Below are positions 1 to 56,156 of a stretch of 56,156 nucleotides of DNA, piece by piece (position 1 is the first letter of the stretch; every line of letters begins with the position of its first letter). Source of the DNA: Sulfurospirillaceae bacterium (GTDB lineage: Bacteria > Campylobacterota > Campylobacteria > Campylobacterales > Sulfurospirillaceae); the NCBI GenBank assembly GCA_028692875.1, contig JAQUWL010000013.1, positions 1 through 56,156 on the forward strand, given 5' to 3'. Under the pieces are notes generated by a model. That model was not told the DNA's origin. It saw nothing but the letters and a program-made list of their open reading frames with translations, and made no database searches. A program made the position numbers and the translations under genes.

Positions 1-49
1 CGATAATACTCTCCCTTACTGGGATGGAAACGTAGGTCGCTGCCAGTTC
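1..49 (+). rRNA. rrf: 5S ribosomal RNA, 3' end (partial)
   Basis: The first ~49 bases match the 3' third of bacterial 5S rRNA: a GATAATACT-type helix start, then the very conserved GTAGGTCGCTGCCAG near the 3' terminus. The 5' part lies outside the window, so this is the downstream end of an rRNA operon read on the + strand. The exact 3' end is uncertain by a few bases. A T-rich stretch follows directly. From about 50 to 236 I see no gene, only AT-rich DNA with a possible -10 (GATAAT near 206-211) for the next gene. Confidence 0.8.
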
Positions 50-236
50 GTGTTTCTTTTTTACTGCAAAAATTACTACAAAATACAAAAATCCAATAAG
101 TTTTTAATCAAAATGCTCTTTTGTTAGGTAAATAAATATTTACTTTTTTATAAATCAAATAAACCATATATATTTTTTAAAGTAAGTTTTATTTTACTTT
201 AGGTACGATAATGCAAATTTGTTTCAAGGAGAAGAT

Positions 237-575
237 ATGAGAAAATTGTTAAGTTTGGTAATGGCGGCATTTTTTATGATGTCTATAGCAACAACAAGTG
301 TGTTTGCTGACGCTCAAAAAGGTCAAAAAGCGTATCTAAAATATCTTAAGTCAGCTACAAAATTAAATGGTGCGGATTTTGCAAAGCAACAAACTCAAGA
401 AGAGTGGAAAGCTCTATTCGCAAATGATGGTGCAAAGTTTATTGAAAAATATTCAGCAAAATTTCCAGATGCAGCAGAGTTTTTTAAGGGTGAAAAGTTT
501 AAAAAACTAATGAACGATGTGAGAGATTTTTGTGTTGAATACGCTAGCGATAGCGGCAACGTTCCAGCGTGCTAA
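237..575 (+). CDS. secreted cytochrome-like small protein without heme motif
   Basis: About 112 residues with a clear Sec signal peptide (MRKLL, hydrophobic core, cleavage after VFA). The mature part (GQKAYLKYLKSATKLNGADF, then a TQEEW stretch and EYASDSGNVPAC at the end) resembles a family of small Campylobacterota periplasmic proteins usually annotated as cytochrome c-like, but there is no CxxCH; the only two cysteines are near the C terminus and may form a disulfide. The ATG at 237 is preferred over an upstream in-frame TTG at 219 because AAGGAG at 226-231 sits 5 nt before it and the signal peptide then starts correctly. The porin gene follows 6 nt after the stop, so they are probably co-transcribed. 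Function unknown. Confidence 0.8.
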   Translation: MRKLLSLVMAAFFMMSIATTSVFADAQKGQKAYLKYLKSATKLNGADFAKQQTQEEWKALFANDGAKFIEKYSAKFPDAAEFFKGEKFKKLMNDVRDFCVEYASDSGNVPAC

Positions 576-580
576 CCTTA

Positions 581-2056
581 ATGGTTAAGAAATTTTTATT
601 GCCCATCACTCTTTTGGTGGGCATAAACTCCTGCGTTTTTGCACAAGATGATTTAAGGGCTGAAATTGAAGCTCTTAAAAAACAAATGGCTGAACTAAAA
701 GATGCTCAATCAAAAATAAATATCGATGCACTAAAAAAACAGATTAGTGAAGTCAAGGCTCATGACGCTGGAGATAACATTAAGTTTGATATTGATTTTA
801 GAACAGCATATGATATTGTTGATTATAAAATTAAAAATGCATCTGACCAAAGTAATAATATTTGGTCAAATAAGCTAAGGCTTGGCATGGCATCTTCGCC
901 TGCCGACAATCTAGTATTTAAGGGTGCATTGCAAGTCAATAAAGTTTTTGGTAATAACAGCGGTGCAACTACTGCGTCTTATCAAAATTTTGATTGGTAT
1001 GCGAGTCAAACACCTGATGATTCTAGTGTTCGTTTGGCTGAGGCGTATTTCTTGTACTTTGGCAATAATGATGGAAAAATACCATATACGGCATCTTTTG
1101 GAAGAAGACCTTCGATTGATGGTTTTATGACAAATCTAAGAGAAGACAACGATTCCCCTTCTTCGCCTATTGGTCACAATATCAATATGGAGTTTGACGG
1201 AGCTAGTTTCAAGTTTGACCTAGATAAGGTTTCGGGTGTTTCTGGAATGTATTTTAAACTCTGTTTAGGCAGAGGCAATTCAAATACCTCTGGAAAGTAC
1301 TCAGACAATACAACTTCACTTAAGTACATTGACAATAGCACGGATTCGCCAAACATGGACTTGATTGGTATAATAGGTCAGCTTTATGACAATGGTCAGT
1401 ATAAAGTGCTGGCTAACTACTTTCAAGCGTTTAATGTTATGGGGTATCAGTATATCGGTGCTACGCCTTCTGTAAGAACGGCTGCTGGTCGTTTTAGTGA
1501 TGTTGGCGATATGAGTGGTGGGGCTTTGTCTCTCCAAATAAATGGCATAGGCGATGGCATTAGTGATTTTCTAGACGATACCACAGCATTTGTATCATTT
1601 GCATTCAGCAAGACAGATCCTCAAGGAACTTCATCTACTGCCGGTGGTGTTACTGCACCAAATCAAATGCTAGGTTCAAACAATAGCGAGGTGGGAACAT
1701 CTTACTATATGGGTATTCAAATACCAGATATGTTAAGTGACGGACGTATTGGATTTGAGTATAACCATGGTAGTAAATATTGGAGAAGCTTCACTTATGG
1801 CGAAGATACGCTTATTGGTTCTAAGTTAGCTGCTCGTGGAGATGCTTATGAGATATATTATAACAAGCCATTGGTAGGTAAAAACTTGACAATGCAGTTA
1901 CGCTATACGTATGTTGATTATGACTATACCGGAAGCGATGGATTTTTTGGAAATGCTTCTGGAACTCCTTTGACAATGACTGAAGCAATTGCTCAAGGAA
2001 GAAATCCTGTTGAGAGCGCTTCAAATATTCGCATGTACCTACGATATAGATATTAG
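581..2056 (+). CDS. DUF3373-like outer-membrane porin with N-terminal coiled coil
   Basis: About 491 residues. A signal peptide (MVKKFLLPITLLVG to FAQ) is followed by a short charged coiled coil (LRAEIEALKKQMAEL and on, roughly residues 25-60), then a long stretch of alternating polar and aromatic residues typical of a beta barrel, ending in an aromatic C-terminal strand (RMYLRYRY) as outer-membrane proteins do. This arrangement fits the DUF3373 porin-like family of Campylobacterota. The coiled coil may reach toward the peptidoglycan as in SLH/coiled-coil porins, which is inference. ATG at 581 is chosen over GTG at 569, which would overlap the upstream stop; there is no strong ribosome site, so translational coupling to the upstream gene is likely. 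A strong terminator follows. Confidence 0.82.
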   Translation: MVKKFLLPITLLVGINSCVFAQDDLRAEIEALKKQMAELKDAQSKINIDALKKQISEVKAHDAGDNIKFDIDFRTAYDIVDYKIKNASDQSNNIWSNKLRLGMASSPADNLVFKGALQVNKVFGNNSGATTASYQNFDWYASQTPDDSSVRLAEAYFLYFGNNDGKIPYTASFGRRPSIDGFMTNLREDNDSPSSPIGHNINMEFDGASFKFDLDKVSGVSGMYFKLCLGRGNSNTSGKYSDNTTSLKYIDNSTDSPNMDLIGIIGQLYDNGQYKVLANYFQAFNVMGYQYIGATPSVRTAAGRFSDVGDMSGGALSLQINGIGDGISDFLDDTTAFVSFAFSKTDPQGTSSTAGGVTAPNQMLGSNNSEVGTSYYMGIQIPDMLSDGRIGFEYNHGSKYWRSFTYGEDTLIGSKLAARGDAYEIYYNKPLVGKNLTMQLRYTYVDYDYTGSDGFFGNASGTPLTMTEAIAQGRNPVESASNIRMYLRYRY

Positions 2057-2064
2057 GAAAACAT

Positions 2065-2098
2065 AAAAAAAGAGAAGTATAAACCCTTCTCTTTTTTT
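2065..2098 (+). terminator. intrinsic terminator after the porin gene
   Basis: A7-GAGAAG at 2065-2077 pairs perfectly with CTTCTC-T7 at 2086-2098 across an 8-nt loop, giving a 13-bp stem that ends in a T run. It begins 8 nt after the porin stop codon. Confidence 0.85.
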
Positions 2099-2182
2099 AG
2101 TTTGGTTTTAAAAAAATAGCTCATATTTTCCATAATCCTACAAATTGGTATTTTTAGTTATTTGAAAAACTCGACAATTTTC

Positions 2183-2392
2183 CTATTTTTTTAATTTGCA
2201 AAGTTTTCTGGAGTTGATATAAGGACGGTATTGTTGACAGTAACTCCTCTTGCCAATAAAACGTTTGATACAAGAAGTAACATTGATGAATAAAACATCA
2301 ATTCCGCTATTTTTTGTCCTTTTGGCGTAAAGCTCAGCTTGTTTTTTATAGGCAAGTGTTTGCAATAGTGCTTTTTGGTATGAGTTCTCCAT
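2183..2392 (-). CDS. possible small basic protein, unrecognised
   Basis: A 69-residue reading frame on the minus strand, in what is otherwise a 370-bp gap between two plus-strand genes. It is rich in Lys/Arg/Tyr with a plausible N-terminal helix (LLQTLAYKKQAELYAKRTK) and three cysteines (in TSCIK, SYCQQ and KLCKL). No signal peptide, no known motif, and only a weak ribosome site (AAAAAGATAA). It might be a real small protein or a chance frame; I do not recognise a family. If it is not real, the gap 2099-2471 holds only AT-rich DNA. Confidence 0.35.
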   Translation of the reverse strand: MENSYQKALLQTLAYKKQAELYAKRTKNSGIDVLFINVTSCIKRFIGKRSYCQQYRPYINSRKLCKLKK

Positions 2393-2471
2393 TTTATCTT
2401 TTTGCTTGTAAACTTAGACTATAATTTTAACGCAAGTAGCCCTCACATTTTGTTCTTCGGAGTTTTTATTA

Positions 2472-3650
2472 ATGCAGATACTTAAAAAATTTTTCCTATG
2501 TGTTATTTTTATTTTTTTCACTGTCCAAGGCGGTTTATTGGCGGATGATTGTGTTGCATCTGTAAGAGTTTTGGGTGATGTCTCTTCGGTTAAAATCAAC
2601 TCTAAAGCATGGCTAAGTGCATCTTTTCAAAATATAACTTTATACTCGCAGTTTTTTTTGGACGAGTCCCAGCCTAATATGCAAGAGATGCCCGCCGAGA
2701 TGCTTGAAAGAAAGGTATTTGTCAAATCAGTAAATGACGGTAAAAATATCGCTTTTTTGTTGAGATGGAAAGATGAGAGTGAAAACATAGGTTCTGCTGA
2801 AAATATAGAAAAAATAGATGGTTTTTTGGTTGAATTTGCAAGCAGTATAGACAAGTTGCCGTACGTTGTTTTTGGAAGCAGAGGAAGAGAGGTCGTGGTT
2901 CACTATAAAAAAGCTGTTTATGAGCCACTTCTTAAGCCCCAAAGTACTATTGTGATGGAGCAACAAAATAGTGACACTTTTTTTCCTGCCGAGAAAGAAC
3001 AGATGCAAAGAAAGATTGACTCTAGTCATAGAGTTATTAAAAGTGAGGGCTTGGAGTTTTTTGAAAGCACCAAAGAGCTAGAAGAGAGTTCTTTTATGGA
3101 GATGAAATATGCTCAAGGGTATTGGATTGGAGTTTTGGTTAGAAAAATAAAAAGCGACCATCTGCAGACGGATGAGATATCTTTTCCTGTTGCGTTTGGC
3201 ATTTGGGACAAAAATGAAATAACCGATACTTACAGTCGTTTTTTAAGCCGTTGGTTTATTTTGAAAGTAAATGATAAAAACGAACCCAAAAAAACCTTGC
3301 CATCTCCCGAAAAAGCCATACAAGGAGATGCTGCTAGAGGTGAAAAATTGGCATTTGAACATTGTGCATCTTGCCACAGATACAAAGATATATCCAAGGC
3401 TCCTATGGGGGCAGCTCCAAATCTTTGGGCGTTGGGGCTGTATGCTAATGAGTCCTACCTGCAAGAATCTTTAGTAAATCCATCCGACATAATAGTTACA
3501 CAAAGAGATAGAAATGTATCTTCTGCCTTTGCATGGTCTTTTTCAGATGAATTTGCAAAAATAATCTCAGCTATGCCATCATTTGAGTGGCTTGACGAGA
3601 AAGACAGAAATGATCTTGTAGCTTTTTTGCTTACACTTAAACCAAAATAG
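2472..3650 (+). CDS. periplasmic heme-b (EbdC/DdhC-like) plus cytochrome c fusion protein
   Basis: 392 residues with an N-terminal signal peptide ending near LLADD. Residues ~30-270 resemble the heme-b-binding gamma subunit of type II DMSO-reductase-family enzymes (ethylbenzene, dimethylsulfide and chlorate reductases): AWLSASFQNITLYSQ, a VKSVNDGKNIAFLLRWKDES segment, YWIGVLVRKI, and VAFGIWDK with a late SRWFIL. A C-terminal class I cytochrome c domain follows, with one heme site CASCH (Cys298, Cys301, His302) and a possible Met ligand in SAMPSFEW. The protein could thus carry heme b and heme c in one chain and shuttle electrons in the periplasm. No molybdenum catalytic or iron-sulfur subunit is adjacent, so the partner is unknown. 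Ribosome site CGGAG precedes the ATG by about 9 nt. Confidence 0.75.
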   Translation: MQILKKFFLCVIFIFFTVQGGLLADDCVASVRVLGDVSSVKINSKAWLSASFQNITLYSQFFLDESQPNMQEMPAEMLERKVFVKSVNDGKNIAFLLRWKDESENIGSAENIEKIDGFLVEFASSIDKLPYVVFGSRGREVVVHYKKAVYEPLLKPQSTIVMEQQNSDTFFPAEKEQMQRKIDSSHRVIKSEGLEFFESTKELEESSFMEMKYAQGYWIGVLVRKIKSDHLQTDEISFPVAFGIWDKNEITDTYSRFLSRWFILKVNDKNEPKKTLPSPEKAIQGDAARGEKLAFEHCASCHRYKDISKAPMGAAPNLWALGLYANESYLQESLVNPSDIIVTQRDRNVSSAFAWSFSDEFAKIISAMPSFEWLDEKDRNDLVAFLLTLKPK

Positions 3651-3652
3651 GT

Positions 3653-4906
3653 CTAGTTTTTATCATCTTTTTTTATGGCTTCTTTTGCACTTTTAACAGC
3701 ATTGTCAACCATATTTTTAGCAACTTCCCAAGCCCTATATCCCATTTTTTTGGCTTCCGTTGCAGCTTTTTTGGCTTTTTCACTTTCAAACTCAAAAGAT
3801 TTGATAACCTCAATTTTTTGTCCAGCTATTTTTTCAAATTCGGACATATCTTTTTTAAAAGATTCTATTCTTTTTTCGGCTTTTTCTTTTAATCCAATTT
3901 CAAAATGAACAGCTTCTTCTTTTAGGATTTCCATTCTCTCGGCGATTGCCTCTTTCGCTTCGTTTACGGCTCTTCGTATTTTTGCAGCAGAGCTATTCAT
4001 CTCTTTTATGATTGTTGTTAAGATGTTTTTGGATACGCCCTCTCCTGATAAAGAGAGTTCTTCAAGCATATCTATCAAATCCTCTTCTATTTTCGAGAGC
4101 TCTTTTTTTGTTTGATTTAGGTCTTTTTCGACAAATATATCCACTTCTTCCGGAGCATACTTTAGGTCATTTTTGAATTTTTCTATTGCTTTTGCGATGC
4201 CGTCTTTTAGTCCGTCAGCCGCACCTTCTAGTATCTCTTTTGAGTATCTTTGATCTTCATTTGCTATGTCTACGCCAGCTTGCATAACTGTTTTGGCGAT
4301 GTCCATAATGCGTTGTTTTTTAAATTCTCCTTCGCAAACAGTCTGGAAAAGTAGATTTTTAGCTATTTCGTAAATCGTGTCTTTAATGTCACTTCCTTTT
4401 TCAAGGGTTGTTAAAATAGCCTCTTGCGTTGTCTCTTTTATAATGCCAAGCATCTCAATACCTCTTAGTTTGACATCATTGAGTGCTTTTAGTGCTAAAT
4501 CTGAAGTTTCGTCTTGATCTGTTGCGATATGGGATTCGAGTGTAGCATAGGTGTTTGAGATGGCATGTTTAATCTGCTGTTTTTGCGAAAAAATACTCTT
4601 TTCTAGCTGCTCTTTTTCATAAATGCTTTTATATAAAAACTCCTCTTTTTCATAGCTTACGGCCTGAATAAGCCCGTTAATGACAAGACTTATATTTTCA
4701 GAAGTTTTAATTTGATTGTCGCTAAGCGTTTTGCAGTAAATCTCAAAAAGCTCTCCAGCTCTTGTTTGAATTTTGCTCTCATCTTTGAGTCTGTGAAGCT
4801 TTTTTTTTGATAGTTCAAAAACCATCTCTTGAATCAAGGTTGAAACCTGAGGTGTGTTTAAATTTTCTTTGATTGTTGTTGAAAATATCGTTTGCGTGGA
4901 TTGCAT
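3653..4906 (-). CDS. long amphipathic coiled-coil protein of unknown function
   Basis: 417 residues, nearly all predicted helix, rich in Lys, Glu and Ala, with no signal peptide and no transmembrane segment. The N-terminal half (to ~190) has mixed helices; the rest has repeated heptad-like stretches (e.g. ELSKIEEDLIDMLEELSLSG, KEAIAERMEILKEEAVHFE) and an Ala/Lys-rich tail with KKAATEAKKMGYRAWEVAKN that looks like an apolipoprotein or LEA-type amphipathic helix. AGGGGAG lies 4-5 nt before the ATG, so expression should be good. It is the last gene of a minus-strand run behind DUF493 and moaC. A structural, membrane-surface or stress role is possible, but nothing in the sequence names one. Confidence 0.7.
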   Translation of the reverse strand: MQSTQTIFSTTIKENLNTPQVSTLIQEMVFELSKKKLHRLKDESKIQTRAGELFEIYCKTLSDNQIKTSENISLVINGLIQAVSYEKEEFLYKSIYEKEQLEKSIFSQKQQIKHAISNTYATLESHIATDQDETSDLALKALNDVKLRGIEMLGIIKETTQEAILTTLEKGSDIKDTIYEIAKNLLFQTVCEGEFKKQRIMDIAKTVMQAGVDIANEDQRYSKEILEGAADGLKDGIAKAIEKFKNDLKYAPEEVDIFVEKDLNQTKKELSKIEEDLIDMLEELSLSGEGVSKNILTTIIKEMNSSAAKIRRAVNEAKEAIAERMEILKEEAVHFEIGLKEKAEKRIESFKKDMSEFEKIAGQKIEVIKSFEFESEKAKKAATEAKKMGYRAWEVAKNMVDNAVKSAKEAIKKDDKN

Positions 4907-4917
4907 TTTCTCCCCTT

Positions 4918-5187
4918 TTAGAGTACAAATTTTATAGATTGATGAGATTTTAATATCTCAAAAAGTGCTTTTCTGTCATCGTCACAATGTACAAGTACGC
5001 TAAGTGAGTAACTAGTGTATTTTCCACCTTTGCTCTGTTGAGATTTTTGTATGCTGTGTTCCCTTTGCTGAAGCACTTCTTTTACAATTGGTCCAATATC
5101 GTGATGTGCTTGAATAACAAGCTTGTACTCCCAAGAGCAAGGATAATCAAGTTTTAACTTTTGGCTATTCTCGTTTAAAATCACCAC
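4918..5187 (-). CDS. DUF493 (YbeD-like) family protein
   Basis: 89 residues matching the DUF493/YbeD fold, a small ferredoxin-like alpha/beta domain: [16 protein letters not shown], a central helix with [10 protein letters not shown], then [19 protein letters not shown] and the closing [16 protein letters not shown]. The family also occurs in Helicobacter; its role is unknown, though the fold is like small-molecule-binding regulatory domains. The start is a GTG at 5187 with GGAGG 5 nt upstream, inside the end of moaC (23-nt overlap), so it is translationally coupled to moaC. Confidence 0.8.
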
Positions 5188-5638
5188 TTTTGCCTCCGCT
5201 TTTTTTCTCTAGCTGGACATTGCTGATAACCATTGATTTGTCGATTGCTTTTGCCATATCGTAGATTGTCAAAAGGCCTATGCTAACACCCATTAGTGCT
5301 TCCATCTCAACACCAGTTTGTCCTTTGAGTTTTGCGGTTACGTACATTTTAAATCCGGGCAGATTTGGTATCTCTTCAATATCGCAATTAACAGAAGTAA
5401 GCATCAAGGGATGGCACATTGGTATCAAATCACTTGTCTTTTTTGTGCCCAAAATAGCTGCAACAACGGCTGTTTGGATGACTGGTCCCTTCTTTGTTTT
5501 TTCCGATACTATCATATCGTAAGCATCTTGTGACATTTTTATTGTGCCACTAGCCAGCGCTTCTCTAAAAGTGTCTTGTTTGTCTGATACATCGACCATC
5601 TTTGGTCTATCTTTTTCGTCCAAATGTGTAAGTTGCAT
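5165..5638 (-). CDS. moaC: cyclic pyranopterin monophosphate synthase MoaC
   Basis: 157 residues, the usual length. MoaC works with MoaA to turn GTP into cyclic pyranopterin monophosphate, the first step of molybdenum-cofactor synthesis in the cytoplasm. Family motifs are all present: MVDVSDK near the start, LIPMCHPL, the catalytic-region helix [20 protein letters not shown] with MAKA and the conserved Lys (AIDKSM), and KSGGKSGD at the C terminus. AAGGA precedes the ATG. A second cofactor gene, mobA, is ~11 kb away, consistent with a host that uses molybdoenzymes such as nitrate or polysulfide reductase. Confidence 0.95.
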
Positions 5639-5671
5639 TTTAAATCCTTGTTAATATTATAGTTAAAATTT

Positions 5672-6592
5672 TTAATTCTCTTCAATTATCTTTCGAATAT
5701 CTTCCACAAGTGAAATAGAAGCTTCTATCTCTGCTTTTCTGACCGCCACGCTTTCGACATTACATCCTACAGCTACACCTTTTTGCTTGCCGTACATGTA
5801 GAGATTTTTGAAAATATCCAAAACAAGCTCAACTGATTCGTGCAAAATATCTTCACTGTTTATAAGTTTTTGCTCAAGATACTCAGGAATGTTAATGCCT
5901 AGCCATTTCATAAACTCAAGTGTTTTGACCGAGCCACAAGGAGTTAGTGTAAAAATGATAGGCTTTGTTTGTCGGTTTTTCTCTAGAGCATAATTTGCAT
6001 AGTCATCTATGAGTTTTTTGGCAGCTTTAAGGTTGTAGACTGCTTGAGAGATAAAAAACTCACAGCCAGAGTCAATTTTTGAAAAAATTCTTACATGTTC
6101 ATCGTGTTTTATACTATGTCTCTCAGGTATTGCTATGCCACCTAGAATCAATCCATTATTTATCTCTCGCTTTAGCGTATAAGCTTCTTGAATAGAGGTG
6201 TTTACTTTTTGCCCAGAAGATGCGGCACCGACAAAAACGCTATAAGATGTTTTTCCGATACTGTCTTTAAGCCAAGATTTAAATTCATCTTGAGAGTATT
6301 TTCCAACAGCCTTGTAAATAATGACTGGCTTATTTAGTTTTTGCAAATATTTTTGAGCATAATAGTACGAATCAAGTGTTTCTATAAACGGAAAAGGACG
6401 CTCTTGTGTTGTTCTCTCTTTTTCGTCTTGTATATCATAAAGAACAACGCCATCTATCTTTAAGGCGTTAAGACGTTCTACATGTAGAGACGAAATAGCC
6501 TCTATCTCCTCACATGTATGGGTTTTTTTAGGTGGCGTAATGCCATATAAAAGTATCCCATTTGAGCGAGAGAGAATCTTCTCTTTGAGCAT
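5672..6592 (-). CDS. methylenetetrahydrofolate reductase-like protein
   Basis: 306 residues with the TIM-barrel pattern of the MTHFR superfamily: LLYGITPPKKTH at the start, VVLYDIQDEKERT, PVIIYKAVG, SVFVGAASSG, LILGGIAIPERH (like the GGI.IP segment of MetF), CEFFISQAVYN and IIFTLTPCGS. It differs from canonical MetF in several of these positions, so it may be a paralog with a different folate-like or other substrate; FAD binding is inferred only from the family. A Cys in GVAVGCNVESVAV near the C terminus is conspicuous. The gene has AAGGAA before its ATG and ends 33 nt before moaC. Confidence 0.7.
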   Translation of the reverse strand: MLKEKILSRSNGILLYGITPPKKTHTCEEIEAISSLHVERLNALKIDGVVLYDIQDEKERTTQERPFPFIETLDSYYYAQKYLQKLNKPVIIYKAVGKYSQDEFKSWLKDSIGKTSYSVFVGAASSGQKVNTSIQEAYTLKREINNGLILGGIAIPERHSIKHDEHVRIFSKIDSGCEFFISQAVYNLKAAKKLIDDYANYALEKNRQTKPIIFTLTPCGSVKTLEFMKWLGINIPEYLEQKLINSEDILHESVELVLDIFKNLYMYGKQKGVAVGCNVESVAVRKAEIEASISLVEDIRKIIEEN

Positions 6593-6677
6593 TCAAGTTT
6601 CCTTAGCTTTTCTTTGAAGATATTGTACACGCACTTTGGTTAGCAAGAGATAAAAAGCCCTCTATGGCAGTATTTTT

Positions 6678-7274
6678 TTAAAATCCAAGCTCTTCATCAA
6701 CTATAATAATGGTCGTCCTTCCCTGTTCGTCGCCATTTATATAGGCAAATTTATGTGCAATATTGTGCAAATTATAAGTTGGTTCTTTGCCTAAGTCTAT
6801 CGCTTTTTTATTCATTCTCTCTATGTTTTTTGGTGCCGCAATCTCCATTATTCGACTAAAGCCATCTTCAATCGTATCGACAATTTTATTTTTTCCAACG
6901 ATAAGAAGAACTTTTTTTGGCCCAAAGATTTGTGCAGCTACTCTATTGCCACTGCCATCAGCATTGACTAATTCTCCATTGCGAGTGATTGCATTACAGC
7001 TTGTAATATAAAGGTCACCAACAAGACCTTTTCGTCTTCGCTCAATGTTCTCTTGCATGGATATATTTTCTTCGTATTGATTAAAAAGTGTTATATTTTT
7101 TTGACGAACTAAAAAATCCAAAAGCCCTATTTGGGCAACACTAACTGAGCCACCAAGCCCTATGCTTAGACCATCTTTTATAAAGCTCACAGCTCTTTTG
7201 AGGGCATCTTCTTTGTTTTTTTCTAGATAAACAACAAAACCATTTTTTTCTAAATTTGATTTCAGACTAAGCAT
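6678..7274 (-). CDS. LUD-domain (LutC/YkgG, DUF162) protein
   Basis: 198 residues covering one LUD domain. Typical features are IGLGGSVSVAQIGLLD, a central YITSCNAITRNGELVNADG segment, then GNRVAAQIFGPKKVLLIVGKNK. LUD proteins include LutC and the C-terminal part of LutB, which take part in lactate oxidation; stand-alone copies of this length have no proven role. No lutA or lutB gene is next to it. AAGGGAT lies 5 nt or so before the ATG. It is the first gene of the minus-strand run leading to moaC and is divergent from the TonB-receptor operon. Confidence 0.8.
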   Translation of the reverse strand: MLSLKSNLEKNGFVVYLEKNKEDALKRAVSFIKDGLSIGLGGSVSVAQIGLLDFLVRQKNITLFNQYEENISMQENIERRRKGLVGDLYITSCNAITRNGELVNADGSGNRVAAQIFGPKKVLLIVGKNKIVDTIEDGFSRIMEIAAPKNIERMNKKAIDLGKEPTYNLHNIAHKFAYINGDEQGRTTIIIVDEELGF

Positions 7275-7351
7275 CTACTTATCCCTTTTTATGCTATTTT
7301 ATGTTGCTTAATGATAGCATACAACCACATATATTGTTTAAAGAAGATTGA

Positions 7352-9271
7352 ATGTTCCAAAGCATTTTTCGCATAGCTACACTTTTATCCCTACTTTTAT
7401 CATTTGTTTACCCGCAAGAGAGCATCGAATCGTTATTGTCTGACTATGCCCAAAAGGCGGATTTGTCACAGCAAACCAAAAGAGAAGGCGATGGCTTTTT
7501 GCTCGTTTTTACACGCCAAGATTTGGATAGAATGCAGATAAAATCCCTAAAAGAGATTATAGAGTTTATCCCATTTTTGAGATATAACGAAAGTGCGTCA
7601 GGTCTTAGCGTGCCTGATTATCAGAAAAATAAACCCTCTCAAGCCTCAAGACTTAGGGTCTATCTCAACAATAGAGAGTTGTTTAGCCCATATCGCGGAA
7701 GTGCATTACAGCTTTTTGGGCAGTTAGATATGGCGTATATTGACCATATTGAGATTTACAATGGCTCTCCTTCGTATATTTTTGGCGTAGAGGGTGCGCA
7801 AACAACTATTAGGGCATATACAAAAGATCCGAAAAGAGAAGAGACGACTCTTGTTGGCGGGATGGTCGGAAGCTATGGCGTTAGCGAGACATATGGATAT
7901 ACGGCGGAAAGTTTTGAGGATTTTTCATATTTTGCCTACTTAAATCATAGGGATTTGGGGCGCAAAAAGTACTACAATGGAAACTATGAGCTATCAAGAG
8001 ACAAGGAGAGCTCAAACTTTTATGCTTTATTTCAAAATGATCTACATGTAGTTGAGGTTCAAGCCATCAAAGGCAATATGGACAATTTTGTTGGCAGTAG
8101 TTGGGGAATTGAGCCTTTGGAAAATAGAACCAATTATAGTTACTTTTATAGTGGCTGGAGTTATGCCTCGCAGGATAAGAGCGTTAAGGCATCGTTAGAT
8201 TTTATGCAGTCTTCCACAAAGCAAAAACAAGTTGTTGATGATTTTATTGGGCTTTCGCCAGTGACTTTTTTGCCTTATTCTGACAGTCGTCTTAGAGTAA
8301 CCGAGAGAATGAGTGATATGCACTTAGAGAAAACTTTTAAAGATGCCGACAATAGCCTTCTTTTGGGCGCAAGAGGCAGATATAAAAATTTTATTATCAA
8401 TAGTTATACGGTTGATTTTGTAGATGTTCCTACTACTTCTGGCTATGATGGAGAATTTGTCTCTTCAGCTTATAGCGAAGCAACACACATGATAAATCCC
8501 AACAATATGCTTATGTTTTCCGCCAAAACAGACCATTTTTCTCGTAACGGCAAGGCTCAAGATGAGCAGTTGTATGGTGTTCGCTTAGGATATGTTTACA
8601 ATGTCCCATCTTGGACATGGAAGAGTTTTATATTTACTAGCGATTTTGCTCCAGAGTCATATCTGATGTTTGCCAACCTTGAAAGGTCGTCCCCACATAC
8701 TTTAGTTAGCGAGCATATTGAGGCGGTAACAAGCGAGATAACTTACAAGGGAGATAATTTTACAGATTCTTTGTTGTTTGCGTTATCAAGCCGAGGCAAA
8801 AAGATAGTTTATGATACAACAACACAAAGCTATAAAAACAGTATTGATGACATAGATTTATTTGCGGTATCTGGAAAACACTCATACAATCTTGATGCCT
8901 CAAATAGGGTTGATTTTAATGCGTGGGCAACAAGCGGAGATACGGGCAAAAATTCCCCCAATAGATATCAGTCAAATTATGGAGGATATGTGTTGATGTT
9001 AAATACCATTGGAAAATGGGATTTTTCAAATGGTATTTTTTATAAAGAGGGATTTGAGACGCCCCAAAAGAGCGGATTTAATTTTAACTCCGCCATCACT
9101 TATCGCCATTCGAGAAATTTTTCTATCTTTCTTAAAGGATTTAATCTTTTTGGAGATGCCATCAAGACAGATTATTACAACGTCAATCCTTTAACTTCTG
9201 CCAGAACAAGCATTAATGATGTAGATTCATTTGATAGGTCTGTCTGGCTTGGATTGGAGTATCAGTTTTGA
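7352..9271 (+). CDS. TonB-dependent receptor-like outer-membrane protein
   Basis: 639 residues. A signal peptide (to FVYPQ) precedes a plug domain: LLVFTRQDLDRMQIKSLKEI, LRVYLNNRELFSP, then ELY-like MAYIDHIEIYNGSPSYIFG and an ITIRAYTK-like end (TTIRAYTKDP). From ~residue 165 there are alternating beta strands, and the last residue is Phe (GLEYQF), as required for outer-membrane insertion. The whole chain is shorter than many siderophore receptors. A TonB box is not obvious. Its stop codon overlaps the start of the next gene by 4 nt (TTGA), and that gene is followed by a c-di-GMP enzyme, so the receptor may sense a ligand rather than only import it. Confidence 0.82.
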   Translation: MFQSIFRIATLLSLLLSFVYPQESIESLLSDYAQKADLSQQTKREGDGFLLVFTRQDLDRMQIKSLKEIIEFIPFLRYNESASGLSVPDYQKNKPSQASRLRVYLNNRELFSPYRGSALQLFGQLDMAYIDHIEIYNGSPSYIFGVEGAQTTIRAYTKDPKREETTLVGGMVGSYGVSETYGYTAESFEDFSYFAYLNHRDLGRKKYYNGNYELSRDKESSNFYALFQNDLHVVEVQAIKGNMDNFVGSSWGIEPLENRTNYSYFYSGWSYASQDKSVKASLDFMQSSTKQKQVVDDFIGLSPVTFLPYSDSRLRVTERMSDMHLEKTFKDADNSLLLGARGRYKNFIINSYTVDFVDVPTTSGYDGEFVSSAYSEATHMINPNNMLMFSAKTDHFSRNGKAQDEQLYGVRLGYVYNVPSWTWKSFIFTSDFAPESYLMFANLERSSPHTLVSEHIEAVTSEITYKGDNFTDSLLFALSSRGKKIVYDTTTQSYKNSIDDIDLFAVSGKHSYNLDASNRVDFNAWATSGDTGKNSPNRYQSNYGGYVLMLNTIGKWDFSNGIFYKEGFETPQKSGFNFNSAITYRHSRNFSIFLKGFNLFGDAIKTDYYNVNPLTSARTSINDVDSFDRSVWLGLEYQF

Positions 9272-9693
9272 AAAAGATACTCTTTTTGCTTATCTGTGCT
9301 ACGGTGCTGATTAATGCTAGCGATATCGCATTGGCAAAAGCAAAAATAGTATCTTTCGTAGCAAAAGAACTTGTTAAAAAAGAGTACGTTTCTATTTATG
9401 TCGAAGATATTGACTATGCGGATATTTTTGGAGTATCCAGAAATCTTACCAGGACAAATAGTTGCGAAAACGCAGATATTATTCTCATTAAAAATATTGA
9501 GTTAATTCCAAAAACATGCCTTTTAAATGAGTCTTTGGTTATAGCTACAAGTTATGCAAGTTACAAAAACACACCCTATGTGGTTGGGGCATTTTTTTGG
9601 CAAAAAGGGCGACCAAATATCATCTTGAAAGAGCAAAAATTAAAAGAGCTAGGGATAGTTTTATCTGAAAAACTAAATCCCTATATTGAGTAG
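9268..9693 (+). CDS. small periplasmic protein, YfiR/DUF4154-like
   Basis: 141 residues beginning with TTG at 9268, overlapping the receptor stop, with a signal peptide (MKKILFLLICATVLINA). The remaining ~120 residues have two cysteines (SCEN and KTCLL) and end with a segment VVGAFFWQKGRPNIILKEQ followed by LKELGIVLSEKL. That ending resembles YfiR-type proteins (DUF4154), where a strand-turn-strand of a residual cofactor-like sheet precedes a helix with LKISSQLL-like spacing. YfiR represses the diguanylate cyclase YfiN from the periplasm. The similarity is by eye and weak, but the position between an outer-membrane receptor and an inner-membrane GGDEF/EAL protein fits that role well. Confidence 0.6.
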   Translation: MKKILFLLICATVLINASDIALAKAKIVSFVAKELVKKEYVSIYVEDIDYADIFGVSRNLTRTNSCENADIILIKNIELIPKTCLLNESLVIATSYASYKNTPYVVGAFFWQKGRPNIILKEQKLKELGIVLSEKLNPYIE

Positions 9694-9702
9694 GATATTT
9701 CG

Positions 9703-11583
9703 ATGCAGTATTCTGTTAGAAATTTTTATTTTATTACTCTTTTGATTTTATCTATCGGAGTGCTTTTGCTATTCGTAAAGTACGAAGACACTATTGATGA
9801 CGCAATGAAATCCTCCGAAAAACTCATTATTAGCCGTGTTGAGGGGTTCTCAAAAAACATAGACGAAATGTTAAAAAAAGAGTTTCCAGAGTCTGCCTCT
9901 GATATTTTTAATTGCACTTTAGAACAAATAGAGCAACTTGAAAGACATCTTAGGCTTTTTGTGGGAGAGCAGTATCGATACGTTTACATGGTAGCTAAGG
10001 ATGAAAAGCAGAGATGGAGATATGTTTTGGACGGTTCTAAAAGCATCTCTGAAAAAGGTGAGTTTTTACAAAAATTTAGTCCAGAATCTCCCATGTGGGA
10101 CGAAGTTTTTAAAACCCAAAAGCCACAATATAAGATTCAAGATAAGAGTATGGGGCTTTGGTTGACATATCTGTATCCTGTTGTTCGAGATGGGAAAACA
10201 GAGTTTGTTGTGGCGTTTGACTTTGCTATTAAAGAGCAAAAAGAGATGGGCAAAATATTTTCTCCGCTGAGAGATTATCTGTTTGTTATCTCTTTTTTGT
10301 TGGTTTTAATTTTAATTTTTAGCTACCTTCTTGCATATCTTTTCTACAAACAAAAACAAAAAAGTAGTATTGACCCCTTAACATCTGTCTACAATAGAAA
10401 CTTTTTAAAAGATTATGGCGAAAAAATTGATTTAAATAATTTTGCTATTGCGGTTATTGATATTGACCATTTTAAACGCATAAATGACACACATGGTCAC
10501 GCTGTTGGGGATATTGTTTTAAGAAAAATCGCTCAAAGCATAAAGGATAGCATTAGGGGTGAAGATATTTTGATACGACATGGCGGAGAAGAGTTTTTGC
10601 TTTTTCTAAAGACAAGTCATTCAGATCAAAATATAAGTCAAACAGCCAATCGCATCAAGGATTCCATCTCCAAGAAGGATATGGAGCTTGAGAATATCAA
10701 CATCAAAGTAACGGCTTCAGTGGGTGTAAATCCGAGTCCATGGATGAACTCCTCTTTGGGCGATGCGATTGTTATTGCGGATAAAATGCTCTATTTGGCA
10801 AAAACAAATGGTAGAGACAGAGTTGAAATATTTGAGCATAAGCAAAATAGAGATGTTTTGAAAAAAACCGAAGATATAGCTTTGGCGATAGAAGAGGAAA
10901 GGTTATTTGCATTTTTTCAGCCCATATCTTGTGTTGAAACAGGCGAGATAGTTAAGTATGAAGCATTGGCGAGAATCATAACCAAAGAGGGAAAAATATT
11001 TTATCCAGCACAATTTTTGCCACTTATTCGCAAAACAACTACATATAGAAACCTTAGCAAAACAATGCTCAAAGAGGCTTTTTGGGCGATAAATACATAT
11101 GGTATTAGCGTGAGCATCAATTTTGACACTGGTGATTTTTTTGATGAGACGCTTTTTGAGATGATTTATGCCATGCTTGAGGAAAATAAAAAAATTGCCC
11201 AAAAATTAACTATTGAGCTTTTGGAGGATAGGGAAATTTTAGATATTCAAGCCATAGTTTCTCGCATAAATTCTTTAAGAGAGCTTGGCGTGAGTATAGC
11301 CATTGATGATTTTGGTAGTGGGTATTCTACGTTTCATTATATTTTGAGCATTAAGCCAGATTTTTTAAAGATTGACGGTTCGATTATTAAGCAGCTTGCC
11401 AAAAATCCTCATGCGAAAGAAGTTATAGGTGCGATTGTTCAAATTTGTAAAACACTGAAAATAAAAAACATTGCCGAGTGTGTTGAAGAGGAGGAGTGTT
11501 TGGAGGTTTTGAAAAATTTGGGCGTGGATTTTGTGCAAGGGTATGCTATTGGAAAGCCTTCTTTTGCTCTTTGTGTGTGCTAA
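9703..11583 (+). CDS. membrane sensor GGDEF-EAL c-di-GMP enzyme
   Basis: 626 residues. A transmembrane helix (~8-25), a periplasmic sensor region (~26-190) and a second helix (~195-215) are followed by a GGDEF domain with FKRINDTHGHAVGD, the active motif GGEEF at 294-298 and an RGED inhibitory site five residues before it, then an EAL domain with EAL at ~420, AIDDFGSGYSTFHYI and LKIDGSII. Both domains keep their key residues, so it could both make and degrade c-di-GMP; AECVEEEE replaces the usual AEGVE. AGGAT precedes the ATG, 9 nt after the YfiR-like gene. It is the output end of the receptor operon. Confidence 0.9.
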   Translation: MQYSVRNFYFITLLILSIGVLLLFVKYEDTIDDAMKSSEKLIISRVEGFSKNIDEMLKKEFPESASDIFNCTLEQIEQLERHLRLFVGEQYRYVYMVAKDEKQRWRYVLDGSKSISEKGEFLQKFSPESPMWDEVFKTQKPQYKIQDKSMGLWLTYLYPVVRDGKTEFVVAFDFAIKEQKEMGKIFSPLRDYLFVISFLLVLILIFSYLLAYLFYKQKQKSSIDPLTSVYNRNFLKDYGEKIDLNNFAIAVIDIDHFKRINDTHGHAVGDIVLRKIAQSIKDSIRGEDILIRHGGEEFLLFLKTSHSDQNISQTANRIKDSISKKDMELENINIKVTASVGVNPSPWMNSSLGDAIVIADKMLYLAKTNGRDRVEIFEHKQNRDVLKKTEDIALAIEEERLFAFFQPISCVETGEIVKYEALARIITKEGKIFYPAQFLPLIRKTTTYRNLSKTMLKEAFWAINTYGISVSINFDTGDFFDETLFEMIYAMLEENKKIAQKLTIELLEDREILDIQAIVSRINSLRELGVSIAIDDFGSGYSTFHYILSIKPDFLKIDGSIIKQLAKNPHAKEVIGAIVQICKTLKIKNIAECVEEEECLEVLKNLGVDFVQGYAIGKPSFALCVC

Positions 11584-11693
11584 AATAGGCTCTTTCGTTA
11601 AAAAAAGTTATTTTTTTTACTTCACTTAACTAAAAACTTGTTTATTATGATACAATTCTTGCTTATAAAAGTTTCTATTGGATATTCTCTTTG

Positions 11694-11740
11694 TGCACTT
11701 GTGTCAAGGGGGAGTGCAATAAGTGACTGAAACACAGGAG
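11694..11740 (+). promoter_or_regulatory. structured 5' leader of the RRM gene (possible pseudoknot)
   Basis: Upstream of the RRM gene TGCACT (11694-11699) can pair with AGTGCA (11713-11718). The loop contains TGTGT (11700-11704), which is complementary to ACACA at 11732-11736, immediately before the ribosome site AGGAG (11736-11740). Together they would make an H-type pseudoknot touching the ribosome site. A GATACAAT-type -10 lies near 11648-11656. The fold is inferred from pairing by eye. Confidence 0.35.
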
Positions 11741-11750
11741 CAGATGAGAG

Positions 11751-12026
11751 ATGAATATTTACGTAGGTAATATTAGGTATGACATGACTGAAACAGAATT
11801 GAGAGATATGTTTTCTTCATATGGTGAAGTATCAAGCGCTAGAATTATTAGCGATAGAGAAACAGGAAGATCTAAAGGTTTTGGATTTGTTGAAATGCCA
11901 GACGACAATCAAGCGAAAGTAGCAATTGAGTCTACAAACGATAAAGAAATTAGTGGCAGAACATTGAAAGTGAATGAAGCAAGACCTCGTGAAGAGAAAC
12001 CTCGCAGAGCTCCTAGAAACTACTAG
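11751..12026 (+). CDS. RRM-type RNA-binding protein
   Basis: 91 residues forming a single RNA-recognition motif: RNP2 IYVGNI at residues 3-8, the helix MTETELRDMFSSYGEV, RNP1 KGFGFVEM around 43-50, and TLKVNEARP at the end of the domain, followed by a short Arg/Pro-rich tail that would add RNA contacts. Such stand-alone RRM proteins occur in Campylobacterota and cyanobacteria, often linked with cold response; the targets here are unknown. The gene has AGGAG 10 nt before the ATG, a folded leader, and its own terminator, so it is a single-gene unit. Confidence 0.93.
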   Translation: MNIYVGNIRYDMTETELRDMFSSYGEVSSARIISDRETGRSKGFGFVEMPDDNQAKVAIESTNDKEISGRTLKVNEARPREEKPRRAPRNY

Positions 12027-12039
12027 TCAAACAGATTAA

Positions 12040-12073
12040 AAAAGGGAACTGAGCTTTTGCTTGGTTCCCTTTT
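12040..12073. terminator. bidirectional terminator between the RRM gene and pldA
   Basis: AAAAGGGAAC (12040-12049) pairs with GTTCCCTTTT (12064-12073); inside it AGC/GCT continue the helix around a TTTT loop. T runs occur on both strands, so it can stop the RRM gene on the plus strand and the phospholipase gene on the minus strand. Confidence 0.85.
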
Positions 12074-12082
12074 AAAATTATC

Positions 12083-13138
12083 CTACCTCGAAATCGCAAA
12101 GCCGATACCAATCTTGTCATTTCTTTTATTGTAGTCTATTAAACTTTCTCCATATCCGCTATAAAGCTGTATAAATCCAAACATATCTTTGCCAAAAAGC
12201 GGAAAAGTCCAGTCAAGCTGAACTGCACCTCGATTTTTATCCACAAAATCAAAATTATTTTTTACCAAAAGCGTAAAAAAATGACTGCCCCAGGGATATG
12301 AAATGCTTATATCGCCGTATCCTAAATATTTATAGATATCAGGATTGTCATCGCCGTTTTTATCCGCAAGATTGATTTTGTCTCGCTCTGGAAGTCTATA
12401 CCAAAATCTTGGCGATACAAGAAACTCTCCAAGCTGGAAAAAGCCTTGTGCATAGATCCTATTCCATGATCTTGATTTTTCCTCGTCTTGACCATTTGAC
12501 TCATGCAAAAGTCCTATTTTGTAGGCTTTTAAAGGGCTCTCTTTTTCTCCATATGGAAAAAGCATAAATATTTCCGGTGCATAATTTGTCTCTCTAAAAG
12601 GGGTTGATTGAGCTGAGGTTTGCCACCAAGATGTCTGAGTATAAGCAACAAACAGTGACTCATTAAGCCCAAAAAAGTTTTGTAGAAGATTTTTTTTGAA
12701 ACTAACTTGAAACTTGGTTTCACTATTTTTTCGATTCTCGTGTCTTGTGTCATTGTAGGTAAATGGCAGAAGATAGTTCATTTTGTAGGGTTGAATATCA
12801 AAAGATGATGATAGTATCTGCTCTACCGAGCTTTGCGTTTCGTTATTGTCATATTTGCTAAGAGTGCTTATGTAATTTTTCTCAATGTTTTTTACTCTTT
12901 TTGTTTCGTCATAAAGCATCTTTTGCTGTACTGTGGATGGCTCTTTTTGTTGCTTTTCTTCAAGTCCTAATTTGGCAGATTTTTTATACCACAAAAGAGC
13001 ATTTTGAATGTCCTCCTTCTCTTCAAATGCTTTAGCCTTTTCGTATGCCAATCTTGCATTTTCAAAAGCACCAGCACTGAAGGGCAAAAAAGTGAGTGCT
13101 AAAAGGCTTAAGAGTGCTACTTTTCTCAATGTGACCAA
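12083..13138 (-). CDS. pldA: outer-membrane phospholipase A (OMPLA-like)
   Basis: 351 residues. After the signal peptide (to FSAGA) comes a short helical repeat of Sel1/TPR type (LAYEKAKAFEEKEDIQNALL), then the beta barrel. The family catalytic segment is visible as LLHESNGQDEEKSRSWNR, holding the His and Ser of the His-Ser-Asn triad and the later Asn. DKNGDDNPDIYKYLGYGD contains acidic residues that may bind calcium, as in OMPLA. The enzyme hydrolyses phospholipids misplaced in the outer leaflet of the outer membrane. The extra N-terminal helical repeat is common in Campylobacterota homologs. It shares a terminator with the convergent RRM gene. Confidence 0.88.
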   Translation of the reverse strand: MVTLRKVALLSLLALTFLPFSAGAFENARLAYEKAKAFEEKEDIQNALLWYKKSAKLGLEEKQQKEPSTVQQKMLYDETKRVKNIEKNYISTLSKYDNNETQSSVEQILSSSFDIQPYKMNYLLPFTYNDTRHENRKNSETKFQVSFKKNLLQNFFGLNESLFVAYTQTSWWQTSAQSTPFRETNYAPEIFMLFPYGEKESPLKAYKIGLLHESNGQDEEKSRSWNRIYAQGFFQLGEFLVSPRFWYRLPERDKINLADKNGDDNPDIYKYLGYGDISISYPWGSHFFTLLVKNNFDFVDKNRGAVQLDWTFPLFGKDMFGFIQLYSGYGESLIDYNKRNDKIGIGFAISR

Positions 13139-13204
13139 CTCCTTTTAGAATGCGAATTTTATGAGAATTGTATCAGATTTGCTAGACAAAAAGCAGGGTA
13201 AAAA

Positions 13205-13492
13205 TCAAAATTCGTAATCAACTACTTTTGTAAGCGTATGAATAGATTTTAAATAGTTTACAATCTCTACATGCACAGGGTGTTTGGCGTAAATGCCAAG
13301 GTCGTCTTTCGAGCTAAAATCACTAATTAGTGCAACATCAAAAGCTCTTTCCTCTGGAGAAAAATTAACTCCAACCTCTAGGTTGCACAATACTTCTATT
13401 TTGCCCTTCATTGATAGCAGTATCTCTTGTATGTATTTTTTGTTTTCTTTTGAGGCATCTTCAAGCTTGAAAAAAACGATATGTCTAACCAT
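13205..13492 (-). CDS. Dabb (stress-responsive alpha/beta barrel) protein
   Basis: 95 residues with the compact Dabb ferredoxin-like fold: VRHIVFFKLEDAS at the start, a helix SKENKKYIQEILLSMKGKI, FDVALISDFSSKDDLGIYAK, and HPVHVEIVNYLKS near the end. Members form dimeric barrels; some are aromatic-polyketide cyclases or plant stress proteins, but the role of the bacterial stand-alone form is mostly unknown. It lies 66 bp upstream of pldA on the same strand and may be co-transcribed with it. Confidence 0.85.
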   Translation of the reverse strand: MVRHIVFFKLEDASKENKKYIQEILLSMKGKIEVLCNLEVGVNFSPEERAFDVALISDFSSKDDLGIYAKHPVHVEIVNYLKSIHTLTKVVDYEF

Positions 13493-13633
13493 CTAAACTC
13501 CTTTAGTAAGGGTTTATTATAGCATAAGGTAAAAAATATTTGCGTGATAATCGCATTTTTTTAACACTTATTTAACGCCTGCTTTATATACTTATCAAAG
13601 CATGGCAATTTAAAAAAATACAAGGAGAATCTT

Positions 13634-14767
13634 GTGAAAAAGATGTTTTTAGGACTTGCGTTGTCCGTTTTGTTGGGTCTGGGTGCATATGCACAAGAGT
13701 TTACAAAGGTTGCAAGTGGCGAGCCAGAGTTGATACAAGAGGGAAAATCAAAAATGTGGTGCCCGATTTGCGGTATGAATCTTAAGATGTTTTACAAAAC
13801 ATCTCACGCTGTTAAACTTAAAGACGGAATCAATAAACAGTACTGCTCCATTCGCTGTTTGGCGGTTGATTATCCGAGCATTGAAGGTAAGATAGATTCT
13901 ATTTTGGTTACGGATGCAAAGAGCGAGAAGCTTATCGATGCTAAGAAGGCCTACTATGTTGCTGGTTCAAAAGTTCCTGGAACGATGACAAAAGTAAGCA
14001 AAATCGCTTTTTCTAGTGAGGCAGATGCTAAAAATTTTGCAGCTCAATATGGTGGAAATATCATAAATTTCGACAAAGCATTTGCTATGGCGAAAGAGTC
14101 ACTGAAGGACGATATGGCGATGACGTTGCAAAGTAAACAGAAGATGATGTACCCAATGGGTCAAAAGGTTTATGAAAAATCTTGCAAGAAAGAGGCGATT
14201 CATCTGCACAACTACAATCGCATTAATGACTTAAAAGCAGGTATCAAAACAAATGGTACATGTGGCACCCTTGAGGAGAAAGAGCTTCAGGCTTTGGCAC
14301 TTTACCTTTGGGAAGTAAAGCGTTTTGATGAGCATAAGCATAATAAAAAAGCCATTCAGGTTGGCGAAGATGAGAAGTGTCCAGTTTGTGGTATGTTTGT
14401 TGCAAAATATCCTCGTTGGGCAGCAAGAATGAGTTATAAAGCAAAAGATAAAGATGTATCTTTGGCATTTGATGGCGTAAAAGATATGCTAAAGTTTTAT
14501 TTTAATCCTTCAAAATGGGGCACTTATGAGAAACAGCCGTTAGACAAATTGACCATTATGGTAACAGACTACTATACACAAGAAGCGATTGATGGCAAAA
14601 AGGCGTTTTATGTTTTGGGAAGCGATGTTTATGGTCCCATGGGGAAAGAGTTTATTCCTTTTGGAACAAAATCGAGTGCTGAAACTTTTATGAAAGACCA
14701 CAAAGCTCAAACTATTTTAGAGTTTTTAAAGATTGATGAAGAGCTTGTCTACAAACAAGACAAGTAA
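13634..14767 (+). CDS. double NosL-domain periplasmic protein with degenerate cytochrome c middle
   Basis: 377 residues. A signal peptide (to GAYAQ) is followed by a first NosL-like domain with MWCPICGM (Cys43, Cys46) and CSIRC (Cys71, Cys75), a middle segment (~170-235) that reads like a cytochrome c core (GQKVYEKSCKK, then EEKELQALALYLW) but lacks CxxCH, and a second NosL domain with CPVCGM (Cys249, Cys252). NosL binds Cu(I) and serves nitrous-oxide reductase maturation; here the two Cys pairs suggest copper handling. No nos genes are adjacent. The start is GTG at 13634 with AAGGAG 6-7 nt upstream. Confidence 0.8.
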   Translation: MKKMFLGLALSVLLGLGAYAQEFTKVASGEPELIQEGKSKMWCPICGMNLKMFYKTSHAVKLKDGINKQYCSIRCLAVDYPSIEGKIDSILVTDAKSEKLIDAKKAYYVAGSKVPGTMTKVSKIAFSSEADAKNFAAQYGGNIINFDKAFAMAKESLKDDMAMTLQSKQKMMYPMGQKVYEKSCKKEAIHLHNYNRINDLKAGIKTNGTCGTLEEKELQALALYLWEVKRFDEHKHNKKAIQVGEDEKCPVCGMFVAKYPRWAARMSYKAKDKDVSLAFDGVKDMLKFYFNPSKWGTYEKQPLDKLTIMVTDYYTQEAIDGKKAFYVLGSDVYGPMGKEFIPFGTKSSAETFMKDHKAQTILEFLKIDEELVYKQDK

Positions 14768-14776
14768 CGTGTTTAA

Positions 14777-14813
14777 CTCTCCAAGATTACCTTAAATGGG
14801 CAATCTTGGAGAG
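14777..14813. terminator. hairpin between convergent nosL-like and EAL genes
   Basis: CTCTCCAAGATT (14777-14788) pairs perfectly with AATCTTGGAGAG (14802-14813), a 12-bp stem with a 13-nt loop. The stop codon of the minus-strand EAL-like gene lies in the loop. No long T run follows on either strand, so it may be a weak or factor-assisted terminator for both genes. Confidence 0.55.
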
Positions 14814-15970
14814 GGTGTTTGAATAAAAAATCCTTGAAATAACTCAAATCCTATATTTTTTGCGTTATCGTAAGTATTTTGAGAGTTGATATGTGTGGCA
14901 ATGGCTTTAGCACCAATATCATTACAATTTTTTAAAAGCGTTTTGCATAATTCGTATTTTTGCGGTTCTTCTTGAGCATCTCGAATAATATCGCCATGAA
15001 TTTTGACATAATCAATGCAGAACCCATCAAAATTTTTAAGAAATTGCGGTTCTTCAACATTGTCAAGCGCTATTTGTGCACCTGCTTTTTTCTTAAATTC
15101 TTGAATGGTGTGACAAATATTTTCTGGGATGTTTTCTTGCGGACAAAGAATCTCAAAAATTATTTTTCTACCCTTGGAGAAAGAGCTTAAAAAGTCCACT
15201 CTTTTTTCAACCAACAAATCTTCGTAGCTTATATTTAGGGATATTGTCTCTTCGTTATTGGAGATAGTTTTAATTATATTTTCACAAATATTTTCTAGCA
15301 ATATATCGTAACAATTTCTCTCTCTAGCAATTTTTAGAAAAAGTTTTGGAGATTGGAGTATTTGATTGCCCTTGAGTCTTACGAGTGATTCATAATAGAT
15401 AATTTGTAAATCCTTGTTTTTGACTGGCTGAAACAGAGGCACGATATGTTTGTTGCTAATGGCATCTTTTATCATGTGCTCAATTTTATCTTCGTTTTCG
15501 TCTAGGAGTCTTATGGCAAATTCAGAGTATGTTGCAAAAGGCAGGTCTTCTACTTTTGCCAACTCTAGGGCTTTTTGTGCTTTTTCAAAAGCGTTGGTAT
15601 GGTCAAAACAGATTCCTATGCGTACGCTTATAGTGATTGGATTATTTTCAAAATAAAATGTCTTTTCGTTAAGCTTATCTGTTAGCGAAAAGATAATTTT
15701 TTCCATTTGCGATAGGTCAAAATGGACATTTTTAACCAAAATAAAGTTGTCGCCTTTGGCATTATAGGCTTGCATATCATTTGTTTTAGCGTATTCGCAG
15801 AGTATGGCGGACAAGGATTGCTTGATAAATAGGCTAGCTCTGTCGCCATATTGGTAGCCAATAGCTTCAAATGATTTTATATCGACAAGAAAGAGTTTTG
15901 GGTGTTTAAATATTTCAATATCTTCTTTGAAGTTCTGAAAAGATTTGATGTTTGAAATACACTTATCCAA
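14792..15970 (-). CDS. degenerate GGDEF-EAL domain protein (probably inactive)
   Basis: 392 residues from TTG at 15970. The N-terminal half keeps the GGDEF-domain outline (PKLFLVDIKSFEAIGYQYGD, AITISVRIG-like ITISVRIGIC) but has KGDNF where GGDEF should be. The C-terminal half is EAL-like, with ESL in YYESLVRL, ALDNVEEPQF where DDFG is expected, and IATHINSQ in place of AEGVE; metal-binding residues are therefore missing. It likely binds c-di-GMP or a partner rather than acting as an enzyme. Start choice: AAGGAAAA lies about 7 nt before the TTG, which overlaps the mobA stop region; a longer frame opens at 16045 inside mobA but has no ribosome site. No membrane segment. Confidence 0.75.
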   Translation of the reverse strand: MDKCISNIKSFQNFKEDIEIFKHPKLFLVDIKSFEAIGYQYGDRASLFIKQSLSAILCEYAKTNDMQAYNAKGDNFILVKNVHFDLSQMEKIIFSLTDKLNEKTFYFENNPITISVRIGICFDHTNAFEKAQKALELAKVEDLPFATYSEFAIRLLDENEDKIEHMIKDAISNKHIVPLFQPVKNKDLQIIYYESLVRLKGNQILQSPKLFLKIARERNCYDILLENICENIIKTISNNEETISLNISYEDLLVEKRVDFLSSFSKGRKIIFEILCPQENIPENICHTIQEFKKKAGAQIALDNVEEPQFLKNFDGFCIDYVKIHGDIIRDAQEEPQKYELCKTLLKNCNDIGAKAIATHINSQNTYDNAKNIGFELFQGFFIQTPSPRLPI

Positions 15971-16544
15971 GTTTTTTCCTTGCAACTTCGTAATCCTCAG
16001 GACGGTTGAGATTGAAAAAAACATTCTCACCATCAAAATCGACAAAAACAGTATTTATTTTTTCTAAAAGTATACGAATTTTATGTTCATTTGTATTTAG
16101 CATAGTTTCTATTTTGTCTGTGATTTTTGGCGAATAAATAGCACAAAGCTGATGAGACATGCTAGGCGAGCGTGCGATGATGGCATCGGCGTTGCTTGTT
16201 CGCATTGCCTCATAAAGTTTCTCAAAAACATCTCTCGTGACAAAAGGAGTATCGACACTTAGCACAAAAACAGGCTCGTTAAAATGTCTTAGTACGCTTA
16301 AAAGTGCTACAAGTGGCGAGTGTTGTTGGTAGGTTTTTACATCTTCAATAAAAGAGGCATTAAAATCAAATTTATCCCTCGTTTTTGTACTTACATGTAG
16401 GCTTTCAAAAAAAAAAGATAATCTATCGAGTTGGAACTGTGTAAGTGTTTTGAAGTTTCCAAACGGCAAAAGTGCCTTGTCTTTTCCCATCCGAGAGCTT
16501 TTGCCCCCCGCCATAATAACGCAGGGGGTTTGAAGGCGTGTCAT
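15963..16544 (-). CDS. mobA: molybdenum cofactor guanylyltransferase MobA
   Basis: 193 residues with the nucleotidyltransferase signature at the N terminus: IMAGGKSSRMGKDKALLPF, then HSPLVALLSVLRHF and VFVLSVDTPFVT holding the metal-binding Asp. MobA attaches GMP to molybdopterin to make the guanine dinucleotide cofactor for DMSO-reductase-family enzymes such as nitrate reductase. Its ATG overlaps the leuC stop by one base (TAATG), and its stop overlaps the next gene. A run of ten A on the plus strand (FFFES codons) lies within the gene and could be slippage-prone, but the frame is intact. Confidence 0.92.
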   Translation of the reverse strand: MTRLQTPCVIMAGGKSSRMGKDKALLPFGNFKTLTQFQLDRLSFFFESLHVSTKTRDKFDFNASFIEDVKTYQQHSPLVALLSVLRHFNEPVFVLSVDTPFVTRDVFEKLYEAMRTSNADAIIARSPSMSHQLCAIYSPKITDKIETMLNTNEHKIRILLEKINTVFVDFDGENVFFNLNRPEDYEVARKKLG

Positions 16545-17809
16545 TACAAATCTCTAGGGTCTGTTATTTTGCCCTTGATGGCACTAGCTGCGGCAACGGC
16601 GGAGTTAGCAAGGTATATTTCGCTTGTTCTATCTCCCATTCTTCCAATGAAGTTTCGATTTGTTGTGGCTACGCAACGCTCATTTTTGCCCAAAATACCC
16701 ATATATCCGCCCAAACATGCCCCACATGTAGGGTTGCTAAAGACTGCTCCAGCTTCGATAAAGATATCTACTAATCCCTCTTTTTGGGCTTGTTGAGAGA
16801 TTTTTTGTGTTGCTGGTGTGATGATAAGTCTAGTTTTTCGAGCAACTTTTTGACCCTTTAAAATCTTTGCCGCAATACGCAAATCGCCCAATCTTCCATT
16901 GGTGCAACTACCGATAAATACTTGGTCAACTTCCAAATCATCAGCTACGGCTTGTCTTATGGATTTGCCGTTTGATGGCAAATGCGGATAGGCGATAACA
17001 GGCTCAAGATTTGCAACATCTATCTCGATAATCTGTGAGTATGTCGCATCTTCGTCTGAGTAGAAAAACTTTGGCTTTCGAGCTAGTTTTTTGTCGCTTA
17101 AAAACTCTTTTGTAATCTCATCAACTGCGATAATTCCATTTTTTGCTCCTGCTTCAATAGCCATATTGCAAAGAGAGAAGCGGTCATCCATATTGAGATG
17201 TTGAATCGTATCGCCAGTAAACTCAAGTGTTTTATACAGTGCGCCATCTACGCCAATCAAGCGAATCACTTCCAAAATCAAATCTTTGCCATAAACATAT
17301 GGCTTTGGTTTTCCACTAAAAACTACCTTGATGGCCTCTGGAACTTTAAACCAATTTTCTCCTGTTATCATCGTGAACGCCAAATCGGTTGAGCCCATAC
17401 CTGTTGCAAATGCTCCAAGAGCACCATGTGTACATGTATGAGAGTCTGCTCCTATGATAACATCGCCTGGAACAACAAGCCCCTTTTCCGGCAAAAGTGC
17501 ATGTTCAATGCCCATATCTTTTTCATCAAAAAAGTGTTTCATGTCGTGTTTGTACGCAAATTCTCGGCTTATTTTGGCTTGATTTGCACTTGCTATATCT
17601 TTGGCTGGGATAAAATGATCCATTACGATGCTAAAGCCATCTGGATTGGCTAGTTTTTTGGCTCCACTATCTTCAAATGCCTTGATTGATATAGGCGTTG
17701 TGATATCGTTTCCAATAACCATATCGATATGGCATTTGATAATCTCGCCCGCTTTTACTGTATGACCTGCGTGGTCGCTAAAAATTTTTTCAGTAATGGT
17801 TTGACCCAT
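16544..17809 (-). CDS. leuC: 3-isopropylmalate dehydratase large subunit LeuC
   Basis: 421 residues, the length of the short (archaeal-type) isopropylmalate isomerase large subunit. It converts 2-isopropylmalate to 3-isopropylmalate in leucine synthesis, with a [4Fe-4S] cluster held by the Cys residues of FIGSCTNGR and NPTCGACLGG. DSHTCTHGALGAFATGMGST is the usual substrate-binding segment. Homoaconitase-type members look alike, so substrate is by family. No leuD, leuA or leuB gene is near, which is unusual for a leu cluster; instead mobA follows directly. AAGGT precedes the ATG at some distance. Confidence 0.9.
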   Translation of the reverse strand: MGQTITEKIFSDHAGHTVKAGEIIKCHIDMVIGNDITTPISIKAFEDSGAKKLANPDGFSIVMDHFIPAKDIASANQAKISREFAYKHDMKHFFDEKDMGIEHALLPEKGLVVPGDVIIGADSHTCTHGALGAFATGMGSTDLAFTMITGENWFKVPEAIKVVFSGKPKPYVYGKDLILEVIRLIGVDGALYKTLEFTGDTIQHLNMDDRFSLCNMAIEAGAKNGIIAVDEITKEFLSDKKLARKPKFFYSDEDATYSQIIEIDVANLEPVIAYPHLPSNGKSIRQAVADDLEVDQVFIGSCTNGRLGDLRIAAKILKGQKVARKTRLIITPATQKISQQAQKEGLVDIFIEAGAVFSNPTCGACLGGYMGILGKNERCVATTNRNFIGRMGDRTSEIYLANSAVAAASAIKGKITDPRDL

Positions 17810-17880
17810 GATTTTGACCTTGTATTAAAAGTTGGTTGATTTTATCGAATTTAAACTTTAAAATGAAGAAATAAGAGGTG

Positions 17881-17906
17881 GCAACCCCTTACATGTAAAG
17901 GGTTGC
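17881..17906. terminator. palindromic hairpin with central TACATGTA
   Basis: GCAACCC (17881-17887) pairs with GGGTTGC (17900-17906) and the interior is the TTACATGTAA palindrome, so the 26 bases form an almost perfect inverted repeat with one mismatch. It lies in the 112-bp gap between leuC and the OB-fold gene, both on the minus strand. A short TTTT follows on the plus side only. It may be a terminator or attenuator for the OB-fold gene. Confidence 0.5.
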
Positions 17907-17921
17907 GTAGTTTTAAAAGAC

Positions 17922-18290
17922 TTATTTTGTAAATTCACTCTCTTCAACTAGGACGGCATAAAAATATCCAGCTCCTAAGTCTACATCTGTTTTAAGTGTT
18001 CCTTTGGCAATAACCAAATCCCCTGGTGCAACGCCAGCCTTATCCATCGGTGCTGTAAAAATAACTTCGTTTTTGCCTTCAAATTGAGTGCCATCTTGAA
18101 TACGTACCCAATCTTTTCCCATAATGCCAGCAGAAACCTTTGCAACCGTTCCTCTTACAACAACTTTTTTACCTTTAAGCTCTGTTTTCTTTGAGAAAAG
18201 CTCAGATATCTTGTACATGCCATCTGCTGCAAAACCTGCTACGCCACACAATGCAACAATGATAAAACCTGCCAATAATTTGCGTTTCAT
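17922..18290 (-). CDS. periplasmic OB-fold protein
   Basis: 122 residues with a signal peptide (MKRKLLAGFIIVALCGVAGF to AAD). The mature part has the strand pattern of an OB fold: LKGKKVVVRGTVAKVSAGIM, DWVRIQDGT, EVIFTAPMDKAGVAPGD, LVIAKGTLKTD, YFYAVLVEESEF. Similar small exported OB-fold proteins occur in Campylobacterota and in anaerobes near cytochrome or metal genes; a nucleic-acid role is unlikely in the periplasm. No clear partner nearby. Divergent from ogt. Confidence 0.72.
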   Translation of the reverse strand: MKRKLLAGFIIVALCGVAGFAADGMYKISELFSKKTELKGKKVVVRGTVAKVSAGIMGKDWVRIQDGTQFEGKNEVIFTAPMDKAGVAPGDLVIAKGTLKTDVDLGAGYFYAVLVEESEFTK

Positions 18291-18383
18291 TCTATTCCTT
18301 CATAATGATTTTTAAACTTTTGGGATTATACAGTAGTTTGTTAAATATTTTGTAATTTTTCTTTTTTGCGATTTTTTATATAA

Positions 18384-18438
18384 TAGACTTCTTGCGTAAC
18401 CTAACGCAATCGCATTGTTAAGTTATGCAAGAAGTCTA
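18384..18438 (+). promoter_or_regulatory. long inverted repeat in the ogt leader
   Basis: A 22-bp left arm (18384-18405) pairs with the right arm (18417-18438) with one G-U and one C-A exception, around an 11-nt centre. It begins at the last base of a TATAAT -10 box (18379-18384) and so would be transcribed as a very stable hairpin in the leader of ogt. There is no T run after it, so it is not a usual terminator; a protein operator, an RNA control element or a mini mobile element are alternatives. Confidence 0.6.
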
Positions 18439-18459
18439 ATGTAAAGAAAAAGGCAATCT

Positions 18460-18942
18460 ATGGCAAAAGCAAGCTTTCATTCTTTGTTGGGAAAATTGGT
18501 TGCGGAGGTCGATGAGAGTGGTGTTTGTTCACTTGGGTTTGATGAGTCTAGCGAAAATTTTAATGATGAGCATCCCTTTTTGAAGCAACTTGAAGAGGAG
18601 CTAAAAGAGTATTTTATGGGAGAGCGTACCACTTTTGATGTGCCACTAAATCCAAAAGGCACAGAGTTTCAAAGAGTTGTTTGGAGTTGTTTATGCTCTA
18701 TTCCATACGGTCATACCATCTCTTATACGCAAGAGGCAAAGATGATAAAACGACCTACTGCTATGCGTGCGGTTGCCAATGCTAACGGTAAAAATCCTAT
18801 TGCTATCATCATTCCTTGTCATCGAGTTATCGCAAAAGATAGAAGTTTGGGCGGATATAGCGGAGGATTGTGGCGAAAAGAGTTTTTACTAGATTTGGAG
18901 AAAAAAACAGATGAAAGTTGTTATAGCAATAGACTCATTTAA
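18460..18942 (+). CDS. ogt: methylated-DNA--protein-cysteine methyltransferase
   Basis: 160 residues of the Ogt/AGT family. It removes O6-alkyl groups from guanine by transfer to the Cys of IIPCHRVIAKD; the DNA-binding helix (TAMRAVANANGKNP) and the SLGGYSGGLWRKEFLL ending are also present. The N-terminal domain is short (~55 residues) but typical. The long inverted repeat lies just upstream. The 3' end overlaps the glycerate kinase start by 32 nt, so the two are one transcription unit, an odd functional pair. Confidence 0.93.
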   Translation: MAKASFHSLLGKLVAEVDESGVCSLGFDESSENFNDEHPFLKQLEEELKEYFMGERTTFDVPLNPKGTEFQRVVWSCLCSIPYGHTISYTQEAKMIKRPTAMRAVANANGKNPIAIIIPCHRVIAKDRSLGGYSGGLWRKEFLLDLEKKTDESCYSNRLI

Positions 18943-20053
18943 GGGGTGTTTGAGCTCACATGAACTCTCTAAGTGTATCAAGCAAGGCATTGAAGTTGTT
19001 TATCCAAAAGCCGTTGTGCAAGCCTATGAGGTAGCCGATGGAGGCGAGGGAACTGTTCAAGCGATGGTTAATAACACAGGCGGAAAAATCATTACATGTA
19101 AGGTTCATGACCCTTTGATGAGTATTGTTGAAGCACAGTATGGCATATTGGGAGATGGCGTAACCTGCGTGATAGAGATGGCGTCTGCCTCTGGACTTCC
19201 TCTTGTTCCAATAGAAAAACGAAACCCGCTTTTTACTACTACTTTTGGGGTTGGAGAGCTTATAAAAGATGCGATTGAAAAAGGGTGCAGAGAGTTTATT
19301 GTTGGCATTGGCGGAAGTGCAACCAATGACGCAGGAGCGGGAATGCTTCAGGCGTTGGGGTATAGATTTTTGGATGAGGGTGGCAGTGAGGTTGGTTTTG
19401 GCGGAGGAGCTATCGGAAAAATAGCAACCATTGATGCCTTACATGTAATGCCAGAATTGAAAAAATGTCATTTTACCGTGGCTTGCGATGTGGACAATCC
19501 GATGTATGGCGAGTTTGGGGCATCGCAGATATATAGTAGACAAAAAGGTGCCGATGAAAAAATGGTGCTTGTTTTGGACGAAAATGTTAAACATTTTGCA
19601 CAACTTATGGAGATTTATTTTGAAAAAAAGATAGCTCACATCAAAGGAAGCGGTGCGGCAGGTGCTTTGGGTGGAGGATTTTTGGGATTTTTTAATTCTA
19701 CTCTTCGCTCAGGCATAGATATTGTTTTAGATACTATTGATTTTGAAGACAAAATAAAAGGTGCGGATTTTGTTATCACTGGCGAGGGAAAGATAGACGC
19801 CCAATCCTTGATGGGTAAAGTTGTAAGCGGGATTGCTAGGCGAACAAAAAAGCATAAAATTCCTCTTATTGCTTTGGCTGGACATGTAGAAGATGACGTT
19901 AATCAAGCCCACCAATACGGAGTTGACGCTGTATTTTCTATTATGAATTATCCGATGAGTTTATGTGACGCTATGCAAAAAGAGACGACCCAAAAACTGA
20001 TGAAACACAATGTCGAAGAGCTATTTCGGTTGATAAAAGTGGCAAAAAGATAG
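18911..20053 (+). CDS. glycerate kinase (GarK/GlxK family)
   Basis: 380 residues with the family hallmarks VVIAIDSFKGCLSSHELS at the start, EVADGGEGTVQAMV, VGIGGSATNDAGAGMLQALG (phosphate/glycerate binding) and FVITGEGKIDAQSLMGKVV. The enzyme phosphorylates glycerate to 2- or 3-phosphoglycerate in the cytoplasm. Enolase and other lower-glycolysis genes are elsewhere in the window. The ATG lies inside the end of ogt. Length agrees with the family. Confidence 0.93.
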   Translation: MKVVIAIDSFKGCLSSHELSKCIKQGIEVVYPKAVVQAYEVADGGEGTVQAMVNNTGGKIITCKVHDPLMSIVEAQYGILGDGVTCVIEMASASGLPLVPIEKRNPLFTTTFGVGELIKDAIEKGCREFIVGIGGSATNDAGAGMLQALGYRFLDEGGSEVGFGGGAIGKIATIDALHVMPELKKCHFTVACDVDNPMYGEFGASQIYSRQKGADEKMVLVLDENVKHFAQLMEIYFEKKIAHIKGSGAAGALGGGFLGFFNSTLRSGIDIVLDTIDFEDKIKGADFVITGEGKIDAQSLMGKVVSGIARRTKKHKIPLIALAGHVEDDVNQAHQYGVDAVFSIMNYPMSLCDAMQKETTQKLMKHNVEELFRLIKVAKR

Positions 20054-20088
20054 GTCAAGAAGGGAGAAAAAGCGAGATAGCAATGTGG

Positions 20089-20105
20089 TATAATGTAAAA
20101 CATTA
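20089..20105 (+). promoter_or_regulatory. promoter and operator-like palindrome of the VapBC-like pair
   Basis: A perfect TATAAT (20089-20094) with an upstream TGTGG extension overlaps the palindrome TAATGT-AAA-ACATTA (20091-20105). The palindrome covers the -10 to the start site, as expected if the antitoxin or complex represses its own operon. No -35 box is evident, as usual in Campylobacterota. Confidence 0.5.
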
Positions 20106-20133
20106 AAAGAGTTTAGTTGTGCAAGGAGTAAAA

Positions 20134-20325
20134 ATGCAAGTATTGAAATTGGAAGTGCATGATGCTATTTTTGATAAAGTAATCTCTTTTTTGAAAAATT
20201 TTCCTCAAAATCAGGTTAAACTTGACATAGAAAAGCAAACAAGCAACAAGCCCAAAAAACTAAAATCTATCTCCTTAAGGACTAAAGATTTTAGATTTGA
20301 CAGGGATGAAGCTAATGCCAGATAA
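20134..20325 (+). CDS. putative VapB-like antitoxin
   Basis: 63 residues from the ATG at 20134, which has AAGGAG 5 nt upstream; an earlier in-frame GTG at 20119 overlaps that site and is rejected. An N-terminal strand-helix region (VLKLEVHDAIFDKVISFLK) could dimerise or bind DNA, and a basic, probably flexible C-terminal part (KPKKLKSISLRTKDFRFDR) could wrap around the toxin. No known DNA-binding signature is certain. It is called an antitoxin because it overlaps a PIN toxin gene by 11 nt. Confidence 0.6.
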   Translation: MQVLKLEVHDAIFDKVISFLKNFPQNQVKLDIEKQTSNKPKKLKSISLRTKDFRFDRDEANAR

Positions 20326-20734
20326 GGTATTTTTAGATACTAATATCTTGATATATGCTTACTCCGAAGATGAGGTAGATAAGCAGACTATCGCACTTGG
20401 TTTGTTGGAGCAATTTGAGGGCAAGGTTATTATCTCTAAACAGGTTATCAACGAGATAACCAATATATTATTCAAAAAATTTAAACTCTCCAGCGATGCC
20501 ATAGAATCCACACTTTTAGAGCTAGATACGGTCATTCCCATCGTTGATTTTGATATAACAACTCAAATCAAAGCCATAAGACTCAAGAACAGATACAATC
20601 TGCAATTTTATGATGCTTTGATAGTAGCCACAGCACTTGAGAATCAATGCACGATTTTGTATAGTGAAGATATGCAACATGAGCAAATGATTGACGGTAG
20701 TTTGATGATTGTTAATCCTTTTAAAATAAGGTAG
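20315..20734 (+). CDS. PIN-domain ribonuclease, VapC-like toxin
   Basis: 139 residues of the PIN fold. Acidic catalytic residues are in place: Asp in VFLDTNILIYAY, Glu in VINEITNILF, Asp in NLQFYDALIVATAL and Asp/Glu in LYSEDMQHEQ. Such enzymes cleave tRNA or rRNA and are neutralised by the upstream antitoxin. ATG at 20315 is preferred (an AGGGAT lies before it); ATG at 20306 and TTG at 20297 are alternatives. It may be mobile DNA, placed between a glycerate kinase gene and an rqcH-like gene. Confidence 0.85.
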   Translation: MPDKVFLDTNILIYAYSEDEVDKQTIALGLLEQFEGKVIISKQVINEITNILFKKFKLSSDAIESTLLELDTVIPIVDFDITTQIKAIRLKNRYNLQFYDALIVATALENQCTILYSEDMQHEQMIDGSLMIVNPFKIR

Positions 20735-20800
20735 GCAAATATTCCATACATCGTTCTAATAAGCATAATGATTTAGAAAAAAGCCGGAGGAATATGAGTT

Positions 20801-21043
20801 GTGAGAGAACAATTGTCAGAATACGAACTTAAATTGAAAATAAACTTACCAAATAGCTTACTAAATAGCTTGGTTGGCTCATACGATAATTTACAGAATG
20901 ACCCCAAGATTACGGCAACAATTAAAGAATGTTTTTATATATCAAAAGAGTTAGTAGATTTTGTTATATTGTTTCCAAAGAATTTAATTTATGATTTTAT
21001 AACCTTGTTTGAGGCGATAAGAAATCAATGCGATATGAAATAA
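20801..21043 (+). CDS. small hypothetical protein after the toxin gene
   Basis: 80 residues beginning with GTG at 20801; GGAGG lies 10 nt upstream. An ATG at 20794 in another frame gives only 12 codons. The protein is acidic to neutral with helices (LNSLVGSYDNLQND, FVILFPKNLIYDFITLFEAI) and two cysteines. No family is recognised. It sits between the VapBC-like pair and the RqcH-like gene and may belong to the same accessory patch. Confidence 0.45.
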   Translation: MREQLSEYELKLKINLPNSLLNSLVGSYDNLQNDPKITATIKECFYISKELVDFVILFPKNLIYDFITLFEAIRNQCDMK

Positions 21044-21071
21044 GCCCCACAAGAAGAATAGAAAGAAAACA

Positions 21072-22403
21072 ATGAAACACACAGAACTAATCGAGATTGC
21101 CAAATATCTTCAACAATTTAAAAAAATATCCTCCATCTCGAGGGCGGATGATAATGTGCTCAAGCTCTACTTCGAGAGAGGTTTGCCACTTTTTGTTGAC
21201 CTCAGCCGAAATGATTCGTATATATTTATCAAAGAAGATTTCAAGCGCTCAAAGCTTTACAACGCCCCTTTTGATGTTATTTTAGCTAAGCGGTTTGCCA
21301 ACAGTGCTTTAGAGAAAGTGGAAGTAGAAGAGGGCAATCGTATTTTACGCTTACATGTAAAGGCAAGTTCGAGCTATAAATCATTGAGTACGACCTTGCA
21401 ACTAGAATTTACAGGACGCAATACCAATGCTATCATACTGGACGAAAATGGCGTGGTGCTTGAGGCGCTCAGGCATATTGATCTAAGCGTTAGTTTTCGC
21501 AGTGTGAAAGTGGGAGAGCCGTTGCTTGCTTTGCCATCACGCGAGCTTAAAGAGAAGCCTTTTGAGATGGAAAGTGGTATCGAAGAGCATCTTGTTGAGG
21601 CGTATCAAAAACGCCTACATGTAAGGCTTGCGGATATTAAAAAACAAAAAATCGCCCTCATAGATAAAAAAATACAAAAGCTTATCGACCATATGAAATC
21701 CCTTGAAAACGAGGCAGAGCTTTACATGCAAAGCGATATTGCCAACCATCACGGCACGCTTGTTTTAGCAAATTTGCATCTTATAAAAGGCTATCAAGAA
21801 CTTATTAAAGTGGTGGATTTTGAAGGAAGGGAGGTTGAGATTTTGCTAGACAAAGAGGCACAAACTCCTCAAATGGCGGCAAATCTGCTCTTTAAAAAGT
21901 CAAAAAAGCTTCGCCAAAAAGCACTTTCTGTGCATCGCCAAATGGAAAATCTTGAAGAAAAAAAGCTCTTTTTGGAGCGTTTGTGCGAGATGGTAAAGAG
22001 TTGTACTGACGAGGAAGAGGTCAATATTTTGGTGCCAAAACAGCGTCAATCCAAACAAAAAAGTGATGATAGTTTGTATTATGAAACCTTTTTTGTTGAG
22101 GGTTACAAAATCATGCTCGGCAAAAACGAAAAAGGTAACATTGCACTACTAAAAGATGCAAAAAAAAGCGATATTTGGTTGCACCTTAAAGAGATGCCCT
22201 CTACCCATGTTATTATTCGTACGGAAAAGCAAAATGTCCCAGAGGCGGTTTTGATTTTTGCGGCAAAACTGTGTGTGAATTTTAGTGTTACTCAAAAAGG
22301 CGGTTATTTGGTCGATTATACCCCCCGAAAGAATGTTAAACCATTTGATGGAGCGAATGTTGCTTATGAAGTTTATCAGACGCTTAGGATTTATAAGGAG
22401 TAG
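21072..22403 (+). CDS. NFACT-family protein (RqcH/FbpA-like)
   Basis: 443 residues with the NFACT order: an NFACT-N domain (VDLSRNDSYIFI, LQLEFTGRNTNAIILDE), a long coiled coil (~residues 190-310), and an NFACT-R domain with SDIWLHLKEMPSTHVII and LVDYTPRKNVKP near the end. RqcH-type members bind the obstructed 50S subunit and recruit tRNA-Ala to add alanine tails to stalled chains. This one is shorter than Bacillus RqcH (about 570), as in other Campylobacterota. It is followed 2 nt later by a small Glu-rich protein gene and then cdsA. Confidence 0.87.
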   Translation: MKHTELIEIAKYLQQFKKISSISRADDNVLKLYFERGLPLFVDLSRNDSYIFIKEDFKRSKLYNAPFDVILAKRFANSALEKVEVEEGNRILRLHVKASSSYKSLSTTLQLEFTGRNTNAIILDENGVVLEALRHIDLSVSFRSVKVGEPLLALPSRELKEKPFEMESGIEEHLVEAYQKRLHVRLADIKKQKIALIDKKIQKLIDHMKSLENEAELYMQSDIANHHGTLVLANLHLIKGYQELIKVVDFEGREVEILLDKEAQTPQMAANLLFKKSKKLRQKALSVHRQMENLEEKKLFLERLCEMVKSCTDEEEVNILVPKQRQSKQKSDDSLYYETFFVEGYKIMLGKNEKGNIALLKDAKKSDIWLHLKEMPSTHVIIRTEKQNVPEAVLIFAAKLCVNFSVTQKGGYLVDYTPRKNVKPFDGANVAYEVYQTLRIYKE

Positions 22404-22405
22404 CC

Positions 22406-22735
22406 ATGCCGACAATTGGTCCCATTGGAAATACGATTTATGCTAACCAACTTATGCATTTGCAAGCCTCAAAGCAGATAGATTTTCAAAATAGAGTTGA
22501 TTTGCAAAATAGTGCCGCATTGTCTGCAGCCAACGAAAAAGAAGAAGAGGTTGTTGAGGTACGTCCTACAGAGGAAACTTATAAAATAGACCCAGAAAAA
22601 GAGCACCAAAAAGAGAAAAACGAAGAGGAATCTGGTGCAAAAGAAGAAGAGATAAAACAGACTAAAAAAGAGCACGCAGAAGAAGATGAAAACGATGACA
22701 CCAGCAGCGGTGGATTGTTGGATGTCAAAGCTTAG
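22406..22735 (+). CDS. Glu/Lys-rich hypothetical protein
   Basis: 109 residues. The N-terminal third (MPTIGPIGNTIYANQL, HLQASKQIDFQNRVD) looks ordered; from ~residue 44 on there is a highly charged Glu/Lys run (EKEEEVVEVRP, EHQKEKNEEESG) that should be disordered or helical. The stop TAG of rqcH is 2 nt before the ATG, with AAGGAG covering it. Co-transcription with the NFACT gene suggests a helper role, but no function can be named. Confidence 0.7.
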   Translation: MPTIGPIGNTIYANQLMHLQASKQIDFQNRVDLQNSAALSAANEKEEEVVEVRPTEETYKIDPEKEHQKEKNEEESGAKEEEIKQTKKEHAEEDENDDTSSGGLLDVKA

Positions 22736-22827
22736 ATTTTTTCGATTTTAATTTTCCAACTACTACATAAGCAAAAACTCACACTAACTCTGATATTATT
22801 TAGTTAAAACAATCTAAAGGTTACAAG

Positions 22828-23592
22828 ATGGGCATTAAAGAGCTTTTTGAGTCCCATAAAGAGCGAATAACAACAGGTTTTGCGATGCTTTTGGCGGCAA
22901 CATTTGTGGCTGTTATAGACAGTCTTTTCGTTACGTGGGCGATACTGGGCGTGGTCTATATGTTTGCATTTTACGAGGCAATGAATCTTTTTGAAGCCAA
23001 AGACAATAAGCTTTTTGTCTATGCTGTTGCGGTTTGGATTACGGCATATTTTTACCCAAATCCTGATGACCTTATCTTTATCGTTTTGATTTTATCACTT
23101 TCGATTATGTCTCACTCAAAAGAGGTTGATTTTAAGAAAATCGCCCCTTTCTTATACCCTTCTATCTCCATGTTGTTTATCTATACGCTATATCAAGATT
23201 TTGGTATGGAGGTGCTGGTGTGGTTTGTGTTGATAGTGGCAACAACGGATACTATGGCATATTTTATCGGCAAGAGTGTTGGCAAAACACCTTTTTCTGC
23301 TACCTCTCCAAATAAAACTTGGGAAGGTGTGCTAGGTGGCATTATTTGTGCGAGCATTTTGGGAACTTTTGTTGGTATTATATTTATCTCTTTTTTCAAA
23401 GCACTTATTATCTCGGTTTTGGTCTCTGCTGTTTCTGTGTGGAGTGACCTTTTTGAGAGTTATTTAAAACGAATGGCAGGTGTGAAGGATAGTGGAGATA
23501 TCTTCCCTGGACATGGCGGAATGCTTGATAGACTTGATGGTTATCTGTTTTCGGCTGTATTGATGGTTATCTTGCTCAGAGGTCTTTCATAA
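22828..23592 (+). CDS. cdsA: phosphatidate cytidylyltransferase CdsA
   Basis: 254 residues, many transmembrane helices, and the C-terminal CDP-transferase signature: SDLFESYLKRMAGVKDSGD, then PGHGGMLDRLDG with the catalytic acidic residues. It forms CDP-diacylglycerol from phosphatidate and CTP in the inner membrane, the branch point to phospholipids. A possible -10 (TATTAT near 22793) lies upstream. It stops 1 nt before dxr. Confidence 0.93.
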   Translation: MGIKELFESHKERITTGFAMLLAATFVAVIDSLFVTWAILGVVYMFAFYEAMNLFEAKDNKLFVYAVAVWITAYFYPNPDDLIFIVLILSLSIMSHSKEVDFKKIAPFLYPSISMLFIYTLYQDFGMEVLVWFVLIVATTDTMAYFIGKSVGKTPFSATSPNKTWEGVLGGIICASILGTFVGIIFISFFKALIISVLVSAVSVWSDLFESYLKRMAGVKDSGDIFPGHGGMLDRLDGYLFSAVLMVILLRGLS

Positions 23593-23593
23593 C

Positions 23594-24673
23594 GTGATAC
23601 TTCTAGGAAGTACAGGCTCTATCGGTGTTAATGCCCTACATGTAGCTTCTCGTTACGGCTTACATGTAGAGGCACTAAGTGCTGGAAAAAACATAAAACT
23701 TTTAAATGAACAGATAGAGATTTTTCGACCAAAATATGTCTGCATTGAAGATAAAAACTCTGCGTCTTTAGTAAAGCACGAGCATGTTTTTTTTGGTAAA
23801 GAGGGACTACTTGAGATGCTTAATCTTGCCAAAAGCGAGATGGTTGTTAACGCTTTGGTCGGCTTTGCTGGACTTGCTCCAACGATAGAAACATTAAGGC
23901 TTGGCAAAAAATTGGCTCTTGCAAACAAAGAGTCTTTAGTTACTGCGGGGCACCTATTGGATGCTTCTAAAATCATTCCTATCGATAGTGAACACTTTGG
24001 ATTGTGGTATCTTTTGGGAGAGCGAAAAGTCTCTAAGATGACCATCACTGCAAGTGGCGGAGCGTTTAGAGATACGCCTTTGGAAAGACTGCCTTTTATG
24101 ACACCAGAGGAGGCACTTAAGCATCCAAATTGGAGTATGGGCAGAAAAATCACAATAGATAGCGCCACAATGACCAATAAAATTTTTGAGCTTTTGGAAG
24201 CAAGATGGCTTTTTGGATGCTCAACACTAGATGCCATAGTTGAAACTAAATCCATCATTCACGCACTTATAGATTATGAAGATGGAAGCACGACAGCACA
24301 TATCGCAAATGCTGATATGAAACTACCCATAGCTTTTGCGCTTTTGGGCAAAGTTGAAGATACTGTCTTGCCACATGTAAATTTATGCGACGTTGGGTCG
24401 TTGAGCTTTAAAAAGATAGACCCAAATCGATATCCCATTTGGGAGCTGAAAGAGGATATCTTGCAAAATCCACATTTGGGCGTAGTGCTTAATGCTGCCA
24501 ACGAGATAGGCATAGCCAAATTTTTTGAGAAAGAGATAAATATCTGCCAAATTGCAGAGCTTTCAAAGTGTGCGTATAAATATTTTTCAAAGCTCAAACC
24601 AGCTTCCCTTGATGAGGTGTTTGCTGTCGATAAAGAGGTAAGAGCGTATTGCCAGAGTTTAAAATTATCATAA
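23594..24673 (+). CDS. dxr: 1-deoxy-D-xylulose 5-phosphate reductoisomerase
   Basis: 359 residues. Dxr makes 2-C-methyl-D-erythritol 4-phosphate, the second step of the non-mevalonate isoprenoid pathway. Visible motifs are MILLGSTGSIGVNA (NADPH site), LANKESLVTAG, PIDSEHFGL, TASGGAFRD and NWSMGRKITIDSATM with the metal and substrate residues. Start is GTG at 23594, 1 nt after the cdsA stop. TACATGTA occurs twice in the first 80 bases of the gene, reading LHV both times (ALHVAS, GLHVEA). Confidence 0.95.
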   Translation: MILLGSTGSIGVNALHVASRYGLHVEALSAGKNIKLLNEQIEIFRPKYVCIEDKNSASLVKHEHVFFGKEGLLEMLNLAKSEMVVNALVGFAGLAPTIETLRLGKKLALANKESLVTAGHLLDASKIIPIDSEHFGLWYLLGERKVSKMTITASGGAFRDTPLERLPFMTPEEALKHPNWSMGRKITIDSATMTNKIFELLEARWLFGCSTLDAIVETKSIIHALIDYEDGSTTAHIANADMKLPIAFALLGKVEDTVLPHVNLCDVGSLSFKKIDPNRYPIWELKEDILQNPHLGVVLNAANEIGIAKFFEKEINICQIAELSKCAYKYFSKLKPASLDEVFAVDKEVRAYCQSLKLS

Positions 24674-24679
24674 AGGGCT

Positions 24680-25930
24680 ATGATGCAAAAGACGGATTAT
24701 AGGTTTCGCCTAAAGGACAGTATTATTGGATTTCAGTTTTTATTTGTTGCTTTTGGTGCACTAGTTTTAGTTCCTATTTTAACGGGGCTTGACCCAAATG
24801 TGGCACTATTTACAGCAGGCTTGGGAACGTTGGTTTTTCAGCTGGTCAATCGCAAAACAGTACCGCCTATATTTTTGGCATCTTCTTTTGCTTTTATTGC
24901 TCCGATTATCTATGGAGTTAAAACGTGGGGCATAGCAGGAACTATGAGCGGTCTTGTTGCAGCAGGTCTTTTTTATGTAGTGTTAAGTTTGATTGTTCGA
25001 GTTCGTGGAAGTGATTTTTTACATAAAATTTTACCGGCGGTAGTAGTCGGACCAGTTATTATGATTATTGGTTTGATTTTATCACCAGTAGCAGTCAATA
25101 TGGCTATGGGCAAAACGGGCGATGGCTCATTGGAGCTTGTGCCACTTCAAAGTGCTTTGACTATATCTTTTAGTGCGTTAATAGTTACGCTTTTGGTTAC
25201 GCTTTTAGGAAAGGGTGTTTTTAGATTATTGCCGATTTTGTGTGGCGTAATCGCAGGATATTTTGTAGCTATGGGATTTGGAATTGTGAGTTTTGATGCT
25301 GTGGCAAATGCACCTTGGTTTGCTATGCCTACTTTTGTTTTTCCAGAGTTTAATATGGAGGCTATCATCTATATCGTGCCTATTGCCATAGCACCAGCGG
25401 TTGAGCATATCGGCGATATGTTGGCGATTAGTAATGTTACAAAGAAAAACTATCTTGAAGAGCCCGGATTGAAAAACACACTATTGGGCGATGGTTTGGC
25501 GACAAGTGTTGCTTCATTTTTGGGAGGTCCACCAAATACAACATACTCCGAGGTAACGGGTGCAGTTACGATTACCAAAGCGTACAATCCTGCCATTATG
25601 ACGTGGGCGGCGATTTTTGCAATACTTTTGGCGTTTGTTGGAAAGTTGGGAGCATTTTTATCTACCATCCCCTCTCCTGTTATGGGTGGCATACTTTTGC
25701 TACTTTTTGGCATCATCGCATCTATCGGTATTGAGACTTTGATTAAAGAAAAGGTCGATATGGCAGACCCTAGAAATATGATTATTGTTTCGATTATTTT
25801 GGTTTTTGCTATTGGTGGTATGAAGTTTGATTTAGGTGGAGTTGCATTTAGTGGCATAGGATTGGGCGCGATTGTTGGTATATTTTTAAATCTCGTTTTG
25901 CCAAAAACAAGGCATTTTGACGGATATTAG
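24680..25930 (+). CDS. uraA: uracil/xanthine permease family (NCS2) transporter
   Basis: 416 residues with about 12-14 hydrophobic segments. Family features include FGALVLVPILTGLDPNVALF, the substrate-region Glu in APAVEHIGDMLAIS, and GGPPNTTYSEVTGAV, which match the UraA-type uracil:proton symporter. A xanthine or other base as substrate cannot be excluded. The gene lies 6 nt after dxr and 11 nt before an amino-acid symporter gene. Confidence 0.88.
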   Translation: MMQKTDYRFRLKDSIIGFQFLFVAFGALVLVPILTGLDPNVALFTAGLGTLVFQLVNRKTVPPIFLASSFAFIAPIIYGVKTWGIAGTMSGLVAAGLFYVVLSLIVRVRGSDFLHKILPAVVVGPVIMIIGLILSPVAVNMAMGKTGDGSLELVPLQSALTISFSALIVTLLVTLLGKGVFRLLPILCGVIAGYFVAMGFGIVSFDAVANAPWFAMPTFVFPEFNMEAIIYIVPIAIAPAVEHIGDMLAISNVTKKNYLEEPGLKNTLLGDGLATSVASFLGGPPNTTYSEVTGAVTITKAYNPAIMTWAAIFAILLAFVGKLGAFLSTIPSPVMGGILLLLFGIIASIGIETLIKEKVDMADPRNMIIVSIILVFAIGGMKFDLGGVAFSGIGLGAIVGIFLNLVLPKTRHFDGY

Positions 25931-25941
25931 GAGAAGAAAAG

Positions 25942-27273
25942 ATGAGTACGATTGAGAGTGTGATATCGGCTATTTCATCGTTTGTGTGGGGCCCGCCTAT
26001 GTTGATTTTGCTGGTGGGAACGGGAGTTTATTTAACGATTTTATTAAAAGGTATGCAATTTTGGGCATTGCCATACGCACTTAAATTGATTTTTAGAACT
26101 GATGTTGAAGGAGAGGGCGAGATAAGCCATTTTGCAGCTCTTATGACAGCTCTTGCGGCAACGGTTGGTATCGGCAATATCGTAGGAGTTGCAACTGCCA
26201 TCACGTTAGGAGGACCAGGAGCGGTTTTTTGGATGTGGATGACAGGACTTGTGGGTATGGCGACAAAGTATTCCGAGGCAGTTTTGGCAGTCAAATATCG
26301 TCAAGAGGGACAGTTTGGTATGAAGGGCGGACCGATGTATTATCTAAGCTACGGTGCCAATATGCCAAAGCTAGGCATGGCATTTGCTATATTTACGGCA
26401 TGTGCGGCTTTTGGTATCGGAAATATGACCCAATCAAACGCTGTTTCTGAAATCCTATCTTCACAACTTTCTATCCCAACATGGGTAACAGGCTTGACTC
26501 TTTTGGTGCTAACTGGCATTGTGGTTTTGGGTGGCATCAAATCTATCGCAAGATTTACTTCTATTTTGGTTCCTTTTATGATTGTGGCGTATGTCTGCGT
26601 TGCTTTGGCTATTTTGATTATAAACTACGATAAGGTAGGTTCGGCCTTTTCGCTTATTTTTTACCATGCGTTTAATCCTATAGCAGCAGGCGGTGGATTT
26701 GTTGGAGCAACCATTGCTGCAGCTATGCGTTATGGAGTTGCACGCGGCGTTTTTTCTAACGAGTCAGGTCTTGGCTCTTCTCCTATCGCCGCAGCTGCCG
26801 CAAAAACAGATGACCCTGTAAAACAAGCGTTAGTAAGTATGACGCAGACTTTTATCGACACATTGGTGGTGTGTACGATGACCGCTCTTATCATTCTTGT
26901 CTCTCCTTTTTGGCAACAAGGCGTAAGTGCTGGTGTGCTTACAATGCAAAGTTTTGCACTTTATTTGGGCGATTTGGGAACTTATGTGGTTTTGGCTTCA
27001 ACCGTGCTTTTTGCATTTTCGACCATTTTAGGATGGAGTTATTATGGTGAGAAGGCGTTTGAGTTTATCTTTGGAGAAAAATTTGTTAGACTTTACAGAG
27101 TCGCTTTTGTCTGCATGGTGGCAGTTGGTGCGATGTTAAAGCTAGAGTTTGTGTGGAATTTTTCAGACATGATGAATGGCATGATGGCTATCCCAAATCT
27201 TATCGCACTTTTACTTCTTTCTAAGATTATAAAAAGTGAAACAGATAAGCATTTTTCAATGCTGAAAAACTAA
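25942..27273 (+). CDS. AGCS-family sodium:alanine (glycine) symporter
   Basis: 443 residues with ~10 membrane segments. The AGCS signature is seen in ALAATVGIGNIVGVATAITL, GGPGAVFWMWMTGLVGMATK and GGPMYYLS; the second half has GVFSNESGLGSSPIAAAAAK, a well conserved Na+/substrate region. It imports alanine or glycine with sodium across the inner membrane. GGAG lies before the ATG. Confidence 0.92.
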   Translation: MSTIESVISAISSFVWGPPMLILLVGTGVYLTILLKGMQFWALPYALKLIFRTDVEGEGEISHFAALMTALAATVGIGNIVGVATAITLGGPGAVFWMWMTGLVGMATKYSEAVLAVKYRQEGQFGMKGGPMYYLSYGANMPKLGMAFAIFTACAAFGIGNMTQSNAVSEILSSQLSIPTWVTGLTLLVLTGIVVLGGIKSIARFTSILVPFMIVAYVCVALAILIINYDKVGSAFSLIFYHAFNPIAAGGGFVGATIAAAMRYGVARGVFSNESGLGSSPIAAAAAKTDDPVKQALVSMTQTFIDTLVVCTMTALIILVSPFWQQGVSAGVLTMQSFALYLGDLGTYVVLASTVLFAFSTILGWSYYGEKAFEFIFGEKFVRLYRVAFVCMVAVGAMLKLEFVWNFSDMMNGMMAIPNLIALLLLSKIIKSETDKHFSMLKN

Positions 27274-27291
27274 TCAAGAAGAGGGCGGAGA

Positions 27292-28413
27292 GTGTCTAGA
27301 ATTATTTTTGTGAGTGTTGCCATCCTTGTTCTTATCTTTATGAACACCTATGCTTATCAGCGTTTTATCGCTCGGTTGGAGCTTTTAAATATCTACAAAC
27401 GTCTTCTTAAGTGGCTGATGATACTGATGACTTTGTGTGAGATTGGATATACTTTAATGCTTCAATCCGACACTCTTAACCTAACTCTTTATACACTTTT
27501 TTCTTCGTTTGTTGGTGTCTCTTTTATGCTTTTTTGTGTTGCATTGATTTACGATATTTTTCATACACCTTTGCACAAAATTCCCTTTGATGCCTCTCGA
27601 AGACTGATGTTGAAGATGTTGCTGGATGTTGTTATGTTGGGACTTGCTTTTTCGTATATCTTAAGAGGTTTTATCAATGGCAAAAAAGCACCTGTGCTCA
27701 ACGAGGTCGAGATATTTATAGAGGGGCTTAGCAAAGAGTTTGTTATGGTACAAATAAGTGATGTACATGTAGGAAAAACTTTGGGCAAAGACTTTTTGGC
27801 TGGCGTGGTTGATGAGATAAATAAAAATGATGCGGATTTGGTAGTTATAACTGGCGATTTGGCTGATGTGAAGGCGAGTCAAGCCGGCGGTATGCTTGAG
27901 AGTCTAAGCCAGATAAACGCACGATTTGGAACATATTTTGTACCCGGAAATCACGAGTATTTTTATGGCGTCAAAGATATGATGGAGTATTTAGAATATT
28001 TGGGTGTAAATGTGTTGTTCAACCGCTCAATGTTGATAGATGACTCTTTTTATTTAGCAGGAGTTGGGGATTTGGCAGGCAGACGCTTTAAGATGTTTGA
28101 ACCAGATTTAAAAAAAGCCCTTGCTCAAACAAAAGATAGTTTGCCTACTATTTTGCTTTCTCATCAACCTAAAATCGCCAAAGAGTTGAAAAATGAAAGA
28201 GTTGATTTGGTTGTTAGTGGTCATACTCACGGAGGGCAGATTTTCCCGTTTGGGTTGTTAGTGCTTTTGGATCAGCCATATCTTAGTGGTTTGTATCAAC
28301 ATTCGCCCAAAACTCAGATATTTGTGAGTAATGGAGTGGGATATTGGGGACCGCCAGTAAGAGTTTTGGCACAGAGCGAAATCGTAAAAATAAGATTAAA
28401 ACCAAAACCATGA
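27292..28413 (+). CDS. membrane-anchored calcineurin-like phosphoesterase (YkuE-like)
   Basis: 373 residues starting with GTG at 27292 (GGAG close by). Four hydrophobic helices occupy ~1-125. The catalytic domain then shows the binuclear-metal motifs in order: MVQISDVHVGK, VVITGDLADV, FVPGNHEYF, ILLSHQPKI and VVSGHTHGGQIFPFG. YkuE-type enzymes act on lipid-linked or UDP-linked phosphoesters at the membrane. The last codon overlaps the next gene start by ATGA. Confidence 0.88.
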   Translation: MSRIIFVSVAILVLIFMNTYAYQRFIARLELLNIYKRLLKWLMILMTLCEIGYTLMLQSDTLNLTLYTLFSSFVGVSFMLFCVALIYDIFHTPLHKIPFDASRRLMLKMLLDVVMLGLAFSYILRGFINGKKAPVLNEVEIFIEGLSKEFVMVQISDVHVGKTLGKDFLAGVVDEINKNDADLVVITGDLADVKASQAGGMLESLSQINARFGTYFVPGNHEYFYGVKDMMEYLEYLGVNVLFNRSMLIDDSFYLAGVGDLAGRRFKMFEPDLKKALAQTKDSLPTILLSHQPKIAKELKNERVDLVVSGHTHGGQIFPFGLLVLLDQPYLSGLYQHSPKTQIFVSNGVGYWGPPVRVLAQSEIVKIRLKPKP

Positions 28414-28943
28414 GATACGTTTTTATAGTAGTTGCCTTCCTATTTTTAGGGTGTGCACCAAAGTATGACGCTTTACATGTAAGACAGAGTAAGGTAGATA
28501 CTTTAACGGAAGATATTTTGATGTTATCCTCTAGTATAGATGCAAATGAGGCAAGAGTTTTGGCAAATGAAGCTATCAATTTTCCAATAATTTTGGCTCA
28601 AAAATATGACTTAGTTTCGCCTCCAACTTTTCACAATTTTTTGATTAACGCTGGTATAAAAGAGCGTGGACTTTGTTATCAATGGAGCGAGGATTTGATA
28701 ACACAACTTAAAAAGCATCATTTTAAAACGATTGATTTGCGTTGGGGTGTAGCAAATGCAAAAGAGTTTGATGAGCACAACAGCGTTGTGGTAACACCTA
28801 AAAATGAGGATTTTAACAAAGGACTACTGCTTGATCCGTGGCGAGATTCTTCACGCATTTATTGGACTATGGTGTCACGAGATAGCGAGTATAGGTGGAG
28901 CGAAAACTTACAGCGAAGTCGCTATTTTGGAACCATCAAGTAG
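28410..28943 (+). CDS. lipoprotein with Cys-His-Asp pattern (papain/transglutaminase-like)
   Basis: 177 residues. A lipobox LFLGC gives Cys15 as the lipidated residue. Later RGLCYQWSEDL (Cys89), DEHNSVVVTP (His123) and GLLLDPWRDS (Asp142) are spaced and ordered as in transglutaminase-like/C39 cysteine-protease folds, where Cys starts a helix, His starts a strand and Asp the next strand. Enzyme activity is inference only. A longer frame starts at 28344 but overlaps the phosphoesterase by 70 nt; ATG at 28410 gives a normal signal peptide. Confidence 0.78.
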   Translation: MRYVFIVVAFLFLGCAPKYDALHVRQSKVDTLTEDILMLSSSIDANEARVLANEAINFPIILAQKYDLVSPPTFHNFLINAGIKERGLCYQWSEDLITQLKKHHFKTIDLRWGVANAKEFDEHNSVVVTPKNEDFNKGLLLDPWRDSSRIYWTMVSRDSEYRWSENLQRSRYFGTIK

Positions 28944-29507
28944 CTACTTTTTCTCTAAAATAATCCTAATAACACTTGCTTTTTTGCCATCTTTTAAAAA
29001 TATAACCTCTTGAGATAATTTATGGACAACAAAAGGGAGGTTTTTTATATTGTCACTAGTGTTTTTCAAGCCATAGAGCCTGTCTTCCTCAATAGGTCCG
29101 CCACTTTTGTAGTGCGGCTGACTTTCACTAAAAAACTCTCCAATAAAAAGCCCACCCTTTGAAAGAGATGTGTAGATTTTTTCAAACATAATGGTTTGCT
29201 CTTCTTTTGCTATCTGAAAAAAAGCCGAAACTATCGTTCCATAGCAATTTTCACACGGCGTCCAATAAGTTATAAATGTGTGTCTGATGGCTATATCTTT
29301 ATATATCTCTTGTGCTTTTCGCATAAGTTCGCACAATACCTCTGCCGAGTCATCAAGTACCTCGATTTGAAGTCCAAGCTCTGCAAAAAAAATAGCCTCA
29401 GCACCATCTTTCCCCTTACCTAAACACAAGAGAGATTTGTTGGTGTCTATCAATTGCAAATGAGAATTTATAAAATCACTCATCATATTATTTGTCAAAT
29501 TTTGCAT
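28944..29507 (-). CDS. class I SAM-dependent methyltransferase
   Basis: About 187 residues from the ATG at 29507 (a TTG at 29525 would add six). SAM-binding motif I is LLCLGKGKDGAEAIFFAELG, followed by LQIEVLDDSAEVL with the acidic residue of motif II; later IVSAFFQIAKEE and LSKGGLFIGEFF match motifs post-I and IV of TehB/TPMT-like methyltransferases. Substrate unknown; TehB-like members act on tellurite or thiols. It is convergent with the lipoprotein gene, with no spacer between the two stop codons. Confidence 0.75.
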   Translation of the reverse strand: MQNLTNNMMSDFINSHLQLIDTNKSLLCLGKGKDGAEAIFFAELGLQIEVLDDSAEVLCELMRKAQEIYKDIAIRHTFITYWTPCENCYGTIVSAFFQIAKEEQTIMFEKIYTSLSKGGLFIGEFFSESQPHYKSGGPIEEDRLYGLKNTSDNIKNLPFVVHKLSQEVIFLKDGKKASVIRIILEKK

Positions 29508-29628
29508 AAAATTATTGTAACACAAGTTTTGTGTAAAAAATATTTAATCTTTACATGTAGTTATGCCAAATCAAGAGTTTGTTTTTTTGCAATGGGTACA
29601 ATAAGAAAAATGATACAAAGGGGTATTT

Positions 29629-30225
29629 ATGCGTTATCCAGATTTTTTTGATACGGTTGAGTCGATTGTGGTTAAAGATGAGTTGTCTGCTATTTTAGGG
29701 GCTTTTGAAGATGGCATTATAGAGTTTACTTATCTTGATATCGTTAAAAGCGCAGGGCATAGTTGTCCTACTATCGCAGGAGCTTACTTGTGTGCAAGAG
29801 AAGGACTTAAGGCACTTTTTGGTAAAAATACGCCTGTTAGAGGCGAGATAAATGTCTTTTTTAAAAATGCTCAAAACGAAGGTGTGACAGGCGTTATCGC
29901 AAATGTTTTCTCGCAAATCACAGGAGCTACGAGCGATTGGGGTTTTAAGGGTTTGGGCGGAGAGTTTGATAGAAGATTTTTGTTGCATTTTAACAGCGAC
30001 ATACCTTTACATGTAAGGATTTCAAAGGCAAACAAACAAGAATACGTAGATATTGATTACAATCCAAATGCTATATCATCAAATCCAAAACTTCAACCTC
30101 TTATGCAAAAGGTTTTATCCAAACAAGCAGATGAGAGTGAAAAAGTTTTATTTAGTGAACTTTGGCAAGAAAAAGTAAAGATAATTTTAGAAAATTCTGA
30201 TAAAGTACTGCTTGTAAAAAAATAG
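29629..30225 (+). CDS. FmdE-domain protein
   Basis: 198 residues. The N-terminal segment SAGHSCPTIAGAYLCAREGL carries the Cys/His of the FmdE metal-binding motif, with GVTGVIANVFSQITGATSDW and GLGGEFDRRFLLHF later. In methanogens FmdE is linked to formylmethanofuran dehydrogenase, but stand-alone bacterial FmdE proteins have no settled role and may move metal to molybdoenzymes. AAGGGG precedes the ATG and TACAAT at 29597-29602 may be the -10. The next gene starts 17 nt later. Confidence 0.75.
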   Translation: MRYPDFFDTVESIVVKDELSAILGAFEDGIIEFTYLDIVKSAGHSCPTIAGAYLCAREGLKALFGKNTPVRGEINVFFKNAQNEGVTGVIANVFSQITGATSDWGFKGLGGEFDRRFLLHFNSDIPLHVRISKANKQEYVDIDYNPNAISSNPKLQPLMQKVLSKQADESEKVLFSELWQEKVKIILENSDKVLLVKK

Positions 30226-30242
30226 TTTTAAAAGGCAGTTTT

Positions 30243-31052
30243 TTGGTAAGGCTTAAAGAGAAAAATATCATCAAGTGGGTTGTCTTGTTGCCTGTTGTTG
30301 GTATTTTAATTACTTTTGCTGTTCTTATGGCACTTTTTATCACAAGTGAGCTAGATAGTTACTCAAAGTCAATCGAAATTCTCAAAAGCGAGTATCTAAA
30401 AACATCCAAAAACCAATCAAGAGAGCGTATTGAAAAGGTTGTATCTTACATCAAATCTAGTGTTGAATTTTCCAAAAAGCGCTCCAAAGAAGAGGCGAAA
30501 AACATCATAGATTTGGGATATGATATGATAGGTGACATATATAGTGAAAACAGAGATTTGCCTAAAGAGAAGATTTTTGAAAAGATACGAGAGAAAATAT
30601 ATCATGTGCGTTTTTTTGAAAATCTTAGTGGTTACTATTTCATCTATGACATGCAAGGCAAACTTATTGCACACCCAATGTCTCCCTCATTGGAGGGGAG
30701 TTCTTTTTTGGGTTTCAAAGATGCAAGAGGTAAAGAGCTTATCAAGGATGCTGTTGAGGCACTCAAAAAAGATAGTAGTGTTTTTTCTGAATGGTATTGG
30801 AAAAACCCAAAAGATAAAGAGCCACGAAAGAAGATGGGCTATGTACGTCTTTTTGAGCCATTAGGGATATTTATAGGCAGTGCAAGATATGAAGACGATA
30901 TTCTTGATATTGTTAAAAAAGAGGCTCAAAAAATTCTTATGGACGCACGCTATGATGCCCTAGGATATGTTTTTGCATGTGATTATGATGGAAAGATTGT
31001 CGCACATAAAGACCATTCGCTTGTGGGTTTTCACAGTGGAATAGCAAGATAG
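30243..31052 (+). CDS. double-Cache sensor half of a frameshifted GGDEF-EAL protein
   Basis: 269 residues from TTG. A transmembrane helix (~12-35) leads into a Cache_2-type periplasmic sensor: SGYYFIYDMQGKLIAHP, GYVRLFEPLGIFIGSARYED and DALGYVFACDYDGKIVAHKD, the start of the second Cache unit. The frame then ends at a TAG (31050). The same protein continues in the -1 frame with WNSKIEDRFIIQEIIENAR, so this is the first part of a ~959-residue protein. Without the continuation it would be a membrane sensor lacking output domains. Confidence 0.8.
   Translation: MVRLKEKNIIKWVVLLPVVGILITFAVLMALFITSELDSYSKSIEILKSEYLKTSKNQSRERIEKVVSYIKSSVEFSKKRSKEEAKNIIDLGYDMIGDIYSENRDLPKEKIFEKIREKIYHVRFFENLSGYYFIYDMQGKLIAHPMSPSLEGSSFLGFKDARGKELIKDAVEALKKDSSVFSEWYWKNPKDKEPRKKMGYVRLFEPLGIFIGSARYEDDILDIVKKEAQKILMDARYDALGYVFACDYDGKIVAHKDHSLVGFHSGIAR
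31025..31031 (+). other. -1 frame transition on slippery heptamer G GGT TTT
   Basis: At the point where the open frame changes, the zero-frame codons GTG GGT TTT contain G-GGT-TTT, a perfect X-XXY-YYZ slippery heptamer with Z = T. Slipping back one base would read on into TCA CAG TGG AAT and restore the full sensor-PAS-GGDEF-EAL protein. The zero-frame stop is 19 nt downstream. A plain one-base deletion in the T run (TTTTT to TTTT) would look identical. Confidence 0.7.
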
Positions 31053-31156
31053 AAGATCGCTTTATTATTCAAGAGATCATAGAGAACGCTAGAAAAAATC
31101 CTGAGGGAAGTTTTTTAAGGTATAAAAACTACGATTATCAAGATGGTAATAAAATT

Positions 31157-33121
31157 TTGAATGAAAAAATCTCTTTCGTTAAAGATATCCCTGAATTTGG
31201 TTGGGTTGTTGGCAGTGGTTTTTATCTTCAAGAGGTTGAAAAGATACTTTTTCAGCGCGAAGAAGAGCTAAAAAACAGACTCAAAGAGACTGTAATGGCT
31301 GTTGTTGCCACTTCAATTATGATTATTTTTGTGATTTTGATGGGTATGTTTTTTATCTCTAAAAAATTGCGTTTGATGCTCCAAAAATACGAACGAAATC
31401 TTCTTGTAAACAACCGACAAATACGCTCTCAAAAAAAGGTATTTCAAACGCTCTTTGAAAAATCAACTGATGGTATTTTGATTATGCAAGAGGATGTTTG
31501 TGTGGATTGCAATGAAGCTATCGTTAAGATGTTTAGAGCCAAAAGCAAAAATGATTTGATTGGACTTACACTTCAAGACATCTCCCCAGAATTTCAAGAT
31601 GATGGCGAGAACTCAGCAATTAAAGCCAAACGAACAAATCAAATGGCATACGCAAGAGGTGTGCATAAATTTGAGTGGATTGCTAAGGCTTTTGATGAGG
31701 AGCTTTTTTGGATTAGTATCGTTTTGACAACGATTGAGATGGAAGATGGGACAATTCAGCACTACTCCATAAGAAATATTACGGCACGCAAAAGGCTTGA
31801 GTTGGAAAATGAGCGCCAAAGAGAGCAGTTGCTACATCAAATAAAACATGATACTCTGACAAATCTTCCAAATAGGGTTTTGCTCTCCGATAGACTCTCT
31901 CAAGCTATCAAAAAAGCAGATAGAGATAAAAAAATAGTAGCCGTGTTGTTTGTAGATATTGACAAATTTAAGATTATAAATGACACTCTAGGGCACGAAT
32001 CAGGCGATATGGTTTTGGTAAAAATCGCAGATCGCCTTAGGCAAAACATCAGACAAACTGATACGGCAGCACGTTTGAGTGGCGATGAGTTCATCGTTTT
32101 AATAGATGGATGCGAGGATGTTAATTCTGTTATATTGGTGGTTAAAAAAATTATTTCCGCTTTTCAAGAGCCTTTTTTGATTAAAAATGAGTCACTCAAA
32201 GTTACTACAAGCATGGGTATCAGTATCTATCCAAACGATGGCGAATCGGCACAAAAACTTCTAAAAAATGCTGATATAGCGATGTATAAGGCCAAGCAAG
32301 AGGGAAAAAATAGATATAAATTTTTTGCCCAAAGCATGAACGATGAGACGGTTGAGCATATCGAGATGGAAAAAAATATTATTTTGGGGCTTAGTCGAGG
32401 CGAGTTTTTGATGTATTATCAACCACAAATCAATATAATTAATGGAAACATAGTTGGTTTTGAAGCACTTATTCGTTGGATTCATCCAGAAAAAGGATTT
32501 ATTCCGCCTTCGTACTTTATCCCTATTGCTGAAGAGAGTGATTTGATTATTGATTTGGGAGATTGGGTGTTAAAAGAGGCAATGACTCAGATATCAAAGT
32601 GGTACAACATGGGGCTAAATCCAGGAAAAGTTGCTATTAACTTTGCAGGAAAACAGCTTGAGTCTTCAGGTCTGTTTTCTTTGGTGGAAGAGACGCTTAA
32701 AAGCACCCAGTGTAAACCAGAGTGGATTGAGATTGAAATTGTTGAGAGATTTATCATGAAGGATGTTGAAAAATCTATAGCTCTGTTAAGTTCATTTAGG
32801 GATTTAAATATAGATATTTCTATTGATGATTTTGGTACAGGATACTCTTCTTTGGCATATTTGAAGCATCTACCTATTACCAAGCTAAAAATAGACCAAT
32901 CTTTTGTTAGAAATTTATCTCAAAGCAGGGAAGATAGAGCTATTGCCAAGACCATTATAGAATTAGGGAAAGGGCTAGGTCTAAAAGTTTTGGCGGAGGG
33001 CGTGGAAAATGAAGAGGAGCAATCTTTTTTATCTTACAATGGCTGTGAGCTTATGCAAGGATATTTGTTTGGAAAGCCTTTGCCAGCAGACAAAGCACAA
33101 GAGATGCTTGAAGCTCAATGA
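31157..33121 (+). CDS. PAS-GGDEF-EAL output half of the frameshifted protein
   Basis: 654 residues by the ATG at 31157, but the real frame opens near 31031 in continuity with the upstream half. Order: end of the Cache domain (PEFGWVVGSGFYLQEVEKIL), a transmembrane helix (~45-68), a PAS domain (FEKSTDGILIMQEDVCVDCN), GGDEF with FKIINDTLGHESGD and SGDEF instead of GGDEF, then EAL with FEALIRW, IDDFGTGYSSLAYLKHLP and LAEGVENEEE. All EAL key residues remain, so phosphodiesterase activity is likely; SGDEF may weaken cyclase activity. Final residues HEP-type tail short. No ribosome site lies before 31157. Confidence 0.85.
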   Translation: MNEKISFVKDIPEFGWVVGSGFYLQEVEKILFQREEELKNRLKETVMAVVATSIMIIFVILMGMFFISKKLRLMLQKYERNLLVNNRQIRSQKKVFQTLFEKSTDGILIMQEDVCVDCNEAIVKMFRAKSKNDLIGLTLQDISPEFQDDGENSAIKAKRTNQMAYARGVHKFEWIAKAFDEELFWISIVLTTIEMEDGTIQHYSIRNITARKRLELENERQREQLLHQIKHDTLTNLPNRVLLSDRLSQAIKKADRDKKIVAVLFVDIDKFKIINDTLGHESGDMVLVKIADRLRQNIRQTDTAARLSGDEFIVLIDGCEDVNSVILVVKKIISAFQEPFLIKNESLKVTTSMGISIYPNDGESAQKLLKNADIAMYKAKQEGKNRYKFFAQSMNDETVEHIEMEKNIILGLSRGEFLMYYQPQINIINGNIVGFEALIRWIHPEKGFIPPSYFIPIAEESDLIIDLGDWVLKEAMTQISKWYNMGLNPGKVAINFAGKQLESSGLFSLVEETLKSTQCKPEWIEIEIVERFIMKDVEKSIALLSSFRDLNIDISIDDFGTGYSSLAYLKHLPITKLKIDQSFVRNLSQSREDRAIAKTIIELGKGLGLKVLAEGVENEEEQSFLSYNGCELMQGYLFGKPLPADKAQEMLEAQ

Positions 33122-33178
33122 TAACATTTTATCCAAATAAATTAAAGTATTTTTTTTAGTTTCTAATGGTAAAATAAA

Positions 33179-33202
33179 AGACTTTTTATTGTAAAAAAGT
33201 CT
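33179..33202 (+). terminator. weak A/T hairpin upstream of the VanY-like gene
   Basis: AGACTTTTT (33179-33187) pairs with AAAAAGTCT (33194-33202) around a 6-nt loop. No T run follows. It could be a weak terminator of the EAL gene or a leader hairpin of the next gene; a TAAAAT -10-like box lies just upstream. Confidence 0.4.
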
Positions 33203-33233
33203 ACACGAGAGATATTGGGGCGAGAAGGGCAAG

Positions 33234-33986
33234 ATGCAAAGGAGAGAATTTTTAGGAATTATGGGTGCTTCGGCACTAAGCACGACTGCTTTTGGATCGC
33301 AAAATTCACATCTAGTTTCAAGTGTTTGGTTGCGTTCCGACCAAAAAGAGTCTTTTTCAAGTGTGCTAAAAAAACTTTTTTTGATTCAGAGTACCGTAGG
33401 ACACGCAAATTTTAATCTTATAAGCTATGATGAGGCTTTAAAAATAGCTTCCGCATATTCAAATGTGGGAAAATTTACCAAAAAAGAGTTGGATTTTATA
33501 GAAGAGATTTTTCATGTCAATCCCTCAATGTATGGATTTTATGGTAGAAAAACATGCGAGAGATTGACCGATAGAATCAACCTAAAAGATGTTATTAAGA
33601 TTCCAAGTACGGGACACTATCTTTTTAAAGGAGTGTCGGAAAATGCTTACAGGCGTGCTATATCAGACGTTGGAAATACTCTAGTTTTAACCTCTGGCGT
33701 TAGAAGTGTTGTAAAGCAGATGAGTTTATATCTATCCAAAATACAAAGCACCGATGGAAATATCAGTTTGGCTTCTCGCTCTCTCGCTCCTCCGGCGTAC
33801 TCTTATCATAGTTTGGGTGATTTTGATGTTGGCAAAAAAGGATGGGGATATAAAAATTTTACAGTAAGCTTTACCATGACTGAAGAGTTTTGGCATTTAA
33901 TGAAATTGCCTTACATATCTATGCGATATACAATAAATAACAATGATGGAGTTAGATTTGAGCCATGGCATGTTAAGATTATTTAA
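33234..33986 (+). CDS. VanY/M15-like D-Ala-D-Ala carboxypeptidase, Tat signal
   Basis: 250 residues. The N terminus MQRREFLGIMGASALS has the twin-arginine motif RREFL, so it is probably exported folded. The M15B metallopeptidase motifs are LTSGVRSV, SYHSLGDFDVG (the Hxx...D zinc residues) and FEPWHVKII near the C terminus (the E..WH motif). It should cut peptidoglycan stem peptides in the periplasm. AAGGGC precedes the ATG. It overlaps csd4 by 17 nt, suggesting a shared job in wall trimming. Confidence 0.85.
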   Translation: MQRREFLGIMGASALSTTAFGSQNSHLVSSVWLRSDQKESFSSVLKKLFLIQSTVGHANFNLISYDEALKIASAYSNVGKFTKKELDFIEEIFHVNPSMYGFYGRKTCERLTDRINLKDVIKIPSTGHYLFKGVSENAYRRAISDVGNTLVLTSGVRSVVKQMSLYLSKIQSTDGNISLASRSLAPPAYSYHSLGDFDVGKKGWGYKNFTVSFTMTEEFWHLMKLPYISMRYTINNNDGVRFEPWHVKII

Positions 33987-35349
33987 AATATTAGTGGCTA
34001 TAGCGAGCATGTTAAACGCTTCGCCATTGGATTTTACACTTATTAAAAAAGGCACACCAGAAAAAGCCAATACGCTTTTGGTAATAGGTGGTATTCAAGG
34101 GGATGAGCCGGGGGGTTTTTTGGCCGCCTCTTTGGTTGGAACAAAATATACTGTAACCAAGGGTTCTTTGTGGGTTGTGCCAAATCTGAATTTTCCAAGT
34201 ATTGTTCAGCAAAGCAGGGGAACAGCGGGCGATATGAATCGCAAATTTGTACATGTAGACAAGAAAGACCCTGATTATAAGACAGTTACCTCTATTAAGT
34301 CATTGATTTTGGATAAAGAGGTATCTATGGTGGTAAATTTGCACGATGGAAGTGGGTTTTATCGAGAAAAGGTGGTTGATAAATATTTTAATCCTAAGCG
34401 TTGGGGCAATAGTTGTATTATCGACCAAGTGAAGCTAGATCAAGTCAAATATGGCAATTTGGAGCAAATAGCCAAAAGGGTGGCGGACAATATAAATGCA
34501 AATTTACAAGATGAGAAGCATCGATATCATGTTAAAAACACCAAAACGGCTGAGGGTGATCAAGAGATGCTTAAAAGTCTGACGTACTTTGCTGTCAAAA
34601 ACAAAAAAGCGGCATTTGCAAACGAGAGTAGCAAGATGTTGCCTACGCATCTGAGGGTTTATTATCAACTTCTTGCACTCGAGGAATATATGAGAATTGC
34701 AGGCATTGAGTTTGAGAGACATTTTGAGTTGACTCCAGAGGGGGTTCATAACGCAATAAACAAGGATGTATATATCGCTTTTTTTGGGGATAAATTGCGT
34801 TTAGATTTAGAAAATCCTCGCAAAAAAATTGGTTATTTTCCAATGCCAAAAGATAAAAATCTAACATTTAACGCTAGTAACCCATTGACAACCATCATAA
34901 AAGAAAAAAAAGGCTCAAACTACGATATCTATTATGGCAATCGCCACCTAATGAAGCTCCATCCGCAGTATTTTGAATACTCCAACAAGTATGATTCAAT
35001 CAGTGTTAACGTAGATGGAAAAGTGCTAGATGTAAAGTTTGGAAGCTCTATAAAGGTTGATGAGTATTTTAATGTAGTGCCAGAAAAAGACCTTAGGGTC
35101 AATGTTATCGGTTATGTAGGCGATAAAAGTGGCAATGAGTCGGGTCAAAAAATCGAGAAAAAAGATATTATACGTAACTATTCTATAGATAAAAATGGAA
35201 AAAAATATCGGGTAGAGATATACGACACCTCAGAAGAGGACAAGTTTGCAGGAATGTTTTTGGTTGAGTTTTCAAAAATTCAGCCAGAAGAAGATAGCTC
35301 ATTTTCGGTTGCAATGGGCGAAGATAAAGAAGAGAAAATACCAAACTAA
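33970..35349 (+). CDS. csd4: DL-carboxypeptidase Csd4/Pgp1 (cell shape)
   Basis: About 459 residues from the ATG at 33970, which starts a signal peptide (MLRLFKILVAIASMLNA); the longer frame from 33943 would hide it. Zinc-site residues match Csd4: Gln43 and Glu46 in GGIQGDEPGG and His125 in VVNLHDGSGF, an unusual Gln-Glu-His set of this M14-like family. NLNFPSIVQQSRGTAGDMNR precedes them in space. In Helicobacter and Campylobacter the enzyme trims tripeptides to dipeptides and gives helical shape. So this bacterium is probably curved or helical. The tsaD gene follows after 9 nt. Confidence 0.9.
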   Translation: MLRLFKILVAIASMLNASPLDFTLIKKGTPEKANTLLVIGGIQGDEPGGFLAASLVGTKYTVTKGSLWVVPNLNFPSIVQQSRGTAGDMNRKFVHVDKKDPDYKTVTSIKSLILDKEVSMVVNLHDGSGFYREKVVDKYFNPKRWGNSCIIDQVKLDQVKYGNLEQIAKRVADNINANLQDEKHRYHVKNTKTAEGDQEMLKSLTYFAVKNKKAAFANESSKMLPTHLRVYYQLLALEEYMRIAGIEFERHFELTPEGVHNAINKDVYIAFFGDKLRLDLENPRKKIGYFPMPKDKNLTFNASNPLTTIIKEKKGSNYDIYYGNRHLMKLHPQYFEYSNKYDSISVNVDGKVLDVKFGSSIKVDEYFNVVPEKDLRVNVIGYVGDKSGNESGQKIEKKDIIRNYSIDKNGKKYRVEIYDTSEEDKFAGMFLVEFSKIQPEEDSSFSVAMGEDKEEKIPN

Positions 35350-35358
35350 AGATAAACA

Positions 35359-36375
35359 GTGATACTTAGCATAGAAAGCAGTTGCGATGATAGCTCTATT
35401 GCCGTTACAAAAATAGCCACCAAAGAGCTTGTTTTTCACAAAAAGATTTCGCAAGACCTTGAGCACTCAGTTTATGGTGGAGTTGTGCCAGAGCTTGCAG
35501 CACGTTTACACGCACTAGCTTTGCCAAAAATTTTAGAAGAGACAAAAGATTATTTCGGCGAACTTAAAGCAGTTGCTGTTACCAATGAGCCAGGGCTTTC
35601 TGTAACTTTGGTTGAGGGCATTAGCATGGCAAAAGCTCTAAGCATATCGCTAAACATTCCTATCATTGCAATCAATCATCTCAAAGGGCATATTTATTCG
35701 CTTTTTATTGAAAAACAAGAGTGTTTTCCTATGGATATTTTATTGGTTTCTGGTGGACATACGCAACTTCTACATGTAGAGAGTTTTGATAAAATATCTC
35801 TGCTTGCAAACACTATGGACGATAGCTTTGGTGAGAGTTTTGACAAGGTGGGAAAAATGCTAGGACTACCATATCCAGCGGGTTCCATCATAGAACAGTA
35901 TGCTAAAAAGGGCGATGAAAAGAGGTTTGAATTTACTATTCCTTTGCAAAGGTCTAAAACGCTAGCATTTAGCTACTCTGGTCTTAAAAATCAAGTGCGT
36001 CTTTGTATAGCTGAGCAAGAAAATCTTGACGAGCAGACCATTTGCGATATTTGTGCTTCATTTCAAAGGGTTGCAGTTGCCCACTTAATACGTCAAATCA
36101 AAAAAGCCTATAAAGATATTTCGGTTAAGGATTTTGGTGTGGTTGGCGGAGCGAGTGCAAATCTTTATCTTCGTTCCCAACTAGAAGAGTTTTGTACATC
36201 AAAAAAAGCAACTCTACATGTAGCAAAGATGGAGTTTTGCTCGGATAATGCTGCGATGATAGGCAGATGTGCACTTGAAGCATACGGTAGAGGGCAATTT
36301 AGCAGCATAGAGGAGATACAGCCTAGAGGCTCTTCAAAAATAGTTCTATCAAAGAACTATAATCTCCTCTTCTAA
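35359..36375 (+). CDS. tsaD: tRNA N6-threonylcarbamoyladenosine synthase TsaD
   Basis: 338 residues beginning with GTG. TsaD transfers threonylcarbamoyl to A37 of ANN-decoding tRNAs. Motifs: [29 protein letters not shown] with the iron-binding His residues, [14 protein letters not shown], and [12 protein letters not shown]. The TACATGTA palindrome occurs twice inside (LLHVES and TLHVAK). Its 3' end overlaps the convergent murB by 27 nt. Confidence 0.95.
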
Positions 36376-37122
36376 ACGCACTTGGAAACGGTTGAAAACT
36401 TCCTCTTTTGCAAGATTGATTAGCTCTATTGCCTCTTCAAAAGTTCCGCCACCTAGATTGATGAGAAAATTGGCATGTTGGTCACTAAAAGCCATATTGC
36501 CGATACGCTTACCCTTAAGCCCTACCTCTTGTATGAGCTTCCCAGCAAAGTTGTTTGGCGGATTTTTAAAACAACTTCCAGCACTTGGAAAGTTTGGCTG
36601 ATTTTCTCTTAGACGTTTAAACATAGCCAAAAGAGTCTCATTAAAACCATCTTTACATGTAAAGGTTGCCTCAAAGACAATGCCTTTAAAATCTGCATAA
36701 CGGTATCCGTGAGGAATATCTTTTTTCTCAATCCAGCCGTTTTCTGTGCGAATAGCGATGAGGTTGTTGAAAACTTCCCACTCTTTAAGTCCAGCATTCA
36801 TCTTTAACATACCACCTATGGTGCCAGGTAGTTTTTGCATCAACTCAAAACCTGCTAAGTTATTTTTTTTAGCAAAGCAGAGTATCTTACCGCTAGGAGT
36901 AGAGCCGCCTACATGTAAGACGTTTTGCTCTTTTTTGATAAAGTCAAAAGATTTGTCAAGAATCGCCAAAGGCGGAGGATTTGGGCTAACAAGAAGGTTG
37001 TTCGAGCCCCCGATTATAATATAAGACGGAGGCAAAGGGGCAATTTTATCAATCACTAAAACCTCAACGCAAGGTCCTATTTTTATGCTAGAAAAGGTAG
37101 AAAAATCAATAATTTTATTCAT
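36349..37122 (-). CDS. murB: UDP-N-acetylenolpyruvoylglucosamine reductase (short MurB)
   Basis: 257 residues, the short Campylobacterota form. FAD-binding motif [12 protein letters not shown], substrate region [15 protein letters not shown], and [20 protein letters not shown] are present, the last holding the catalytic Ser. It reduces the enolpyruvyl group to make UDP-MurNAc in the cytoplasm. It starts with no spacer after fliQ, so the wall gene and the flagellar gene are co-transcribed. Its end overlaps tsaD. Confidence 0.92.
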
Positions 37123-37389
37123 CTAAAATGCAAAAGTTGGAATCATTTCGATGATGTTAATGGTAAATTCTATCATCATATTCATCATCCATGGCATGGT
37201 GAAAATCGCCACAATTACCACCAAAATAATCTTTGGCACAAAGCTAAGTGTCATCTCGTTGATTTGGGTTGTGGCCTGAAAAATACTGATTATTAAGCCT
37301 GCCAAAAGTCCAGCCATCAACATAGGCAATGACAAATAAAGTGCGATTTTGAAAGTTTCTACACCAAGTCCTATAAGTTTTGCTTCCAT
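37123..37389 (-). CDS. fliQ: flagellar export protein FliQ
   Basis: 88 residues with two long transmembrane helices (KIALYLSLPMLMAGLLAGLI and VPKIILVVIVAIFTMPWM) and the family core ISIFQATTQINEMTLSFVPK. FliQ is part of the export gate of the flagellar type III secretion system. The ATG at 37389 overlaps the mqnD stop by ATGA; a TTG one codon earlier is less likely. Confidence 0.95.
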   Translation of the reverse strand: MEAKLIGLGVETFKIALYLSLPMLMAGLLAGLIISIFQATTQINEMTLSFVPKIILVVIVAIFTMPWMMNMMIEFTINIIEMIPTFAF

Positions 37390-38252
37390 CAACTATGCCT
37401 TAGTGTTGCGTATTCGCTAGGGATGAGATAGTCTTGTGCACAAATAATTTTGTCGTAAAAACCTGCTTCATAGCCGACTTTAAAGAGTGTATCAATAGCT
37501 TCATATTGCAATGGACTCATAGTGATAGACTCCTCGTTTGCGTACATGTTAAGGTATCTTTTTAGTGTCGGTGCATCAACTCTAACAAGTTCTTTTTCGA
37601 TAAGCATTTGTGATAGTTTTTCCATATTTTCATTCGCAACTTTTACCGCTTGTATTAAAATATTTTCAATATCAATCGCTCTACTTAAAGGGATACTTCT
37701 TCTAAGTGCCATTCCGCCTAGTGGCAAAGGAAGTCCGCCCTTGCTAAGCTCCAGCCAGATATCCCATATCTCACGCTCTACTTCCAAAGTGCTATCGTAG
37801 TTCAAGATACTCTCGTGGATTAAAACTCCCGCATCGACTTCGCCACTTAGGATGGATGATTCGATTTCTAGAAAATTTTTATAGATGATTCTAGCATTTG
37901 GATAGGCGATTTTAAAAAGCATTGCATTGGTTGTGTTGGCACCGCTAAGAGCTACTTTAAAGTTTTTTTTGAGTTTTTTGTCTTTGAGTTTGACAAGTTT
38001 TGGACCATAACCTTCTCCAAAACTGACAGCTGTTTTAAGCAGGGCGTATTCATTGCGAATTTTAGGATAAAGTGCAAAGCTTATAGCACTCACATCGTAG
38101 CTATTTTTTATTGCTTCAAGGTTTAAAGTTTCGATATCTAGGGCGTGATTTTCAAATATCAAATCTTTTGTATCTACCCATCCAAATTTGATTGCATAGT
38201 ACATAAAAATATCATCAGCATCTGGCGAATGTGCTACTAAAACCCTTTTCAA
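37389..38252 (-). CDS. mqnD: 1,4-dihydroxy-6-naphthoate synthase MqnD
   Basis: About 287 residues, a periplasmic-binding-protein-like fold enzyme of the futalosine route to menaquinone. Evidence: VLVAHSPDADDIFMYYAI, DVSAISFALYPKI, VSFGEGYGPKLV, and the MqnD-type segment DAGVLIHESILNY with GLPLPLGGMALRR. Start: GAGGA lies 6 nt before a TTG at 38252, better placed than the ATG at 38264. Followed by fliQ and murB in one run. Menaquinone points to anaerobic or microaerobic respiration. Confidence 0.88.
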   Translation of the reverse strand: MKRVLVAHSPDADDIFMYYAIKFGWVDTKDLIFENHALDIETLNLEAIKNSYDVSAISFALYPKIRNEYALLKTAVSFGEGYGPKLVKLKDKKLKKNFKVALSGANTTNAMLFKIAYPNARIIYKNFLEIESSILSGEVDAGVLIHESILNYDSTLEVEREIWDIWLELSKGGLPLPLGGMALRRSIPLSRAIDIENILIQAVKVANENMEKLSQMLIEKELVRVDAPTLKRYLNMYANEESITMSPLQYEAIDTLFKVGYEAGFYDKIICAQDYLIPSEYATLRHS

Positions 38253-38441
38253 GCAAGTCCTCATATTTTATTTTGTTTGATTTTAGCATTAATTTTATTG
38301 AAACTCGCTTTGTTTAAATGTGTGAAAAGTTTTCATTTTGCAATATTTTTAATGCTTTATAGGAAAAATAAAATACAATGCCTCAAAGGGCTTTTTCAAG
38401 CTCAAGATGATAAAATAATACGACACTCTAAAGGGTAACTC

Positions 38442-39482
38442 ATGCAAATTGATGAAAACAAAAGAAAAGCGCTAGATTTGGCGATGAAGCAGATAGACAA
38501 GACGTTCGGAAAAGGAACACTTGTTCGTCTAGGCGATAAAGTTTTGGAGCCTATAGCTTCGATTAGTACAGGCTCTTTGGGCTTGGATTTGGCTTTGGGT
38601 ATCGGTGGTATTCCGCAAGGAAGAATCATTGAGATATATGGACCTGAAAGCTCTGGAAAGACAACACTTTCACTACAAATTGTAGCCGAAGCACAAGCCA
38701 AAGGAAGTATTTGTGCTTTTGTGGACGCTGAACACGCACTAGATGTAAAATACGCTGGAAATCTTGGTGTAGATGTTGAAAATCTTTTGGTTTCTCAGCC
38801 AGATTTTGGCGAGCAAGCTTTAGATATCGTTGAGACTCTTGCTAGAAGTGGAGCGGTTGATGTTATTGTTATTGACTCAGTTGCTGCGTTAACTCCTAAA
38901 AGCGAGATAGAAGGCGATATGGGAGATACCCACGTAGGACTTCAAGCAAGACTTATGAGTCAAGCACTAAGAAAGCTAACTGCAGTAGTCCATAAAATGA
39001 ATACAACGGTTATTTTTATCAATCAAATCCGAATGAAAATCGGAACTATGGGCTATGGAAGTCCAGAGACGACAACTGGTGGAAATGCATTGAAATTTTA
39101 CGCATCAGTTCGTGTTGATGTACGCAAAATAGCAACACTCAAGCAAGGCGAAGAGCAAATTGGAAATAGAGTTAAAGCCAAAGTTGTTAAAAACAAAGTA
39201 GCACCTCCTTTTAGACAAGCCGAATTTGACATTATGTTTGGAGAAGGTATCTCTAAAGAGGGCGAAATGGTTGATTATGGTGTTAAACTAGACATCATCG
39301 ACAAGAGTGGTGCATGGTTTAGTTATGGCGAAACACGTTTGGGACAAGGAAGAGAGAACGTCAAGGCGTTTTTAAAAGAGAACAAAGAGGTTGCTGGCGA
39401 GATTGAGGATAAGATCAAGCAAGCGATGGGAACAGGCATAATAATAGACTGTGCCACCGAAGAGAACAAGGAAGAGGAATGA
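38442..39482 (+). CDS. recA: recombinase RecA
   Basis: 346 residues, full length. Walker [14 protein letters not shown], Walker [16 protein letters not shown], and the L2 loop [16 protein letters not shown] with [15 protein letters not shown] are all present. RecA drives strand exchange and SOS signalling. No clear LexA box is seen upstream, as usual in Campylobacterota, which often lack LexA. The stop overlaps the eno start (ATGA). Confidence 0.98.
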
Positions 39483-40750
39483 TGTATATAGACGATATTT
39501 TTGCGGATGAGGTTTTGGATAGTAGGGGAAACCCAACTGTAAGAGCGACAGTAGTTTTAAGCGACGGAACGAGTGCGAGTGCTATTGTTCCTAGCGGTGC
39601 AAGTACTGGTAAAAGAGAGGCTTTGGAGCTTAGAGATGGCGATGATAGATATATGGGCAAGGGCGTAAACAAGGCATGTGAAAATGTCAATATGGAGATT
39701 GCCGATTCAATAGTAGGAATGAATCCTTTTAATCAAGCCGAGATCGATGATGTTATGAAAACTTTAGATGGTACTGATAACTACGGAAGGCTTGGTGCAA
39801 ATGCGGTTCTTGGTGTCTCTATGGCGGTTGCTCGTGCATCAGCTTTGAGTTTAGGAATGCCTTTGTACCGCTATTTGGGTGGTTCAAATGCCATGACATT
39901 GCCAACACCTATGTTTAACATTATAAATGGCGGAAGCCACGCTAACAATAGCGTAGATTTTCAAGAATATATGATTATGCCGTTAAATTTTGATAATTTT
40001 TCAGAAGCACTAAGGTCATGTACAGAGGTTTATCATCACTTGAAGAAGATTATCGCTGGTATGGGCGAAAGCACTGCACTGGGGGATGAGGGCGGTTTTG
40101 CGCCAAATCTTAAAGACAATGAAGAGCCTATTAAAGTGATTATGAAAGCAATCGAAAACGCTGGGTATAAAGCAGGAGTCGATATCGCAATAGCTTTGGA
40201 TGTCGCTAGTAGCGAGCTTGTGGCTGATGGTGGCTATAGATTGGATTCTGAAAAAAGAACGCTAAGTAGTGCTCAAATGGTTGATTATTATGAAAATTTG
40301 TGTAATAAATATCCAATAGTCTCTATTGAAGATGGATTAAGCGAAGATGATTGGGATGGATGGAAATTATTAACAGAGAGACTGGGAAGTAGGGTTCAGT
40401 TGGTAGGAGATGACCTTTTTGTAACCAATGAGAAGATTTTGAGCGAGGGTATCGCAAAAGGTGTTGGAAATGCTATACTCATTAAGCCAAATCAAATCGG
40501 CACTGTTAGTGAAACAATGCAAACCGTTCGTTTAGCACAACGCAATAATTACAAATGTGTTATGAGTCATCGAAGCGGAGAGAGCGAAGATGCTTTTATA
40601 GCCGATTTTGCTGTGGCACTAAATACGGGTGAGATTAAAACAGGCTCCACTGCAAGAGGTGAGAGAACTGCCAAATACAATCGCTTACTAGAGATTGAGC
40701 GTGAATTGGTTTTAGGTGAATATTTAGGAAAACAACTGTTTTGTAAATGA
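39479..40750 (+). CDS. eno: enolase
   Basis: 423 residues. It interconverts 2-phosphoglycerate and phosphoenolpyruvate. Motifs: [78 protein letters not shown] and the [17 protein letters not shown] catalytic region. The recA-eno pair is typical of Campylobacter relatives. The two start codons (39479, 39482) overlap the recA stop. Confidence 0.98.
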
Positions 40751-41022
40751 GCGATATTTTAGAAGAATTTGACAAAGAGGGCGACGGAGGAAAAAAGGAA
40801 GCATTTCTTTTTTATATCAAAAGCCTTCTTTTGATAGGACTTGTGTTGGGTTTTGGGCTTTATGTTGGGGATGTTTTGTTTGGCAAAAGCTCGTTGGATG
40901 TCTTGCTTAATTTGCAAGAAGACAAAGAGACACTTGTTGAGAAAATCCGTGGGCTCAAAGAGGAAAATGCCGTTTTGCAAAAGGAATTTTTTGAGCTAAG
41001 ACGACTTGATCCTGATAAATAA
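40747..41022 (+). CDS. FtsB/DivIC-like septum-type membrane protein
   Basis: 91 residues: a short cytoplasmic head, one transmembrane helix (~25-45, [20 protein letters not shown]), and a periplasmic coiled coil ([20 protein letters not shown]) as in FtsB/DivIC. The position after recA and eno is that of Cj1671c in Campylobacter jejuni. A division role is inferred from topology and synteny. The ATG overlaps the eno stop. Confidence 0.75.
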
Positions 41023-41031
41023 GGAAGACAA

Positions 41032-41805
41032 ATGAAGATTTTTTTGCTCTTTGTTTTTTTGTTTGCTTCGGTGGCTATGGCTAGAGAAAATCCATTTCGC
41101 CCAACCGATAGTGCTAAAGATTTGGTTTCTCCAACGCGTATTAAAGAGCAAAGAGGTAACTTTGAAAAATCCGCCATCAAGCTTCCTAGTAGTGCACGTA
41201 TCTTAAAAAGTGTAAAACTTACCTATCAAAATCTTGACGGCTCTATCGAAGATGAGAGCTTGACAATAGATAAAAATATTGATTGGCATGATGAGTTTGT
41301 TTTGACAATTAAAGGTAAAGAAAAAAGCGTAAGCGAAAACATCATACATGTAAATCCTCTGCCTCCAAAAGAGAGCCAGAAGAGTGTTTCAGAGATAAAG
41401 CAACCTGTGGCTGAAATGCCAAAAAAAACACAGCCAACAGAAGAGATTAATACAACAAAAGTTACTCAAAAGTCTATCGCAACACCACAAATATCTAAAG
41501 CCATTAAGGGCAGATTGTCTTTTATGGACTTTGTATCTTTTGATATTCTAAAAAATGAGATAAAAATCATAACGGATGATGAAAAAATACGAGATTTGTT
41601 GGTTTCGCAACCATGTAAAATAGTTATTGATTTTAAAAGAGATGCCTCGTTTTTTACCAAAAAATTTGAATTAAACTCAGCACCTTTTGTTTCAATAGTG
41701 CTAGGAAATCATAATGGGTATTACCGAGTTGTTATCGAGCTAGATGGTCAATACAGATATGACACAATAAAACAAGAAGATGGATATTTGGTTAGATTGA
41801 AATAA
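41032..41805 (+). CDS. AMIN-domain periplasmic protein
   Basis: 257 residues with a signal peptide (MKIFLLFVFLFASVAMA). A Lys/Thr/Pro-rich linker (~115-150) leads to a C-terminal AMIN-like domain (SFMDFVSFDILKNEIKIITD, PCKIVIDFKRDASFF, YRVVIELDGQYRYD), which targets proteins to the cell wall or septum. It corresponds by order to Cj1670c, described as a glycoprotein. With the FtsB-like protein it forms a likely envelope/septum pair downstream of recA-eno. Confidence 0.82.
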   Translation: MKIFLLFVFLFASVAMARENPFRPTDSAKDLVSPTRIKEQRGNFEKSAIKLPSSARILKSVKLTYQNLDGSIEDESLTIDKNIDWHDEFVLTIKGKEKSVSENIIHVNPLPPKESQKSVSEIKQPVAEMPKKTQPTEEINTTKVTQKSIATPQISKAIKGRLSFMDFVSFDILKNEIKIITDDEKIRDLLVSQPCKIVIDFKRDASFFTKKFELNSAPFVSIVLGNHNGYYRVVIELDGQYRYDTIKQEDGYLVRLK

Positions 41806-41839
41806 ATCTTTACATATACTATACATGTAAAGATTTATT
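41801..41839. terminator. bidirectional terminator containing TACATGTA
   Basis: AATAAATCTTTACAT (41801-41815) pairs perfectly with ATGTAAAGATTTATT (41825-41839): a 15-bp stem with a 9-nt loop, followed by GTTTTAT on the plus strand. It lies between the convergent AMIN-protein and gltA genes and overlaps the AMIN stop codon. The right arm carries TACATGTA (41822-41829). Confidence 0.8.
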
Positions 41840-41842
41840 GTT

Positions 41843-43126
41843 TTATGCTTTCGGCGTTCTCTCTTCAGGTCCTAGATAGAGTTGTCTCGGACGAGCTATT
41901 TTCATATCCGGTTGCTCTTTAAGTTCTATCCACTGTGCTATCCAGCCGGGTGTGCGACCGATGACAAATATAACGGCAAACATCTCTTTTGGAATTTTTA
42001 AAGCATTTAGGATAAGCCCAGAGTAAAAATCAATATTTGGATATAAGTTTCTGCTGATAAAATAGTCATCATTTAGAGCTATTTGCTCTATTTTGTTGGC
42101 AACTTCAACAAGATTGCTATCAATACCAAGCTCTTCCATAAGTTGATTTCTAAGATTTTTAAGTATTGTTGCTCGCGGGTCAAAGTTTTTGTAAACTCTG
42201 TGCCCAAAGCCCATTAATCTAAATGGGTCATCTTTATCTTTTGCTTTTGCGATATATTTTTCAACATTGTCCACGGTTCCTATGAGTTCAAGTTGGTGTA
42301 TAACAGACTCATTTGCTCCGCCATGTGCTCGCCCCCAAAGTGCTCCAATACCTGCACTTATCGCAGCGTAAGGATGTGCATGAGTAGATGCAACCACACG
42401 AACGGCCGTTGTTGAAGCGTTTTGTTCATGGTCGGCATGAAGCGAAAAAATAGTATCAAGTGCTTTTACCTCGATAGGTCTAAGCTCAACATCATGATGT
42501 GCATAAGAGCCTCTCATCATATATAAAAAGTTTTCCGTAAAGCCTTTATCTGGGTGTGGGTAGACCAATGGCAAGCCTTGCGAGTAGCGATATGAAAAAG
42601 CTGCAATCGTTGGGATTTTGGCGATAATTCTATGTGCCATTTCGTGTACTTCTGAAGGTGTGTCCAAATCTAAATGGTCAAAATAAAAAGCCGAAAGAGC
42701 CGCAACCGAAGAGGATAAAATCGCCATAGGATGGGCATTGTCAGGAAACGCATCAAAAATCTTTTTCATACCCTCATGTATAAATGAGCGTTTTTTAATT
42801 TCGTTGTAAAATAGATCGTATTGCTCAGGTGTTGGGAGTTCTTTGTGAAGTAGTAAAAAAGCTGCGTCTAAAAATGATTTTTGAGTAGCAAGATAAGATA
42901 TGTCATAGCCACGATACATAAGCTTGCCCTTGCTACCATCAATATAAGTGATGCGAGAACGACAACTTGCTGTTGATGTAAAACCTCTATCAAAGGTAAA
43001 CATACCTGTGTTTTTATAAAAATCCGAGATATCTACTACGTCTGGCCCCATTGTGCCGTGAACAATAGGAAATTGATATTCATTGCCTGTCCTGTTGTCG
43101 ATAACGGTTACACTATCTTTAGTCAT
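41843..43126 (-). CDS. gltA: citrate synthase
   Basis: 427 residues, the large type II form. Catalytic His and Asp are in ADHEQNASTTAVRVV, GALWGRAHGGANESV and MGFGHRVYKNFDPRA. It condenses oxaloacetate and acetyl-CoA; in Campylobacterota it feeds the oxidative or reductive citrate cycle. AAGGA precedes the ATG and TATAAT (complement of 43160-43165) is a likely -10. The region 43127-43288 beyond it holds only this promoter and AT-rich DNA. Confidence 0.97.
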   Translation of the reverse strand: MTKDSVTVIDNRTGNEYQFPIVHGTMGPDVVDISDFYKNTGMFTFDRGFTSTASCRSRITYIDGSKGKLMYRGYDISYLATQKSFLDAAFLLLHKELPTPEQYDLFYNEIKKRSFIHEGMKKIFDAFPDNAHPMAILSSSVAALSAFYFDHLDLDTPSEVHEMAHRIIAKIPTIAAFSYRYSQGLPLVYPHPDKGFTENFLYMMRGSYAHHDVELRPIEVKALDTIFSLHADHEQNASTTAVRVVASTHAHPYAAISAGIGALWGRAHGGANESVIHQLELIGTVDNVEKYIAKAKDKDDPFRLMGFGHRVYKNFDPRATILKNLRNQLMEELGIDSNLVEVANKIEQIALNDDYFISRNLYPNIDFYSGLILNALKIPKEMFAVIFVIGRTPGWIAQWIELKEQPDMKIARPRQLYLGPEERTPKA

Positions 43127-43159
43127 GCAAATCCTTTTATGCTATTAAGATTACAAAAT

Positions 43160-43165
43160 ATTATA
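43160..43165 (-). promoter_or_regulatory. -10 box of gltA
   Basis: On the minus strand TATAAT is preceded by an A-rich stretch and lies ~34 nt upstream of the gltA ATG. No -35 box, as is usual for Campylobacterota sigma-70 promoters. Confidence 0.5.
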
Positions 43166-43288
43166 CTTTGTTTTTGTCGCAACTTTGTTGCTATGGTGTA
43201 TATCATACACTTTTTAAATTATTTTTGATATCAAGTCCAAAACATAATTTTATATTTTAATCTTTTAATATCGTGTTAAATAGTTATT

Positions 43289-44140
43289 TTATTCTTGTTG
43301 ATGGCAAGATGTTGCGATAGTGTATCCGCTAGAGAGTATCATCTGGAGATCTTTTTTAGGTAGTTCGCCTTGCGTAGTAAGGTAGTCGCCCAAAACAATA
43401 GCATCAGCTCCTGCTTCAAAAATAGCCATCGGATTTTTTTTAAATGTTATCTCTCTCCCGCCTGCTATCATAAGTGTAGTGTTTGGAAGCATTTTTTTTG
43501 TTTCTATGATGATCTCAAGTGCCTCTTCTTCGCTTAAAGGAGCGGCTTTAATTGGAAGTGCGGGATTTGGATGATAAAAATTAATTGGCATTGTTTGTGG
43601 TTGAAGTGCTTGCAAACACTCTAAAAAATCTCGTCTATCTTCTCTACTTTCGCCTAGCCCAAAGATACCCCCACTGCAAAGAAATAGTCCAGCTTCTTTA
43701 ATGTTAAGGCATGTTTGGTATCTCTCCTCCCAAGAGTGGGTTGAGCAAAGTTTTTTGTAAAAAGAGTGTGATGATTCAAGGTTGTGATTGTAGGAGTTTA
43801 CGCCAGCTTCTTTAATTTCGCAAAGTTGCTCAACCGTAGCTATACCATTGCATGCAATAAGGTGGATGTTTGGCAGTTCTGAGCGTACTGCTTTTGCTGC
43901 ATCGCAAATATATGTTAGTTTTTTAGAATCCAAACCTTTTCCTGACGTAACCAGACAAAAGCCTATGGCTCCGTTTTCACTTGCTTTTTTTGCCTCTTGA
44001 ACAATCTGTTCAATCATTTTATAGGTGTATTTGTTTATATCAACATTGTGGTGGGCACTTTGTGTGCAAAATCCACAATCCTCACTGCAACTTCCGCTAG
44101 AGACGTTGCAAATTGAACATAAAAATATAGCTTTACTCAT
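43289..44140 (-). CDS. bioB: biotin synthase
   Basis: 283 residues, the short form seen in Campylobacterota. Radical-SAM cluster motif CSEDCGFC in the first 25 residues, preceded by SICNVSSGS; YNHNLESSHSFY, SGGIFGLGESREDR and FYHPNPALPIK are family segments, with MIAGGREITF near the C terminus for the second iron-sulfur cluster. Converts dethiobiotin to biotin. The ATG overlaps the topA stop (ATGA). Confidence 0.93.
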   Translation of the reverse strand: MSKAIFLCSICNVSSGSCSEDCGFCTQSAHHNVDINKYTYKMIEQIVQEAKKASENGAIGFCLVTSGKGLDSKKLTYICDAAKAVRSELPNIHLIACNGIATVEQLCEIKEAGVNSYNHNLESSHSFYKKLCSTHSWEERYQTCLNIKEAGLFLCSGGIFGLGESREDRRDFLECLQALQPQTMPINFYHPNPALPIKAAPLSEEEALEIIIETKKMLPNTTLMIAGGREITFKKNPMAIFEAGADAIVLGDYLTTQGELPKKDLQMILSSGYTIATSCHQQE

Positions 44141-46209
44141 AAATTGTTTCCTTCTTCTTTGTGTTTACATTCGATGCACTCAAAAATCTCTTTTTTTCTC
44201 AATTCCCTAGTTGTCATCATTGAATTACATTTTGGACATTTTTTTTCGGTTGGGCGATGGTTTGAGATAAATTTACATTTTGGATAGTTTCCGCAACCAT
44301 AAAATTTTCCTCTTTTTGAGACTCTTTCTATGATAGCTCCACCACACAAAGGACATGCAACCCCAATGCTTGTAGGCTCTTTTTTCTCAACTTTGTTAAG
44401 ATTTTGAGTGTACTTACATGTAGGATAGGTGCTACATGCAATAAACTCTCCAAATCGCCCTTTTCTTTTGACGAGCTCCTCCCCACATTGTGGGCATTTC
44501 TCTCCTGTTGGAATAACTACTTTTTGACTCTGAATAGATGTTTTTCCATCCGTTACTTTTTGCATAAATGGCTCATAAAAAGACCATAAAACCTTTTGCC
44601 AATCCTCTTTCCCTTCAGCAATCAAGTCTAAAGTCTCTTCCATGTTTGATGTAAACGAAGAGTCTACGATTTCTGGAAAGTTGTTTTCAAGCAACTCTGT
44701 AACGGTAAAGGCGATTTCTGTTGGAACTACCTGTTTTTTTTCGATAGCCACATAGTCTCTTGCAACAAGAACGGAAATTGTTGGCGCATATGTTGAAGGT
44801 CTGCCGATGCCTAAACTCTCTAGTTTTTTGATAAGACTTGCTTCGGAGTATCTTGAAGGAGGCTCTGTAAAGTGTTGGTTCGCTTCAAGTTTGCTAAGTT
44901 CAACACTCTGTTTTTCTTTGAGATTTGGCAATAATTTATCTTTATCGCTCTCTCCGTATGCTTTGTAAAAGCCGTCAAATAGAAGTTTTCTGCCATTTGC
45001 TTTAAATTTTCCACTTTGACTTTCAAAGATAATGCTTTGGCTTTCAAATTTTGCATTTTGCATTTGAGAGGCTAGAAAACGGTTATAAATAAGGGTATAT
45101 AGTTTTAGCTCATCATTTTTAAGATACTCTTGAGCAATTTGTGGTGTAAAATCAAGTAAAGTTGGACGAATTGCTTCGTGTGCTTCTTGTGCCCCTTTGT
45201 TTTTGGTGGCATAAAAACGAGGTTTTTCGGGCAGATAGTTTTTCCCATAAGTCTGCTGTATCGTCTCTCTAGCACTTTGTATCGCTTCTTTGGAGATATT
45301 TAAGGAGTCTGTTCGCATATACGTTATAACGCCCGTGATGCCTTTGTGCGTTTTCACGCCTTCGTAAAGGGTTTGTGCCAACATCATCGTTTTTTTCGGC
45401 GAAAAGCCAAGCGTGCTTGAGGCGGATTGCTGAAGAGTGGAGGTCATAAAAGCGGGACTAGGAGTACTCTCTTTCTCTCTTTTTTCGATACTTGAAACCA
45501 AAAAACTCTGTTCTAAAAGTTTTTTATGTATATCTTTGGCTCTTTTTTCATTTGTTATGGTCATTTTGTCTATTTTTTCACCCTCAAACTCGACCAAAAG
45601 TGCTTCTATTGTTTTGTTAAAAATCGCATCGATACTCCAAAACTCTTCTGCTTTAAAAGCACGTATCTCTTTTTCTCTATCAACAACGATTTTTAATGTA
45701 GAGGACTGAACTCGTCCAGCACTGAGTCCTTTTTGGATTTTGGATGAAAGCAGGGGAGAGAGTTTGTAGCCAACTATTCTATCAAGTAGGCGTCTAGCTT
45801 GTTGTGCGTCCACGCTGTTCATATCTATTTTGCGAGGATTTTCAAGTGCATGTATGATGGCGGTTTTAGTGATTTCGTGAAATACGATACGTGGCAAAGA
45901 CTCTGGGTCTTTACCTATGGCGGTGGCTACGTGAAAACCGATAGCCTCACCTTCTCTATCCTCATCGGTTGCGATATAGATGGTATGAGCCTCTTTTGCC
46001 AACTCTTTAATCTCTTTGACCAATGAAGCGTGGTCTTTGGCGACACGATATTCCGGAGTAAATGAGCTATTTTCTATCTTGATACCAAAAGTGCTTTTAG
46101 GTAAATCTCTAATATGCCCTTTCGAGGCGATAACGTTGTAATCTTTTCCTAGAAAGTTCTTTATGGTTTTGGCTTTTGCTGGTGACTCTACGATGATTAG
46201 ATTTTTCAA
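44137..46209 (-). CDS. topA: DNA topoisomerase I
   Basis: 690 residues. N-terminal Toprim IVESPAKAKTIKNFLG and ATDEDREGEAIGFHV, active-site Tyr in GVITYMRTDSLN, then three C-terminal zinc ribbons (CPQCGEELV to STYPTC, CPLCGGAII to NYPKC, CPKCNSMMT to CIEC). It relaxes negative supercoils. Followed directly by bioB. Confidence 0.97.
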   Translation of the reverse strand: MKNLIIVESPAKAKTIKNFLGKDYNVIASKGHIRDLPKSTFGIKIENSSFTPEYRVAKDHASLVKEIKELAKEAHTIYIATDEDREGEAIGFHVATAIGKDPESLPRIVFHEITKTAIIHALENPRKIDMNSVDAQQARRLLDRIVGYKLSPLLSSKIQKGLSAGRVQSSTLKIVVDREKEIRAFKAEEFWSIDAIFNKTIEALLVEFEGEKIDKMTITNEKRAKDIHKKLLEQSFLVSSIEKREKESTPSPAFMTSTLQQSASSTLGFSPKKTMMLAQTLYEGVKTHKGITGVITYMRTDSLNISKEAIQSARETIQQTYGKNYLPEKPRFYATKNKGAQEAHEAIRPTLLDFTPQIAQEYLKNDELKLYTLIYNRFLASQMQNAKFESQSIIFESQSGKFKANGRKLLFDGFYKAYGESDKDKLLPNLKEKQSVELSKLEANQHFTEPPSRYSEASLIKKLESLGIGRPSTYAPTISVLVARDYVAIEKKQVVPTEIAFTVTELLENNFPEIVDSSFTSNMEETLDLIAEGKEDWQKVLWSFYEPFMQKVTDGKTSIQSQKVVIPTGEKCPQCGEELVKRKGRFGEFIACSTYPTCKYTQNLNKVEKKEPTSIGVACPLCGGAIIERVSKRGKFYGCGNYPKCKFISNHRPTEKKCPKCNSMMTTRELRKKEIFECIECKHKEEGNNL

Positions 46210-46302
46210 TTTTTTTTCCTAAAATACAATAGCATATAATGTAAGGTATAACTTTTTTTGTGAATTGTAGCAAAAAAAACTCGCCTAGCCTAATTTTTAC
46301 TG

Positions 46303-46329
46303 TAAAGTTTTTTTTTGGAGTGTCGATTT
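46303..46329 (+). promoter_or_regulatory. sigma-28 (FliA)-type promoter of the flagellin gene
   Basis: TAAAG (46303-46307) and GTCGATTT (46322-46329) are separated by about 15 nt, close to the FliA consensus TAAA-N15-GCCGATAA. The spacer is a T9 run. It lies ~55 bp before the flagellin ATG, giving a leader near 48 nt. Confidence 0.55.
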
Positions 46330-46341
46330 TGTTTTTATCAA

Positions 46342-46355
46342 AGGCATGGATGCCT
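46342..46355 (+). promoter_or_regulatory. CsrA-type GGA hairpin in the flagellin leader
   Basis: AGGCA-TGGA-TGCCT forms a 5-bp stem that presents GGA in its loop, the classical CsrA-binding arrangement. A second GGA lies in the ribosome site AAGGA (46373-46377), 6 nt before the ATG. In Campylobacter jejuni CsrA binds the flaA leader, so the same control is plausible here. Confidence 0.45.
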
Positions 46356-46383
46356 GCGAAATACAAAGATAAAAGGATTTATC

Positions 46384-48345
46384 ATGGGTTTTCGAATTAA
46401 CACCAACATTGCAGCGCTTAGTTCTCATACAGCGGCTACAATGAACAACAGAAGTTTGGACAACTCTTTGGCAAGATTGTCTTCAGGTTTGAGAATCAAC
46501 ACAGCTGCTGATGATGCATCAGGTATGGCGATTGCTGACTCTCTTCGTTCACAAGCAAACTCACTAGGTCAAGCGATTTCTAACGCAAATGACGGTATTG
46601 GTTTGATTCAAACAGCAGATAAGGCGATGGACGAGCAACTTAAAATCCTCGACACCATCAAAACTAAAGCTATCCAAGCGGCATCTGATACTCAAACAAC
46701 GGCTTCTCGTCAAGCGATTCAAAAAGACGTTAACCGTCTAATTGAGCAGTTGGACAATATTGCAAAAACAACTTCGTTCAACGGTCAGGTTCTACTTTCT
46801 GGTAAGTACTCTAATAAAGAGTTCCAAGTTGGTGCGTTTTCAAATCAAACGATTAATGCGTCTATCAATAACACTCAGTCTCTGGCGATTGGTAGCATTT
46901 CTACAAGAACAGATCTTGTTCAACTAGGTAATACTATTGATTCAACTCAAAGTGCTGCTCAAGGCTCAACTGTTATTAGTATTGCAGCTGCGGTTACTGA
47001 TGCGACAGGTTTGGCAAAAGGCGATGTTATACGTATAGCTGGTGTAGGCGACTATACTATTTCAAGTGTTACATCTTCTGGTGATGTTAGCTTGACAGAG
47101 GGTCTTTCAAAAGCAATGTCAGCTGGTGCTGATATATCATTGGTTTCAACAGCAGATGAAGATTTGTCGAAGATTGCTGCAATTGCTACAGATAGCGTTA
47201 CAAGTTTGGCAGTTTCTGATCTTACAGGTTTTGCAGTTGGTGATAAAATTACCATTACAAACTCTGCTGGTTCAACTGCTACAACGACTATTACGGGCAT
47301 ATCAGCTTCTCAAGGAACCATCTCTTTTGGTGCATTGACACTAACAGGTGTTGCTCCTGTTATTTCACTTAATACAAGAGCAGTTGTTGGTTCATCTTTT
47401 GAAACAAGTGACTATATGAAGTATAGCGTTGAGGGAACTGAACTTACAGGTGTTCAATTAACTCAATCTCAAGGCTACGGTGTTGCAGACACTGGTCTTG
47501 GACGTGTGGCTGACCTTATCAACGAAGCAACTTCATTAACAGGTATTAAAGCAGTAGCTACTGTTGAAGCAAATAGCTTAATCGGTGTTTCTGCTGGTAC
47601 ATTAGCATCTGATATGAAAATTAACGGTGTTGTTGTAATGGAAGCTGGTCAATCTATTCTTGCTGGAGATAGCGACAATGCTATTGTTACTGCTATCAAC
47701 GCAAAAAGTGACCTTACAGGCGTTACAGCATCTCTTGAGGCTGATGGTACATTGACACTTAAGTCTGATGGTCGTGCTATGAAGTTGGAGACATTTACAC
47801 TTGCAACAGGTATAAATGATGGTACTTATGCGGGCAAGCTAGATCTTACTAAAAATGGTCTTGAAGTTATGGATGTAACTGCGACTCATTATAGCGATGC
47901 TGGTCTTACAACAGCTGCTGGCTCAACCGCAACAACAAGAGCATCTTCTTTGACAGAAGTTGTTACAGGTCATAAATTGAGTGAGCTTGTTATCGGACAA
48001 AAAGATAGCAACGGCGACGGTCTTGTTAACAATGATGACGCAGTTGGTTTGTTGATGACAGCTGAAGGTGCACAATTGGCGATGGATATCGTTGAGGCAG
48101 CTATTGGCGAGCTTGATGCAACAAGAGCGGATCTCGGATCTGTTCAGAACCAATTAACTGTTACTGTTAATAACATTTCAGTTACTCAAGTTAACGTTAA
48201 ATCTGCTGAGTCTTCAATCCGTGACGTTGACTTCGCAGCTGAGTCTGCAAACTTTGCTAAGTTTAACATCCTAGCTCAATCAGGAAGTTATGCTATGAGC
48301 CAAGCTAATGCAATTCAGCAAAATGTTCTAAGACTACTTCAGTAG
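46384..48345 (+). CDS. flaA: flagellin with enlarged central domain
   Basis: 653 residues, more than the ~570 of Campylobacter FlaA. N-terminal D0/D1 (MGFRINTNIAALSSHTAATM, RLSSGLRINTAADDASGMAI) and C-terminal D1/D0 (VNNISVTQVNVKSAESSIRD, SQANAIQQNVLRLLQ) are canonical. The centre (~170-560) is a Ser/Thr/Ala-rich beta region with two related units, one near residue 196 (TGLAKGDVIRIAG) and one near 272 (TGFAVGDKITITN), rich in sites for O-glycosylation. The ATG at 46384 is chosen because AAGGA lies 6 nt before it and the conserved N terminus starts there; the frame upstream to 46315 is leader. Confidence 0.95.
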   Translation: MGFRINTNIAALSSHTAATMNNRSLDNSLARLSSGLRINTAADDASGMAIADSLRSQANSLGQAISNANDGIGLIQTADKAMDEQLKILDTIKTKAIQAASDTQTTASRQAIQKDVNRLIEQLDNIAKTTSFNGQVLLSGKYSNKEFQVGAFSNQTINASINNTQSLAIGSISTRTDLVQLGNTIDSTQSAAQGSTVISIAAAVTDATGLAKGDVIRIAGVGDYTISSVTSSGDVSLTEGLSKAMSAGADISLVSTADEDLSKIAAIATDSVTSLAVSDLTGFAVGDKITITNSAGSTATTTITGISASQGTISFGALTLTGVAPVISLNTRAVVGSSFETSDYMKYSVEGTELTGVQLTQSQGYGVADTGLGRVADLINEATSLTGIKAVATVEANSLIGVSAGTLASDMKINGVVVMEAGQSILAGDSDNAIVTAINAKSDLTGVTASLEADGTLTLKSDGRAMKLETFTLATGINDGTYAGKLDLTKNGLEVMDVTATHYSDAGLTTAAGSTATTRASSLTEVVTGHKLSELVIGQKDSNGDGLVNNDDAVGLLMTAEGAQLAMDIVEAAIGELDATRADLGSVQNQLTVTVNNISVTQVNVKSAESSIRDVDFAAESANFAKFNILAQSGSYAMSQANAIQQNVLRLLQ

Positions 48346-48381
48346 ACTTTAGATAAGTTTTTGTGAAAATGTTTTAATGTT

Positions 48382-48413
48382 GGCATCCCCGTTTATCGGG
48401 GGTGCCTTTTTTT
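48382..48413 (+). terminator. strong terminator after flagellin
   Basis: GGCATCCCCG (48382-48391) pairs with CGGGGGTGCC (48397-48406) around a 5-nt loop, followed by T7. The convergent maf gene ends at 48412. Confidence 0.9.
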
Positions 48414-50340
48414 ATTTCTCGACCAAAAATTTTAACTCTTCAGGCAGTTCTTCTATACTTTCTCTTCTGCCTCTCTCCATCCAAAACACTGTATTTGCTA
48501 TGGCTCCAGCTAGCGTATAAAAATAGTGTGAATGGTTATATATCCACTTTAGAGCTTTGAGTTGATTTTCCTCTTGAGAATTGACCGCTGTTGTCTTAAT
48601 CTCTGCAAGTGCTAGCTCCATATGAACTACGATAGATTGCATTATCTCCCAATAAAATAGTTTGAAAATTTGATTTTCCTCAAAGATACCACGTGTTTTT
48701 TCGATGAGTTTTAGATAGCCAATAGTCTCTTCTTGCGTAAAAAGTTTTATCTGCTGTTCATGTGTTTTATGCTCCATTTTCTTGCATGCTTTGGCGAGAA
48801 TTTTAAAGCTCTTTTCTAACTCTTTTTGGATTTTCTTTCCCTCTTTGAGGATAAGCGTTATTCTTTTTGAGGCTATTTTGTAGTATTTTTTAGCCTCTTT
48901 TTTAGGAGTTGGTTTTGGAATAATAGGCTTTTTGGGTGTCTTTAGGTCGATATATTTTTTAACCGCTTTTTTAAAAGGCATTTCGATTGTTCCAGCTATC
49001 CTAGCACCCCCTTCGGTAGCATTGATAGTGGACATAGTGTTTTGGGTGGCGTGAACGGTTTGGACAAGAGCGTTTAAAAACTGTTGCCAGATTTTGTGAC
49101 TTGTTACCATCCCTTTGCCACCGTATGCTTCTATCTCAACTTTTTCTATAGAGGTGTCGGCTCTGTCATAATCTCCAGCCTTATGCCCTTTGGTGTGCGT
49201 AACGCCATTTTTGCCAAATGCCAAATCTTGTCCGATAATAATGCATGTTTTGTGTCGCATCATCGCACATAGCTCGTGTGCCATATTGGCTACACTAGTG
49301 CCTGAACATAGAACTCCGTAAGGCTCCAAATGAAACTGGGTATTATAGTTGTGTGGTCTCATAACTAAAATATCATGGCACCCGTCAAGGGTCTCAAAGA
49401 CGTCTTTATGCTCTAGCGAGGCTCTCACAAAGATAACTTTTTTTTTGTACTCCATCGGCAGGTCGTCAAACAAGCCTTTAACCTCTTTGATACGCTCTAT
49501 GGAAACGCACATGTCGGGTACGATTTCGTTTGCATAAAGTATCCGCAATGCAGAATCAGCACAAACAATAGCTACGTTATTTTGAATCTCTTTTAGAAGT
49601 GGCAGTTGTTTCGCAAGGCTAGGTCCAGTTGAGACCATAACAATAGTGTCTGTATTTTTCTGTTTGCAAAAAGCTTTAAATTGCGTTCCAGCTACCATGT
49701 GAGGGATATTGTAAATATGGTGTTCAAGCCCCATCAAGGCATCTTCAATATGGTTTCCAGAGTTGACGATGACATACTCTATGGCATCAATGAAAATACG
49801 GTTTATTTCCGCCATCATTTCGCAATAAAAGTGTTCGTAGTACGTAGAGGCAACGTTGAGTTTAAACGAGCGTGCATAATATATGCGTGTATCTTGATTC
49901 ATAAATTGTACAAGCGGAGCAAATTTGATGGTGTCGGCTAAGAGAAAAAAAACTCTCTTCTCAAGAATCTCTTGAGAAAAATCCTCACAATGAAGAGCTA
50001 CAAAAATAAGCTCAAGCTCCGGCTCTATTATGGTCAAAACATGTTTTGGGTTTTTTAATAACTCTTTATGGAGATTGCCGTTGCCGATACCAAAAAGATA
50101 TAAAAAGGTATGTTCTCGCATCGGATGAAAGTAGCGAAGAGCTTTTTGTGTATGGCTTAAAGGCTCTGTATAAAATCTCTCTTGAGTTTGCATATCAACA
50201 ATATCAAAAAGATTTCCTTCGCAAGGGATGGCTTCAAAACGGCTGTTTTCTTCTATTTTCAAAAGAGACTGGTAGAGATTTATATCCATTTTCCCCAATG
50301 CGGATAGATTTGCCTTGTAATTTAATTCAAAATGATCCAT
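48412..50340 (-). CDS. maf: Maf/DUF115 flagellin glycosyltransferase
   Basis: 642 residues. The DUF115 core (~residues 190-420) has VSTGPSLAKQLPLL, AIVCADSALRIL, IIIGQDLAFGKNGVTH and the GT42-like sugar-nucleotide region; the N-terminal part is the Maf-associated domain (YLFGIGNGN), and the C-terminal part is helical with a Pro/Lys-rich linker (PIIPKPTPKKEAKK). Maf transfers pseudaminic or legionaminic acid to flagellin Ser/Thr before export. It lies next to the flagellin gene and heads the sugar cluster. Confidence 0.88.
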   Translation of the reverse strand: MDHFELNYKANLSALGKMDINLYQSLLKIEENSRFEAIPCEGNLFDIVDMQTQERFYTEPLSHTQKALRYFHPMREHTFLYLFGIGNGNLHKELLKNPKHVLTIIEPELELIFVALHCEDFSQEILEKRVFFLLADTIKFAPLVQFMNQDTRIYYARSFKLNVASTYYEHFYCEMMAEINRIFIDAIEYVIVNSGNHIEDALMGLEHHIYNIPHMVAGTQFKAFCKQKNTDTIVMVSTGPSLAKQLPLLKEIQNNVAIVCADSALRILYANEIVPDMCVSIERIKEVKGLFDDLPMEYKKKVIFVRASLEHKDVFETLDGCHDILVMRPHNYNTQFHLEPYGVLCSGTSVANMAHELCAMMRHKTCIIIGQDLAFGKNGVTHTKGHKAGDYDRADTSIEKVEIEAYGGKGMVTSHKIWQQFLNALVQTVHATQNTMSTINATEGGARIAGTIEMPFKKAVKKYIDLKTPKKPIIPKPTPKKEAKKYYKIASKRITLILKEGKKIQKELEKSFKILAKACKKMEHKTHEQQIKLFTQEETIGYLKLIEKTRGIFEENQIFKLFYWEIMQSIVVHMELALAEIKTTAVNSQEENQLKALKWIYNHSHYFYTLAGAIANTVFWMERGRRESIEELPEELKFLVEK

Positions 50341-50398
50341 ACTTTTTCCTTGGAGTTTTTAGACTATATTAAGAAAAAGCACAATTCATTCCATAAAA

Positions 50399-50436
50399 GG
50401 GGTCAGGTCTAAACTTTTAACTTTACGATAAATTAG
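50399..50436. repeat. solitary GGGGTCAGGTCT element
   Basis: In the 105-bp gap between maf and the methyltransferase gene, AAAAGGGGTCAGGTCT is followed by AAACTTTTAACTTTACG. From memory, near-identical GGGGTCAGGTCT ends border IS200-like/REP-associated transposase genes in many bacteria. No transposase is here, so it would be a remnant or an unpaired end. Confidence 0.4.
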
Positions 50437-50445
50437 AGGAGCAAT

Positions 50446-51069
50446 TTAACCTCTCTTTTCCATTAAAAACCACGTCAAGTCATCTTGTAAAAAAACAGGG
50501 TCGCGGTAGTAGCAAAACCCATAATCAATCAATTTTAAATCAGGATATTTGTCCATAAGCTCGCCAGCGAAATCACGCTTAAAGAGCTTGCCTTCATGCC
50601 CACGATAAGGTAGCTCAACAGGGGTTGGGTTGTAGTATTCGACCACGCAAACATAGCGGTTTGAGCTTTGATAGATTTTTTCGTACACGCTTTGAAGCAC
50701 TTCAGGATTTAGATGGATTAGAACACCTTTAATAAACGCCAAATCTCTTTTTGCATCTGTTGTAAATTCCAAAATAGAATCATGATAAACCTTTATGTCG
50801 CCCATAGCTTTTAGTTGTTTAACTGCTAAATCATTTATCTCGATAGCAGAAAGCTCAACATTTGGCAAAAGTTGCTTGATGGCTCGCAGATTTAGTCCAA
50901 TGTTTGAGCCAAATTCGATAACTGAGTTAACTTGTGGGGCTTTGGAGAGGATTTTTGAAAAAAGAGCGATATTGGCAGCAACAATCTCTTGGTCTTTGTT
51001 GCGACTTGCATATTCATTGCCAAATTCTCCAGCCCAAAACTTCTCTTGCTCAGTTTTAAATTGTTTCAT
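50446..51069 (-). CDS. pseudaminic-acid-biosynthesis-associated methyltransferase
   Basis: 207 residues from the ATG at 51069, which is in the usual place for the family (MKQFKTEQEKFWAGEFG); a longer frame to 51159 overlaps the amidase by 100 nt. SAM motif NSVIEFGSNIGLNLRAIK, acidic residue in LSAIEINDLAV, GVLIHLNPEVL and VEYYNPTPVELPYRGHEGKL fit the TIGR03587-like family found in flagellin-sugar clusters. It probably methylates a nonulosonic-acid precursor or side chain. The start overlaps the amidase end by 14 nt. Confidence 0.82.
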   Translation of the reverse strand: MKQFKTEQEKFWAGEFGNEYASRNKDQEIVAANIALFSKILSKAPQVNSVIEFGSNIGLNLRAIKQLLPNVELSAIEINDLAVKQLKAMGDIKVYHDSILEFTTDAKRDLAFIKGVLIHLNPEVLQSVYEKIYQSSNRYVCVVEYYNPTPVELPYRGHEGKLFKRDFAGELMDKYPDLKLIDYGFCYYRDPVFLQDDLTWFLMEKRG

Positions 51070-52372
51070 CGTTTTCCTTTTGAATTTTTTCAACACACTC
51101 CAAAAGTGTGTAATCATCGTATTTTTTAGCAATAGCAAGTACGCCGATAGGTAGGCCATTTTTGCCTTTTAGTGCAGGCATAGAGACTGTCGGCATTCCG
51201 TAAAATGTCCAGATAAGATTTGAATCTGGAATGTCTGGCGTGGTAAGTCCGATGGGAGCCTCATCTGCAGTTGTCAATGTTAGCAATACATCAAAATCTT
51301 TAAAATACTCCTCCGCCTCAAGGCTTAACCTCGTCTGTTCTAAAAGTGCTTGTTTGTACTGCTCAAGCGTGATTTTATTGCCACTTGTCATAATGTCGTG
51401 AAAAATAGGGCTAATCAAAGTGCCTTGTTTAAACTCTTCTCTAAAATAGTACGAGAGTGTTTTGTCGTAAATAACACCATGTATATCATGTACTCTCTCC
51501 ATCTCTTTTGGAGGCTTAACCTCTTGTACATGTAAGAATTTTGAATCTAGCTTTTGAATAAAAATCTCAAACGCCTCTTTGACAAAACTATCTACAAGAT
51601 GCCATTTTGGATGTTTGATGATGCCTATTTTGAAACTCTTTTTTGGAGTTTTTGGGTGATTGTCGAGGTATTTGTGGACATACTCGTAGTTTCTGCCATG
51701 CACTCTTGAAGCATCCAAAATCAACTTCAAATCCCTTGCACTTTTGGTTAAAAAGCCCAGAGTATCGAGTGTGTCGGTTGTTTTTAAAACACCAACTCGA
51801 GCAAGAACACCAAAAGTAGGCTTGTAGCCATACACGCCACAATAACTCGCTGGTCTTGAGATAGAGCCAGCTGTTTGGCTTCCAAATGCAACAGGAACCA
51901 TATCGGTTGCAACCGCTACGGCTGAGCCACTAGAGCTAGTTCCTGGAGAGCGTGTGAGGTCATGAGGGTTGCGTGTTTTGTCTTGGTAGTGTACGGCAAA
52001 TTCTGCTGTGGTTGTTTTTCCTAGGATAATAGCACCATTTCGCCTTAGATAATGAACTACTCTTGAGTCATTTCCAGGAGTGAAGTCTTTCCAGATAGGC
52101 GAGCCCATTTGGGTTGGCATATCAAATGTGTTGTAGTTATCTTTGATACCAATAGGCAATCCCCAAAGCGGATGCGTGTTTGCATCAAGAGTGTTGATTT
52201 TGTTTATTTGTCGCTCTATAGCAGTCTTGTCTATATATTCCCATGCGTGGAGTTGTTCGTCTTTTTTTGCAATCTCTTTTAAAAAAGCTTCACAAACCTC
52301 AAGGGGGCTAACCTCTTTGTTTTTCATTAAAGAGATAAGTTTTGTGGCATCATAGTGTGTTAATGAGTTCAT
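51056..52372 (-). CDS. amidase-signature family enzyme (GatA-like)
   Basis: 438 residues with the amidase signature: Lys77 in LPIGIKDNYNT, Ser146 in SPGTSSSGSAVAVA and Ser170 in SQTAGSISRPAS make the Ser-cisSer-Lys triad. It hydrolyses amides or releases ammonia from glutamine. It is not near gatB or gatC. Between a methyltransferase and a PseA-like amidotransferase it may supply or remove an amide group on the sugar. Ends overlap both neighbours, so it is part of the operon. Confidence 0.85.
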   Translation of the reverse strand: MNSLTHYDATKLISLMKNKEVSPLEVCEAFLKEIAKKDEQLHAWEYIDKTAIERQINKINTLDANTHPLWGLPIGIKDNYNTFDMPTQMGSPIWKDFTPGNDSRVVHYLRRNGAIILGKTTTAEFAVHYQDKTRNPHDLTRSPGTSSSGSAVAVATDMVPVAFGSQTAGSISRPASYCGVYGYKPTFGVLARVGVLKTTDTLDTLGFLTKSARDLKLILDASRVHGRNYEYVHKYLDNHPKTPKKSFKIGIIKHPKWHLVDSFVKEAFEIFIQKLDSKFLHVQEVKPPKEMERVHDIHGVIYDKTLSYYFREEFKQGTLISPIFHDIMTSGNKITLEQYKQALLEQTRLSLEAEEYFKDFDVLLTLTTADEAPIGLTTPDIPDSNLIWTFYGMPTVSMPALKGKNGLPIGVLAIAKKYDDYTLLECVEKIQKENDETI

Positions 52373-53481
52373 TTTGCTTCCCTAAACTTTCCCTCTCTCA
52401 TAGCTTTGAGAGTTGCATTGTATTGCTCTTCAGTTATGTTTGCCATATCCAAAAATTCACCCAGATAAGTTGGTTTTTGTTGGTCGTATTTTTTAGCAAC
52501 TTCAAATCCCTCTTCTCGAGTCAAAAGTCCGTATCTAACGTCACTGCTAGCTTGGTCGGTTCCTCTGCCAAAGCCACGTTTGACAAACTTCATATGGTCA
52601 TGCAAGGTTTCAAATTTGCACTCATTGCCTTTAAATCCTTTATAGTGACCTTCTCTAAAATCCTCTTTCCAGTCGTACTCTTTTTTGATAAATTCCATTT
52701 GGCGCTCATCATCCCAAAAAAGATAATCCCCCAAATGAATCCCCACAACACCAACACGCTCGATATCTTCATAGCTTGGTAACTCAAAAGGCTTAAGGTC
52801 TTTTGCGGTTATCTCCTCATCAATCATCTGCTCTGGATAGAGTTTTGCCGATACTTTTGTGAAATAATCTCTATCAAATTTTACGGCTTTGTCTGTAAAG
52901 TTGGCTCTTCCGCTGACTTCGCAAACAGATTCGCCCCAGATAAGCAAGGGTATGTTAAATTTTACGGCGATTTGAAGAGGAAATGCCCCAACTCCAGCGT
53001 GGCAATGCCAACAAGAATCGCCGATTTTGTAGAAAGATTTGACAAAAAGTTTTTTAACAAGTGGCTTGTTTGGAGTAAACATGATGTGATCCACGCCCAA
53101 TTTTTCCAAAGCATTTTCAAGGTTGTATTTGCCAATTTCGCTGTACCAGTTGTGGTTAAATGTTACTGCAAGCGGTTTCATTCCATAGACTTTTGTCAGC
53201 ACATGTAGCTGAAATACACTGTCTTTTCCTCCGCTAATGGGTATGATACAGTCGTAGTTGGTGCCTGATTTTGCCTTGTACTCTTCCAAAATCGCCCTAA
53301 GTTTTGCCTCTTGCTCTTTCCAGTTGATGTGCATCTTTTGCTCTTGAGCTTGACACGCAAGGCATACGCCCATCTCGTCAAACTGCATACCCTCGTTGGA
53401 GCTTGGCATACAACATCTTACGCAATAAGTTAGATAATCTTCATAAAGAGGCTTTCCATATTTATCAGTTTTGTTTGCCAT
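52369..53481 (-). CDS. N-acetyl sugar amidotransferase (PseA/WbpG/LegX-like)
   Basis: 370 residues. Zinc-type cysteines (C20, C23, C24, then C40, C43) precede a PP-loop ATP-pyrophosphatase motif SGGKDS at 83-88, and WGESVCEVSGRANF and FVKRGFGRGTDQASSD are family blocks. PseA/WbpG enzymes use ammonia to make acetamidino groups on pseudaminic or related sugars. Partner glutaminase HisH/HisF-like genes are not in this window; the adjacent amidase may replace them. Confidence 0.87.
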   Translation of the reverse strand: MANKTDKYGKPLYEDYLTYCVRCCMPSSNEGMQFDEMGVCLACQAQEQKMHINWKEQEAKLRAILEEYKAKSGTNYDCIIPISGGKDSVFQLHVLTKVYGMKPLAVTFNHNWYSEIGKYNLENALEKLGVDHIMFTPNKPLVKKLFVKSFYKIGDSCWHCHAGVGAFPLQIAVKFNIPLLIWGESVCEVSGRANFTDKAVKFDRDYFTKVSAKLYPEQMIDEEITAKDLKPFELPSYEDIERVGVVGIHLGDYLFWDDERQMEFIKKEYDWKEDFREGHYKGFKGNECKFETLHDHMKFVKRGFGRGTDQASSDVRYGLLTREEGFEVAKKYDQQKPTYLGEFLDMANITEEQYNATLKAMREGKFREAK

Positions 53482-54017
53482 TAGTTATCCCTTGTTGATG
53501 TGGAAACGATACCGTATTCCAATATATCGTAAAATTTTCCGTTTTTCTTCATAGCCTCTTTGCGTCTGCCTTCAAAACTCATCCCCAAAAAGAGGGCAAG
53601 ACGCTGCATTGGAAGGTTTGCTTCGTTTGTGCCACAGTAGATGCGGTGAAGGTTTAACGTATCAAAGCCATAGTCTATCAAGAGTTTTCCAGCCTCTTTG
53701 GAAAGCCCTTTGCCCCAAAATGCTCTATCTCCTAAAAGTATGGCAAACTCCGCACTCTCATTTTTTGCACAAATGGCTTGAAGCGAAATATTTCCGATAT
53801 GTTTATCGCTTGTTTTATCACAAATGGCAAATACTTTACATGTAGGGCTATCTTGAACGCTTTTTATATACAGCAGTGCCATCTCTTTCGTATAGAGTGT
53901 ATCGCCATGTGAGTTGTATTTGCACACTTCTTTATCGTTGAGCCATGAGGGATAATCGCCATCCACATCGCTTACATGTAAAGCTCTTAGATAGATATTT
54001 TTACCCACTAGACTCAC
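53481..54017 (-). CDS. GNAT-family N-acetyltransferase (RimJ/RimL-like)
   Basis: 178 residues from GTG at 54017, which has AGAGGAAT upstream and overlaps the DegT stop. The GNAT fold is visible in FAICDKTSDKHIGNISLQAI, FAILLGDRAFWGKGLSKEAG (acetyl-CoA P-loop) and LNLHRIYCGTNEANLPMQRL, FLGMSFEGRRKEAM. In the cluster it may acetylate an amino sugar (PseH-like role) or a Maf substrate, but the sequence is closer to RimJ/RimL. Confidence 0.8.
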   Translation of the reverse strand: MSLVGKNIYLRALHVSDVDGDYPSWLNDKEVCKYNSHGDTLYTKEMALLYIKSVQDSPTCKVFAICDKTSDKHIGNISLQAICAKNESAEFAILLGDRAFWGKGLSKEAGKLLIDYGFDTLNLHRIYCGTNEANLPMQRLALFLGMSFEGRRKEAMKKNGKFYDILEYGIVSTSTRDN

Positions 54018-55315
54018 TTTAATTCCTCTTTGTTTTCCCACACTTTTTTAAACGCTTTCACTACATCGTCCAAATCCTCTTTGGTTGCAGGCGGACGCAT
54101 AAGCTCATGGGTAAAGAGTTTGTCAAAATGCAACTCCTCACATGTAGGGCAGTCGCCTTTTTGGTACGTTACGGCGGAGAGGTTAAACGGATAGCCTTTT
54201 GAGCCAAATGCTATTTTATGGGCGAAAATAGGTTGTAAATAGATAGGTTTGACATAACCACATCCCATTAAAACATCGGAGTCGTCACGCATGATGGTTC
54301 TTGGAAGTTCGGCTTTAACGGCTTTGATAAATATATCTCGGTGAACTCCTGCTACTTTTGCGTCAAATTCTAAAGGATGAACATAAAAAGCGTGTTTGAC
54401 ATTTTCTCTTATTGTAGTTGTTTTGAGGCAAGGAATGGCTTTAAGGGCCTCATTGAGATAGCGTACATTTGCTTGTCTTTGAAGTAAAAGTTCAGGAAGT
54501 TTTTTAAGTTGTTCTCGAGCTATCGCACACTCTATCTCGGTCATGCGAAAGTTAAACCCGACCATATTTGCTAAATCTTTGGGCGAGTTAAAGCCCTTGT
54601 TTGCGATTACAGATTCGGCGTGGTTGCGGATGAGTCTTAGTTTATCTGCAAGAGCGTCATCATCTGTTACGATAACACCGCCTTCACCTGAGTGGATATG
54701 TTTGTGGTAGTTGAGTGAAAAAACACCCATATCGCCAAGCGTGCCAGCAAAACGGTCTTTATACATCGCCCCTGGGGCTTGTGCCGCATCTTCGATAACG
54801 ATGAGGTTGTGCTTTTTTGCCAATGCATTGATGGCTTCCACATCGTAGGGTTGTCCGAAGATATCCACGACGACGATGGCTTTGGTTTTTTTGGTGATTT
54901 TCTTTTCAACACTTTTAGGGTCTAAGCAATAAGTCTCTTTTTCAACATCTGCAAAGATAGGAATACCACCGTAAAAGAGTGGTGCAACAGCCGAAGCTGA
55001 CATAGTGTAAGGGCTAACGATAACTTCATCCCCAGCTTCAATCCCACAAGCGCCGACCGCACAGATAAGCCCAGAAGTAGCGGAGTTTACGCTGATGGCG
55101 TGTTTGACTTTGAAGTACTCTGCCCACTCGCTCTCAAGTGCTCTAACTTCAGTTCCGCCATAAAAGTCTTCATGCCAAGCCCCTAGATAAGTCGATAACT
55201 TTCCGCTTCTTAGCACTCTTAAAACGGCTTCTTCTTCTTCAACTCCGATAGTATTGTACGCAGGAAATGGATTTGTGCGAAGTTTTTCTCCGCCATTGAT
55301 GGCTAGTTTTTTCAT
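54014..55315 (-). CDS. DegT/DnrJ/EryC1/StrS aminotransferase
   Basis: 433 residues, PLP-dependent sugar aminotransferase. N-terminal INGGEKLRTNPFPAYN, AISVNSATSGLICAVGACGI, VIEDAAQAPGAMYKD and the PLP Lys in NYHKHIHSGEGG define the family. It transfers an amino group to a keto sugar. It is ~40 residues longer than PseC, so it may act on another intermediate of the glycan. Followed by the acetyltransferase with a 4-nt overlap. Confidence 0.88.
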   Translation of the reverse strand: MKKLAINGGEKLRTNPFPAYNTIGVEEEEAVLRVLRSGKLSTYLGAWHEDFYGGTEVRALESEWAEYFKVKHAISVNSATSGLICAVGACGIEAGDEVIVSPYTMSASAVAPLFYGGIPIFADVEKETYCLDPKSVEKKITKKTKAIVVVDIFGQPYDVEAINALAKKHNLIVIEDAAQAPGAMYKDRFAGTLGDMGVFSLNYHKHIHSGEGGVIVTDDDALADKLRLIRNHAESVIANKGFNSPKDLANMVGFNFRMTEIECAIAREQLKKLPELLLQRQANVRYLNEALKAIPCLKTTTIRENVKHAFYVHPLEFDAKVAGVHRDIFIKAVKAELPRTIMRDDSDVLMGCGYVKPIYLQPIFAHKIAFGSKGYPFNLSAVTYQKGDCPTCEELHFDKLFTHELMRPPATKEDLDDVVKAFKKVWENKEELK

Positions 55316-56156
55316 TGTCTATTCTCTTTTTCGATAGTTTCAAAAATTTTCTCGTGAATCAAGATGTGTTCTTCTAAGATTTGTTTCGCTCTTATATCGT
55401 CTGTTTTAAGTAAAAACTCAAGTGAATTTAGGGCGTAGTTTTGGAGTGAGTTGGGCAGAGTATCTTCGTGATTTAGGCTAAAATAACCCTCATAAAGAGG
55501 GGAGGGTTTTTTGATAAATGTGTCTATGCGAGAGCCACCATCTTTTATCTCCACTTTGCCATTTTCAAACCAGATAGAAAGCTCAAATGCCGAATAAGAG
55601 GTTCCAACGCAACTTAGCACCCCTTGTGCATTTTGAAATTCAACAGCAAAATCCCCGCTCAAATCATTTTCTAAATGCTCTACATGTAAGGAGTCTATTC
55701 GTCGAAGTTTGCCAAAAAAATGGCTCAAAACAGCCAACATATGAACCCCATTGTGCAATAATCCTTTGTTGAAAACCCCTTGAAAACGCACTGCTTTGCC
55801 CCATTTGCCCTGTGTGATACGCTCTGCCAAGCTTATAAAAGATGGGTCAAATCGGCGTATAAGATGAACGAGAATACGTTTTTTGCTCTCAAGTAAGGAG
55901 GTTTTGAGTGTTTCAAGTTCTTTTGTCGTGCCAACAAGGGGTTTTTCACAAAGGATGTAGCGGATATCTTCTACATGTAGAGCTTCTTGAAGATTTGATG
56001 CGTGAAAAGGCGTAGGCGAGGCGATGGATAAAAAATCTATCTTTTCGTATTTGAGAAGTGCCTCCAAAGAGTGATAAACTCCCACATCTCCCCAACGTCC
56101 TACAAAAGCACACTGATTTGTCTGGTTTGGTTCAACAATGGCGACGAGTTTGCACT
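55312..56156 (-). CDS. Gfo/Idh/MocA family oxidoreductase, partial at edge
   Basis: At least 281 residues; the frame continues to the window edge, and residues beyond the apparent GTG at 56085 (KLVAIVEPNQTNQCAF, then GRWGDVGVYHSL) belong to the N-terminal Rossmann fold. Family segments: FLSIASPTPFHASNLQEAL, YILCEKPLVG, GVHMLAVLSHFFGK. These enzymes oxidise or reduce sugar-nucleotides with NAD(P). It is the first known member of the operon in this window; the true N terminus lies outside. Two TACATGTA copies occur inside it. Confidence 0.87.
   Translation of the reverse strand, partial: CKLVAIVEPNQTNQCAFVGRWGDVGVYHSLEALLKYEKIDFLSIASPTPFHASNLQEALHVEDIRYILCEKPLVGTTKELETLKTSLLESKKRILVHLIRRFDPSFISLAERITQGKWGKAVRFQGVFNKGLLHNGVHMLAVLSHFFGKLRRIDSLHVEHLENDLSGDFAVEFQNAQGVLSCVGTSYSAFELSIWFENGKVEIKDGGSRIDTFIKKPSPLYEGYFSLNHEDTLPNSLQNYALNSLEFLLKTDDIRAKQILEEHILIHEKIFETIEKENRQ

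Follow-up and report, generated by a model that had tools for sequence, protein, structure and literature searches.

A conserved trio of plug-domain receptor, YfiR-like protein and GGDEF-EAL enzyme as a probable Yfi-like signalling operon in Campylobacterota

The window analysed here, a stretch of 56,156 nucleotides from a Sulfurospirillaceae bacterium, contains at positions 7352 to 11583 three neighbouring genes that can be regarded, with moderate confidence, as a Yfi-like trans-envelope signalling operon in which a plug-domain receptor takes the place of YfiB. The proposal builds on gene order, homology, fold, conservation of the genes as a unit, swapping of the output and occurrence of the trio in genomes without detectable TonB-ExbBD. 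A first-pass annotation had recognized an outer-membrane receptor, a periplasmic YfiR-like protein and a GGDEF/EAL enzyme, and this composition is confirmed by the open reading frames, Pfam matches and fold.

All features lie on the forward strand. The outer-membrane receptor gene (7352–9271) encodes 639 amino acids, with a Plug domain and a C-terminal phenylalanine. The gene for the small YfiR-like periplasmic protein (9268–9693; 141 amino acids) begins at a TTG inside the last codons of the receptor gene, giving an overlap of 4 bases between the receptor stop and the small-gene start. The third gene (9703–11583) encodes an inner-membrane GGDEF-EAL enzyme of 626 amino acids, with Pfam matches. 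The earlier description of an overlapping operon therefore holds for the receptor and the small gene, while the enzyme gene is close only, starting past a gap of 9 bases after the small-gene stop. A promoter scan of positions 7150–12100 was of no use (8 sites, with 16.5 expected in shuffles); terminator-like sites in the same interval numbered 5, as compared to 3.0 in shuffles.

The suggested synteny of the trio is indeed conserved within the order. In 71 of 72 loci, the small gene is preceded by a receptor gene of the same family, L052 having no receptor beside it, and 67 of the 72 have a neighbouring output gene whose product shares the sensor domain. This output is encoded downstream in 66 loci and upstream in one, L097, where the receptor gene is preceded by a GGDEF-EAL gene with the shared sensor. 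In four loci of a single clade (L032, L033, L034 and L081), only a HAD-like gene adjoins the pair of receptor and small gene. Four duplicate contigs (L031, L035, L036 and L037) were dropped from the locus set, and the small-gene starts across loci were picked by script. The family search gave 63 matches, the window locus being already known, and a weak match (G089:C1:1453655, E 0.0095) was left out. A set of 61 loci was obtained by dropping receptors of at most 500 amino acids and then loci more than 90% identical in the receptor. The genes of the trio diverge together (r 0.90–0.93, against a shuffle maximum of 0.15), which is partly accounted for by shared descent. The outer flanks change (38 clusters of 57; 36 of 53), and because the arrangement recurs in divergent genomes with differing outer flanks, it is above chance. 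The conserved unit contains no transport genes, and neither the small protein nor the receptor found a match when searched against plasmids.

An HMM search of the small protein against DUF4154 (PF13689), proposed along with its YfiR-like identity, is negative: there is no match in the window's own genome, and for the 141-residue protein itself Pfam gives nothing up to an E-value of 10. A PDB sequence search with this protein, run to the same E limit, was likewise without a match. Given the negative HMM result, membership was judged by fold and profile comparison. The predicted model (pLDDT 93.7) finds its best VIA-align fit in YfiR crystal structures (Z 10.6, rmsd 3.1, 121 of 124 residues), but a single lobe of an ABC-type binding protein is almost level (3lft, Z 10.0), and a further lobe of the ABC_sub_bind type, 3lkv, reaches Z 9.3; Foldseek ranks an ABC-type binding protein at the top, not YfiR. 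The profile comparison with DUF4154 yields 96% (E 3.2e-9) with signal peptides included and a modest 64% (score 31.7, 76 columns) with signal peptides removed, where none of 50 shuffles scored above 15.6 and none of seven other profiles above 17.5. The model thus predicts a YfiR fold and the profiles suggest a remote kinship to DUF4154/YfiR, which together bear out the YfiR-like identity. The signal peptide was read from sequence and model, without a dedicated predictor. Conservation is strongest in a hairpin, GAFFWQKGRP (residues 107–116; 9586–9615), defined by conservation and with its strand register taken from model and profile. Its G, W, K, R and P are invariant in 61 of 61 rows, and it is in register with the YfiR strand that contacts YfiB.

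In the enzyme, Pfam detects a GGDEF domain (residues 222–373; 10366–10821; E 9.6e-34) and an EAL domain (residues 391–619; 10873–11559; E 8e-55). The presence of GGEEF, with RxxD five residues before it, and of the EAL signature stretches agrees with the initial view that both active motifs are intact, going by the residues generally taken to be catalytic. Two membrane helices were likewise read from sequence and model, no dedicated predictor being used. The periplasmic domain (about residues 29–190; 9787–10272) is predicted to be Cache-like, its model (pLDDT 82) being closest to the extracellular domains of WalK and KinD (Z 12–14). A CHASE8 or LapD-type identity of this single-Cache domain was rejected, as only L093 matched, and weakly (LapD_MoxY_N). 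Behind the common sensor domain, the outputs are either GGDEF, GGDEF-EAL, or a histidine kinase plus REC-PAS-EAL, the kinase being followed by a REC-PAS-EAL gene in 8 of 8 complete cases. Across the loci, the least number of output changes is 6.

The receptor matches the Pfam Plug model PF07715 (residues 51–147; 7502–7792) with E 2.7e-5 and 25.1 bits, the cut-off being 23.9, and matched no barrel model in the Pfam search; some members of the receptor family (L092, L103) fall below Plug detection. A C-terminal phenylalanine is present in 61 of 61 receptors. The conserved N-terminal segment (residues 24–48; 7421–7495), with invariant columns in 14 receptors, is presumably where a TonB box is to be expected, and the motif [DE][LM]S..T is present in this segment in 46 of 64 receptors.

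Receptors of this kind normally need the TonB motor. However, a TonB_C match is absent from 9 of the 46 genomes with the trio family, and also from 11 of the 54 genomes without it. In all nine TonB_C-negative carriers, TolR is the only ExbD-family gene found, and this occurrence of the trio family is new here. The genome of the window, a draft of 44 contigs, has no TonB_C, and its sole matches to ExbD and TonB_2 are TolR and TolA; the same ExbD picture is repeated in 8 further carriers. Two carriers without TonB-ExbBD are single-contig genomes. In three of the nine, every Plug match is the trio receptor, and a fourth, a closed genome, has no Plug match at all. Four TonB-negative genomes, including that of the window, contain another Plug receptor, so that in these TonB may have diverged or been overlooked. 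Furthermore, the trio receptor of G058 escapes the Plug model, and therefore absence by HMM is no proof. Whether the missing TonB is an artefact of the model was considered: PF03544 matches occur in 80 of 100 genomes, and the TonB-positive controls G004 and G033 each carry a pair of ExbD-family genes, the first next to TolQ, TolA and TolB and the second accompanied by a TolQ-like gene only. Since some carriers of the trio have no TonB-ExbB-ExbD that could be detected, the designation "TonB-type", used in the first-pass annotation, stands for ancestry and not for the energy source. The receptor probably signals without TonB, although independence in living cells is what we infer.

The Yfi system of Pseudomonas has YfiR, YfiN and the outer-membrane lipoprotein YfiB. 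In YfiBNR of Pseudomonas aeruginosa and HmsCDE of Yersinia, both tripartite c-di-GMP systems, the partners are distributed over outer membrane, periplasm and inner membrane as in the trio, with a YfiR-fold protein in the middle and a GGDEF-type output. In contrast to YfiBNR, with its Pal/OmpA-like lipoprotein YfiB, the trio has a plug-domain receptor barrel, and no Pal/OmpA-like lipoprotein is found among its neighbours at the locus. YfiN has a periplasmic PAS domain with AAVVF, a HAMP and a GGDEF domain, whereas the periplasmic domain of the trio's enzyme is Cache-like, and the enzyme has no HAMP detected by Pfam and no AAVVF in its sequence. YfiR is recognized by the DUF4154 model, unlike the small protein, whose cysteine pattern also differs in part from those of YfiBNR and HmsCDE. 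FecA-type TonB-dependent transducers resemble the trio in that a receptor of the plug-barrel type would carry a signal through the envelope. Unlike these, the trio receptor has no N-terminal STN domain according to Pfam, the window's genome lacks a detectable TonB_C, and the receptor gene adjoins the YfiR-like and GGDEF-EAL genes, with no genes for FecR or an ECF sigma factor beside it at the locus. As far as section 12 of PMC3375315 describes divergent Yfi operons, a change of output to GGDEF-EAL proteins or histidine kinases has already been reported, and YfiB is missing from almost all of them.

A trans-envelope control of c-di-GMP, as originally suggested, is supported by the YfiR fold and the conservation of the trio, and the physical passage of the signal could be imagined as follows. 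The plug-barrel receptor would sense something at the cell surface, presumably a ligand, and its periplasm-facing plug would, without help from TonB, bind or release the YfiR-fold protein. The latter would act on the Cache-like periplasmic domain of the enzyme, and this input would set the synthesis or breakdown of c-di-GMP. If the analogy to YfiBNR holds, the small protein would repress in its free form and the receptor would draw it away.

Other explanations have to be weighed against this signalling operon. It is rather unlikely, but worth considering, that the receptor admits a small molecule, which the small protein binds as a one-lobe binding protein, and that the Cache domain responds to the ligand or to the protein loaded with it. 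NspS/MbaA of Vibrio cholerae provides a precedent for the action of a binding protein on such an enzyme, the fold is also like an ABC_sub_bind-type lobe, and Cache-like domains often bind small ligands. However, a single lobe of 124 residues does not form a two-lobe cleft, conservation peaks in the hairpin and presumably not in a pocket, and the retention of the receptor where TonB is undetected argues against driven import.

This retention also bears on a role as nutrient transporter, in which the receptor imports and the downstream pair does no more than report or regulate the use of the nutrient, or tunes c-di-GMP to its presence. Transport is the usual function of Plug-domain receptors, and TonB_C is present in 37 of the 46 carriers, but with carriers lacking TonB-ExbBD, single-contig genomes among them, and a conserved unit devoid of transport genes, this role seems improbable. 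That the genes are chance neighbours without joint function has next to no probability: nothing was found in its favour, and it is contradicted by a unit that stays together across divergent genomes while its flanks change.

A related arrangement is seen in the classical DUF4154 genes of Campylobacterota, which adjoin TonB-type receptors in 10 of 10 tested cases; 40 of 50 PF13689 matches were taken up as loci L128–L167. As in the trio, genes for a receptor, a YfiR-like protein and GGDEF or kinase proteins lie side by side, but theirs are proper DUF4154 proteins, their receptors match the full Pfam Plug and barrel models, and several gene orders occur. No description of these neighbourhoods was found in the literature. 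It is an even call whether a class of plug-barrel receptors has lost TonB-driven transport and acts purely in surface sensing, with a YfiR-like shuttle and interchangeable c-di-GMP outputs, and whether such a design arose repeatedly in the phylum from different subfamilies of receptors and YfiR-like proteins.

The trio offers a candidate answer to the question of what feeds Yfi-type pathways without YfiB. The N-terminal segment of the receptor, the GAFFWQKGRP hairpin and the Cache-like domain are the likely contact surfaces, and the carriers without detectable TonB are natural genomes for a signal-only role of a TonB-type receptor.

The trio occupies the + strand and consists of a receptor gene (7352-9271, 639 residues), a gene for a small protein (9268-9693, 141 residues, with a TTG start and a signal-peptide-like beginning) and an enzyme gene (9703-11583, 626 residues). 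The sole Pfam match of the receptor is Plug, barely over the cut-off; in the enzyme, both GGDEF and EAL are far over their Pfam cut-offs. The earlier reading that the motifs of the enzyme are intact appears sound at the sequence level: GGEEF is retained with an RxxD motif five residues upstream, as are the EAL signature stretches, all of which we take to have a catalytic role. The receptor stop and the start of the small gene overlap as TTGA (9268-9271), and the TTG start together with a 4-base overlap is seen in 36 of the 61 non-redundant loci, with starts chosen by script. This arrangement may set the ratio of receptor to small protein. A genome-wide search finds one receptor and one small protein in the window's genome, together with 33 GGDEF matches (32 above cut-off), the strongest of which (E 4.6e-54, 703-residue frame) lies in the same window at 31844-32314. 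The trio is followed after 167 bases, on its own strand, by a gene (11751-12026) for a small RNA-binding protein of the RRM type (Pfam RRM_1).

Even at E up to 10, Pfam yields no family for the small protein, so that the search against DUF4154 proposed in the first-pass annotation is negative; the window's genome as a whole has no DUF4154 match either. The YfiR-like character claimed there is nevertheless supported by the predicted structure and by profile comparison. In a model built on 15 sequences from the window and related loci (pLDDT 93.7, pTM 0.86), Foldseek places the ABC-type binding protein 3lkv at rank 1 and YfiR chains at ranks 2-11, while VIA-align puts YfiR on top (Z 10.6, rmsd 3.1, 121/124 residues, 7% identity) against Z 10.0 for the binding-protein chain 3lft. 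Likeness to these same two binding proteins is reported for YfiR's own structure in the available text of PMC4655355. The family of the small protein (72 rows, 65 used) matches 40 Campylobacterota DUF4154 proteins with 96%, E 3.2e-9 and a score of 59, compared with at most 15 in 20 column-shuffled controls; with a smaller pair of alignments, the figure is 64.5%. When signal peptides are excluded, the comparison yields 64% (score 31.7, 76 columns); the highest control scores are 15.6 in 50 shuffles and 17.5 among the profiles of the sensor, the receptor and five Tol/Atp families. From sequence profiles and the model, we read the small protein as a YfiR superfamily member that has diverged and falls outside Pfam's DUF4154 family.

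Searched across the window's genome and 99 relatives, the small protein gives 63 matches, spread over 46 of the 100 genomes. The set of 72 loci comprises the window, 61 loci from relatives and 10 of 14 further loci, the other four being duplicates. The synteny expected for the trio holds up in these relatives: a receptor HMM matches the upstream gene in 71/72 loci (57/57 when its 14 building rows are left out; L052 has no receptor within the stretch retrieved), and a sensor HMM matches the downstream protein in 66/72 (54/60 without its 12 building rows). Among the six misses, L097 has its GGDEF-EAL gene, whose product carries the same sensor, on the upstream side of the receptor, L093 has a downstream kinase with an unmatched sensor part, and L032, L033, L034 and L081 form one clade in which the next gene is HAD-like only. 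In four loci (L060, L062, L067, L071) the receptor gene seems split or shortened, by assembly error or decay. Across 55 non-redundant trios, the correlation of pairwise distances is 0.93 for receptor-small, 0.93 for receptor-sensor and 0.90 for small-sensor, with a maximum of 0.15 in 1000 receptor-small shuffles; shared descent contributes to this co-divergence. The outer flanking genes fall into 38 clusters among 57 upstream and 36 among 53 downstream, the biggest holding 9, and the trio is thus conserved beyond its surroundings.

Classical DUF4154 genes (PF13689) occur in 36 of 397 Campylobacterota genomes, 29 above cut-off. In the 40 loci compared, retrieved from 50 matches, a barrel-like neighbour is seen in 31, a GGDEF neighbour in 22 and both in 15, by a crude barrel rule that overlooks L129 and L136, where Pfam detects a receptor. 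Ten of ten hand-picked large neighbours have Plug and TonB-barrel domains by Pfam, so the link between YfiR-like proteins and TonB-type receptors extends more widely than the window's family. These classical genes (L128-L167), the TonB-type receptor genes next to them and the accompanying genes for GGDEF proteins or kinases stand in several different orders. No description of the trio arrangement turned up in a search of open-licence literature, in which PMC3375315, PMC4655355 and PMC5550408 were consulted; other papers may contain one.

The window's genome (99.87% complete, 44 contigs) has no TonB_C match, and the same model matches in 80 of 100 genomes. Its one TonB_2 and one ExbD match sit within an operon read as atpC-tolQ-tolR-tolA-tolB-pal, in which Pfam supports tolQ, tolR and the TonB_2 domain and, weakly, tolB; they are therefore assigned to TolA and TolR. 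PF03544 is missing in 9/46 genomes with the small-protein family versus 11/54 without it, and so the presence of the trio does not go with that of TonB. Each of the eight other TonB-negative carriers has a single ExbD-family match, adjoining TolQ and TolB in 8/8, versus two such matches in each of the two control genomes with TonB. Two of these carriers, G058 and G089, are single-contig genomes. All Plug matches of G015, G055 and G089 are trio receptors; G058 has none, its own trio receptor falling below detection, and neither has the draft genome G027. By contrast, the window's genome, G009, G028 and G052 each encode one or more further Plug receptors, so a TonB may have been missed there. 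We infer that the trio receptor would be independent of TonB. Apart from the trio receptor, the genome of the window has a single Plug receptor (contig 1; 4704-6740 of the retrieved stretch L170, minus strand), which shows full Plug and barrel matches although no TonB is detected in that genome.

In YfiBNR of Pseudomonas aeruginosa, YfiR represses YfiN and is pulled to the outer membrane by YfiB, which it contacts through strand beta-7 (available text of PMC3375315 and PMC4655355). The most conserved hairpin of the small family is GAFFWQKGRP, whose second strand falls in the same register as beta-7 in the profile alignment, the P. aeruginosa numbering register being our own. The receptor's N-terminal segment has its own conserved motif at the expected place of a TonB box, and it is this segment that the hairpin would meet. 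A pair of cysteines, near positions 66 and 84, is complete in 41 of 61 rows, wholly absent in 17 and reduced to one in 3; this co-occurrence suggests a disulfide, the relatedness of the rows weakening the support. The model of enzyme residues 1-218 (pLDDT 82) has a Cache-like domain flanked on both sides by long helices, closest to the extracellular domains of WalK and KinD (Z 12-14). No HAMP is found by Pfam, and the enzyme differs from YfiN in that the AAVVF motif of the latter (PMC3375315, available text) is absent from its sequence.

The outputs of the 61 non-redundant loci, labelled by motif, length and Pfam, are GGDEF-EAL in 34 (counting L097), GGDEF in 14, histidine kinase in 9, none in 3 and cut off in 1, with at least six changes of output on the receptor-plus-small tree. 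The nearest relatives of the window locus by path carry GGDEF-only outputs. GG[DE]EF is retained in 47/47 downstream GGDEF outputs, I-site spacing in 35/47, and both searched EAL motifs in 29/33 GGDEF-EAL outputs. All ten kinase outputs of the 72 loci have kinase domains by Pfam and nine have the same sensor domain; a REC-PAS-EAL gene directly follows the kinase in 8/8 complete cases tested, while L093 has a helicase gene further along and L096 is interrupted by a contig end. With these motifs kept and the kinases followed by REC-PAS-EAL genes, c-di-GMP is the predicted endpoint of nearly every output examined.
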